Shown in pieces: positions 1 to 37,855 of a DNA stretch of 37,855 bases. Position numbers and translations under genes: made by a program. This stretch comes from Leisingera sp. JC1. Lineage in GTDB: Bacteria > Pseudomonadota > Alphaproteobacteria > Rhodobacterales > Rhodobacteraceae. The stretch's first letter is position 1; each line of letters starts with the position of its first letter. A model generated the notes under the pieces. It was given only the letters and a program-made list of their open reading frames with translations. It did no database searches and had not been told where the DNA came from. The stretch lies in contig NZ_LYUZ01000024.1 of the NCBI RefSeq assembly GCF_001679925.1, positions 1,015 to 38,869 of the forward strand. The letters are read 5' to 3'.

Positions 1-276
1 CAGCGCCTTGGCGCGGTCGATCGCCAGGTTTTCAGCGACGTCGACATACTGGCAGCCGCCGTAGTAACGGCGCCCCGGGTAGCCTTCGGCGTATTTGTTG
101 GTCAGCACCGAGCCTTGCGCTTCCATCACCGCGGCGGAGACGATGTTCTCGGACGCAATCAGCTCGATCTCGTCGCGCTGGCGGCCCAGTTCGGCAGTGA
201 TCGCGCCAAACAGTTCAGGATCGCGCTCAGAAAGCGCTTGGGTGAAAAAGCCGGTGTCACGGGTCGCTTCAGTCAT
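1..276 (-). CDS. glyA: Serine hydroxymethyltransferase, N-terminal part (gene runs off the window)
   Basis: PLP enzyme converting serine and tetrahydrofolate to glycine and methylene-THF, the main one-carbon entry point in the cytoplasm. Only the first 92 codons are present; the rest lies before base 1. The visible protein starts [19 protein letters not shown] and contains the hallmark stretches [10 protein letters not shown] (about residues 38-47) and [15 protein letters not shown] (about 61-75), which are diagnostic of GlyA. The ATG at 276 is chosen because the family N-terminus begins here. The gene is divergent from the NAD kinase at 446, and the 169-base gap holds a perfect palindrome at 313-326. 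Identification is firm; length and 3' end cannot be judged. Confidence 0.95.
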
Positions 277-312
277 GGTGGCTCCGTTGGAGTAGGGATC
301 AGAATTGAGGGA

Positions 313-326
313 TTTCCTATAGGAAA
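313..326. promoter_or_regulatory. 14-bp perfect palindrome between glyA and nadK
   Basis: TTTCCTATAGGAAA is a perfect inverted repeat in the divergent glyA/nadK promoter region, 36 bases upstream of the glyA start. It could be an operator for either gene. I do not recognise the regulator. Confidence 0.35.
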
Positions 327-445
327 CATCCTTGCGCCGGAAGCCTGTAAAGCGACATTTCCCTGCGACAGAACGGCAACTATGGTCATCGGCGGAAAGC
401 TGTGATTGTTTCGGAACCAGATGCCTAATACCGGAAACAGGTTTC

Positions 446-1207
446 ATGAGTTTGAGAATCGCCTTTCTGGCCAGCGACGTTGATGTCGCACAGGATGCGC
501 TGGCTGAGCTGAGCCGCCGCTACGGCCATGTGCCCCCGGAGGAGGCCCAGGTGATCGTGGCGCTAGGCGGTGACGGCTTCATGCTTCGGACCCTGCATAC
601 CATGATCGATCACCCGGCGCCGGTTTACGGCATGAACCGCGGCACCGTCGGCTTCCTGATGAATGAGTACCGCGAGGACGGGCTGATCGAGCGGCTTGAG
701 GAAGCAGTGCAGGAGATCATCAACCCGCTGTCGATGACCGCAATGGACCGCCGCGGCGAGGTGCACAAGGCTCTGGCGATCAATGAGGTCTCGCTGCTGC
801 GCGCAGGCCCCCAAGCGGCGCGGCTCCGGATTTCGGTAGACGGAAGGGTGCGGATGGAGGAACTGGTCTGCGACGGCGCGCTGGTTTCCACCCCGGCGGG
901 CTCTACCGCCTATAACTACTCCGCCCATGGCCCGATCCTGCCGATCGGCTCCGATGTTCTGGCGTTGACCGCCATTGCTGCTTTCCGCCCGCGGCGCTGG
1001 CGAGGCGCGCTTTTGCCCAGCAATGCGATGGTGCGCTTTGACGTCCTGGAGGCGGACAAGCGCCCGGTGATGGCCGATGCCGACTCGATTTCGGTGGCCG
1101 ATATCGACTGGGTGGAGATCCGCACCGACACGCAATTCCGCCATAAAATACTGTTCGACCCAGGCCATGGGCTGGAAGAAAGACTGATTTCCGAACAGTT
1201 TACCTGA
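446..1207 (+). CDS. nadK: NAD kinase
   Basis: Phosphorylates NAD+ to NADP+ with ATP or polyphosphate in the cytoplasm. The 253-residue protein carries the family signature GGDGFML (residues 41-47, with Asp43 the catalytic residue of the GGDG motif), [12 protein letters not shown] in the substrate-binding region, and the C-terminal [17 protein letters not shown] block typical of bacterial PpnK. The frame stays open 38 codons upstream, but the start at 446 is preferred because the protein then begins [10 protein letters not shown] like its relatives, with GGAAACAGG just upstream. An 8-bp inverted repeat follows the stop. It is transcribed divergently from glyA. Confidence 0.95.
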
Positions 1208-1220
1208 TTGTTTAACGCGG

Positions 1221-1240
1221 GGTTCACGAGGCCGTGAACC
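1221..1240 (+). terminator. Hairpin after nadK, weak terminator candidate
   Basis: GGTTCACG (1221-1228) pairs exactly with CGTGAACC (1233-1240) across a 4-base loop, 13 bases past the nadK stop. No T-tract follows, so it may be a 3'-end stabiliser or Rho-assisted rather than an intrinsic terminator. Confidence 0.4.
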
Positions 1241-1266
1241 TCCCGGTAACCATTCTGTGCGAGGAT

Positions 1267-1275
1267 TTATCCACA
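1267..1275 (+). other. Perfect consensus DnaA box sequence, isolated
   Basis: TTATCCACA matches the canonical DnaA box exactly. I see no cluster of further boxes or AT-rich unwinding region nearby, so this is not an origin. It may be a lone DnaA titration or regulatory site, or chance. Confidence 0.3.
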
Positions 1276-1442
1276 GGCCGATGTTGTTGGCGTCGCCTGA
1301 GGCTGCAAAGCCGATGTGCCGGACCGGCGGTTTTGATGTGTTCCAGTTTTGTGATTGATGCCGGTCTGGCCCGGCACGCCTGCGCGAAGTCCGGCAGGCG
1401 GGAAATGCCGCGCTGGTAGTGAGTGTCTTGGGTCAGGAAGAA

Positions 1443-1472
1443 CCCCGGGGGCAGCTGAGGCTGCTCCCGGGG
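1443..1472 (-). terminator. 13-bp GC-rich hairpin downstream of the amidase
   Basis: CCCCGGGGGCAGC (1443-1455) pairs with GCTGCTCCCGGGG (1460-1472), with one G-T wobble and a TGAG loop. On the minus strand it lies 84 bases past the amidase stop and is followed by a broken pyrimidine run (GTTCTTCC). It is a likely transcription end for the amidase, though the T-tract is poor. Confidence 0.4.
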
Positions 1473-1556
1473 ACTGCATACTCTTTTGCGTAACTGGGAT
1501 GTGAGGGCAACCTTGCGGAAGCGCCCGAGGCCAGCACTCTGACGCCGGGCAGGCCG

Positions 1557-2999
1557 CTACACGACGCCAGCTGCCATCTTCGTCCACAGCGGCAGGCACA
1601 TGCGCCCGGCCCGGGCTTCAATTGCGGCGCAGGCATCTACCGCCAGATCCTCGCGCCAGCGCCGGGCGGCGATCTGCACGTTGATCGGCTGCGGCCCTTT
1701 GGGCAGTTCGGACAGCCGGGCAGGAACCGAGGCGGCAGGCAGGCCGAGGAAGTTCATCGCATATGAATAGACCGCGCAGCCCAGAACCTCATGCACGCCT
1801 GCCGCGCCTTCGGTATCACGGTCCGGCTTGAAGAAGGGCTGCGGCAGGAAGGGCGAGAGGACCAGCGGATACTCCTCCATGAACAGCGACCATTCCCGCG
1901 CATAGTGGGTCCGCTTGGCCATCATTTGCAGCAGTTCGTCCCCGGCAAAGGGCGGGAACTCCTGGAAATAGACCGCAAAGATATCGCGCACGGTCTGCGA
2001 CCCGGCGGCGTCCACATCGCCTTTCATCAGCCCATAGATCTCACCCATCAGCGCGCGGTAGCCGGTGCGCCCGGCGTCGAACACGTTTGGTGGCTCAACC
2101 TCCTCGACGTGGTAACCGGCATCAGTCAAGGCATCGCGGGCAAACTCCAGCGCCGCCTCGACTTCGGGATGCAGGTCGTAGCCATGGGTGTTCTTGGTAT
2201 AGGCCACCTTGATCGGGCCATCCAATGCGGCGCCGCGCCAGGGCATCGGCACATGGAAGGGGTCGCGGGGATCGGCGGCAATCAGTGCGGGCATCGACAG
2301 GTGCAGGTCCTCTGCCGAGCGGGTGATCAGCCCCTGCACCGACATCAGCTGCGCCAGCAGCCCGCGCTCCGCCGTCTGGCTGGGATTCCAGGCGGGCACC
2401 CGGCCCAGGCCCGGCTTGACGGTCACCGCGCCATTGGCGGCGGCGGGGAAGCGCAAGCTGCCGCCGATATCATTGCCATGGGCCAGCGCGCCGATCCCGG
2501 CCATCACCGCCGCCCCCGCGCCGCCGGAGGAGCCGCCGGGTGAGATGTGCCGGCCCCAGGGGTTACGGGTGCGGCCAAACAGCGGGTTGTCGGTATCGGC
2601 GCGGAACGAAAACTCCGGCGTGTTGGTGCGCCCGATCACCACCGCGCCGGCCTTGTGCAGGTTCTCCACCACAGGGGCGTCTGCCGGGGCAATCAGGTCC
2701 TTCAGCGCGGTGACGCCGTTGGAGGTGGCGTGGCCCTTCTGGTCGATATTGATCTTGATGGTGACCGGCACCCCGTGCAGCGGTCCGGGTGCCGCGCCGT
2801 CTGCGCGGGCCTTGTCCAGAGCCAGCGCGCGCTCCAGCGCCTCGGTGCTCAGGTTCTCGACCACTGCATTAAGGACGGGGTTCACTGCGTTCATCCGGTC
2901 GATGGAGGCCTGGACCGCGGTTTCCGCGCTCAGGTCGCCCGCGCGGGTAAGTTTCGTCAGTTCCGTGGCGCTCAGGCGCCAAATGTCGGTCGTTGCCAT
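1557..2999 (-). CDS. Amidase signature family hydrolase
   Basis: Ser-cisSer-Lys amidase, 480 residues, the usual family length. The amidase triad is visible: Lys in GVPVTIKINIDQKG, the cis-Ser in PGGSSGGAGAAVMAG and the nucleophilic Ser in DIGGSLRFPAAANG. It hydrolyses a carboxamide or aryl/alkyl amide. No gatC or gatB neighbour is present, and the sequence is not clearly GatA, so a catabolic amidase is more likely than tRNA-dependent amidotransfer. The frame extends 16 codons upstream, but the ATG at 2999 gives MATTDIWRLSATELT, the usual amidase start. The cofactor-free cytoplasmic role is inferred from the family, and the substrate is unknown. It stands alone between nadK and prpE. Confidence 0.88.
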   Translation of the reverse strand: MATTDIWRLSATELTKLTRAGDLSAETAVQASIDRMNAVNPVLNAVVENLSTEALERALALDKARADGAAPGPLHGVPVTIKINIDQKGHATSNGVTALKDLIAPADAPVVENLHKAGAVVIGRTNTPEFSFRADTDNPLFGRTRNPWGRHISPGGSSGGAGAAVMAGIGALAHGNDIGGSLRFPAAANGAVTVKPGLGRVPAWNPSQTAERGLLAQLMSVQGLITRSAEDLHLSMPALIAADPRDPFHVPMPWRGAALDGPIKVAYTKNTHGYDLHPEVEAALEFARDALTDAGYHVEEVEPPNVFDAGRTGYRALMGEIYGLMKGDVDAAGSQTVRDIFAVYFQEFPPFAGDELLQMMAKRTHYAREWSLFMEEYPLVLSPFLPQPFFKPDRDTEGAAGVHEVLGCAVYSYAMNFLGLPAASVPARLSELPKGPQPINVQIAARRWREDLAVDACAAIEARAGRMCLPLWTKMAAGVV

Positions 3000-3060
3000 G
3001 CACAAGCCTCCCTGGCTGCAGCCTAGGCGGGCTGGGCGGAGTTGCAAGCAAAACCAGACG

Positions 3061-3090
3061 GAAAACAGGCTCCGCCAACAGGCGGAGCCT
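3061..3090 (-). terminator. Rho-independent terminator of prpE
   Basis: On the minus strand GGCTCCGCC pairs with GGCGGAGCC around a 4-base loop (10-bp stem, 3067-3076 with 3081-3090) and is followed by TGTTTTCC. It is the distal part of a multi-hairpin element that begins 6 bases after the prpE stop. Confidence 0.65.
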
Positions 3091-3136
3091 TCAAAATCCT
3101 CGCAGGATTTTTGGCCGTTTCCTGTGCCGGGAAACG
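3067..3136. repeat. Composite hairpin repeat, copy 1
   Basis: Three consecutive hairpins: 3067-3090 (10-bp stem), 3093-3111 (AAAATCCT, loop CGC, AGGATTTT), and 3116-3136 (CGTTTCCTG, loop TGC, CGGGAAACG with one wobble). The last two hairpins recur at about 78 percent identity over 46 bases in copy 2 at 32531-32576, again directly after the stop of a minus-strand gene. Confidence 0.7.
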
Positions 3137-3142
3137 CGCGCG

Positions 3143-5032
3143 TTACTTGGCGTAGCCGATGCTCTGAAGCGCCACGGTGATCTCGTCAAGGATTGCCGGA
3201 TCATCGATGGTTGCGGGCATCTTCCACGGAGTCCCGTCGGCGATGTTCACCATGGTGCCGCGCAGGATCTTGCCGGAGCGGGTCTTGGGCAGGCGGTCGA
3301 CCACAACCGCCAGCTTGAAGGCTGCCACAGGTCCGATTTTTTCGCGCACCAGTTTCACCACCTCGGACACCACTTCCGCGTTGTCGCGGTCGGCGCCAGC
3401 GTTGAGGCAAAGGAAGCCCACTGGCATCTGCCCCTTGAGGCTGTCCGCCACGCCAATGACTGCGCATTCGGCGACATCCGGGTGGCCTGCCAGAACTTCC
3501 TCCATGCCGCCGGTCGAGAGGCGGTGCCCGGCCACGTTGATCACGTCATCGGTGCGCGCCATGATGTAGAGGTATCCGTCCTCGTCCTTCATCCCCGCAT
3601 CGCCGGTCTCGTAGTAGCCGGGGAAGGTGGTCAGGTAGCTCTTTTTGAAGCGGTCTTCGGCGTTCCAGAGGGTCGGCAGGGTGCCCGGCGGCAGCGGCAG
3701 TTTCACCGCAATCGCGCCCAGCTCGCCCGGCGCAACCGGGTTGCCGCCTTCGTCCAGGATGTCCACTTCATAACCGGGCATCGGCACCGCAGGCGAGCCG
3801 AGTTTCGTCGGCAGTTCCTCGATACCCAGCGGGTTCGCTGCAATCGACCAGCCGGTCTCTGTCTGCCACCAGTGGTCAACCACCGGCACCTTCAGCTGCT
3901 CCTGCGCCCAGGTGATGGTATCAGGGTCCGCGCGCTCACCGGCCAGGTAAACTTGTTTGAGGCAGCTCAGGTCATATTTCTTGACGAATTCGCCCTTCGG
4001 GTCTTCCCGCTTCACCGCGCGGAAGGCGGTGGGGGCGGTGAAGAAGCTCTTGACGTTGTGTTCGGAAATCACCCGCCAGAAGGTGCCCGCATCCGGTGTG
4101 CCAACCGGCTTCCCCTCGAACACGATGGTGGTGTTGCCGTGGATGAGCGGTGCGTAGCAGATATAGCTGTGGCCCACGACCCAGCCCACATCGGAGGCCG
4201 CCCAAAACACATCGCCGGGGTCGACGTTGTAGATGTTCTTCATGGTCCAATTGAGCGCCACCAGCTGGCCCGCGGTGTGGCGGATCACCCCCTTGGGCTG
4301 GCCGGTGGTGCCGGAGGTGTAGAGGATATAGGACGGGTGGTTGCCTTCGACCGGCACACATTCAGCAGGCTCCACGCCGTACTGGAAGCCGTGCCAGTTC
4401 ACGTCACGGCCCGGGATCAGTTCCGCCACTTCCTGCTCGCGCTGGAAGATCACGCAGAAGTCTGGTTTGTGGCTGGCAAGCTCGATGGCACCGTCCAACA
4501 GCGGCTTGTAATGCACGATCCGGCCTGGTTCGATGCCGCAGGAGGCGGCGATGATCGCCTTCGGCTTGGCGTCGTCGATCCGCACCGCCAGCTCGTTGGA
4601 GGCAAAGCCGCCGAACACCACAGAATGCACCGCGCCGATGCGCGCGCAGGCCAGCATCGCCTCCAGCGCCTCGGGGATCATCGGCATGTAGATGATGACC
4701 CGGTCGCCTTTCTCCACGCCCTTGGCGCGCAGGGCGCCGGCCAGGTTGGCGACGCGGTTGCGCAGCTCGACATAGGAGATTTCACGCTTGGTTTGGGTGA
4801 CCGGGCTGTCGTAAATGATAGCGGTCTGCTCGCCGCGGCCCTGTTCGACGTGGCGGTCAACGGCGTTGTAGCATGTATTCACCTTGGCATCGGCAAACCA
4901 CTCGTAAAGGCCTTCGCCCTTGTCAAACAGCGCTTGCTTCGGGGCCTCGTCCCAGCTGATCGACTGGGCGGCCTCCATCCAGAAACCTTCCGGATCCTGT
5001 TTCCAGGCGGCGTAAATATCCTGATATCCCAT
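3143..5032 (-). CDS. prpE: Propionyl-CoA synthetase (PrpE-type acyl-CoA synthetase)
   Basis: ATP-dependent acyl-CoA ligase of the ANL superfamily, forming propionyl-CoA via an acyl-adenylate; 629 residues. Visible motifs are the AMP-binding P-loop YTSGTTGQPKG, WWQTETGWS, the YYETGDAG hinge region, and the C-terminal KTRSGKILRG whose Lys is the usual acetylation-controlled residue. The N-terminus MGYQDIYAAWKQDPEGFW and the RHTAGQLVALNWTMK block resemble PrpE/ACSS3 more than acetyl-CoA synthetase. The start at 5032 is preferred over an in-frame ATG 9 bases upstream because the GGAGGAG ribosome site would sit too close to that one. TTTGCAAA motifs upstream fit regulation by propionyl-CoA-type regulators. 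A minor acetate activity is possible. Confidence 0.9.
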   Translation of the reverse strand: MGYQDIYAAWKQDPEGFWMEAAQSISWDEAPKQALFDKGEGLYEWFADAKVNTCYNAVDRHVEQGRGEQTAIIYDSPVTQTKREISYVELRNRVANLAGALRAKGVEKGDRVIIYMPMIPEALEAMLACARIGAVHSVVFGGFASNELAVRIDDAKPKAIIAASCGIEPGRIVHYKPLLDGAIELASHKPDFCVIFQREQEVAELIPGRDVNWHGFQYGVEPAECVPVEGNHPSYILYTSGTTGQPKGVIRHTAGQLVALNWTMKNIYNVDPGDVFWAASDVGWVVGHSYICYAPLIHGNTTIVFEGKPVGTPDAGTFWRVISEHNVKSFFTAPTAFRAVKREDPKGEFVKKYDLSCLKQVYLAGERADPDTITWAQEQLKVPVVDHWWQTETGWSIAANPLGIEELPTKLGSPAVPMPGYEVDILDEGGNPVAPGELGAIAVKLPLPPGTLPTLWNAEDRFKKSYLTTFPGYYETGDAGMKDEDGYLYIMARTDDVINVAGHRLSTGGMEEVLAGHPDVAECAVIGVADSLKGQMPVGFLCLNAGADRDNAEVVSEVVKLVREKIGPVAAFKLAVVVDRLPKTRSGKILRGTMVNIADGTPWKMPATIDDPAILDEITVALQSIGYAK

Positions 5033-5195
5033 GGTGTTCATCTCCTCCTGCCAATTGCGTAGGCGACTAAGCGGCGGCCGGGCAAGTTTTGCCGCATCTT
5101 CACGCAAGGTTCGTCAAGAAATTTACAGGTTTTGCCCGGATTTGCGCGGATGATTTACCGGATTTACAAGGCCGGGCGGGTTTGCACTCCGGCCG

Positions 5196-5263
5196 CTTTG
5201 CAAAGTGGTGTTTGCTGCAGAATATTCCGGAAAAGCCCGAAAAGTTTGCAAACTTGCAAATTT
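5196..5263 (-). promoter_or_regulatory. TTTGCAAA motif cluster upstream of prpE, PccR/ScfR-like operator candidate
   Basis: CTTTGCAAAG (5196-5205) and AAGTTTGCAAACTT (5242-5255) are perfect palindromes sharing the TTTGCAAA core. The second is immediately extended by another TTGCAAA (5254-5260). From memory, PccR of Rhodobacter sphaeroides, a short-chain acyl-CoA responsive regulator, binds paired TTTGCAAA motifs upstream of propionyl-CoA genes. The sites lie 164-231 bases upstream of the prpE start, within the only non-coding gap before it. Spacing differs from the published paired motif, so the assignment is inference. Confidence 0.55.
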
Positions 5264-5295
5264 GGGCGCGGCGCACTCGGGCGTGCCGCCGGGAA

Positions 5296-5688
5296 TCACC
5301 CGTCTGAGGATTTTGCGTAGCGGGGCAGGCTGTCTTTCAGCTCCAGCCAGCTCACATGGTCGGAATGGAACACATGGAACCTGGGCGGCATCTGGCTGGG
5401 GCTTTCCAGCGTCGAGGTATACAGGTGGATGTTCACCGGATCGCGGGCCGTGCGGTAGGCCATCTGGGTGCCGCAGGTGCTGCAGAACAGACGTTCGACG
5501 CCTTCCGATGAGTTGTAGATTTTGGGGTCCGCTCCAGACCAGTCCACCGCCTCATGCGGCAACCCGAAAAACGCGGTGACTGGTGCCGCGCAGTTACGGC
5601 GGCAGTCGGCACAGTGGCAATAGCAGCTCCAGGCGGCTTCGGCCTGGCTCTCCCAATGCACTGCGCCGCAGTGGCAATGCCCTCTCAT
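5296..5688 (-). CDS. GFA/CENP-V family zinc protein
   Basis: Small 130-residue protein of the Gfa-like (glutathione-dependent formaldehyde-activating) fold. Its zinc ligands are all visible: CHC near the N-terminus (Cys5, Cys7), CHCADC (Cys24, Cys26, Cys29), and FCSTCGTQM (Cys69, Cys72). Family members outside true Gfa have no proven reaction, so the function is left open; binding of glutathione adducts is a possibility. It lies 48 bases downstream of maeB on the same strand and may be co-transcribed with it. The length is normal for the family. Confidence 0.85.
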   Translation of the reverse strand: MRGHCHCGAVHWESQAEAAWSCYCHCADCRRNCAAPVTAFFGLPHEAVDWSGADPKIYNSSEGVERLFCSTCGTQMAYRTARDPVNIHLYTSTLESPSQMPPRFHVFHSDHVSWLELKDSLPRYAKSSDG

Positions 5689-5736
5689 ATCCGGCCTCCC
5701 TGACTGGGCGGCCGGCGGTAATGCTGGGCCGCGCCG

Positions 5737-8010
<2,274 letters not shown>

Positions 8011-8173
8011 CTGGCGCTCCTCGGAAAGGGTATTGTTTAGCGTTAAACCATTTTTTCTGCCGGAAACATAGCCCAAACTGACGCAAACGGACGCGGCGGC
8101 AGCACAGGCGGCGGGTTCTTGCATATACCTTGCCGCAGGGTCACTGTCCTGCCAACAGATCAGGGAGTGAAAA

Positions 8174-9259
8174 ATGAGCGAAACAATCGCCGAGATCCGC
8201 CTGCCGACGGATGAGCTGCGCAACGATATTCCGTTTTATACCAAGGTTTTGGGTATGAAGATGGACATGATCTACCCGGCGGATGATCCGCGCACCGCGG
8301 TGTTTTCCGGCCACGGGCTGCGGCTGCGGGTTGAGAAAGGCGCAGAGGAATCCCCCGGCACTATCCGCATTCTGACTGAAGATCCTGATGGATTTGCCGA
8401 AGGACAGCGCCGCCTGACTGCGCCCAACGGAACGGAAATCGAGATCGAGGAGCGCCACCCGCCGATGGTGATGCCGGAAACGGTGCACAGCTTCGTGGTC
8501 CGCCGCCTCAAGGATCAGGCCCCCTGGATCATCGGCCGCGCGGGTATGCATTACCGCGACCTGGTGCCGGACCGGCTGGGCGGGTCGATCATCGCCAGCC
8601 ACATCCGCATTCCCGATGGAGGCCCGGTCCCGGATATGGTGCATTTCCACCGCGTCGGCTTTCAGCTGATCTTCTGCATCCACGGCTGGGTCGATGTGGT
8701 CTATGAGGATCAGGGCGAGAAGATGCGTCTGACGGCGGGCGACTGCTTTATCCAGCCGCCGGAAATCCGCCACCGGGTGCTGGAGGCCAGCGACAACGTG
8801 CAGGTGATCGAGATCGGCGTCCCGGCAGAGCATGTGACCGAGATCGACCACCAGATGACACTGCCGACACCTCACCACCGGCCCGAACGGGAATGGCAGG
8901 GCCAGCGGTTTGTCTATAACAAGGCGGAAGGCGCCGCGTGGGGTCTGTTCCGCCTGCCGGGCTATATCTGCCGCGACACCACGATTGCGGCAAACACGAA
9001 GGGCGTCGCAGGCGTGCAGGTGGTGCGCCGGGGCGACGGCGATCCGCAATGGGCGGCGCATGACACCGACATCCACTTTACCTTCGTGATGAACGGCGAA
9101 GTGACGCTGGAAGGGGAAGGCCGCGAGCCTTACCAGCTGGAGCAGGGCGACGCCTTCGTGATCCCGCCAGGCATGAAAACCCGCCTCAGCGCGCCGTCGG
9201 ACGATGTGGAATTGCTGGAAGTGACGCTGCCGGGAGTGTTCAACACCACGCTGGGTTGA
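8174..9259 (+). CDS. VOC-like plus double-cupin fusion protein
   Basis: A 361-residue protein with three small metal-binding-type folds. Residues about 1-95 look like one glyoxalase/VOC half (LRNDIPFYTKVLGMKMDM, then GTEIEIEERH). About 150-220 is a cupin with VHFHRVGFQ (His157, His159), GDCFIQPPEIRHRV (His200). About 265-355 is a second cupin (HDTDIHFTFVMNGEV, QGDAFVIPPGMKTRL). A GGGAGTG ribosome site precedes the ATG. The substrate is unknown; a dioxygenase, isomerase or sensor-like role are all possible. It is a monocistronic gene divergent from maeB. No signal peptide or membrane segment is seen, so it is probably cytoplasmic. Confidence 0.8.
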   Translation: MSETIAEIRLPTDELRNDIPFYTKVLGMKMDMIYPADDPRTAVFSGHGLRLRVEKGAEESPGTIRILTEDPDGFAEGQRRLTAPNGTEIEIEERHPPMVMPETVHSFVVRRLKDQAPWIIGRAGMHYRDLVPDRLGGSIIASHIRIPDGGPVPDMVHFHRVGFQLIFCIHGWVDVVYEDQGEKMRLTAGDCFIQPPEIRHRVLEASDNVQVIEIGVPAEHVTEIDHQMTLPTPHHRPEREWQGQRFVYNKAEGAAWGLFRLPGYICRDTTIAANTKGVAGVQVVRRGDGDPQWAAHDTDIHFTFVMNGEVTLEGEGREPYQLEQGDAFVIPPGMKTRLSAPSDDVELLEVTLPGVFNTTLG

Positions 9260-9331
9260 ACTCAAACCAGAGCAAAGAACTGCACTGGGGGGCTTCCGCT
9301 CTCCAGAACAATTCAGCTATCCTGCGGCATC

Positions 9332-9347
9332 TTGACCAAATGATCAA
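9332..9347 (+). promoter_or_regulatory. RutR-like operator upstream of cdd
   Basis: TTGACCAAATGATCAA differs by one base from the E. coli RutR consensus TTGACCA-N2-TGGTCAA. It lies 17 bases before the cdd start. A weak -10-like TATCCT at 9318-9323 would put the transcription start inside the site, which fits repression. A second copy precedes upp at 12269. Confidence 0.6.
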
Positions 9348-9364
9348 AAAAACGGGGAATCGCC

Positions 9365-9757
9365 ATGAGCCTCAAAGCCGCCGCTGCCGCTGTCCGTGAA
9401 AACGCCCACGCGCCTTATTCCAACTTCAAGGTCGGCGCCGCTGTCCGCTCCTCCTCCGGCCAGATCTATGTGGGCTGCAATGTCGAAAACGTCGCCTATC
9501 CCGAAGGTACATGTGCCGAGGCTGGCGCCATCGCCTCCATGGTGGCTGCGGGGGAGAAAGAACTGGCCGAGGTCTATGTGATCGCCGATTGCCCCACGCC
9601 GATTACGCCCTGCGGCGGTTGCCGCCAGAAGATCAAGGAATTTGCCAGCGGAGACGCCAAGGTCATCATGGCCACCACAGATGGCGACGAGCAGGAAACC
9701 ACCATCGGCGCTCTGCTGCCTGGGGCCTTCGACGCGGACCATATGGAGCGCAGCTGA
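9365..9757 (+). CDS. cdd: Cytidine deaminase
   Basis: Zinc hydrolase converting cytidine or deoxycytidine to uridine or deoxyuridine; 130 residues, the short tetrameric type. Zinc and catalytic residues are visible in NVENVAYPEGTCAEAGAI (Cys50, Glu52) and PCGGCRQKI (Cys83, Cys86). It is the first gene of a nucleoside salvage operon: its TGA overlaps the ATG of deoA by one base (TGATG), implying translational coupling. A RutR-like site sits in its leader, so it is probably induced by pyrimidine bases. Confidence 0.96.
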   Translation: MSLKAAAAAVRENAHAPYSNFKVGAAVRSSSGQIYVGCNVENVAYPEGTCAEAGAIASMVAAGEKELAEVYVIADCPTPITPCGGCRQKIKEFASGDAKVIMATTDGDEQETTIGALLPGAFDADHMERS

Positions 9758-11061
9758 TGGACGCCCGCGCCATCAACGCCTGCCTGCGCCGCGGTGAAAC
9801 GCCGGGCGAGGACGCGCTGCGCTGGTTTGCCGAGGGCCTGGCCAGCGGCGCCGTCTCAGACGCGCAGGCCGGGGCCTTTGCCATGGCAGTCTGCCTGCAG
9901 GGCCTCAGCGTCGAAGGACGTCGCGCCCTGACGCTGGCGATGCGCGACACCGGCGATGTGCTGACGTGGGACCTGGACGGTCCGGTGCTGGACAAGCATT
10001 CCACCGGCGGTGTGGGCGATTGCGTCTCGCTGCTGCTGGCGCCTGCGCTGGCGGCCTGCGGGGCTTATGTGCCGATGATTTCGGGGCGCGGGCTGGGCCA
10101 TACCGGCGGGACGCTGGACAAGCTGGAGGCGATCCCCGGCGTCTCCACCAGCGTCAGCGAAGACCGCCTGCGCCGGATGATGCAGGACATGGGCTGCGCC
10201 GTTGTTGGCGCCACCGCGCAGATTGCGCCTGCGGACAAGCGGCTTTATGCGATCCGCGACGTAACCGCGACGGTGGAAAGCCTCGACCTGATCACCGCCT
10301 CGATCCTGTCCAAGAAACTGGCGGCCTCTCCGGATGCACTGGTGCTGGATGTAAAGATCGGCTCCGGTGCCTTCATGAAGACCGCCGGTGACGCCCGCGC
10401 GCTGGCGCAATCACTGTGCGATACCGCAAATGCGGCGGGCTGCAAGACTTCCGCGCTGATCACCGACATGAACCAGCCGCTGGCACCAGCCCTCGGCAAC
10501 GCGCTGGAAGTGGCAGAGGTGATGCGGGTGCTGACCGGCGGCGCATCCGGGCCGCTGGCAGAGATCACCGCAATTCTGGGCGGCGAGCTGCTGGTACTCG
10601 CAGGCCTCGCAGCGGATGCGGAGGAGGGAGCGGCAAAAATAACCGCAACCCTCACCGATGGCCGCGCGGCGGAGCGTTTTGCCAAGATGATTGCTGCCAT
10701 GGGCGGACCTGCGGACTTTGCCGCAAAATGGCAGGATCACCTGCCTGGCGCGGAAGTGGTGCGCGAGGTAAAGGCGCCCGCTGCCGGGCATGCCGCAGCC
10801 ATGAACGGTGAGGCGCTTGGCCTGGCGGTTGTTGCCCTCGGCGGCGGCCGGATGGTTGAAAACGACCGCATTCACCCCGGTGTCGGTATTTCGGACATTG
10901 TCCGCCTGGGCCAGCAGGTCGGGGCAGGGGACACGCTTGCGCGCATCCACGCCGCCAGCGATGATGCAGCAGACATGGCAGAGGCTGCGTTCCTGGCTGC
11001 CATCGCCATCGGCGACGCGCCGGACGACCTTCCGCCGCTGGTTCACGAAAGGATTTCCTGA
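9757..11061 (+). CDS. deoA: Thymidine phosphorylase
   Basis: Phosphorolyses thymidine or deoxyuridine to the base and 2-deoxyribose-1-phosphate; 434 residues, normal for bacterial DeoA. The family signature SGRGLGHTGGTLDKLEAI is present, as is DKHSTGGVGDCVSLLLAP, the phosphate-binding loop, and the all-alpha N-terminal segment. The ATG at 9757 shares its A with the cdd stop, and the frame upstream of it lies inside cdd. The stop TGA overlaps the deoB ATG in the same way. Within the operon its product feeds phosphopentomutase directly. Confidence 0.96.
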   Translation: MDARAINACLRRGETPGEDALRWFAEGLASGAVSDAQAGAFAMAVCLQGLSVEGRRALTLAMRDTGDVLTWDLDGPVLDKHSTGGVGDCVSLLLAPALAACGAYVPMISGRGLGHTGGTLDKLEAIPGVSTSVSEDRLRRMMQDMGCAVVGATAQIAPADKRLYAIRDVTATVESLDLITASILSKKLAASPDALVLDVKIGSGAFMKTAGDARALAQSLCDTANAAGCKTSALITDMNQPLAPALGNALEVAEVMRVLTGGASGPLAEITAILGGELLVLAGLAADAEEGAAKITATLTDGRAAERFAKMIAAMGGPADFAAKWQDHLPGAEVVREVKAPAAGHAAAMNGEALGLAVVALGGGRMVENDRIHPGVGISDIVRLGQQVGAGDTLARIHAASDDAADMAEAAFLAAIAIGDAPDDLPPLVHERIS

Positions 11062-12272
11062 TGCCCCGTGCCTTCCTTGTGGTGATGGATTCCGTTGGTA
11101 TCGGCGGCGCGCCGGATGCCGGGACCTTCTTCAACGGCGATCTGCCAGACCTCGGTGCTAACACGCTGGCCCATATCGTGCAGGCCTGTGCCGCTGGCCA
11201 GGCAGAGGAGGGCCGCAGCGGCCCGTTGAACGTGCCGAACATGGAGCGCCTCGGCCTGGGTGCCGCAATGCGGCTCGCGTCCTCTGTGCCGTTTCCGGGC
11301 CTGGATGACGCACCGCAGGGCCGCTGGGGCTGCGCCGCCGAACTCAGCCGCGGCAAGGACACGCCGTCGGGCCATTGGGAACTGGCCGGGCTGCCGGTGC
11401 CCTGGGACTGGCACTACTTCCCCGATCAGGCGCCGTCTTTCCCCGAAGACCTCTCTGCCTTTGTCGCTGAGCAGGCGGGCACTGATGGCATATTGGGCAA
11501 TTGCCACGCCTCTGGCACCGTGATCCTCGATGATCTGGGCGCGGAACACATGCGGACCGGCAGGCCGATCTGCTACACCTCCGCCGACAGCGTGTTCCAG
11601 ATTGCCGCGCATGAAGAGACATTCGGCCTCGACCGCCTTCTGAAGCTCTGCGAGACCGTCGCCCCGCGCCTTCATGCAATGAAAGTGGGCCGGGTCATCG
11701 CCCGCCCGTTCTTGGGCTCCGCGAAGGAGGGCTTCACCCGCACCACCAACCGCCGCGACTTTGCGATCACCCCGCCGGCGCCGGTGCTGACGAACTGGGT
11801 GCAGGGTGCGGGCGGCAAGGTCCACGCCATTGGCAAGATCGGCGACATCTTCTCCATGACCGGTATCGACACCCTGAAAAAAGGCGCCGATGCCCATCTG
11901 ATGAAGCACCTGATCGACGCGGTGGAGACGGCTGAGGACGGCAGCCTGACTTTCGCCAATTTCGTCGAGTTCGACACCCTGTATGGCCACACCCGCGACA
12001 TCTCCGGCTATGCAAGGGCGCTGGAGTGGTTTGACGCCGAACTGGGCCGCCTTCTGCCGCGCTTGCGGCCGGGCGATATGCTGGTGCTGACCGCCGATCA
12101 CGGCAATGACCCCAGCTGGCCCGGCTCTGACCACACCCGCGAACAGGTGCCGGTACTGATCGCAGGCCTTGACGCGGGCCCCGTCGGGCAGGTCAAATTC
12201 GCCGATGTGGGCGCCTCTATCGCGGCCCATCTGGATGTGCCTGCGCAAGGTCCCGGCAAAAGCTTTCTTTGA
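11061..12272 (+). CDS. deoB: Phosphopentomutase
   Basis: Interconverts (deoxy)ribose-1-phosphate and (deoxy)ribose-5-phosphate; a manganese enzyme of the alkaline phosphatase superfamily with 403 residues. Key parts are visible: VVMDSVGIGGAPDA at the N-terminus (metal Asp), GKDTPSGHWELAG (the phosphorylated Thr region), and C-terminal LTADHGNDPSWPGSDHTRE with the metal His and Asp residues. Its ATG overlaps the deoA stop by one base. The last codons overlap a RutR-like operator for the next gene, upp. No deoC is found in the window, so deoxyribose-5-phosphate aldolase would be elsewhere. Confidence 0.96.
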   Translation: MPRAFLVVMDSVGIGGAPDAGTFFNGDLPDLGANTLAHIVQACAAGQAEEGRSGPLNVPNMERLGLGAAMRLASSVPFPGLDDAPQGRWGCAAELSRGKDTPSGHWELAGLPVPWDWHYFPDQAPSFPEDLSAFVAEQAGTDGILGNCHASGTVILDDLGAEHMRTGRPICYTSADSVFQIAAHEETFGLDRLLKLCETVAPRLHAMKVGRVIARPFLGSAKEGFTRTTNRRDFAITPPAPVLTNWVQGAGGKVHAIGKIGDIFSMTGIDTLKKGADAHLMKHLIDAVETAEDGSLTFANFVEFDTLYGHTRDISGYARALEWFDAELGRLLPRLRPGDMLVLTADHGNDPSWPGSDHTREQVPVLIAGLDAGPVGQVKFADVGASIAAHLDVPAQGPGKSFL

Positions 12273-12284
12273 CCCCATGGTCAA
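12269..12284 (+). promoter_or_regulatory. RutR-like operator upstream of upp, overlapping the deoB stop
   Basis: TTGACCCCATGGTCAA differs by one base from TTGACCA-N2-TGGTCAA and includes the deoB stop codon. The flanking bases extend the inverted repeat to 7 bp per arm. It is 64 bases upstream of the upp start. The aligned 18-mer is identical to the cdd site at 14 of 18 positions. Confidence 0.6.
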
Positions 12285-12348
12285 AACACGCTTGCCTGCC
12301 GCGGCCAAGCCCGTAAAAGCGCGGAAAAGCAAACTTTAGGAGTGCCCC

Positions 12349-12981
12349 ATGACCGACCACCTGACCGTTGTTGATCACCCGCTTGTGCAGCACAAGCTGA
12401 CCCTGATGCGGGACAAGGGCACCTCCACCGCGGGGTTCCGCCGCCTGCTGCGCGAGATTACCCAGCTTCTGGCCTATGAGATCACCCGCGAAATGCCGCT
12501 GACCACCACCAGCATCGAAACCCCGATGGAGGAGATGGAGGCGCCGATCCTCGCTGGCAAGAAGCTGGCGCTGGTGTCGATCCTGCGCGCGGGCAACGGC
12601 ATGCTGGACGGGGTGCTGGAGTTGATCCCTTCGGCCCGCGTCGGATTTGTCGGCCTTTACCGTGACGAGGAAACCCTGGAGCCGGTGCAGTACTACTTCA
12701 AGGCGCCCGAGGGCCTGAAGGACCGGCTGGTGATTGCCGTGGATCCCATGCTCGCCACCGGAAACAGCTCTGCTGCGGCCATCGACCTGCTGAAGGAGGC
12801 CGGCGCCAACAACATCCGCTTCCTGTGCCTGCTGGCCTCGCCCGAAGGCGTCGAGCGCATGAAGCAGGCCCACCCGGATGTGCCGATCGTGACCGCCTCC
12901 CTGGACCGCGAGCTGAACAAGAAGGGATATATTCTTCCAGGCCTCGGCGATGCCGGCGACCGGATGTTCGGCACCAAGTGA
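12349..12981 (+). CDS. upp: Uracil phosphoribosyltransferase
   Basis: Salvages uracil to UMP using PRPP; 210 residues, the standard length. The PRPP-binding loop [16 protein letters not shown] and the uracil-binding C-terminus [15 protein letters not shown] are clear, as is [14 protein letters not shown] near residue 80. TTTAGGAG sits about 7 bases before the ATG. It follows deoB by 76 bases and has its own candidate operator, so it may be both read through from and separately initiated after the cdd operon. Cytoplasmic. Confidence 0.96.
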
Positions 12982-13154
12982 TCGGTTGCAGCCAGGGCGG
13001 GGCGTACTTGTCCTGGCAGCCGTCTCCGGCACGGGACAGGAATTGGTTTCAATTTATGCAAAAATTGCCCGCATAAAGGCCTATTGTTGCTGCGGAATCT
13101 TTACTCACAGGCAAGATTCGGGCATCCTGTAGCCACATTTTGTGGGGCTCAGGA

Positions 13155-14432
13155 ATGAAAATAACTAGAATTATTGCACTGGCCATCATCGCGGGGACAA
13201 GCAGCGCAGCGGGGATACAGGCACAAACCCTGCGCGACGCCAGCCCGCCAGCCGAATATCCGCCGCTCTCCTACAAGGGAAAGCAGTATGTGGACAGCCG
13301 CGGCTGCATTTACATCCGGGCGGGCATTGACGGGGACGTGAATTGGGTGCCGCGGGTCAATCGCGCCCGCAAGCATCTTTGCGGATACGCCCCGACCCGG
13401 GTTGCCGGAACCACCCGGCAGCGGCAGACCGCGTCAAAACCGGAACAGATCACTCTTGAACCCAGCCAGCAGCCCGCACCGGCCGCTTCGCAGCCAAGCG
13501 TTGTGACAACCGCCAAGCCGGTCCGGAAACCGCAACCGTCTAGCGTTCAGCCTGCAACGGTTGCGGCAGTGCCTGCGGCCCCCAAGCAGCCGGTCAGGAA
13601 GGTTGCCCCGGCCGCAGCAAAACCCGTAGCCGCGGCGCAACAGCCGTCGGGCAACACGGGCTGTGCAGGCCTGTCCGGTATCAGCCGGCAGTATTCCAAT
13701 TCCAACGGCGTGCGGTGCGGCCCTCAGGAAGCTCCGCCCGTTACTTATGTCGGGCCGCAGTCCTCTGTGCGGATCACACCCAACACCCGTGTGGTGCAGA
13801 CGCATATTTACCAGGAGCGTCGTCTCAGTAACAGCTTCCAGGTGCCCAAGGGCTACCGCCCGGTCTGGACCGACGGGCGCCTGAATCCGAAGCGGGCAGA
13901 GCGCACGGTGCGCCCGGCGGTGATCGTCAGCAGCGTCCAAGCCCCGGCAGGGTATGAGGTGGTGGAGCGGGAGGATGGCCGGATGAATCCGATGCGCGGT
14001 GTGCGCACGCCAGACGGCGACGCGCAGATGGCGCAGATCTGGACCCGAGGCGTGCCGCGCAAACTGGTTCAGCTGCCGCTGGACCGCCCCGCGCTCACGC
14101 TGCCGCGCGATGCGCGCGTCAGCCCGGCCGAGGCCCGGCCCAAGGGATTGCGCCTGTCGACGCGGTCGGCTCCCGGCGCCGCGGCGCCGGAACAGGCGGT
14201 TGTCAGCCGCCGCTATATCCGGGCAGCAACCTATGCGGATCCGTCCCAGGCCAAGGCGGCGGCCCGCAAACTGGCCGCCACCGGTCTGCCGGTGCGTCTC
14301 GGCACCGTCAGCCGCAAGGGTCAGCCTTACAAAGTGGTTCTGTCAGGGCCTTATCAGGATGGCAGCCAGGCGGCTGCGGCATTGGCCAAAGTGCAGCGCG
14401 CCGGTTTCAGCGGTGCCAGGCTCAGCAAGTAA
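13155..14432 (+). CDS. Secreted SPOR-domain protein
   Basis: A 425-residue exported protein. MKITRIIALAIIAGTSSAAGIQAQ is a likely signal peptide cleaved near residue 23. A conserved-looking domain with paired cysteines follows (VDSRGCIYIRAG, RKHLCGYAP, about 45-85), then a long Ala/Pro/Lys/Gln-rich linker (about 90-170). Next come two copies of a short motif, GYxxVxxDGRxNPxR (about 230-250 and 262-284), and a C-terminal SPOR domain (about 350-423). SPOR domains bind glycan strands lacking stem peptides at the division septum. The ATG at 13155 is preferred over an upstream in-frame TTG because it starts the signal peptide. The gene stands alone with its own terminator. A role in envelope or division is inferred. 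Confidence 0.82.
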   Translation: MKITRIIALAIIAGTSSAAGIQAQTLRDASPPAEYPPLSYKGKQYVDSRGCIYIRAGIDGDVNWVPRVNRARKHLCGYAPTRVAGTTRQRQTASKPEQITLEPSQQPAPAASQPSVVTTAKPVRKPQPSSVQPATVAAVPAAPKQPVRKVAPAAAKPVAAAQQPSGNTGCAGLSGISRQYSNSNGVRCGPQEAPPVTYVGPQSSVRITPNTRVVQTHIYQERRLSNSFQVPKGYRPVWTDGRLNPKRAERTVRPAVIVSSVQAPAGYEVVEREDGRMNPMRGVRTPDGDAQMAQIWTRGVPRKLVQLPLDRPALTLPRDARVSPAEARPKGLRLSTRSAPGAAAPEQAVVSRRYIRAATYADPSQAKAAARKLAATGLPVRLGTVSRKGQPYKVVLSGPYQDGSQAAAALAKVQRAGFSGARLSK

Positions 14433-14454
14433 GGAAGTGAATTGCCCTTTGTAC

Positions 14455-14484
14455 AGGCCGGGCCGCTGCCCGGCCTTTTTGTTT
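14455..14484 (+). terminator. Rho-independent terminator of the SPOR gene
   Basis: AGGCCGGGC (14455-14463) pairs with GCCCGGCCT (14468-14476) around a CGCT loop, followed by TTTTGTTT. It starts 22 bases after the stop and lies between convergent genes. Confidence 0.88.
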
Positions 14485-14502
14485 AGGCCTGACAAGCGGA
14501 GG

Positions 14503-15315
14503 TTAGCGCCGGCGGCAGGTGAAAATGACAGCCTCCAGCGGCATCCGCAGCGGTGGCGGTCCGAAACGGTCCCGCATTTCGTCCAGAATGGCGCTGGCAA
14601 CCTCATCGGGATCAACACCGCCACGGGAGCGGATCTCGTCGATCATCGGATTGCCATAGACCAGGGCTTCGGCAAATTTCTCTGGGTCTTCAATCGTCTT
14701 GTTCAGCTTGGCGGTTTCGTGGCTGACGTCTGACCAGTCGTTTCCGTCGAGGTCCGCTTTGACCGCTCCGGGCTCGCCGTAATGGAAGGGCACCTTGTAA
14801 AAGCCTGGCGGGTCGTTGGGGAAGAACTGCGCCGCGATGGTGTCGGCAATACCGGCAAACGGGTTCTGCGTCATGGGTGCCCAGACATTGAAGACGTAGT
14901 GCCCGCCGGGACTAAGGACCCGCGCGGCCTCACGGAAGGCGGCGGGTTTGTCAGGAAAGAACATCACTCCGAACTGGCAGGCAATCAGGTCAAAGCTGCC
15001 GTCAGCAAAGGGCAGCGCCATCGCGTCGGCGGGCTGAAAGCTGACATTGGTGGTGTCTGACAGCTTCGCCTTTGCCAGCGCCAGCATCGGTTCATTCAAA
15101 TCTGTGACTGTCAGGTTGCAGCCGGGCGGTAGCCTGCGCCGCAGCCGCTGCGAGACAATGCCGGTTCCCGCGGCAAGTTCCAGAACGTCCTTGGCTGCAA
15201 AGGCACCGCAGCGTGCAGCCAGGTCATCAGCGTAATTGAAAAAGATGACTGGCCCGAGGCCGCTGTCGTAGTAACCCGGAATGTCCCCGGTGAAACTGGC
15301 TGAACTCTCCGGCAT
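14503..15315 (-). CDS. Class I SAM-dependent methyltransferase
   Basis: A 270-residue cytoplasmic methyltransferase of the UbiE/Methyltransf_11 type. SAM-binding motif I is VLELAAGTG (about residues 44-52), the acidic residue of motif II lies in VTDLNEPML, and DAMALPFADGSFDLIACQFGVMFF matches the motif III-IV region. RVLSPGGHYVFNVW is the post-motif strand. The acceptor is unknown; quinone or small-molecule methylation are typical for relatives. The start at 15315 follows GGGGACGTGAG. It converges with the SPOR gene and follows, on the same strand, the pseudo-peptidase gene after 92 bases. Confidence 0.85.
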   Translation of the reverse strand: MPESSASFTGDIPGYYDSGLGPVIFFNYADDLAARCGAFAAKDVLELAAGTGIVSQRLRRRLPPGCNLTVTDLNEPMLALAKAKLSDTTNVSFQPADAMALPFADGSFDLIACQFGVMFFPDKPAAFREAARVLSPGGHYVFNVWAPMTQNPFAGIADTIAAQFFPNDPPGFYKVPFHYGEPGAVKADLDGNDWSDVSHETAKLNKTIEDPEKFAEALVYGNPMIDEIRSRGGVDPDEVASAILDEMRDRFGPPPLRMPLEAVIFTCRRR

Positions 15316-15407
15316 GGCTCACGTCCCCCATCATGCGTTTGCGCAGATTTGACGATCTTACCAGATCCGTCGCATTTTCGCGATTGGCGGGATGAGGCGC
15401 GGCAGAG

Positions 15408-16418
15408 TCAGCCGCAGATGTTCTGCAACTGCACCCAATCGCGGTCGTTCAGAACCGGCTCCAGCTCGCGGCCGGCCATCGGGTCTGCCTCGATCAGCCC
15501 CAGCACCGTCTCGCCGGTGATGTCCAGCGCATAGGCATAGGGGGAGGAGGGCAGGGCGGCGCGGGCGAACTCTGCCAGCAGCACTTCATCGGACAGCTGG
15601 GGCCGGGGGCTGGACAGGGTGGCCTCTGAGTAGGCATCCAGCGCCGCGCGGTCCAGCTCTCCCGTGGTCAGAAGCTTGAAGGTGGCGCGGAAACCACCGG
15701 CCTCCAGCAGCTCCTGCATCGGGTCGCTGGCCTCTGCCCGGGCGCGTTCGGCGAGAACCGCGCCTGCCGCAACGGCCGGGTCCTCGAAATCCTCGACGAA
15801 CGAGCGGTTCAGCAGAACGATGCCGCCGGGCAGATGCAGGCTGCCGGGAATGCCGGAGCGCAGGATCGCCAGCTGCCGCACGCCGGTGCGCTGCGCCAGG
15901 GCTTTCAGGATCGGTACAGCTTCCGGCGTGGCGCAGGCGGGGCCGGAGACCCGCTCAATCCGCCCCAACAGCGCCTGTCCGATGGCCTTGCGCTTGATGT
16001 CCGGCACCACGCTGACCGCGTGGCGCGTGACGGCGCCGGGTAGCCACAGAACCAGCAGCGCGAGAACCAGTGCCAGGGTGCCCAGGATACTGACCGCCCG
16101 CAACCGCCCGGGCCGCGCGCGCGACCGCCCGATGGCGTTTTGCACCCGGGCGATGGCTTCCAGCATGGCGGTTTCGTCCTCCGTCAGCTCCAGCGTCTCG
16201 CCGGGGTCGCCGTCGGGGTGGAACAGGGCGGGAAATTCGCCGGGATTGGCACGCTCCACCGCCGCCAGCGACCAATGCGCCAGCGGCTGGTCGTTCATGC
16301 TGGCAATGGTCAGCGTCGCGTCCCCCAGCGAGATGATCACATCCCGCCGCTGCGCCTCAGGATCAGCGCGCCACAGGCCCGCAGCCTCCAGCCGCTCAAA
16401 TTCCTTCAATGCCGTCAT
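15408..16418 (-). CDS. Membrane-anchored protein resembling an inactive M48 metallopeptidase
   Basis: A 336-residue protein I do not recognise by name. Residues 1-105 are soluble and acidic, about 108-128 are one membrane helix (AVSILGTLALVLALLVLWL), and the rest probably faces the periplasm. Within it, SLHLPGGIVLLNRSFVEDFEDP (in two pieces, 193-204 and 205-214) followed by AAGAVLAERARAEA has the layout of an M48 catalytic domain. There the LPGG strand is followed by VLAHExxH, but here the zinc motif reads ERARA at 224-228. No HExxH occurs anywhere in the protein. It is therefore likely a non-catalytic relative, perhaps a regulatory or scaffold protein. Similarity is judged by eye only. Confidence 0.6.
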   Translation of the reverse strand: MTALKEFERLEAAGLWRADPEAQRRDVIISLGDATLTIASMNDQPLAHWSLAAVERANPGEFPALFHPDGDPGETLELTEDETAMLEAIARVQNAIGRSRARPGRLRAVSILGTLALVLALLVLWLPGAVTRHAVSVVPDIKRKAIGQALLGRIERVSGPACATPEAVPILKALAQRTGVRQLAILRSGIPGSLHLPGGIVLLNRSFVEDFEDPAVAAGAVLAERARAEASDPMQELLEAGGFRATFKLLTTGELDRAALDAYSEATLSSPRPQLSDEVLLAEFARAALPSSPYAYALDITGETVLGLIEADPMAGRELEPVLNDRDWVQLQNICG

Positions 16419-16464
16419 GCAGCCCGCCCGGTCCCCATCCTTATCGTTGGCGCCAGAATAATCA

Positions 16465-16499
16465 CATAAAACAGGGGCGGCAATTTGCTTTGCCGCCCC
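16465..16499 (-). terminator. Rho-independent terminator of the acyl-CoA synthetase gene
   Basis: GGGGCGGCAA (16474-16483) pairs with TTGCCGCCCC (16490-16499). On the minus strand it is followed by TGTTTTATGTG. It lies 25 bases past the stop of the gene at 16524. Confidence 0.82.
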
Positions 16500-16523
16500 C
16501 GGATGCAGTTTCGCCGTGAAAAG

Positions 16524-18152
16524 TTACAGGTTCTTGGCGATTTTTCTCAGTTCGAACTTCTGAATCTTGCCGGTGGAGGTCTTGGGCAACTCCTGGAACA
16601 CCACTTTCTTGGGCGCTTTGAAACCTGCCAGCGTCTCGCGGGTGAAGGCGATCAGCGCCGCTGCGTCCTCTTTGGCACCGGCTTTCAGCTCGACAAAGGC
16701 GCAAGGAACCTCGCCCCATTTCTCATCCGGCATCGCGGCGACTGCAGCCAGCAGCACATCGGGATGCGCCATCAGCACGCCCTCCACCTCGACCGAGGAA
16801 ATATTCTCGCCGCCGGAGATAATGATGTCCTTGGCCCGGTCGGCGATCTGGATGTAGCCGTCCGGGTGCTGCACCGCCAGGTCGCCCGAATTAAAGTAAC
16901 CGCCCTTGAACGCTTCGGCAGTGGCCTCCGGGTTCTTGAGGTAACCCTTCATCACCACATTGCCGCGCAGGGCGATCTCACCCTGACTCTGGCCGTCCAT
17001 CGGCAGCACATTGTGCTCGCTATCGCGCACCACCACCGGCTCCAGCATCGGCATGGCGACGCCCTGGCGCGATTTCTTGGCGGCGATGCTCGCCTTGTCC
17101 AGCGCGTCCCAGTCCTCTGCCTTCCAATAGCATTCGGTGACATGGCCGAAGGTTTCGGTCAGCCCGTAGACATGGGTGATGTTGAAGCCGAGGTTTTCGA
17201 TCTTCGACAGTGTCGCAGGGGCGGGCGGGGCACCGGCGGTGAAGACTTCAACCGTGTGGTCAAAGGTGCGGCGCTCCTCGTCCAGCGCGTTGACGATCAT
17301 GTTCAGCACGATCGGCGCGCCGCCGAAATGGGTGACGCCCTCGTAATGGATGGCGTTGTAGATGTTCTGCGCGGTGATATCGCGGCAGCAGACCAGGGTG
17401 CCGCCAACCAGCGGCATCATCCAGGTGTGGTTCCAGCCGTTGCAGTGGAACAGCGGCACGATGGTCAGGTAGACCGGGTGCAGCACCATCCGCCAGGACA
17501 CCACCGTGCCCATGGTCATCAGGTAGGCGCCGCGATGGTGATAGACCACGCCCTTGGGCCGCCCGGTGGTGCCGGAGGTATAGTTCAGCGCCAGGCTTTC
17601 CCATTCATCCTCAGGCATGATCCACTGGAATTCCGGATCGCCGCTGGTCAGCAGCGCCTCGTATTCCATGTGACGGCCGGTGGCGTGCCAGCCGGCTTGG
17701 TCGTCGGCCGCTTCAATCAGGATCGGGGCAGGGCCGTCCATCTCCTTGACAGCGGCCTCCGCCAGCTCAATGAACTGAGGATCGACCAGCACCGCCTTGG
17801 CTTCACCATGCTCGAATATATAGGCTACCGTGCCCACATCCAGCCGGGTGTTGATGGTGTTCAGCACCGCGCCGCAGGCGGGTACACCGAAATGCGCCTC
17901 TGCCTGGGCGGGGATGTTCGGCAGCAGGGTCGCCACCACATCGCCGGGCTTCACCCCCAGCTTTACAAGGCCGGAGGCCAGGCGTGTGCAGCGCTCATGA
18001 TACTCCGCATAAGTCTTGCGGTGCTTGCCATAGCTGACCGCTAAACGGTCCGGAAACACCTGCACCGCCCGCTGCAGATGGCTGAGCGGCGACAGCGGCA
18101 CATAATTCGCGGCGGTCTTCTCCAGACCGGTTTCATCCGCCATCCACCCCAT
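16524..18152 (-). CDS. Acyl-CoA synthetase (AMP-forming), medium-chain/DmdB-like
   Basis: ANL-superfamily ligase of 542 residues that activates a carboxylic acid to its CoA thioester. The P-loop YTSGTTGRPKG, the GYFNSGDLA and DRAKDIIISGGENIS segments and the terminal KTSTGKIQKFELR with the catalytic Lys are all intact. The N-terminal PLSPLSHLQRAVQVFPDR pattern is common among proteobacterial fatty-acid or 3-methylmercaptopropionate ligases, so the substrate could be a medium-chain acid or MMPA. I cannot separate these. The ATG at 18152 is chosen for the GGGAGGAAAC ribosome site. The gene is divergent from a DMT transporter across 76 bases. Confidence 0.85.
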   Translation of the reverse strand: MGWMADETGLEKTAANYVPLSPLSHLQRAVQVFPDRLAVSYGKHRKTYAEYHERCTRLASGLVKLGVKPGDVVATLLPNIPAQAEAHFGVPACGAVLNTINTRLDVGTVAYIFEHGEAKAVLVDPQFIELAEAAVKEMDGPAPILIEAADDQAGWHATGRHMEYEALLTSGDPEFQWIMPEDEWESLALNYTSGTTGRPKGVVYHHRGAYLMTMGTVVSWRMVLHPVYLTIVPLFHCNGWNHTWMMPLVGGTLVCCRDITAQNIYNAIHYEGVTHFGGAPIVLNMIVNALDEERRTFDHTVEVFTAGAPPAPATLSKIENLGFNITHVYGLTETFGHVTECYWKAEDWDALDKASIAAKKSRQGVAMPMLEPVVVRDSEHNVLPMDGQSQGEIALRGNVVMKGYLKNPEATAEAFKGGYFNSGDLAVQHPDGYIQIADRAKDIIISGGENISSVEVEGVLMAHPDVLLAAVAAMPDEKWGEVPCAFVELKAGAKEDAAALIAFTRETLAGFKAPKKVVFQELPKTSTGKIQKFELRKIAKNL

Positions 18153-18228
18153 CAGTTTCCTCCCCTGAATCACTTTGGTGTCGCTTAGAGGACAGATATT
18201 GCGGAAAGTTGCGGGCAATGGGAAGGGT

Positions 18229-19152
18229 ATGAAACAAACAGCCGCACTCTCCGCCCCGGGCACCAGCCAGACCGCAGCCGCGCAGGCGATGCTGGCTGCC
18301 ATGCTGATTATCGGCATCACCGACAACGCCGTGCCGCTGATGGCGGAGAACATCGGGCTGGGCCAGTTCTACCTGTTGCGCACATTTGTCGCACTGCCGT
18401 TCCTGTGGCTGATGGCGCGCGCAGGGCTGGGCGGGCTGCGCTGCCGCAATTTCGGGGCCGTACTGCTGCGCGCGGTGCTGGTCGCGGTGTCGATGGTGTT
18501 CTATTTCACCGCCGTGGCGCTGATGCCGATCGCCCAGGCGCTGGCGGGGCTGTTCACCTCGCCGATCCTGATCGTGGTGATTTCCGTTCTGTTCCTGAAA
18601 ATGCGGATCGGCTGGATCCGGGTCGGCGCGGTTCTGGGCGGCTTTGCCGGCGTCCTGATGGTGCTGCAGCCGGACACAGCCGCGTTCAACTGGCTGATTA
18701 TGGTGCCGGTGGCGGGCGGCCTGTTCTATGCGCTCGGTTCCTTGGCCACCGGGCTTTACTGCCAGGGCGAAAGCACGGTGGCGATGCTGTTCATCTACCT
18801 GCTGGTGCAGGGCATGCTGGGGGCGATGCTGCTGGCCGGGCTGGAGATCTGGCCGCAGGATGTGCCGACCGGTGCGGATGGTTTTGCCGTTCGCGGGTGG
18901 GTCTGGCCGCTGTGGGAAATCTCGCACTTGATCCTGCTGCAGGGCTGCGCAGCGGTGGGCGGCGTCTTCCTGATCACCAAGGCCTACCAGCTGGGTGAGG
19001 CGTCTTATGTCGCGGTGTTTGAGTATTCGGTGATGATTGTCGGGCCGGGTGTGGCTTGGGCCTATTGGGGGCAGGCGCTGAATATCTGGCAGATGCTGGG
19101 AATCGCACTGATCATCACGGCAGGCACCACAATCGCGCTGCGCTCGAGGTAG
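18229..19152 (+). CDS. DMT-superfamily transporter (EamA type)
   Basis: A 307-residue inner-membrane protein with about ten hydrophobic helices arranged as two EamA-like repeats (for example AVLLRAVLVAVSMVFYFTAV and GAVLGGFAGVLMVL). The second half ends in a GIALIITAGTTIAL helix typical of the family. It probably exports or imports a small metabolite such as an amino acid; the substrate cannot be told from sequence. The ATG at 18229 is chosen over an upstream TTG because GGGAAGGG lies directly before it. The gene is followed by a hairpin and a GGAGTATTT repeat. Confidence 0.87.
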   Translation: MKQTAALSAPGTSQTAAAQAMLAAMLIIGITDNAVPLMAENIGLGQFYLLRTFVALPFLWLMARAGLGGLRCRNFGAVLLRAVLVAVSMVFYFTAVALMPIAQALAGLFTSPILIVVISVLFLKMRIGWIRVGAVLGGFAGVLMVLQPDTAAFNWLIMVPVAGGLFYALGSLATGLYCQGESTVAMLFIYLLVQGMLGAMLLAGLEIWPQDVPTGADGFAVRGWVWPLWEISHLILLQGCAAVGGVFLITKAYQLGEASYVAVFEYSVMIVGPGVAWAYWGQALNIWQMLGIALIITAGTTIALRSR

Positions 19153-19156
19153 CGGG

Positions 19157-19225
19157 CAGGGGCGCTGCCCCTCTTGGCCCCGAGGGGCCAATTCACCCCG
19201 GAGTATTTACGCAAAGGTGAATGGG
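19157..19225. repeat. Hairpin plus GGAGTATTT element, copy 1
   Basis: After the DMT gene come GGGGC-GCT-GCCCC and TTGGCCCC-GA-GGGGCCAA inverted repeats, then CCCCGGAGTATTT (19196-19208) and CGCAAAGGTGAATGGG (19210-19225). TTCACC (19192-19197) can pair with GGTGAA (19216-19221). The GGAGTATTT...AAAGaTGA core recurs near 25492 and 25647. Confidence 0.6.
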
Positions 19226-19296
19226 CCGGCGAGGCGCTCAATGGCAGGCGTAATTCCATCGTTTCCTTGCGCAGATCAATATCCTAGGGTCGGCCC

Positions 19297-19962
19297 ATGA
19301 TCCTGAGCCAAGGCCGCCGCTACGTTTTCATTCACATCCCCAAGACCGGCGGCACCGCCTTGGCGCTGGCGCTGGAGGCACGGGCGATGGCGGATGACAT
19401 GATGCTGGGCGATACGCCGAAAGCGCTGAAGCGCCGCCGCCGTCTGAAGGACACCGAAACGCACGGGAGGCTGTGGAAGCACTCCACCCTGGCCGATATC
19501 GAAGGTCTGGTCCCAAAGGACACTCTGCGCGGTATGTTTGCCTTCACCCTGGTGCGCAATCCCTGGGACCGCGCGGTCAGCTATTACCACTGGCTGCGGG
19601 AACAGAGCTTTGCGCATCCGGCCGTCGGGTTGGCGAAAACCCTGGAGTTCCGCGCCTTTGTGCAGCACCCGGAGATCATCGCGGCCTTCCGCAGCAGTCC
19701 GGCGTCTTCCTACATGCGCCATGCGGACGGGACGGAGCAATGCCAGCTGTATATCCGGCTGGAGAACTTTCAGACTGACGCGCAGCCGCTGTTTGATCAC
19801 CTTGGGTTCTCGTTAGAGCTGCCTCTGGTGAACGAGAGCGGCCGCCAGCGGGACTGGCGCAGTTACTACGACGATACAACGGCCGAAGCAGTGGCCGGCG
19901 CCTGCACGCAGGATATCGCGCAATTTGAATACTCTTTTAACGATTCTATCCTATTCAGATAG
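19297..19962 (+). CDS. Sulfotransferase family 2 protein
   Basis: A 221-residue PAPS-dependent sulfotransferase-like protein. The 5'-phosphosulfate loop VFIHIPKTGGTALA is near the N-terminus (about residues 10-23), and the 3'-phosphate-binding motif FTLVRNPWDRAVSYYHW is about residues 84-100. These two define the carbohydrate sulfotransferase-like group (Sulfotransfer_2). Acceptors in marine Rhodobacteraceae are often surface polysaccharides, which is inference. No signal peptide is seen. It is a single gene with no obvious capsule cluster nearby; a second, unrelated sulfotransferase-type gene lies at 36532. Confidence 0.85.
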   Translation: MILSQGRRYVFIHIPKTGGTALALALEARAMADDMMLGDTPKALKRRRRLKDTETHGRLWKHSTLADIEGLVPKDTLRGMFAFTLVRNPWDRAVSYYHWLREQSFAHPAVGLAKTLEFRAFVQHPEIIAAFRSSPASSYMRHADGTEQCQLYIRLENFQTDAQPLFDHLGFSLELPLVNESGRQRDWRSYYDDTTAEAVAGACTQDIAQFEYSFNDSILFR

Positions 19963-20143
19963 CGTGAAACGCGCTGAATGCCTCCGGACCGGGGGTAATC
20001 CGGAACAGGTTCGGCAGATTGGCGCGGTAACGTGAACAATGTCCGGTTTTTGCCTTAGTTCCGTCCCATAAGTGGCAAGGATCAAGGAAAAAAATCGGTC
20101 CGGCCGGCGGGATTCCCGTCAGGCCTGCAGGAAAGGAAAGCGG

Positions 20144-20818
20144 ATGCTGGATTGGCTTCTGAAACGCACCAGCACCCCGGCAGGCGGGGTCATGAACAGC
20201 GGCTTTCCCCTGGTCCCGGCGGGCCAGGGCGGTTTTCTGGCAGGCACCCATGTGGCTTCCAACCTGGGCTGGCGCCCGGTGGAGGCGCTGACGCCCGGTG
20301 ACAAGGTTCTGACTTTCGATCATGGCATGCAAACCGTAGTGGAGCTGCAGCGCGAGGTTATGATCCCGGCGGAGGGTGATCTGGAACCCGCCCGCTGCCC
20401 GCTGTTTGTGCCGCGCGATGCGCTGATGAACCGGGTGCCGATGTGGCTGATGCCGGATCAAGGCGTGCTTCTGGAAAGCGAACTGGTGGAGGACGCCCAG
20501 GGCGATCCCTTTGCCATCGTTCCGGCCTGCACACTGGAGGGCTACCGCGGTATCCGCCGCATGCACCCCGGCGCCCAGCTGGAACTGGTGATGCCGCGAT
20601 TCGCGGAGGACCAGGTGATCTATCTGGAAGCCGGGATGCTGGGCTACTCGGCGGCCCCTGTGAACCTGATGTGCGGCCGCCTGTTCGAAGAGCAAGGCGC
20701 CTACCGCGTGCTGAACCCGGACGAGGCGCGCGGCCTGGTGCTGTCTATGATGGCAGAGGAAGAATACTGGCCCGCAGGCGCCGCTGCCGGTGCGGCGCAG
20801 CCCGAGGTCCGGATGTAA
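20144..20818 (+). CDS. Hint-domain protein lacking the autoprocessing cysteine
   Basis: A 224-residue protein with the N-terminal outline of a Hint (hedgehog/intein) module: GGFLAGTHVASNLGWRPVEA followed by LTPGDKVLTFDHGMQTV. Canonical members begin the module with Cys in the pattern CFxxGTxI. Here Gly30 stands at that place, and the later SPxHR-like block reads MPDQGVLLES, so the His is also missing. Self-splicing or autoproteolysis therefore looks impossible. Related proteins are common in Roseobacter genomes, where their role is unknown. The ATG at 20144 follows GGAAAGGAAAG. A bidirectional terminator separates it from the convergent fadJ gene. Confidence 0.72.
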   Translation: MLDWLLKRTSTPAGGVMNSGFPLVPAGQGGFLAGTHVASNLGWRPVEALTPGDKVLTFDHGMQTVVELQREVMIPAEGDLEPARCPLFVPRDALMNRVPMWLMPDQGVLLESELVEDAQGDPFAIVPACTLEGYRGIRRMHPGAQLELVMPRFAEDQVIYLEAGMLGYSAAPVNLMCGRLFEEQGAYRVLNPDEARGLVLSMMAEEEYWPAGAAAGAAQPEVRM

Positions 20819-20842
20819 GCTCCGGCCTCCAGCCTCCTGACC

Positions 20843-20884
20843 TGAAAGAAAAAAGGCCGGCGCAGGGGCGCCGGCCTTTCTCGT
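20843..20884. terminator. Bidirectional terminator between the Hint gene and fadJ
   Basis: AAAGGCCGGCGC (20852-20863) pairs with GCGCCGGCCTTT (20868-20879) around an AGGG loop. T-rich tails occur on both strands (TTTCTCGTTTT on plus; TTTTTTCTTTCAGG on minus). It serves two convergent genes. Confidence 0.9.
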
Positions 20885-20897
20885 TTTATACTTGTCT

Positions 20898-23099
20898 TCA
20901 GGCCGCTGCGGAACTTTCCGGTGCAAAGCGGGTGTAGAAGCTCTGGCCCTTTTCCGCCATCTCGCGCAGCAGCGCCGGGCAGGCGAAACGCTCGCCGAAC
21001 TGTTCGGTCAGGCTGTCGCAGCGCTCTGCCGCGTAAGGCGTGCCCAGGATGTCCAGCCAGCTGAGCGGCCCGCCCGACCACGGCGCAAAGCCCCAGGCCA
21101 GGATGGCACCGACGTCGCCCTCGCGGATGTCCATCAGCACGCCTTCCTCCAGCGCCCGCACCGCTTCCAGCACCTGCGCGAACATCAGCCGCTCCTGCAC
21201 CTCGATCAGGTCGGGCTGTTCAGCCGCCAGCGGATATTTCTCCTGCAGGCCTTTCCAGTATTCGACGCGCTTGCCTTTGTCGTCATAGTCAAAGAAGCCC
21301 GCGTTCGACTTGCGGCCCAGACGGCCCAGTTCTTCCATCCAGAAGATCAGGTCATCTGCCGGGCTCTCCGGGTAAGCAGCGCCCATTGCCGCCTTGGTGG
21401 CGCGGGCGATCTTGGCACCCAGATCAATCGAGGTCTCGTCGGTCAGCTGCACCGGCCCGACCGGGAAGCCCAGCTGGCGCGCGGCGTTGTCGATCAGCAC
21501 CGGGCTGACGCCCTCGGTGATCATGCGCAGGCCCTCGTTGATGTAGGGCAGGATGCAGCGGTTGGCGTAGAAGAAGCGCGCGTCGTTGACCACGATCGGC
21601 GTCTTGCGGATCTGGCGCACGTAATCCAGCGCCTTGGCCACCGCGCGGTCGCCGGTCTCCTTGCCCTTGATGATCTCCACCAGGAACATCTTCTCAACAG
21701 GTGAGAAGAAGTGGATGCCGATGAACTGCTCCGGACGGCTGGAGGCCTTGGCCAGCTCGGTGATCGGCAGGGTGGAGGTGTTGGAGGCAAAGATGCAGTC
21801 TTCGGAAATAATCGCCTCGACCTTTTGGGTCATCTCGGCCTTGACGCCCGGATCCTCGAACACCGCCTCGATGATCAGGTCGCAGCCCTTCAGCGCGTCC
21901 AGGTCCGGGGTGGCGGTGATCTGCGCCAGCAGCGCCTCTTTCTTCTCCTCGGTTGCCTTGCCGCGCTTGATGCCCTTGTCCATATAGGCGGCGGAATAGG
22001 CCTTGCCCTTGTCGGCGGAGTCCTGGTCGCGGTCGATCAGAACAACCTCCATGCCGGCCTGGGCGGACACCAGCGCAATGCCTGCACCCATCATGCCCGC
22101 GCCCAGCACGCCGATCTTCTTGACGGACTGGTCCGGCACATCCTTGGGCCGCACCGCTCCTTTTTCCAGCGCCTGCTTGTTCAGGAACAGGCTGCGGATC
22201 ATGGCAGAGGACGACGGGTTCATCAGCACATTGGTGAACCAGCGCGCCTCGATCTTCAGCGCGGTGTCGAAATCAACCAGCGCGCCTTCATAGATCGACG
22301 AGAGCAGCGCCTTGGCCGCCGGGAAGGCGCCCTGGGTCTTGCCATGCACCATGGCGGAGGCGCCGACAAAGGTCATGAAGCCCGCGGGGTGATAGGGGGC
22401 GCCGCCGGGCATCTTGTAGCCCTTGGCGTCCCAGGGCTTGACCAGATCACCGTCCTTGGCGTTCAGCACCCACTCCTTGGCCGCAGCCAGCGCATCATCG
22501 GCCACGGCGTCGATCAGCTGGGCGCCCTTGGCCTTCTTCGGGTCCATCATCTTGCCTTCCAGCAGGACAGGGGCCGCCGCCATTGCGCCCACCATGCGGG
22601 AGTACCGCGTGGTGCCGCCGCCGCCGGGGAAGATGCCGATCATGATCTCCGGCAGGCCAATCTTGGCCTTGGGATTGGAGGTCATCACCCGGTGATGGCA
22701 GGCCAGCGCAATCTCGGTGCCGATGCCGGCGCAGGTGCCGTTGATCGCGCAGGCCACCGGCTTGCCGCCCTTCTTGGTCTTGGGGTCCATGCCTGCCAGC
22801 TCCAGCTTGCGCAGGATGCGGTGACCGCCCATGGTGAAATCGAACAACCCCTGAGCCGGGTTCTCGCCGGATTCCTCGCGGATGGTCGCCAGCACATTGA
22901 GGTCCATGCCGCCGGCAAAGTCCTTCTTGCCGCTGGTGATCACGATGCCCTTGACGGCCTCGTCCTCCAGCGCCCGGTCCACATATTCCTCCACCAGGCC
23001 AAAGGCCTCGCGGGTGAGGACGTTCATGGACTTGCCCTCGGCGTCCCAGGTGATGATTGCGACGCCGTCTGCGTCCACGTCGTATTTGAAATCGCTCAT
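20898..23099 (-). CDS. fadJ: FadJ/FadB-type bifunctional enoyl-CoA hydratase / 3-hydroxyacyl-CoA dehydrogenase
   Basis: A 733-residue beta-oxidation enzyme. The crotonase domain (about 1-190) shows GTCAGIGTEIALACHHR and LPEIMIGIFPGGGGTTR, with catalytic Glu129 and Glu151. The dehydrogenase domain begins with the NAD-binding KKIGVLGAGMMGAGIAL (about 327-343) and includes FASNTSTLPI and IGIHFFSPVEKM with the catalytic His. Two C-terminal 3HCDH segments complete it. It hydrates enoyl-CoA and oxidises 3-hydroxyacyl-CoA. Its ATG overlaps the stop of the cupin gene by 4 bases, and thiolase lies just upstream. It is the last gene of the acyl-CoA cluster. The alternative name fadB is possible because the sub-family split is by eye. 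Confidence 0.94.
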   Translation of the reverse strand: MSDFKYDVDADGVAIITWDAEGKSMNVLTREAFGLVEEYVDRALEDEAVKGIVITSGKKDFAGGMDLNVLATIREESGENPAQGLFDFTMGGHRILRKLELAGMDPKTKKGGKPVACAINGTCAGIGTEIALACHHRVMTSNPKAKIGLPEIMIGIFPGGGGTTRYSRMVGAMAAAPVLLEGKMMDPKKAKGAQLIDAVADDALAAAKEWVLNAKDGDLVKPWDAKGYKMPGGAPYHPAGFMTFVGASAMVHGKTQGAFPAAKALLSSIYEGALVDFDTALKIEARWFTNVLMNPSSSAMIRSLFLNKQALEKGAVRPKDVPDQSVKKIGVLGAGMMGAGIALVSAQAGMEVVLIDRDQDSADKGKAYSAAYMDKGIKRGKATEEKKEALLAQITATPDLDALKGCDLIIEAVFEDPGVKAEMTQKVEAIISEDCIFASNTSTLPITELAKASSRPEQFIGIHFFSPVEKMFLVEIIKGKETGDRAVAKALDYVRQIRKTPIVVNDARFFYANRCILPYINEGLRMITEGVSPVLIDNAARQLGFPVGPVQLTDETSIDLGAKIARATKAAMGAAYPESPADDLIFWMEELGRLGRKSNAGFFDYDDKGKRVEYWKGLQEKYPLAAEQPDLIEVQERLMFAQVLEAVRALEEGVLMDIREGDVGAILAWGFAPWSGGPLSWLDILGTPYAAERCDSLTEQFGERFACPALLREMAEKGQSFYTRFAPESSAAA

Positions 23100-23581
23100 G
23101 TGTCTTCTCCGGTCTGGTCAGCCGTCAGCGGGCTGCCGTCCTTGCGGGTGAATGTGAACTCGCTCCTTGCGAATTTCACCATCATGTCCAAATCGCTGTA
23201 ATAGCCGGTCTCTGTCGGGGTGCGGGTGCCCACCACCAGAAAGGCGGCAGGCTTGTCCGAACGGTTCACCAGATGGTGGCCGTTCGCCTCGCCCGCCGGA
23301 AAGGCGGCGCAGTCGCCCGGCATCATCTCATGCGCGCCCTGATCGTCGATCAGGGTGCAGATGCCCTCGGTCACCATCAGGAACTCGTCCTGCTCCATGT
23401 GGTAATGGCGCAGGGAGGAGGCCGCGCCGGGCTCCAGCCGCACGATGTTGACGCCGAACTGGGTAATTCCGCCGGGATCGCCCAGCGGCTGCACGCTGCG
23501 GCCCGCACAGGCCTCAGCCAGATTGCCGGGATAGCCCGATCCGGTGCGCCAGGGCAGTTGGGATAGGTCCAGCTTCGGCAT
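23096..23581 (-). CDS. Cupin-domain protein embedded in the beta-oxidation operon
   Basis: A 161-residue single-domain cupin. The first cupin motif reads RHYHMEQDEFLMVTEG with probable ligands His59, His61 and Glu66, and the second reads GEANGHHLVN with His102 or His103. The fold is intact; the ligand and activity are unknown. The start at 23581 overlaps the thiolase stop (TGATG), and its own stop overlaps the fadJ start (ATGA). Translation of the three genes is thus probably coupled, suggesting a role tied to acyl-CoA turnover, which is inference. Metal binding is predicted. No transmembrane or export signal is seen. Confidence 0.8.
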   Translation of the reverse strand: MPKLDLSQLPWRTGSGYPGNLAEACAGRSVQPLGDPGGITQFGVNIVRLEPGAASSLRHYHMEQDEFLMVTEGICTLIDDQGAHEMMPGDCAAFPAGEANGHHLVNRSDKPAAFLVVGTRTPTETGYYSDLDMMVKFARSEFTFTRKDGSPLTADQTGEDT

Positions 23582-24792
23582 CAGACGCGCTCGATGATGG
23601 TGGCGGCACCCATGCCCGATGCGATGCACAGGGTGGCGAGGCCGCATTCCTTGTCCTGCCGCTCCAGCTCATCCAGCAGGGTGCCGATGATGATCGCCCC
23701 GGTGGCGCCGAGCGGGTGGCCCATGGCGATGGAGCCGCCGTTGACGTTCACCAGTTCCGGATCGACGTCAAACGCCTGCTGGAAGCGCAGCACGACGGAT
23801 GCAAAGGCCTCGTTTACCTCGAACAGGTCCAGGTCGCCGATGGTCATGCCGTTGTCGGCCAGGATCTTCTCCGTCACCGGCACCGGACCGGTCAGCATGA
23901 TGGTCGGATCGGTGCCGATCTTGGCGGTGGCCTTGATACGCGCGCGCGGCTTCAGGCCGTGACGCTCACCAAACTCCTTGTTGCCGATCAAGAGCGCCGC
24001 AGCTCCATCCACGATGCCAGAGGAGTTGCCCGCATGGTGGATATGGTTGATCCGCTCCAGATGCGGGTATTTCAGCATCGCCACCTTATCAAAGCCCGGC
24101 ATCTGCTCGCCCATCATCTGGAAGGCGGGGTTCAGCGCCCCCAGCGCCTGCATGTCGGTTCCGGGGCGCATGTATTCATCATGGGCCAGGATCGGCAGGC
24201 CGTTCTGGTCGGTGACGGTGATCACCGATTTGCCAAACCGCTTCTCCTCCCAGGCTTTGGCGGCACGGCGCTGGCTCTCCATTGCCAGTGCGTCTGCCTG
24301 ATCGCGGGTAAAGCCATACTCAGTTGCGATAATATCGGCCGAAATGCCCTGCGGCACGAAATAGGTCTCCATCGCCAGCGAAGGATCCACCGCAATCGCC
24401 GCGCCGTCGCTGCCCATGGCCACCCGGCCCATCATCTCGACGCCGCCCGCGATATAGGCATCGCCCGCGCCGCCCTTCACCTGGTTCGCCGCCAGGTTCA
24501 CCGCTTCCATGCCGGAGGCGCAGAAGCGGTTGATCGCCAGCCCCGGAATGCGCTCGTCCAGATCGGAGGCCAGCACGGCAGAGCGCGCCAGGCAGCCGCC
24601 CTGTTCCATCACCTGGGTCACGTTGCCCCAGATCACGTCCTCGACCGCGTGGCCTTCAAGGTTGTTGCGCTCCTTGATCGCGTTCAGCGTCAGGGCAGAC
24701 AGGCGGACCGAAGTCACCTCATGCAAGGAGCCGTCCTTGCGTCCCTTGCCGCGCGGGGTGCGCAGCGCGTCATAGATATATGCGTCTGTCAT
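23581..24792 (-). CDS. fadA: Acetyl-CoA C-acyltransferase (thiolase)
   Basis: Degradative thiolase of 403 residues that cleaves 3-ketoacyl-CoA with CoA. The three catalytic blocks are complete: NRFCASGMEAV (nucleophile Cys91), GGSIAMGHPLGATGA (His359) and CIASGMGAA (Cys389), with NEAFA between. The start MTDAYIYDALRTPRGK is the family N-terminus. It lies 10 bases after the GST gene and overlaps the cupin gene by one base. It pairs with fadJ downstream to form the standard beta-oxidation pair. A biosynthetic acetoacetyl-CoA role is less likely, given the neighbours. Confidence 0.94.
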   Translation of the reverse strand: MTDAYIYDALRTPRGKGRKDGSLHEVTSVRLSALTLNAIKERNNLEGHAVEDVIWGNVTQVMEQGGCLARSAVLASDLDERIPGLAINRFCASGMEAVNLAANQVKGGAGDAYIAGGVEMMGRVAMGSDGAAIAVDPSLAMETYFVPQGISADIIATEYGFTRDQADALAMESQRRAAKAWEEKRFGKSVITVTDQNGLPILAHDEYMRPGTDMQALGALNPAFQMMGEQMPGFDKVAMLKYPHLERINHIHHAGNSSGIVDGAAALLIGNKEFGERHGLKPRARIKATAKIGTDPTIMLTGPVPVTEKILADNGMTIGDLDLFEVNEAFASVVLRFQQAFDVDPELVNVNGGSIAMGHPLGATGAIIIGTLLDELERQDKECGLATLCIASGMGAATIIERV

Positions 24793-24802
24793 TGTGCTCT
24801 CC

Positions 24803-25435
24803 TCAGGCCCGGTCCGACGGGTTGCCGGGCATCAAGTCATAGGGGTGTTTCCAGCCGGGCAGGGCGCTGATGCGGTCCAGCCAGGCGTCGATTCGCGGCC
24901 ATTCGGCCCGGTCAAAGCCGAAGGGCTCCGGGTAGTAGAGGTAGCTGCAGCAGCTGATGTCGGCATTGGTGAGGCTGTCGCCAACAATCCACTCGCGGCC
25001 CTCCAGATGGTGTTCCAGCGTGGTATAGGCGGCCTTGAGGCGGCCTTGCATGAAGTTGATCACCTCTTGCGACCGGTGCTGCTCCGGCAGGAAGTTGATC
25101 AGAAAGCGGGTCATCCCGGCCTGGCTGGACATCTTGTGATTGTCCCACAGCACCCAGCGCAGCACTTCGTATTTTTCCTCGGGGCGGCCCCCGAACTTTC
25201 CGGTCTTGTCAGTGATATACTGCTGGATCGCCCCCGACTGGCTGAGCGTCAGATCGCCGTCCACCAGAACGGGCGCCTCGGCCATGGCGGAAAACTCCCG
25301 GAACTCCGGCGTGCGGGCCGCGCCGCCGAAAAAGTCGACAAAAACCGGCTCCCAGTCCAGCCCCGACAGTTCCAGCGCCAGCGCAGCCTTGTAAGAATTT
25401 CCGCTTTCGCCAAAGCAATGCAGTTTGAGTGTCAT
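24803..25435 (-). CDS. Glutathione S-transferase family protein
   Basis: A 210-residue cytosolic GST. The N-terminal thioredoxin-like domain (MTLKLHCFGESGNSYKAALAL) has the GSH-binding MAEAPVLVDGDLTLSQSGAI block with the conserved cis-Pro and QS pair. The alpha-helical C-terminal domain contains SLTNADISCCSYLYY, the N-capping box typical of GSTs. The ATG at 25435 follows GGGAGCAACAG. The gene sits 10 bases upstream of the thiolase in the same operon. A role in handling reactive acyl or thiol intermediates is inferred from context only. Confidence 0.88.
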   Translation of the reverse strand: MTLKLHCFGESGNSYKAALALELSGLDWEPVFVDFFGGAARTPEFREFSAMAEAPVLVDGDLTLSQSGAIQQYITDKTGKFGGRPEEKYEVLRWVLWDNHKMSSQAGMTRFLINFLPEQHRSQEVINFMQGRLKAAYTTLEHHLEGREWIVGDSLTNADISCCSYLYYPEPFGFDRAEWPRIDAWLDRISALPGWKHPYDLMPGNPSDRA

Positions 25436-25460
25436 CTGTTGCTCCCTGTTTCGGATGGCG

Positions 25461-25517
25461 GAGCGGGGGTTTCTCAACCCCGCACCCCCGTGGAGTATTT
25501 TGGAAAGATGATGGGGC
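25461..25517. repeat. Hairpin plus GGAGTATTT element, copy 2
   Basis: GCGGGGGTT-TCTC-AACCCCGC (one bulged G) precedes CACCCCCGTGGAGTATTT and TGGAAAGATGATGGGG. It has the same hairpin-then-GGAGTATTT order as copy 1. It lies upstream of the GST start and faces copy 3, which is inverted about 130 bases away. Confidence 0.6.
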
Positions 25518-25623
25518 ATTAACCCGCCTCATCGCTCCGTTCGCTACCTTGGGCTTGCGGTAAAGGCTGGAGAGCTGATGGCCGTGAAAGGTGAAGACGT
25601 CCCTGCCCATTTGGCGAAGGCCT

Positions 25624-25674
25624 GGGGGCAGGGGTTTTCCTGCTCCTTCATCTTTCTCCAAATACTCAAAATCC
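25624..25674 (-). repeat. GGAGTATTT-type element, copy 3 (inverted)
   Basis: On the minus strand TTTTGAGTATTTGG and AGAAAGATGAAGG (25646-25671) match the core of copies 1 and 2, and they lie 40 bases past the stop of the acyl-CoA dehydrogenase gene. A short GCAGG-N6-CCTGC hairpin follows. Confidence 0.55.
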
Positions 25675-25712
25675 ATCATCCGCTTCCAGCTACGCCGCCG
25701 CGGCCCCAGCGC

Positions 25713-26861
25713 CTACAGGGACCGCGCAATCAGTTCCTTCATGATCTCATTGGTACCGCCATAGATCCGCTGCACTCGTGCGTCGGCCCACGTCTCGCCC
25801 ACAGCGTATTCCTGCATGTAGCCGTAGCCGCCATGCAGCTGCAGGCATTCGTCCAGCACTTCTCCTTGCGTGTCGGTGATCCAATACTTGGCCATTGCGG
25901 CCTTCTCGACGGTCAGCTTGCCCTGCAGATGCTCACTGATGCATTCGTCCAGGAACGCGCGCGCGACCTTGGTCTTGGTCAGGCATTCCGCCAATTTGAA
26001 GCGGGTGTTCTGGAACTGCGTCAGCGGCCCGCCAAAGGCTTCGCGCTCTTTGCAATAGGCGACGGTGCGCTCCACCGCGCCCTCCATCGCGCCGACCGCG
26101 CCGCAGGCGATGATCAGCCGCTCCTGCGGCAGTTGCTGCATCATCTGATAGAAGCCCTGGCCTTCGACTCCGCCCAGGATGTTCTCCGGCGGGATTTCCA
26201 CATCGCTGAAGAACAGCTCAGACGTATCCGCCGCGTGGCAGCCGATCTTGTCGAGGTTGCGGCCGCGGGAAAACCCTTCTGCACCGTCGGTTTCCACCGC
26301 CACCAGCGACACGCCTTTGGCGCCCTGAGAGGGATCGGTCTTGGCCGCCACGAGGATCAGGTTGGCGTGCTGGCCGTTGGTGATGAAGGTCTTCTGCCCC
26401 GACAGCCGGTAGGCGTTGCCATCCCTTACAGCCTTGGTCTTGATCGCCTGCACGTCGGAGCCGGTGGAGGGCTCCGTCATCGCCAGCGCGCCAACCAGTT
26501 CGCCGCTGACCATCTTCGGCAGCCAGCGCGCTTTCTGCTCCTCAGTGCCGTAGGCCAGGATGTAATGGCCGACGATGCCGGAATGGATGCCATGGCCCCA
26601 GCTGGCCAGGTTGGCGCGGCTGCCCTCCATCAGGATCACCGCCTCATGGCCGAAATCGCCGCCGGCGCCGCCGTATTCCTCGGGGATCGAGGGCAGGAGA
26701 AGGCCCAGTTCGCCGGCCTGGGTCCAGGTCTCCCGGTCCATCAGGCCCTGCTTGCGCCAGGTCTCGAACTTGGGGGCCCATTCATTGCTGATGAACTGGG
26801 CCGTCATCTCCCCAAGCATTTGGTGCTCTTCCGTCATCCATGCGGAGTGCGTCTCGGTCAT
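25713..26861 (-). CDS. Acyl-CoA dehydrogenase, long-chain (LCAD)-like
   Basis: FAD enzyme of 382 residues introducing the alpha-beta double bond in acyl-CoAs. FAD and substrate motifs are visible: [22 protein letters not shown], and the C-terminal [14 protein letters not shown] and [18 protein letters not shown]. The position that is the catalytic Glu in short- and medium-chain enzymes is Gly here (YGGT, not YEGT). This matches LCAD and isovaleryl-type enzymes, in which the base is a Glu on an internal helix; a candidate is the Glu in GAVERTVAY. The start at 26861 follows GGGAGAGAG. It sits between the small RHH-like gene and GST. Confidence 0.9.
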
Positions 26862-26884
26862 CTCTCTCCCTTTGCTGCGCTTTT

Positions 26885-27097
26885 CTAGCGCTTTCGCGCC
26901 TCCAGCTCGGCGTTGAACAGCCGCAGCCGGTGGCTCAGATTCTCGTAGTCCGTCACGCTGTCGAAATTCTCGAACAGGAATGACAGCGCTTCGCCTTCGT
27001 CCAGCCCCGCCTCCTGGGCGAACCTCTTCAGCCTGCGGTATCCGTCCTCCGTCATTGCGATCGGCAGGCGGCGGGTCAGGCGGAAACGTTTTGGCAT
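26885..27097 (-). CDS. Small ribbon-helix-helix-like protein
   Basis: A 70-residue basic protein, [20 protein letters not shown]..., whose N-terminal strand followed by [23 protein letters not shown] resembles the strand-helix-turn-helix of CopG-type DNA-binding proteins. The C-terminal third is a charged helix. The start has AAGGACC 6 bases upstream. It is 73 bases after one acyl-CoA dehydrogenase and 23 bases before the next, on the same strand, so it is likely co-transcribed. No toxin gene is adjacent, so an antitoxin role is not supported; a regulator or accessory factor is possible. Homology is by eye. Confidence 0.65.
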
Positions 27098-27170
27098 CTT
27101 GTGGTCCTTTGCGTGTCAAGGCGCCGGCCGGGGCTGAACAGGGCGCCCCGGGAAGGGACGCCCGCGGGCA

Positions 27171-28952
27171 TCAGAAGGCGTCCGCGTCAAGCGCCATCAC
27201 CGTGTCCGCACCGCTTTCGATGCGCGCCAGGTGCAGCTTGGTCGCGGGCAGCCGCCGTGCCATGTAATACCGGCCGGTTGCGAGTTTCGTCTCATAGAAC
27301 GCCGCGTCATCGGCCCCGGCGTCAAGCGCTTCCTGCGCCGCCTTGCCCATCCGCGCCCACATCAGGCCCAGGCAGACCTGCCCGAACAGATGCATGAAGT
27401 CATAAGAGCCCGCCAGCGCGTGGTTCGGGTTCTTCATGCCGCTTTGCATGAAGAACATGCCAGCCGCCTGCAGATCCTTGGAGGCCGCCTGCAAGGGCTT
27501 GATGAAGTCCTTGGTGAAAGCCCCTGAAATCTCTTTGTTTTCCTGGCAGAAGGTCTTGACCATATCAAAGAAAGCCAGGACGTATTTGCCGCCGTGCTGG
27601 CCCAGCTTGCGGCCCACCAGGTCCAGCGCCTGCACGCCGTTGGCGCCCTCGTAGATCATCGCGATGCGGGCGTCGCGGGTGTATTGCGACATGCCCCATT
27701 CCTCGATGTAGCCATGGCCGCCATAAACCTGCTGCGCCTGCACGGTCATGTCATAGCCCTGGTCGGTCAGGAAGCCCTTGATCACCGGCGTCATCAGCGA
27801 GATCAGCCCGTCCGCATCCTTGTCACCGGCGCGGTGCGCCTGGTCGATCAGGGTAGCGCCCCACAGCAGGAACGCGCGCGCGCCCTCGGCAAAGCTTTTC
27901 TGGTCCATTAGCGAGCGCCGGATGTCCGGGTGAACGATCAGCGGGTCCGCCGGTCCGTCCGGGTTCTTGACGCCGGTCACGTCACGGCCCTGCAGCCGGT
28001 CCTTGGCGTATTCCAATGCGTTCTGATAGGCGGCCTCGGCCTGCGCCAGACCCTGCATGCCGACACCCAGGCGGGCCTCGTTCATCATGGTGAACATGGC
28101 GCGCATGCCCTTGTGCTCTTCGCCCAGCAGCCAGCCGGTCGCGCCGTCATAGTTCATCACGCATGTGGAGTTGCCGTGGATGCCCATCTTCTCCTCGATC
28201 TTGCCGACCGAGACGCCGTTGCGCTCACCCACAGAACCATCCTCGTTCACCAGGAACTTGGGCACGATGAACAGGCTGACGCCCTTGATGCCCTCGGGGC
28301 CGCCGGGGATCTTGGCCAGCACCAGGTGCACGATGTTCTCTGCCATGTCGTGATCGCCGGAGGAGATGAAGATCTTCTGCCCGGAAATTTTGAAGCTGCC
28401 GTCGCCCTGCGGTTCCGCCTTGGTGCGCATCAGGCCCAGATCGGTGCCGCAGTGCGGCTCGGTCAGGTTCATGGTGCCGGTCCACTGGCAGCTGATCATA
28501 TTGGGCAGATAGGTTGCTTTCTGCTCTTCCGTGCCATGCGCCAGGATCGCGGAGGCCGCGCCATGGGTCAGGCCCTGGTACATTGTAAAGGCCTGGTTGG
28601 CGGCAGAGAAAAACTCGCCCACTGCTGTGCCCATCACATAGGGCATGTTCTGGCCGCCGAATTCTTCCGGCATGTCCAGCCCGGTCCAGCCGCCTTCCTT
28701 CACCTGCTCAAAGGCTTCCAGGAACCCCTTCGGTGTGTAGACCACGCCGTTTTCCAGCCGGCAGCCCTCCTGGTCGCCCACCGTGTTCAGCGGGTGCAGC
28801 ACTTCGCTGGCGATCTTTCCTGCCTCTTCCAGCACGGCGCCGGTGAAATCCGGTTCCAGTTCATTGTATCCGGGGATGTCCTGGCCGGAGACCTTCAGCA
28901 CGTCGTGCAGGATGAACTGGGCGTCTTTGGCGGGGGCTCGATAGGAAGGCAT
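27171..28952 (-). CDS. Acyl-CoA dehydrogenase of the DmdC/FadE-like family
   Basis: A 593-residue flavoenzyme, longer than the classic type because of an added C-terminal domain. It shows [18 protein letters not shown] (FAD/substrate loop), [38 protein letters not shown] and [18 protein letters not shown]; the Glu of YEGANG is the probable catalytic base. This is the family containing 3-methylmercaptopropionyl-CoA dehydrogenase (DmdC) of marine bacteria as well as general long-chain FadE-like enzymes, so either substrate is possible. The ATG at 28952 follows AGAGGACC, and the N-terminus [19 protein letters not shown] fits the family. A MerR gene lies 73 bases upstream. Confidence 0.88.
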
Positions 28953-29025
28953 TGCGGTCCTCTTCAGGGTCTTGGTGATCGTGGTCAATGCCGGACAGGC
29001 CGGCGGGAAAGGGCGGGGCGGCTGC

Positions 29026-29430
29026 TTATTGGGCAGCCTCCTGCTTGGCCTTCATCGAGGCGATCATCTTCTCGCCCCAGGCCAGCTGGTCCTTCAGGTC
29101 CTCGATTGCCTCGGTCAGCTCCTCGCGCTGGCGCTCCATATCGGCGAGCCGGTCACGCGCGACCTCATAGGTCTTGGTGAGCTGGGTCACCTGCTGGTCG
29201 CCGACGTGGTACAGCTCCAGCAGCTGGCGGATTTCCTCCAAGCTGAACCCGAACCGCTTGCCGCGCAGGATCAGCTTCAGCCGGGCGCGGTCGCGTTTGG
29301 TGAACAGCCGCTTCTGGCCGTCGCGGATCGGGAACAGCAGTTCCTTGGCTTCGTAGAACCGGAGCGTGCGGGGCGTCACGTCAAAGGCCTCGCACATCTC
29401 GCGGATGGTCATGGTTTCTTCGGTCATCAT
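29026..29430 (-). CDS. MerR-family transcriptional regulator, upstream copy for the acyl-CoA cluster
   Basis: A 134-residue DNA-binding protein. The winged HTH is clear in [26 protein letters not shown] (split here as residues 7-32), followed by [30 protein letters not shown] long coiled-coil dimerisation helix (about 80-128, [16 protein letters not shown]) follows, with no effector-binding domain or metal cysteines. This resembles LiuR/acyl-CoA-linked MerR regulators. A double ATG occurs at 29430/29427. It heads the cluster on the same strand as the dehydrogenases, and a TTACGT-TT-ACGTAA palindrome lies in its upstream region. It is probably an autoregulated repressor or activator of the cluster. 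Confidence 0.87.
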
Positions 29431-29495
29431 CGTCACTCTTACGGCTTGGTGCAGGCCCAAGCTGGGCGCAGTTCGGATTTCGATCAAGACTGACT

Positions 29496-29509
29496 TTACG
29501 TTTACGTAA
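29496..29509. promoter_or_regulatory. Palindromic MerR-type operator candidate
   Basis: TTACGT-TT-ACGTAA is a perfect 6-bp inverted repeat 66 bases upstream of the first MerR start. A related GTAACGTTAC palindrome lies at 29569-29578, and CGTCACTTT (29521-29529) is inverted as AAAGTGACG at 29561-29569. From memory the first site resembles LiuR-type sites; this has not been checked. Confidence 0.5.
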
Positions 29510-29654
29510 GTTGTACGTTGCGTCACTTTTCGGAGTGTTACGGGTTCGCAAAACGCACATAAAGTGACGTAACGTTACCGGGTGGCTCGCTGTCTGCAGG
29601 CGAGTTCTGACGGCGTATATGGCCTGGAACCGAGCGAATCCGGCGGCGGAATCT

Positions 29655-29686
29655 GCAAAAGAAAAACCCCGCCACGGGGCGGGGTT
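29655..29686 (-). terminator. Rho-independent terminator of the second MerR gene
   Basis: On the minus strand AACCCCGCC pairs with GGCGGGGTT (29665-29673 with 29678-29686) and runs into TTTTTCTTTT. It lies 27 bases past the MerR stop at 29713, so that gene is its own unit. Confidence 0.92.
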
Positions 29687-29712
29687 CAGACTTCCGGAAA
29701 GATGTGCTGGGC

Positions 29713-30081
29713 CTATTTCAGCAGCGCCCGTGTGCTTTCGCGCAGCTCGCTCAGCTCTTCAATCGCCTCATTGATCTGCTCGCGCTGCTTTTCCAGCTCG
29801 ACTAGCTGGCGGTCGGCCATTTCCATGAACGCATGGTTCTGGGCGTCATTGCCTTCGTTCTCATAGATCAGCAGCCACTGGCGGATCTCTTCCAGCTGAA
29901 AGCCGAACTTTCGCCCGCGCAGGATCAGCTTCATCCGGGCGCGTTCCCGCGCGCCATAAAACCGCGACCGGCCTTCGCGGTCCGGCTGCAGCAATTCGAT
30001 GTATTCATAGTAGCGCAGCGTCCGCGGCGTGACCTCGAACTCGGCGCACATTTCCTTGAATGACAATCTTTTGTCGGTCAT
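29713..30081 (-). CDS. MerR-family transcriptional regulator, second paralogue
   Basis: A 122-residue regulator clearly paralogous to the one at 29026: it shares VTPRTLR(F/Y)YE, RAR(L/M)KLILRG(K/R)(R/K)FGF and LEEIRQ, and ends in a coiled-coil helix ([18 protein letters not shown]). It has no metal-sensing cysteines, so a small metabolite or protein partner is likely. The start at 30081 follows GGGAGACG. A strong terminator after it separates it from the cluster, and it is divergent from the thioesterase-MATE unit across 123 bases. It could control that unit, the acyl-CoA cluster, or both. Confidence 0.87.
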
Positions 30082-30204
30082 CCGTCGTCTCCCTTGCCGG
30101 GAACCTATGCACTTGCAGCGAACAGTGCAACCTCCGCGGCGGCACACTTGCTCTTTTGCCGGGGCAGGGCCAAAGATGGGGCAGAGAATTCAAAGGACAC
30201 TCCC

Positions 30205-30627
30205 ATGGCCGACAAGACCGACCTCGCGCGCCAGTTCATCGAAGCGATTCCGCACGCCAAGCAATTGGGAATGAAGCTGACAGAGATCGGCGACGGCACT
30301 GCCGAGATCCGCATGGCCTACGACGAGAAGCTGATCGGCGACCCGGCCACCGGCGTCATTCACGGCGGCGCGGTTTCAGCCCTGATGGACACATGCTGCG
30401 GCGCAGCGGTGATGAGCCACCCGTCCGCCCCCGGCGGCACCGCCACAATCGACCTGCGCATCGACTATATGCGTCCGGCAACGCCGGGGCAGGCGATCAC
30501 CACCCGCGCCACATGCCACCACATCACCCGCACCGTAGCCTTTGTCCGCGCCGTGGCAATGGACGAGGACACGGACCGCCCCGTCGCAACTGCCTCCGGA
30601 GCCTTTACCGTGGAGAAGAAGTTTTGA
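30205..30627 (+). CDS. PaaI-type hotdog thioesterase
   Basis: A 140-residue single hotdog-fold thioesterase hydrolysing an acyl- or aryl-CoA. The helix motif [17 protein letters not shown] (about 50-66) carries the HGG and the catalytic Asp62, and [18 protein letters not shown] is the typical following strand pair. The start at 30205 follows AAAGGACA. It overlaps the next thioesterase by four bases, suggesting a hetero-oligomer or paired expression. It lies divergent from the second MerR gene. Confidence 0.88.
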
Positions 30628-31142
30628 GCCGCCCCCGTCCCGAACCGATCCAGGTGGTGAAGCAGCGCCGCGATGCAGCCCTGTCGGCGCTGGTGGATTC
30701 GGTGCCCTATATCCGCTTCCTGAACGTGACCTTTGAACGCCGCGGTGATGAGCTGACGGCGGTGCTGAATTTCGATGACAAGCTGATCGGCAACCCTTTC
30801 CTGCCTGCGATCCACGGCGGGGTGACGGCGGCGTTTCTGGAAATCACCGCGATGATCACGCTCAACTGGTCGCACCTGTGGCAGCGCATCGAAAACGGTG
30901 ACCTGGACCCGGCGGAAATGGCCAAGGGCAACCTGCCGCGCCAGCCCAAGACCATCGACTTTACCGTCGACTACCTGCGCTCCGGCCTGCCGCGTGATGC
31001 CTATGCGCGGGCGCGGGTGAACCGCTCCGGCCGCCGCTATGCCTCGGTGCATGTGGAGGCCTGGCAGGATCACAAGGATAAGCTGTTTGCCCAGGCCACC
31101 GGCCATTTCCTGATGCCGCAGGACAATAACAGCGAAGGCTGA
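30624..31142 (+). CDS. Second hotdog thioesterase, TTG start
   Basis: A 172-residue hotdog protein with [14 protein letters not shown] and [21 protein letters not shown], the same folds as its neighbour but more divergent and without the MDT Asp; Glu in FLE may replace it. No ATG or well-placed GTG fits the family start. TTG at 30624-30626 overlaps the upstream TGA (TTGA) and has GGAGAAG 5 bases before it, giving [20 protein letters not shown]. The open frame continues upstream but is inside the preceding gene. It is co-transcribed with the first thioesterase and the MATE gene. Confidence 0.82.
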
Positions 31143-31146
31143 CCGG

Positions 31147-32466
31147 ATGACCAGCGCGAACACGGAGATTACCCACAAACGGGTGCTCAGCATCGCATTG
31201 CCGATTGTGCTGTCAAACGCAACGGTTCCCATTCTGGGCGCCGTCGATACCGGCGTTGTCGGCCAGATGGGCGAGGCCGCGCCGATTGGTGCGGTGGGCA
31301 TCGGTGCGGTGATTCTGGCAACGATCTACTGGATCTTCGGCTTCCTGCGTATGGGCACCACAGGTTTGGCCGCGCAGGCGCGCGGTGCCGGGGACTGGGG
31401 GGAAACCGGCGCCCTGCTGATGCGCGGGCTGCTGCTGGCCTTTGCTGCCGGAGCCGTCTTTATCATCGCGCAAGGCGCCGTTTTCTGGGGCGCCTTCGCA
31501 CTGGCACCCGCCAGCGCAGAAGTTGAAAGCCTGGCCCGCGATTACCTGCAGATCCGCATCTGGGGCGCGCCCGCCACCATTGCGCTTTATGCGGTCACCG
31601 GCTGGCTGATCGCGGTGGAGCGCACCCGCGGCGTATTCCTGCTGCAGGTCTGGATGAACGGGCTCAATATCGTTCTGGACCTGTGGTTCGTGCTGGGCCT
31701 CGGCTGGGGTGTGGAGGGCGTCGCCATCGCCACGCTGATTGCGGAATGGAGCGGGCTGGGGCTGGGGCTGTTCCTCTGCCGCGATGCCTTTGCCGGCGAC
31801 CAGTGGCGCGACTGGGGGCGGGTGTTCGACCCTGCGCGGCTCAAGCGGATGATGCAAGTGAACGGCGACATCATGGTGCGTTCGGTGCTTCTCACCGGTT
31901 CCTTCACCACCTTCCTGTTCATCGGCTCCGGCATCGGCGATGTGAACCTGGCCGCCAATCAGATCCTGCTGCAATTTGTCGAGATCACCGCCTTTGCGCT
32001 GGACGGCTTTGCCTTCTCGGCTGAGGCGCTGGTGGGCGGCGCGGTCGGCGCCAAGGCGCGGGACCGGGTGCGCCGGGCGTCGGTGATCACCTCGCAATGG
32101 GGCCTGGGCGGTGCGGTGCTGCTGGGCATCGCCTTTGCTGTTGGCGGGCCATGGCTGATTGACCTGATGTCAACGTCGCCGGAGGTGCGCGAAGCTGGCC
32201 GGGTGTTCCTGGTCTGGGCCGCGGTGCTGCCGGTCCTGAGCGTTGCCAGCTACATGTTCGACGGGATCTATATCGGTGCCACCTGGACCCGCGACATGCG
32301 GTGGGCGATGCTGCAATCGGTTGCCATCTACGTAGCGGCGCTGCTGGTTCTGGTGCCGGCTTTTGGCAATCACGGGCTATGGGCTGCGCTGATCGTCCTG
32401 AACATCGCCCGCGGGGTTACGCTGGGGCTGCGCTACCCGCGGCTGGAGGCGCAGGTGGGCGTCTGA
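31147..32466 (+). CDS. MATE-family efflux transporter
   Basis: A 439-residue inner-membrane protein with about 12 hydrophobic segments in two halves. The first half begins RVLSIALPIVLSNATVPILGAVDTGVVGQMG, a typical MATE helix 1 split here by a charged loop, and FGFLRMGTTGLAAQARGAGD is the family loop. The second half repeats as FALDGFAFSAEALVGGAVGAKARD. These proteins export drugs or metabolites with Na+ or H+. It starts 4 bases after the thioesterase stop and so belongs to that operon. It ends before the composite hairpin repeat. The substrate is unknown; the thioesterase context hints at acids or aromatic products, which is inference only. Confidence 0.9.
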   Translation: MTSANTEITHKRVLSIALPIVLSNATVPILGAVDTGVVGQMGEAAPIGAVGIGAVILATIYWIFGFLRMGTTGLAAQARGAGDWGETGALLMRGLLLAFAAGAVFIIAQGAVFWGAFALAPASAEVESLARDYLQIRIWGAPATIALYAVTGWLIAVERTRGVFLLQVWMNGLNIVLDLWFVLGLGWGVEGVAIATLIAEWSGLGLGLFLCRDAFAGDQWRDWGRVFDPARLKRMMQVNGDIMVRSVLLTGSFTTFLFIGSGIGDVNLAANQILLQFVEITAFALDGFAFSAEALVGGAVGAKARDRVRRASVITSQWGLGGAVLLGIAFAVGGPWLIDLMSTSPEVREAGRVFLVWAAVLPVLSVASYMFDGIYIGATWTRDMRWAMLQSVAIYVAALLVLVPAFGNHGLWAALIVLNIARGVTLGLRYPRLEAQVGV

Positions 32467-32470
32467 GACA

Positions 32471-32576
32471 GCCGGAATTCTGCGAGAATTCCGGCCTGTT
32501 TTCCGGCGCGGAAAACCGGTGCTTCGCCCCCCAATATTCCTTGCAGGACTATTGGCCGTTTCCCGCGCCGGGAAAC
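32471..32576. repeat. Composite hairpin repeat, copy 2
   Basis: Four hairpins with 3-base loops: GCCGGAATTCT-GCG-AGAATTCCGGC (32471-32495), GTTTTCCG-GCG-CGGAAAAC (32498-32516), an imperfect CCAATA...TATTGG (32531-32555) and GTTTCCCG-CGC-CGGGAAAC (32558-32576). The first hairpin with CTGTTTTCC is a plausible plus-strand terminator for MATE. The last two match copy 1 at 3093-3136. Confidence 0.7.
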
Positions 32577-32578
32577 AG

Positions 32579-32920
32579 TCAGAGCAGGGTTTCGATTGCC
32601 TCGGTCGGTCGGCCGATGACCGCTTTGCCGTCCTTGATGGCAATCGGGCGTTCGATCAAGATCGGATGCGCGGCCATCGCCGCCAGCAGTTCTTCCTCGG
32701 CGCTGTCCTTGGAAAGGCCCAGCTCCTTGAACACTTTCTCGCCGGTGCGCATCATCTCAACAGCAGAGACACCAAGCGCGGCCTGAACAGCCTTCAGTTC
32801 CTCAACCGAGGGCGCATCTTCCAGATAAGCGCGGGTCTGAACCTCTGCGCCGCGATCTTCGATCAGCGCAAGGCCCGCGCGGGATTTCGAGCATTTCGGG
32901 TAATGCCAATAGGTGATCAC
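32579..32920 (-). CDS. arsC: ArsC-family thioredoxin-fold reductase
   Basis: A 113-residue glutaredoxin-coupled arsenate reductase-like protein. The N-terminal CSKSR motif holds the active Cys, and HPILIERPI matches the arsenate/phosphate-binding region. Arsenate reduction to arsenite is the family reaction, but many relatives (Spx, YffB-type) have other roles, and there is no ars cluster here. The GTG at 32920 is preferred over an in-frame TTG 6 bases upstream: GTGA overlaps the pyrD stop by four bases, and GGAAGGA sits 6 bases before the GTG but directly abuts the TTG. It is the last gene of a DUF952-pyrD-arsC operon. Confidence 0.8.
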
Positions 32921-33975
32921 AGCCAATCCTTCCGTTTGGTTCCAACCGCTTGCGCGACATTCTCAAACCCGTCCCGCGCCAGCAGATCATCCAGCCCGCG
33001 GGCAATGTCCCCAGCCAGCGACAGCCCGCCATAGACCATCGCGGTGTAGAACTGCACGGCAGTAGCCCCGGCACAGATCTTGGCATAGGCCTGTTCCGCG
33101 GTGCAGATGCCGCCGACGCCGACAAGCGGCACTTGGCCGTCCAGAAGCTCCGACAGCTGCGCCAGAACGCGGGTGGATTTTTCAAACAGCGGCGCGCCGG
33201 ACAGCCCGCCGGCCTCATCCTTGTGAGCGCTCCTCAGCCCATCGCGCGACAGGGTGGTGTTGGTGGCAATCACCGCGTCGATTCCACTTTCCAGCGCCAC
33301 GGCGGCAATGTCCTCGATGCCTGCGCGGTCCAGATCCGGGGCGATTTTCAGGAACACTGGTACCCGGCGGCTGAGTCCCTCGCGGGTTTCAATCACGCCT
33401 GCCAGCAGCGCCGTCAGCGCCGCCTTGCCTTGCAGGTCGCGCAGTTTCTCGGTGTTGGGCGAGGACACGTTGACGGTGGCAAAATCCAGATGCGCACCGC
33501 AATGCGCCAGCACTTTGGCGAAATCCGCGGCGCGGTCCTCGCTGTCCTTGTTGGCGCCGAGGTTCAATCCGATGACCGCATCGCGCGGGCGCTGCGCCAG
33601 CCGGGCGCCGATCGCCTCCATGCCCTCGTTGTTGAAGCCGAAGCGGTTGATTGCCGCCTTGTCCTCGGTCAGGCGGAACAGGCGCGGCTTGGGGTTGCCG
33701 GGCTGCGGGCGGGGCGTTGCCGCGCCAACCTCGATAAAGCCGAAACCGGATTTCGAAAGCGGCGCCAGCGCCTCGGCGTTCTTATCATAGCCAGCCGCCA
33801 GACCAACCGGGTTCGGCAGATCAACGCCGGCCAGCGTGGTCTTGAGCCGGGCAGTGGTGACCGGGCCGGGAGCTGGGACTAGTCCCATCGTCAGTGCCTT
33901 CACCGACAGCCCGTGCGCTGCCTCCGGGTCGATCCGTTGCATGGCGGCAAGGGCCAGCTTTTCGGTCAGCTTCAT
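32917..33975 (-). CDS. pyrD: Dihydroorotate dehydrogenase, class 2 (quinone-linked)
   Basis: FMN enzyme converting dihydroorotate to orotate with transfer of electrons to quinone; 352 residues, typical of class 2. Visible blocks are [54 protein letters not shown] (with the Ser base), FLKIAPDLD and VPLVGVGGI (FMN-binding). The N-terminal helix [21 protein letters not shown] is the membrane-associating class 2 extension. The ATG at 33975 follows GGAGGAG and overlaps the DUF952 stop (ATGA). Its stop overlaps arsC. It acts at the inner membrane face in pyrimidine synthesis. Confidence 0.96.
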
Positions 33976-34310
33976 GCCATCTCCTCCGGGAACTGATGCA
34001 CGCCCTCCACCAGCGGCAGCGGCTTGGTCCAGACCACATCCGACATGCGGATATTGCGGTAGAGATGCGGAAACTCGGCGCCGCCGCGGGAGACTTCCCA
34101 CTTCAGGTCATCACCCATCGCATCGGCGTTGCAGGCCAGGAGGGTCAGCCCCTCGGCACCGGCAAAATGCTTGGCTGCGGTTTCCGCCGCCTGGGTGGCG
34201 GTGGAGAAATGGACGTAGCCGTCCGCAACATCAATCGGCGCGCCCGGCGTCGCGCCCGCGGCTTGCAGCGCGGCCCATTCGTCCGCCCGGAAAATCTTAT
34301 AAATCAGCAT
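33972..34310 (-). CDS. DUF952-family protein
   Basis: A 112-residue protein beginning [19 protein letters not shown], with [19 protein letters not shown] and [20 protein letters not shown], the layout of the DUF952 family (glutathione S-transferase-like small protein, function unproven). It is translationally coupled to pyrD by a 4-base overlap and leads that operon. It is divergent from the secreted 5'-nucleotidase. No catalytic function is asserted. Confidence 0.85.
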
Positions 34311-34473
34311 AAGCGCCTGATGCCCTGCGTTTACGGAGGAATCAAGGGGGATTGGGGCGCTGGTCGCCGGCCAAGCTGACGCAAGGGGAGGCAGCGTGGC
34401 GGCTTTTCCCCTTTGACGGGCGCGGGGTTTGGGCGCAGGCTCCTCTTAAAACAGAACAACGGGAGCGCTCCTC

Positions 34474-36054
34474 ATGATTGCACGGATTCTCACATCGGTT
34501 GCGGCCCTGGCCCTGACCGCCGGCACCGCGGCGGCGGAGTACAAGCTGACCATCCTGCACACCAACGACTTTCATTCGCGGTTTGAGCCGATCAACAAAT
34601 ACGACAGCACCTGCGACGCAGAGGACCAGGCCGAGGGCAAGTGTTTCGGCGGCACCGCGCGGCTGGTGACGGCTATCGCGGACGCGCGGGGGCGGGCGGA
34701 GAACTCGATCCTGGTAGACGGCGGCGACCAGTTTCAGGGCTCGCTGTTCTATACCTACTACAAGGGCAAGGCCGCGGCGGAGTTCATGACCAAGCTGGGA
34801 TATGACGGGATGACCGTCGGCAACCATGAGTTCGACGACGGGCCGGAGGTGCTGCGCGGCTTCATGGATGCGGTGGGTTTTCCGGTGCTGATGTCGAATG
34901 TGGATGTGTCAGAGGAACCGGTGCTGGCGGATGTGCTGAAGAAATCCACGGTGATCGAGCGGGGCGGTGAGAAAATCGGCCTGATCGGGCTGACGCCGGA
35001 GGATACGCATGAGCTGGCAAGCCCCGGCAAGAACGTGCATTTCTCCGATCCCGTGGCGGCGGTGCAGGCGGAGGTGGACAGGCTGACCGCCGAGGGCGTG
35101 AATAAGATCGTGGTGCTCAGCCACTCCGGCTATGGCGTTGATCAGCGCGTGGCGGCAGAGACCACCGGGGTGGACGTGATCGTCGGCGGGCATTCAAACA
35201 CTTACCTTTCCAACACTTCCGAGAAGGCCGCGGGGCCTTATCCGACCGTGGTGAACGGGGTGCAGATCGTGCAGGCTTATGCCTATGGCAAGTTCCTGGG
35301 CGAGCTGAACGTGACGTTTGACGATGCGGGCAATGTTGTGAGCACCAGCGGCGAGCCGCTTATCATGGATGCCGCAGTCAGCGAGGATGCGGCGACCCTC
35401 GACCGGATCGCGGAACTCGCGCAGCCGCTGGATGAGATCCGAAACAAGGTGGTGGCAGAGGCCGCGGAACCCATCGAAGGCAGCCGCGATGTGTGCCGTG
35501 TGCAGGAGTGCCCGATGGGCAATCTGGTGGCTGATGCGATGCTGGACCGGGTCAAGGATCAGGGCGTTACCATCGCCATTGCCAACTCCGGCGGTATCCG
35601 CGCCAGCCTGGATGCGGGAGATGTCACCATGGGCGAGGTGCTGACCATCTTGCCGTTCCAGAACACGCTCTCGACGTTCCAGATAGACGGCAAGACGCTG
35701 GTTGAGGCGCTGGAAAACGGCGTCAGCCAGGTGGAGGACATCAAGGGCCGCTTCCCGCAGGTGGCCGGGCTGAAATTCAGCTGGGACAGCTCCGCCGCGC
35801 CGAACGAAGGCCGTGTCACCGAGGTGATGGTGGCAGAAGGCGATGGGTTTGTGCCGGTTGATCCGGCCAAGATCTATGTGGTGGTTACCAATGACTATGT
35901 CCGCAATGGCGGTGACGGCTATGCGATGTTCGAGGGCGACGACAAGAACGCCTATGATTTCGGACCCGACTTGGCGGATGTGCTGGCGGAATACCTTGCT
36001 GCGCAAGGCCCCTATACGCCCTATACCGACGGGCGCATTTCGCAGGTGAAATAG
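34474..36054 (+). CDS. Secreted bifunctional metallophosphatase / 5'-nucleotidase
   Basis: A 526-residue UshA/NadN-like hydrolase. A signal peptide MIARILTSVAALALTAGTAAA is cleaved about residue 21. The metallophosphatase domain shows ILHTNDFHSR (Asp32, His34), DGGDQFQGS (Asp85), VGNHEFDDG (Asn117, His118), LSHSGYGVD and GGHSN. The C-terminal 5'-nucleotidase domain has ANSGGIRAS and VVTNDYVRNGGDGYAMF. Cys47 and Cys57 could form a disulfide. It dephosphorylates extracellular or periplasmic nucleotides, supplying nucleosides and phosphate, which fits the salvage genes elsewhere in the window. The start follows AACAACGGGAG. A 38-bp palindrome lies after the stop. Confidence 0.93.
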   Translation: MIARILTSVAALALTAGTAAAEYKLTILHTNDFHSRFEPINKYDSTCDAEDQAEGKCFGGTARLVTAIADARGRAENSILVDGGDQFQGSLFYTYYKGKAAAEFMTKLGYDGMTVGNHEFDDGPEVLRGFMDAVGFPVLMSNVDVSEEPVLADVLKKSTVIERGGEKIGLIGLTPEDTHELASPGKNVHFSDPVAAVQAEVDRLTAEGVNKIVVLSHSGYGVDQRVAAETTGVDVIVGGHSNTYLSNTSEKAAGPYPTVVNGVQIVQAYAYGKFLGELNVTFDDAGNVVSTSGEPLIMDAAVSEDAATLDRIAELAQPLDEIRNKVVAEAAEPIEGSRDVCRVQECPMGNLVADAMLDRVKDQGVTIAIANSGGIRASLDAGDVTMGEVLTILPFQNTLSTFQIDGKTLVEALENGVSQVEDIKGRFPQVAGLKFSWDSSAAPNEGRVTEVMVAEGDGFVPVDPAKIYVVVTNDYVRNGGDGYAMFEGDDKNAYDFGPDLADVLAEYLAAQGPYTPYTDGRISQVK

Positions 36055-36075
36055 GCTGTGGCATTTAGGTCCGAA

Positions 36076-36113
36076 CCTGTCCGAATGTTTCGCGCGCGAA
36101 ACATTCGGACAGG
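36076..36113. repeat. 38-bp perfect palindrome after the 5'-nucleotidase gene
   Basis: CCTGTCCGAATGTTTCGCG is followed immediately by its exact reverse complement. The transcript would fold into a long hairpin with a GTTTCG-CGCG-CGAAAC tip. There is no T-tract directly after it, so it may act as a transcript-end stabiliser or Rho-dependent stop rather than an intrinsic terminator. Confidence 0.7.
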
Positions 36114-36216
36114 AGGGCTGCCGCATTATCTTTAGGCATCCTTAACCTTCGCCGGCCCTTCGTTAACGGGCTGGCGGGGACTTTCGCCTGCCGCGCGGCC
36201 ATGGCAGAATGATGCC

Positions 36217-36525
36217 ATGGACCACCCGCTGATCGACCTCATCAATGCCCGCATCGAAGCCGCCGAGAAGGACGGCGCCTTTGACAATCTGGCGGGCGCA
36301 GGCAAGCCGCTGCCGGACTGCGACGACCCGGAGAATGAGCTGGTCAACCGGCTGGTGCGCGAGAGCGGCGGGGTGCCGGAATTCGTCAGCCTGTCGCGAG
36401 AGCTGCAGCGGCTGCGGGCGGAGCTGCGCGAGGCCGGCGACCGCAGCCGCCGGCAGGAGATCCTGAAAGAGATGTCGATGATGGACGCGCGGATCGAAAT
36501 CGCGCGCAAGGCTTACACGAAGTAA
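36217..36525 (+). CDS. DUF1992 (DnaJ-C28 homologous) protein
   Basis: A 102-residue protein with IDLINARIEAAEKDGAFDNLAGAGKPLP near the N-terminus (residues 6-33), the core of the DUF1992 family. A basic helical C-terminal part follows (RELQRLRAELREAG, MMDARIEIARKAY). It is small, soluble and of unknown role. It lies between the nucleotidase and the convergent TPR-sulfotransferase gene, with only 6 bases between its stop and that gene's stop. Confidence 0.85.
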   Translation: MDHPLIDLINARIEAAEKDGAFDNLAGAGKPLPDCDDPENELVNRLVRESGGVPEFVSLSRELQRLRAELREAGDRSRRQEILKEMSMMDARIEIARKAYTK

Positions 36526-36531
36526 CTTCTG

Positions 36532-37855
36532 TTAATCTTTGATTTCCGGCCAGATTTCCGGGTCCAACCCGTCGATGAAGGGCGCAAGGACATCGGCGTA
36601 TTTTTCCCATTTGCCGATTGAGCGCGTGTGCGCTGTCTGGCGGACCTGGGTGTTCGACAGTGTCAGCACCTGGCCCTCGTGGCGTTCCGGGTGGGCCATA
36701 TCCTCGACCCAGTCCAGCCCGCAGAACGCGGCCAGCTTGCGGCTTTCGCCCTCGATATCGGCAACGAAGCTTTCATAGCGCAGGTCATGGATTCGCCCCG
36801 GCATCACCTGCCGCCAGTGCTGCATCAGCCGGCCATAGAGGTTGATGCGGTGCGCCATCGCCTTGAGGTCGTAAGCGTAGGTGAGCGAGCTGCCGGAGAA
36901 ATAGCCGCGCCAGATCGACAGCGCCACATCGCGCGGGTCGCGGCAAAGATGAACAAACCGTGCATCCGGGTAAGCGGTGCCAAGGTGGCCCAGCAGGCGG
37001 TAGTTGTCGGGCATCTTGTCGACATAGACCGCGGTGCCTTCGGGCATTTCCGGCAGGCGGCTGATGTCCTCTGCCACGAAATTGCGGGCGGCCTCGGGCG
37101 TGAAGTCCTGATCCCTTTCGATAAAGGGGTGCAGCAGGAAGGCCGGCACGCCGCGCTCGCCCAAGGGGAACACGTCGGGGTGGAGGCCGATCACGGTTTC
37201 CGTCAGGGTGGTGCCGGAGCGGGGCATCCCCACCACATAGATCGGGCGCGGGCCGTCTGCTGCGGTCTCTGCCGGGGTGATCTGATCCGGGAAGGCCGCC
37301 ATGATGCGAGTGAACTGGCGCTCGCTTTCCTCGTAGTCATAGGGGGTCTGGGCGGCCATACAGGCGTTGGCTTCGTCATTGTGGGCGGCAAATGCTTCCT
37401 TGTCGCCCGCCTGATCGGCGATCCGGGCGAGCGCAAAGCTGACGTTCGCACGGTCCAGCGAACGCGGCGCGGCAGCTTTCAGCGCCTTTTGCGCGATGGG
37501 CAGCAGCTCTGCGTTCTGGTCGCGGCTGCTGATGCGGGCCAGCATCTCCAGCACCTGGGTGTCCTTGGGGTCCAGCTCCATCAGCGCCAGGCACTGCTCG
37601 CGCGCGGCATCGCTTTCGCCGTTGGAAATAAGCTGGCTGGCCAGGCGGCGGCGGGCCTCCACGTTCTGGGGGGCCACGGCGACGGCCTTCTGGGCGGCCT
37701 CGGTGGCCTCGTCCTGGCGCATCAGGCGGGCCAGCAGAAGGCTGGCGTTCTGCAGCGCGTCGGCATCGTTGGGGTTCACCTTGAGCGCGGCCTGGTAATC
37801 CGCCAGCGTGGCCTTTTCATCGCCGAGCGTGTTCCAGGCCGTCGCGCGCAGCCGC
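36532..37855 (-). CDS. TPR-repeat sulfotransferase, N-terminus beyond the window
   Basis: The visible 440 residues have tetratricopeptide repeats (about the first 170 visible residues, with ADYQAALKVNPNDADAL and AQKAVAVAPQNVEARRRLA units). A sulfotransferase domain follows with the PAPS loop YVVGMPRSGTTLTE and the 3'-phosphate motif FVHLCRDPRDVALSIWRG. The fused TPR-sulfotransferase plan is common in alphaproteobacteria; acceptors are unknown. The frame is open to the window edge, so an internal GTG at 37779 is not treated as the true start. It converges with the DUF1992 gene. Confidence 0.87.
   Translation of the reverse strand, partial: RLRATAWNTLGDEKATLADYQAALKVNPNDADALQNASLLLARLMRQDEATEAAQKAVAVAPQNVEARRRLASQLISNGESDAAREQCLALMELDPKDTQVLEMLARISSRDQNAELLPIAQKALKAAAPRSLDRANVSFALARIADQAGDKEAFAAHNDEANACMAAQTPYDYEESERQFTRIMAAFPDQITPAETAADGPRPIYVVGMPRSGTTLTETVIGLHPDVFPLGERGVPAFLLHPFIERDQDFTPEAARNFVAEDISRLPEMPEGTAVYVDKMPDNYRLLGHLGTAYPDARFVHLCRDPRDVALSIWRGYFSGSSLTYAYDLKAMAHRINLYGRLMQHWRQVMPGRIHDLRYESFVADIEGESRKLAAFCGLDWVEDMAHPERHEGQVLTLSNTQVRQTAHTRSIGKWEKYADVLAPFIDGLDPEIWPEIKD

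Follow-up and report, generated by a model that had tools for sequence, protein, structure and literature searches.

Predicted RutR-type operators upstream of cdd and upp suggest a lineage-limited pyrimidine regulon in Leisingera and its relatives

Two similar 16-base palindromes, one upstream of cdd and one upstream of upp, raise the question of whether a single regulator could control nucleoside breakdown and uracil salvage together in Leisingera sp. JC1. Both lie in the window, by which we mean the whole stretch of 37,855 nucleotides that was analysed (Table 1). A preliminary description made from the DNA letters had noted TTGACCAAATGATCAA upstream of cdd, at a distance of 17 bases, and TTGACCCCATGGTCAA upstream of upp, at 64 bases; each had one mismatch to TTGACCANNTGGTCAA (TTGACCA-N2-TGGTCAA), which we take to be the consensus of Escherichia coli RutR. 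Both sequences were found at these distances with a single mismatch each, and the 14 of 18 matching positions that had been counted between them were reproduced when one flanking base was taken on each side (13 of the 16 core bases are alike). The salvage role proposed for cdd and upp agreed with the NCBIfam matches, which identified cdd, deoA, deoB and upp. The first three genes overlap by one base at each junction and are followed by a gap of 76 bases before upp. Farther upstream in the window (5737–8223, minus strand), one protein combines malic enzyme domains with a phosphate acetyl/butyryltransferase domain, a fusion that is an ordinary known arrangement.

Table 1. Predicted operators, promoter-like elements and adjoining genes, numbered by position in the window.
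Feature	Position	Strand	Evidence or remark
cdd promoter -10-like element TATCCT	9318..9323	+	Conserved columns, inspection
RutR-type operator (predicted), cdd	9332..9347	+	TTGACCAAATGATCAA; motif match, same place in relatives
cdd, cytidine deaminase	9365..9757	+	NF004064, 4.3e-41 (NCBIfam)
deoA, thymidine phosphorylase	9757..11061	+	NF004490, 1.4e-169 (NCBIfam)
deoB, phosphopentomutase	11061..12272	+	NF003766, 2.1e-144 (NCBIfam)
RutR-type operator (predicted), upp	12269..12284	+	TTGACCCCATGGTCAA; left arm over deoB stop TGA 12270-12272
upp promoter-like CTTGCC-N17-TAAAAG	12291..12319	+	Inspection; similar pair in L011 and L012 without operator
upp, uracil phosphoribosyltransferase	12349..12981	+	NF001097, 5.4e-88 (NCBIfam)

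A RutR homologue, which the preliminary description had left to be looked for in the genome, was found in the form of one RutR-type TetR regulator. TetR_C_3 (PF08362) matched a single protein (E 2.2e-45; 155.9 bits, cut-off 25), the gene for which (C24:94879-95490) lies on the same contig ~85 kb from cdd. This gene is convergent with preA and divergent from hyuC (here a hydantoinase/carbamoylase-family amidase gene), which is followed by a dihydropyrimidinase gene, so that its neighbours are those of the reductive pre/hyd pathway. A perfect operator, TTGACCAGTTGGTCAA, with no mismatch, was present at C24:95625 between the regulator gene and hyuC. The closest solved structures were those of E. 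coli RutR (3loc, 4jyk and 4xk4; 1.2e-51), with which the regulator shares 85 of 203 aligned residues (42% identity). Among the residues named in PMC10891134, all five uracil contacts (W77, Y97, W167, Q171 and Q179, in E. coli numbers) and likewise lysines K52 and K62 are kept, and 77 relatives had no other residue at the five contact columns, gaps and one X aside. The regulator scored under both NCBIfam cut-offs for RutR (TIGR03613, 212.7 vs 368 bits; PRK15008, 192.4 vs 230) and RutA (TIGR03612) gave no match in the genome, which is 99.61% complete; we thus refer to a RutR-type regulator rather than to a RutR equivalog. The carA locus (L301) carried no operator at ≤2 mismatches. From these features, together with the scans and comparisons below, both 16-mers very probably serve as binding sites of a repressor that senses uracil, and we put the probability that they are operators of this single RutR-type TetR regulator, with repression relieved by uracil, at roughly 0.88.

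The motif occurred more often than expected by chance. At ≤3 mismatches the window contained four matches, compared with 0.91 on average in 100 shuffles, only one of which gave as many, and the cdd and upp sites were its only one-mismatch matches. Across the whole genome (5.19 Mb) there were six places at ≤1 mismatch, two of them the cdd and upp sites, against three for the backwards motif, and 53 at ≤2 mismatches against 25 for the backwards motif, a control count that takes genic and intergenic places together. Of the 53, 45 were located relative to genes (cdd, upp and 43 others), and 12 of these were intergenic by a simple codon-usage gene call; the 12 include the rutR/hyuC site, which the script had put inside an over-long rutR frame. 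The expectation that such hits would gather upstream of pyrimidine genes was borne out at six of the 12, namely cdd, upp, rutR/hyuC, deoC, uraA (here an NCS2-family nucleobase permease gene with a score under the cut-off for uracil permease) and an NMT1-type binding-protein gene that adjoins ABC permease genes downstream of hydA. It did not hold for the other six, which have no known pyrimidine link and lie in an EamA gene region, at alaS/DUF1330, at a luxR-type gene, at a HemL/GntE-like aminotransferase gene, at an ectB-like gene and between unassigned frames.

For the class III aminotransferase with a two-mismatch site, identification as a beta-alanine transaminase was weighed and rejected, since the NCBIfam models that fit it best are of the HemL and GntE types. 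Nucleoside transporter (Bmp) genes were likewise set aside as targets, with three-mismatch matches only, in two loci. One-mismatch palindromes with no evident pyrimidine link were seen at L087 2026-2041 (G000:C81:213425), beside alaS/DUF1330, and at L086 2039-2054 (G000:C79:66738), beside an EamA-type transporter gene.

Conservation was examined in relatives collected by a deoB scan, which gave 80 named loci (L045 was left out of the site counts). Within 300 bases of cdd, a site with ≤2 mismatches was found in 33 of 76 loci, 28 of these at 14–18 bases before the start; at ≤3 mismatches, 30 of 76 had one at 10–20 bases and 29 of those at 14–18, counts that are not independent because many rows are close kin. 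At upp, 10 of 77 loci carried a site with ≤2 mismatches. The cdd total leaves out L014, L044 and L066 (no match or too little upstream DNA) and the upp total L066 and L081 (no match). The reversed motif, a control that leaves out the cdd region of L014, was found at ≤2 mismatches in 0 of 78 cdd regions and 0 of 78 upp regions. All 20 Ruegeria-named loci had CTGACCANNTGATCAA before cdd, one of them in the form CTGACCAGATGATAAA instead. The arms of the cdd site are nearly invariant and its flanks variable. Mean pairwise identity was 0.82 in the operator and 0.51 outside it at cdd (31 rows), and 0.76 relative to 0.51 at upp (11 rows), figures that are descriptive rather than proof because the rows were picked for carrying the site.

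The sites fell mainly into two groups of relatives. On the deoB tree, site labels assigned at ≤3 mismatches required 12 changes vs 35.9 in shuffles; a well-supported group of Ruegeria and kin (22 rows) had the cdd site throughout, a well-supported Leisingera/Phaeobacter/Roseobacter group (20 rows) included four rows without any site, and 34 of the 38 remaining rows had none. Relatives thus conserve the 16-mer ahead of cdd and upp, as the preliminary description had supposed, although in part of the family only: at ≤2 mismatches the cdd site was absent from 43 of 76 loci and the upp site from 67 of 77. A strict cdd-site pattern that included the first cdd codons was found in 2 of 149 genomes sampled evenly across the family, the genome studied here being one of the two. 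The regulator, in contrast, was present in 77 of 79 genomes, the two without it (L014 and L052) both being metagenome assemblies. Together these counts indicate that targeting of cdd and upp is mainly a feature of one part of the family, and the two sites appear to be largely confined to its Leisingera/Phaeobacter/Ruegeria part. Co-occurrence of the regulator and the cdd site was dropped as a test since a regulator in 77 of 79 genomes left no contrast. One record, L008 (JAHVJD010000002.1, titled Nocardioides marinus DP1N28-1), was roseobacter-like in its deoB (84% identical) and its regulator (89%) and had the gene order and operators of the window's genome; the organism name on it seems to be wrong.

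At upp, the left arm of the site lies over the deoB stop codon (CTT TGA CC), and conservation there is for that reason partly coding. It could be that cdd alone has a genuine operator and that the upp site, which would not be bound, derives mainly from the end of deoB, with TGA supplying TTGA and a right arm arising by chance. The best conserved 16-column windows of the alignment do fall on the deoB end, over which the left arm lies, and the close relatives L011 and L012 have a similar promoter pair but lack the operator. Against this, a right arm of GGTCAA or GATCAA was found in 9 of 12 loci, which were rows picked for having an upp site (≤3 mismatches, no more than 130 bases away). Furthermore, in Roseobacter SK209-2-6 (L009) deoB ends farther upstream and the full operator, TTGACCAGAAGATCAA, is still found before CTTGCC, which argues for selection on the whole operator. 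By the same definition, the upp operator was present in 11 of 28 loci with upp ≤200 bases after deoB and in 1 of 49 with at least 983 bases between the two genes (Fisher P 2.9e-5, kinship ignored). We regard a by-product origin of the upp site as improbable.

Sites of the same family were also found at other genes of pyrimidine metabolism. An operator with ≤2 mismatches to either motif form preceded the regulator's own gene in 69 of 77 relatives, although the one counted in L048, 376 bases away, could be a fortuitous match in the next gene; the remaining eight have a tandem second regulator gene, with operators (≤2 mismatches) before the first gene of the pair. Upstream of preT (the gene before preA, named by its place, since its NCBIfam matches are glutamate-synthase-type and under cut-offs), TTTACC-N4-TGATAAA-type sites with ≤2 mismatches were found 51–82 bases away in 30 of 31 loci, and at deoC TTGTCCA-type sites were found in 22 of 30 at ≤2 mismatches and in three more at 3. 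The uraA site was present in two of five loci (own genome included in all three sets), and reversed-motif controls at preT, deoC and uraA gave 0 each. The site of the NMT1-type binding-protein gene was seen in 4 of 17 loci at ≤2 mismatches and in two more at 3. The claim of a shared regulon in this lineage is accordingly supported by the regulator, the sites, their conservation and the motif at preT and deoC, for binding that is predicted; on the same sequence evidence, a lineage-limited RutR-type regulon containing cdd-deoA-deoB and upp is supported.

These further sites also bear on whether some other regulator that reads TTGAC...GTCAA, such as an FNR/CRP-type protein, uses the palindromes. 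TTGAC half-sites are common to several regulator families. However, FNR-type sites have four bases between their arms, relative to six here, and 16-mers of the same family precede the regulator's own gene as well as hyuC and preT; use by such a protein is very unlikely. A role for the palindromes as hairpins in leader RNA rather than as operators in DNA is scarcely credible: the upp copy is able to form a 7-pair hairpin, but the cdd leader gave no fold on the palindrome (z 0.76), the C/A mismatch in the arms (GACC with GATC) would break the pair in 28 of 30 relatives, the window had no Rfam match at 9100-12600, and the motif stands at various distances from various genes.

Variants of this arrangement were observed around the regulator gene. 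Beside the main gene, a second RutR-type gene, 34–40% identical to the regulator of the window's genome, was found in L126, L156-L159, L163 and L167-L169 (Shimia, Pelagimonas, Loktanella, a Roseobacter assembly and others). In L157 the two genes are ~1.5 kb from each other, and in all these loci the gap to hyuC holds two operators, 29–34 bases apart, and not one. In L177 and L180-L184 (Thalassobius, Sulfitobacter, Salipiger, Lutimaribacter and Thalassovita) the operator in the rutR/hyuC gap reads TTTACCANNTGGTAAA, with one position changed symmetrically, and 12 of the 69 scored operators are closer to this form. Residues near the recognition helix also differ in the TTTACCANNTGGTAAA class (e.g. 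P55 to D in 11 of 16), a comparison confounded by kinship. Slightly upstream of the deoC operator, L218, L221, L226 and L228 have a GAATTATTCGCA-type inverted repeat, which to us is reminiscent of iron-regulator boxes.

The position of each operator relative to its promoter bears on the direction of control. Scans with consensus promoters found none at cdd or upp, and all promoter elements named here were read by eye from conserved columns. At cdd, the TATCCT block lies 8 bases before the operator, and at hyuC a conserved CTTGAC...TGATAGCGTGAG block passes straight into the operator, with a -10-like block and a geometry like that of cdd. This geometry would put the operator at hyuC and cdd on or beside the transcription start, and a dimer bound there would obstruct polymerase. 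The upp operator ends 6 bases short of a conserved CTTGCC, which is followed, 17 bases on, by TAAAAG or CATAAG, and at deoC the operator lies farther upstream of a similar CTTGCC element. The upp operator thus seems to stand upstream of its promoter, which is not the classical position for a repressor, and the sign of the regulator at upp is uncertain because of this position and the overlap with the deoB stop. Repression at all operators, relieved by uracil, is the plain reading and probably the right one, although at upp and deoC the geometry would also allow a different sign. It is conceivable, though we consider it unlikely, that the signs are opposite, such that the regulator blocks cdd-deoAB and the degradation genes and helps upp and deoC when uracil is scarce, with the upp operator also acting as a roadblock to deoB read-through that arose as the deoB-upp stretch shrank. 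If this were the case, a single uracil signal would decide between salvage and degradation at their branch point.

Under the plain reading of repression throughout, a regulator dimer would occupy both operators when uracil is lacking. At cdd, the dimer would sit at the expected transcription start and block cdd-deoA-deoB; at upp its position would be immediately ahead of the presumed -35 element, and it would most likely lower transcription there too. When nucleosides or uracil arrive, uracil, as the presumed effector, would bind the regulator and release it from DNA. Nucleoside breakdown (cdd, deoA, deoB and deoC) and uracil salvage (upp) would then be switched on jointly, and the same release would turn on reductive uracil degradation through preTA, hydA and the carbamoylase-type amidase.

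Such a regulon would connect the breakdown and salvage of nucleosides with the sensing of uracil in a marine bacterial group, and it makes a concrete prediction of about seven promoters. It would also be one in which nearly all the examined relatives keep the regulator while individual targets are gained and lost, and in which one operator makes use of a neighbouring stop codon. Literature searches for RutR together with uracil phosphoribosyltransferase and cytidine deaminase, or with thymidine phosphorylase, found no paper, and none on RutR in this group was found by title or abstract besides PMC5343134; prior publication is still possible in both cases.

In terms of known systems, the control proposed here is a known type that is extended rather than a new type. 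According to PMC5343134, RutR regulons have been described across Proteobacteria (68 genomes in 13 groups, with 10.9 per genome in its table), are labelled pyrimidine catabolism and show taxon-specific motif changes. PMC10891134 states that RutR binds a palindrome of ~16 bp, that rut and carAB carry sites and that uracil releases the protein. In E. coli K-12 we found TTGACCATTTGGTCCA in the carA leader (one mismatch) and TGGACTAAACGGTCAA in the rutA-rutR gap (three mismatches). The Leisingera regulator thus resembles E. coli RutR in protein family by sequence, in its uracil contacts and in a 16-base palindrome that the E. coli carA site matches at all but one position. It is unlike it in its identity of 42%, its scores under the NCBIfam cut-offs and a genome without a RutA match or a carA site; whereas the E. 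coli sites are at carAB and rutA/rutR, those predicted here are at preT, hyuC, cdd, upp and deoC.
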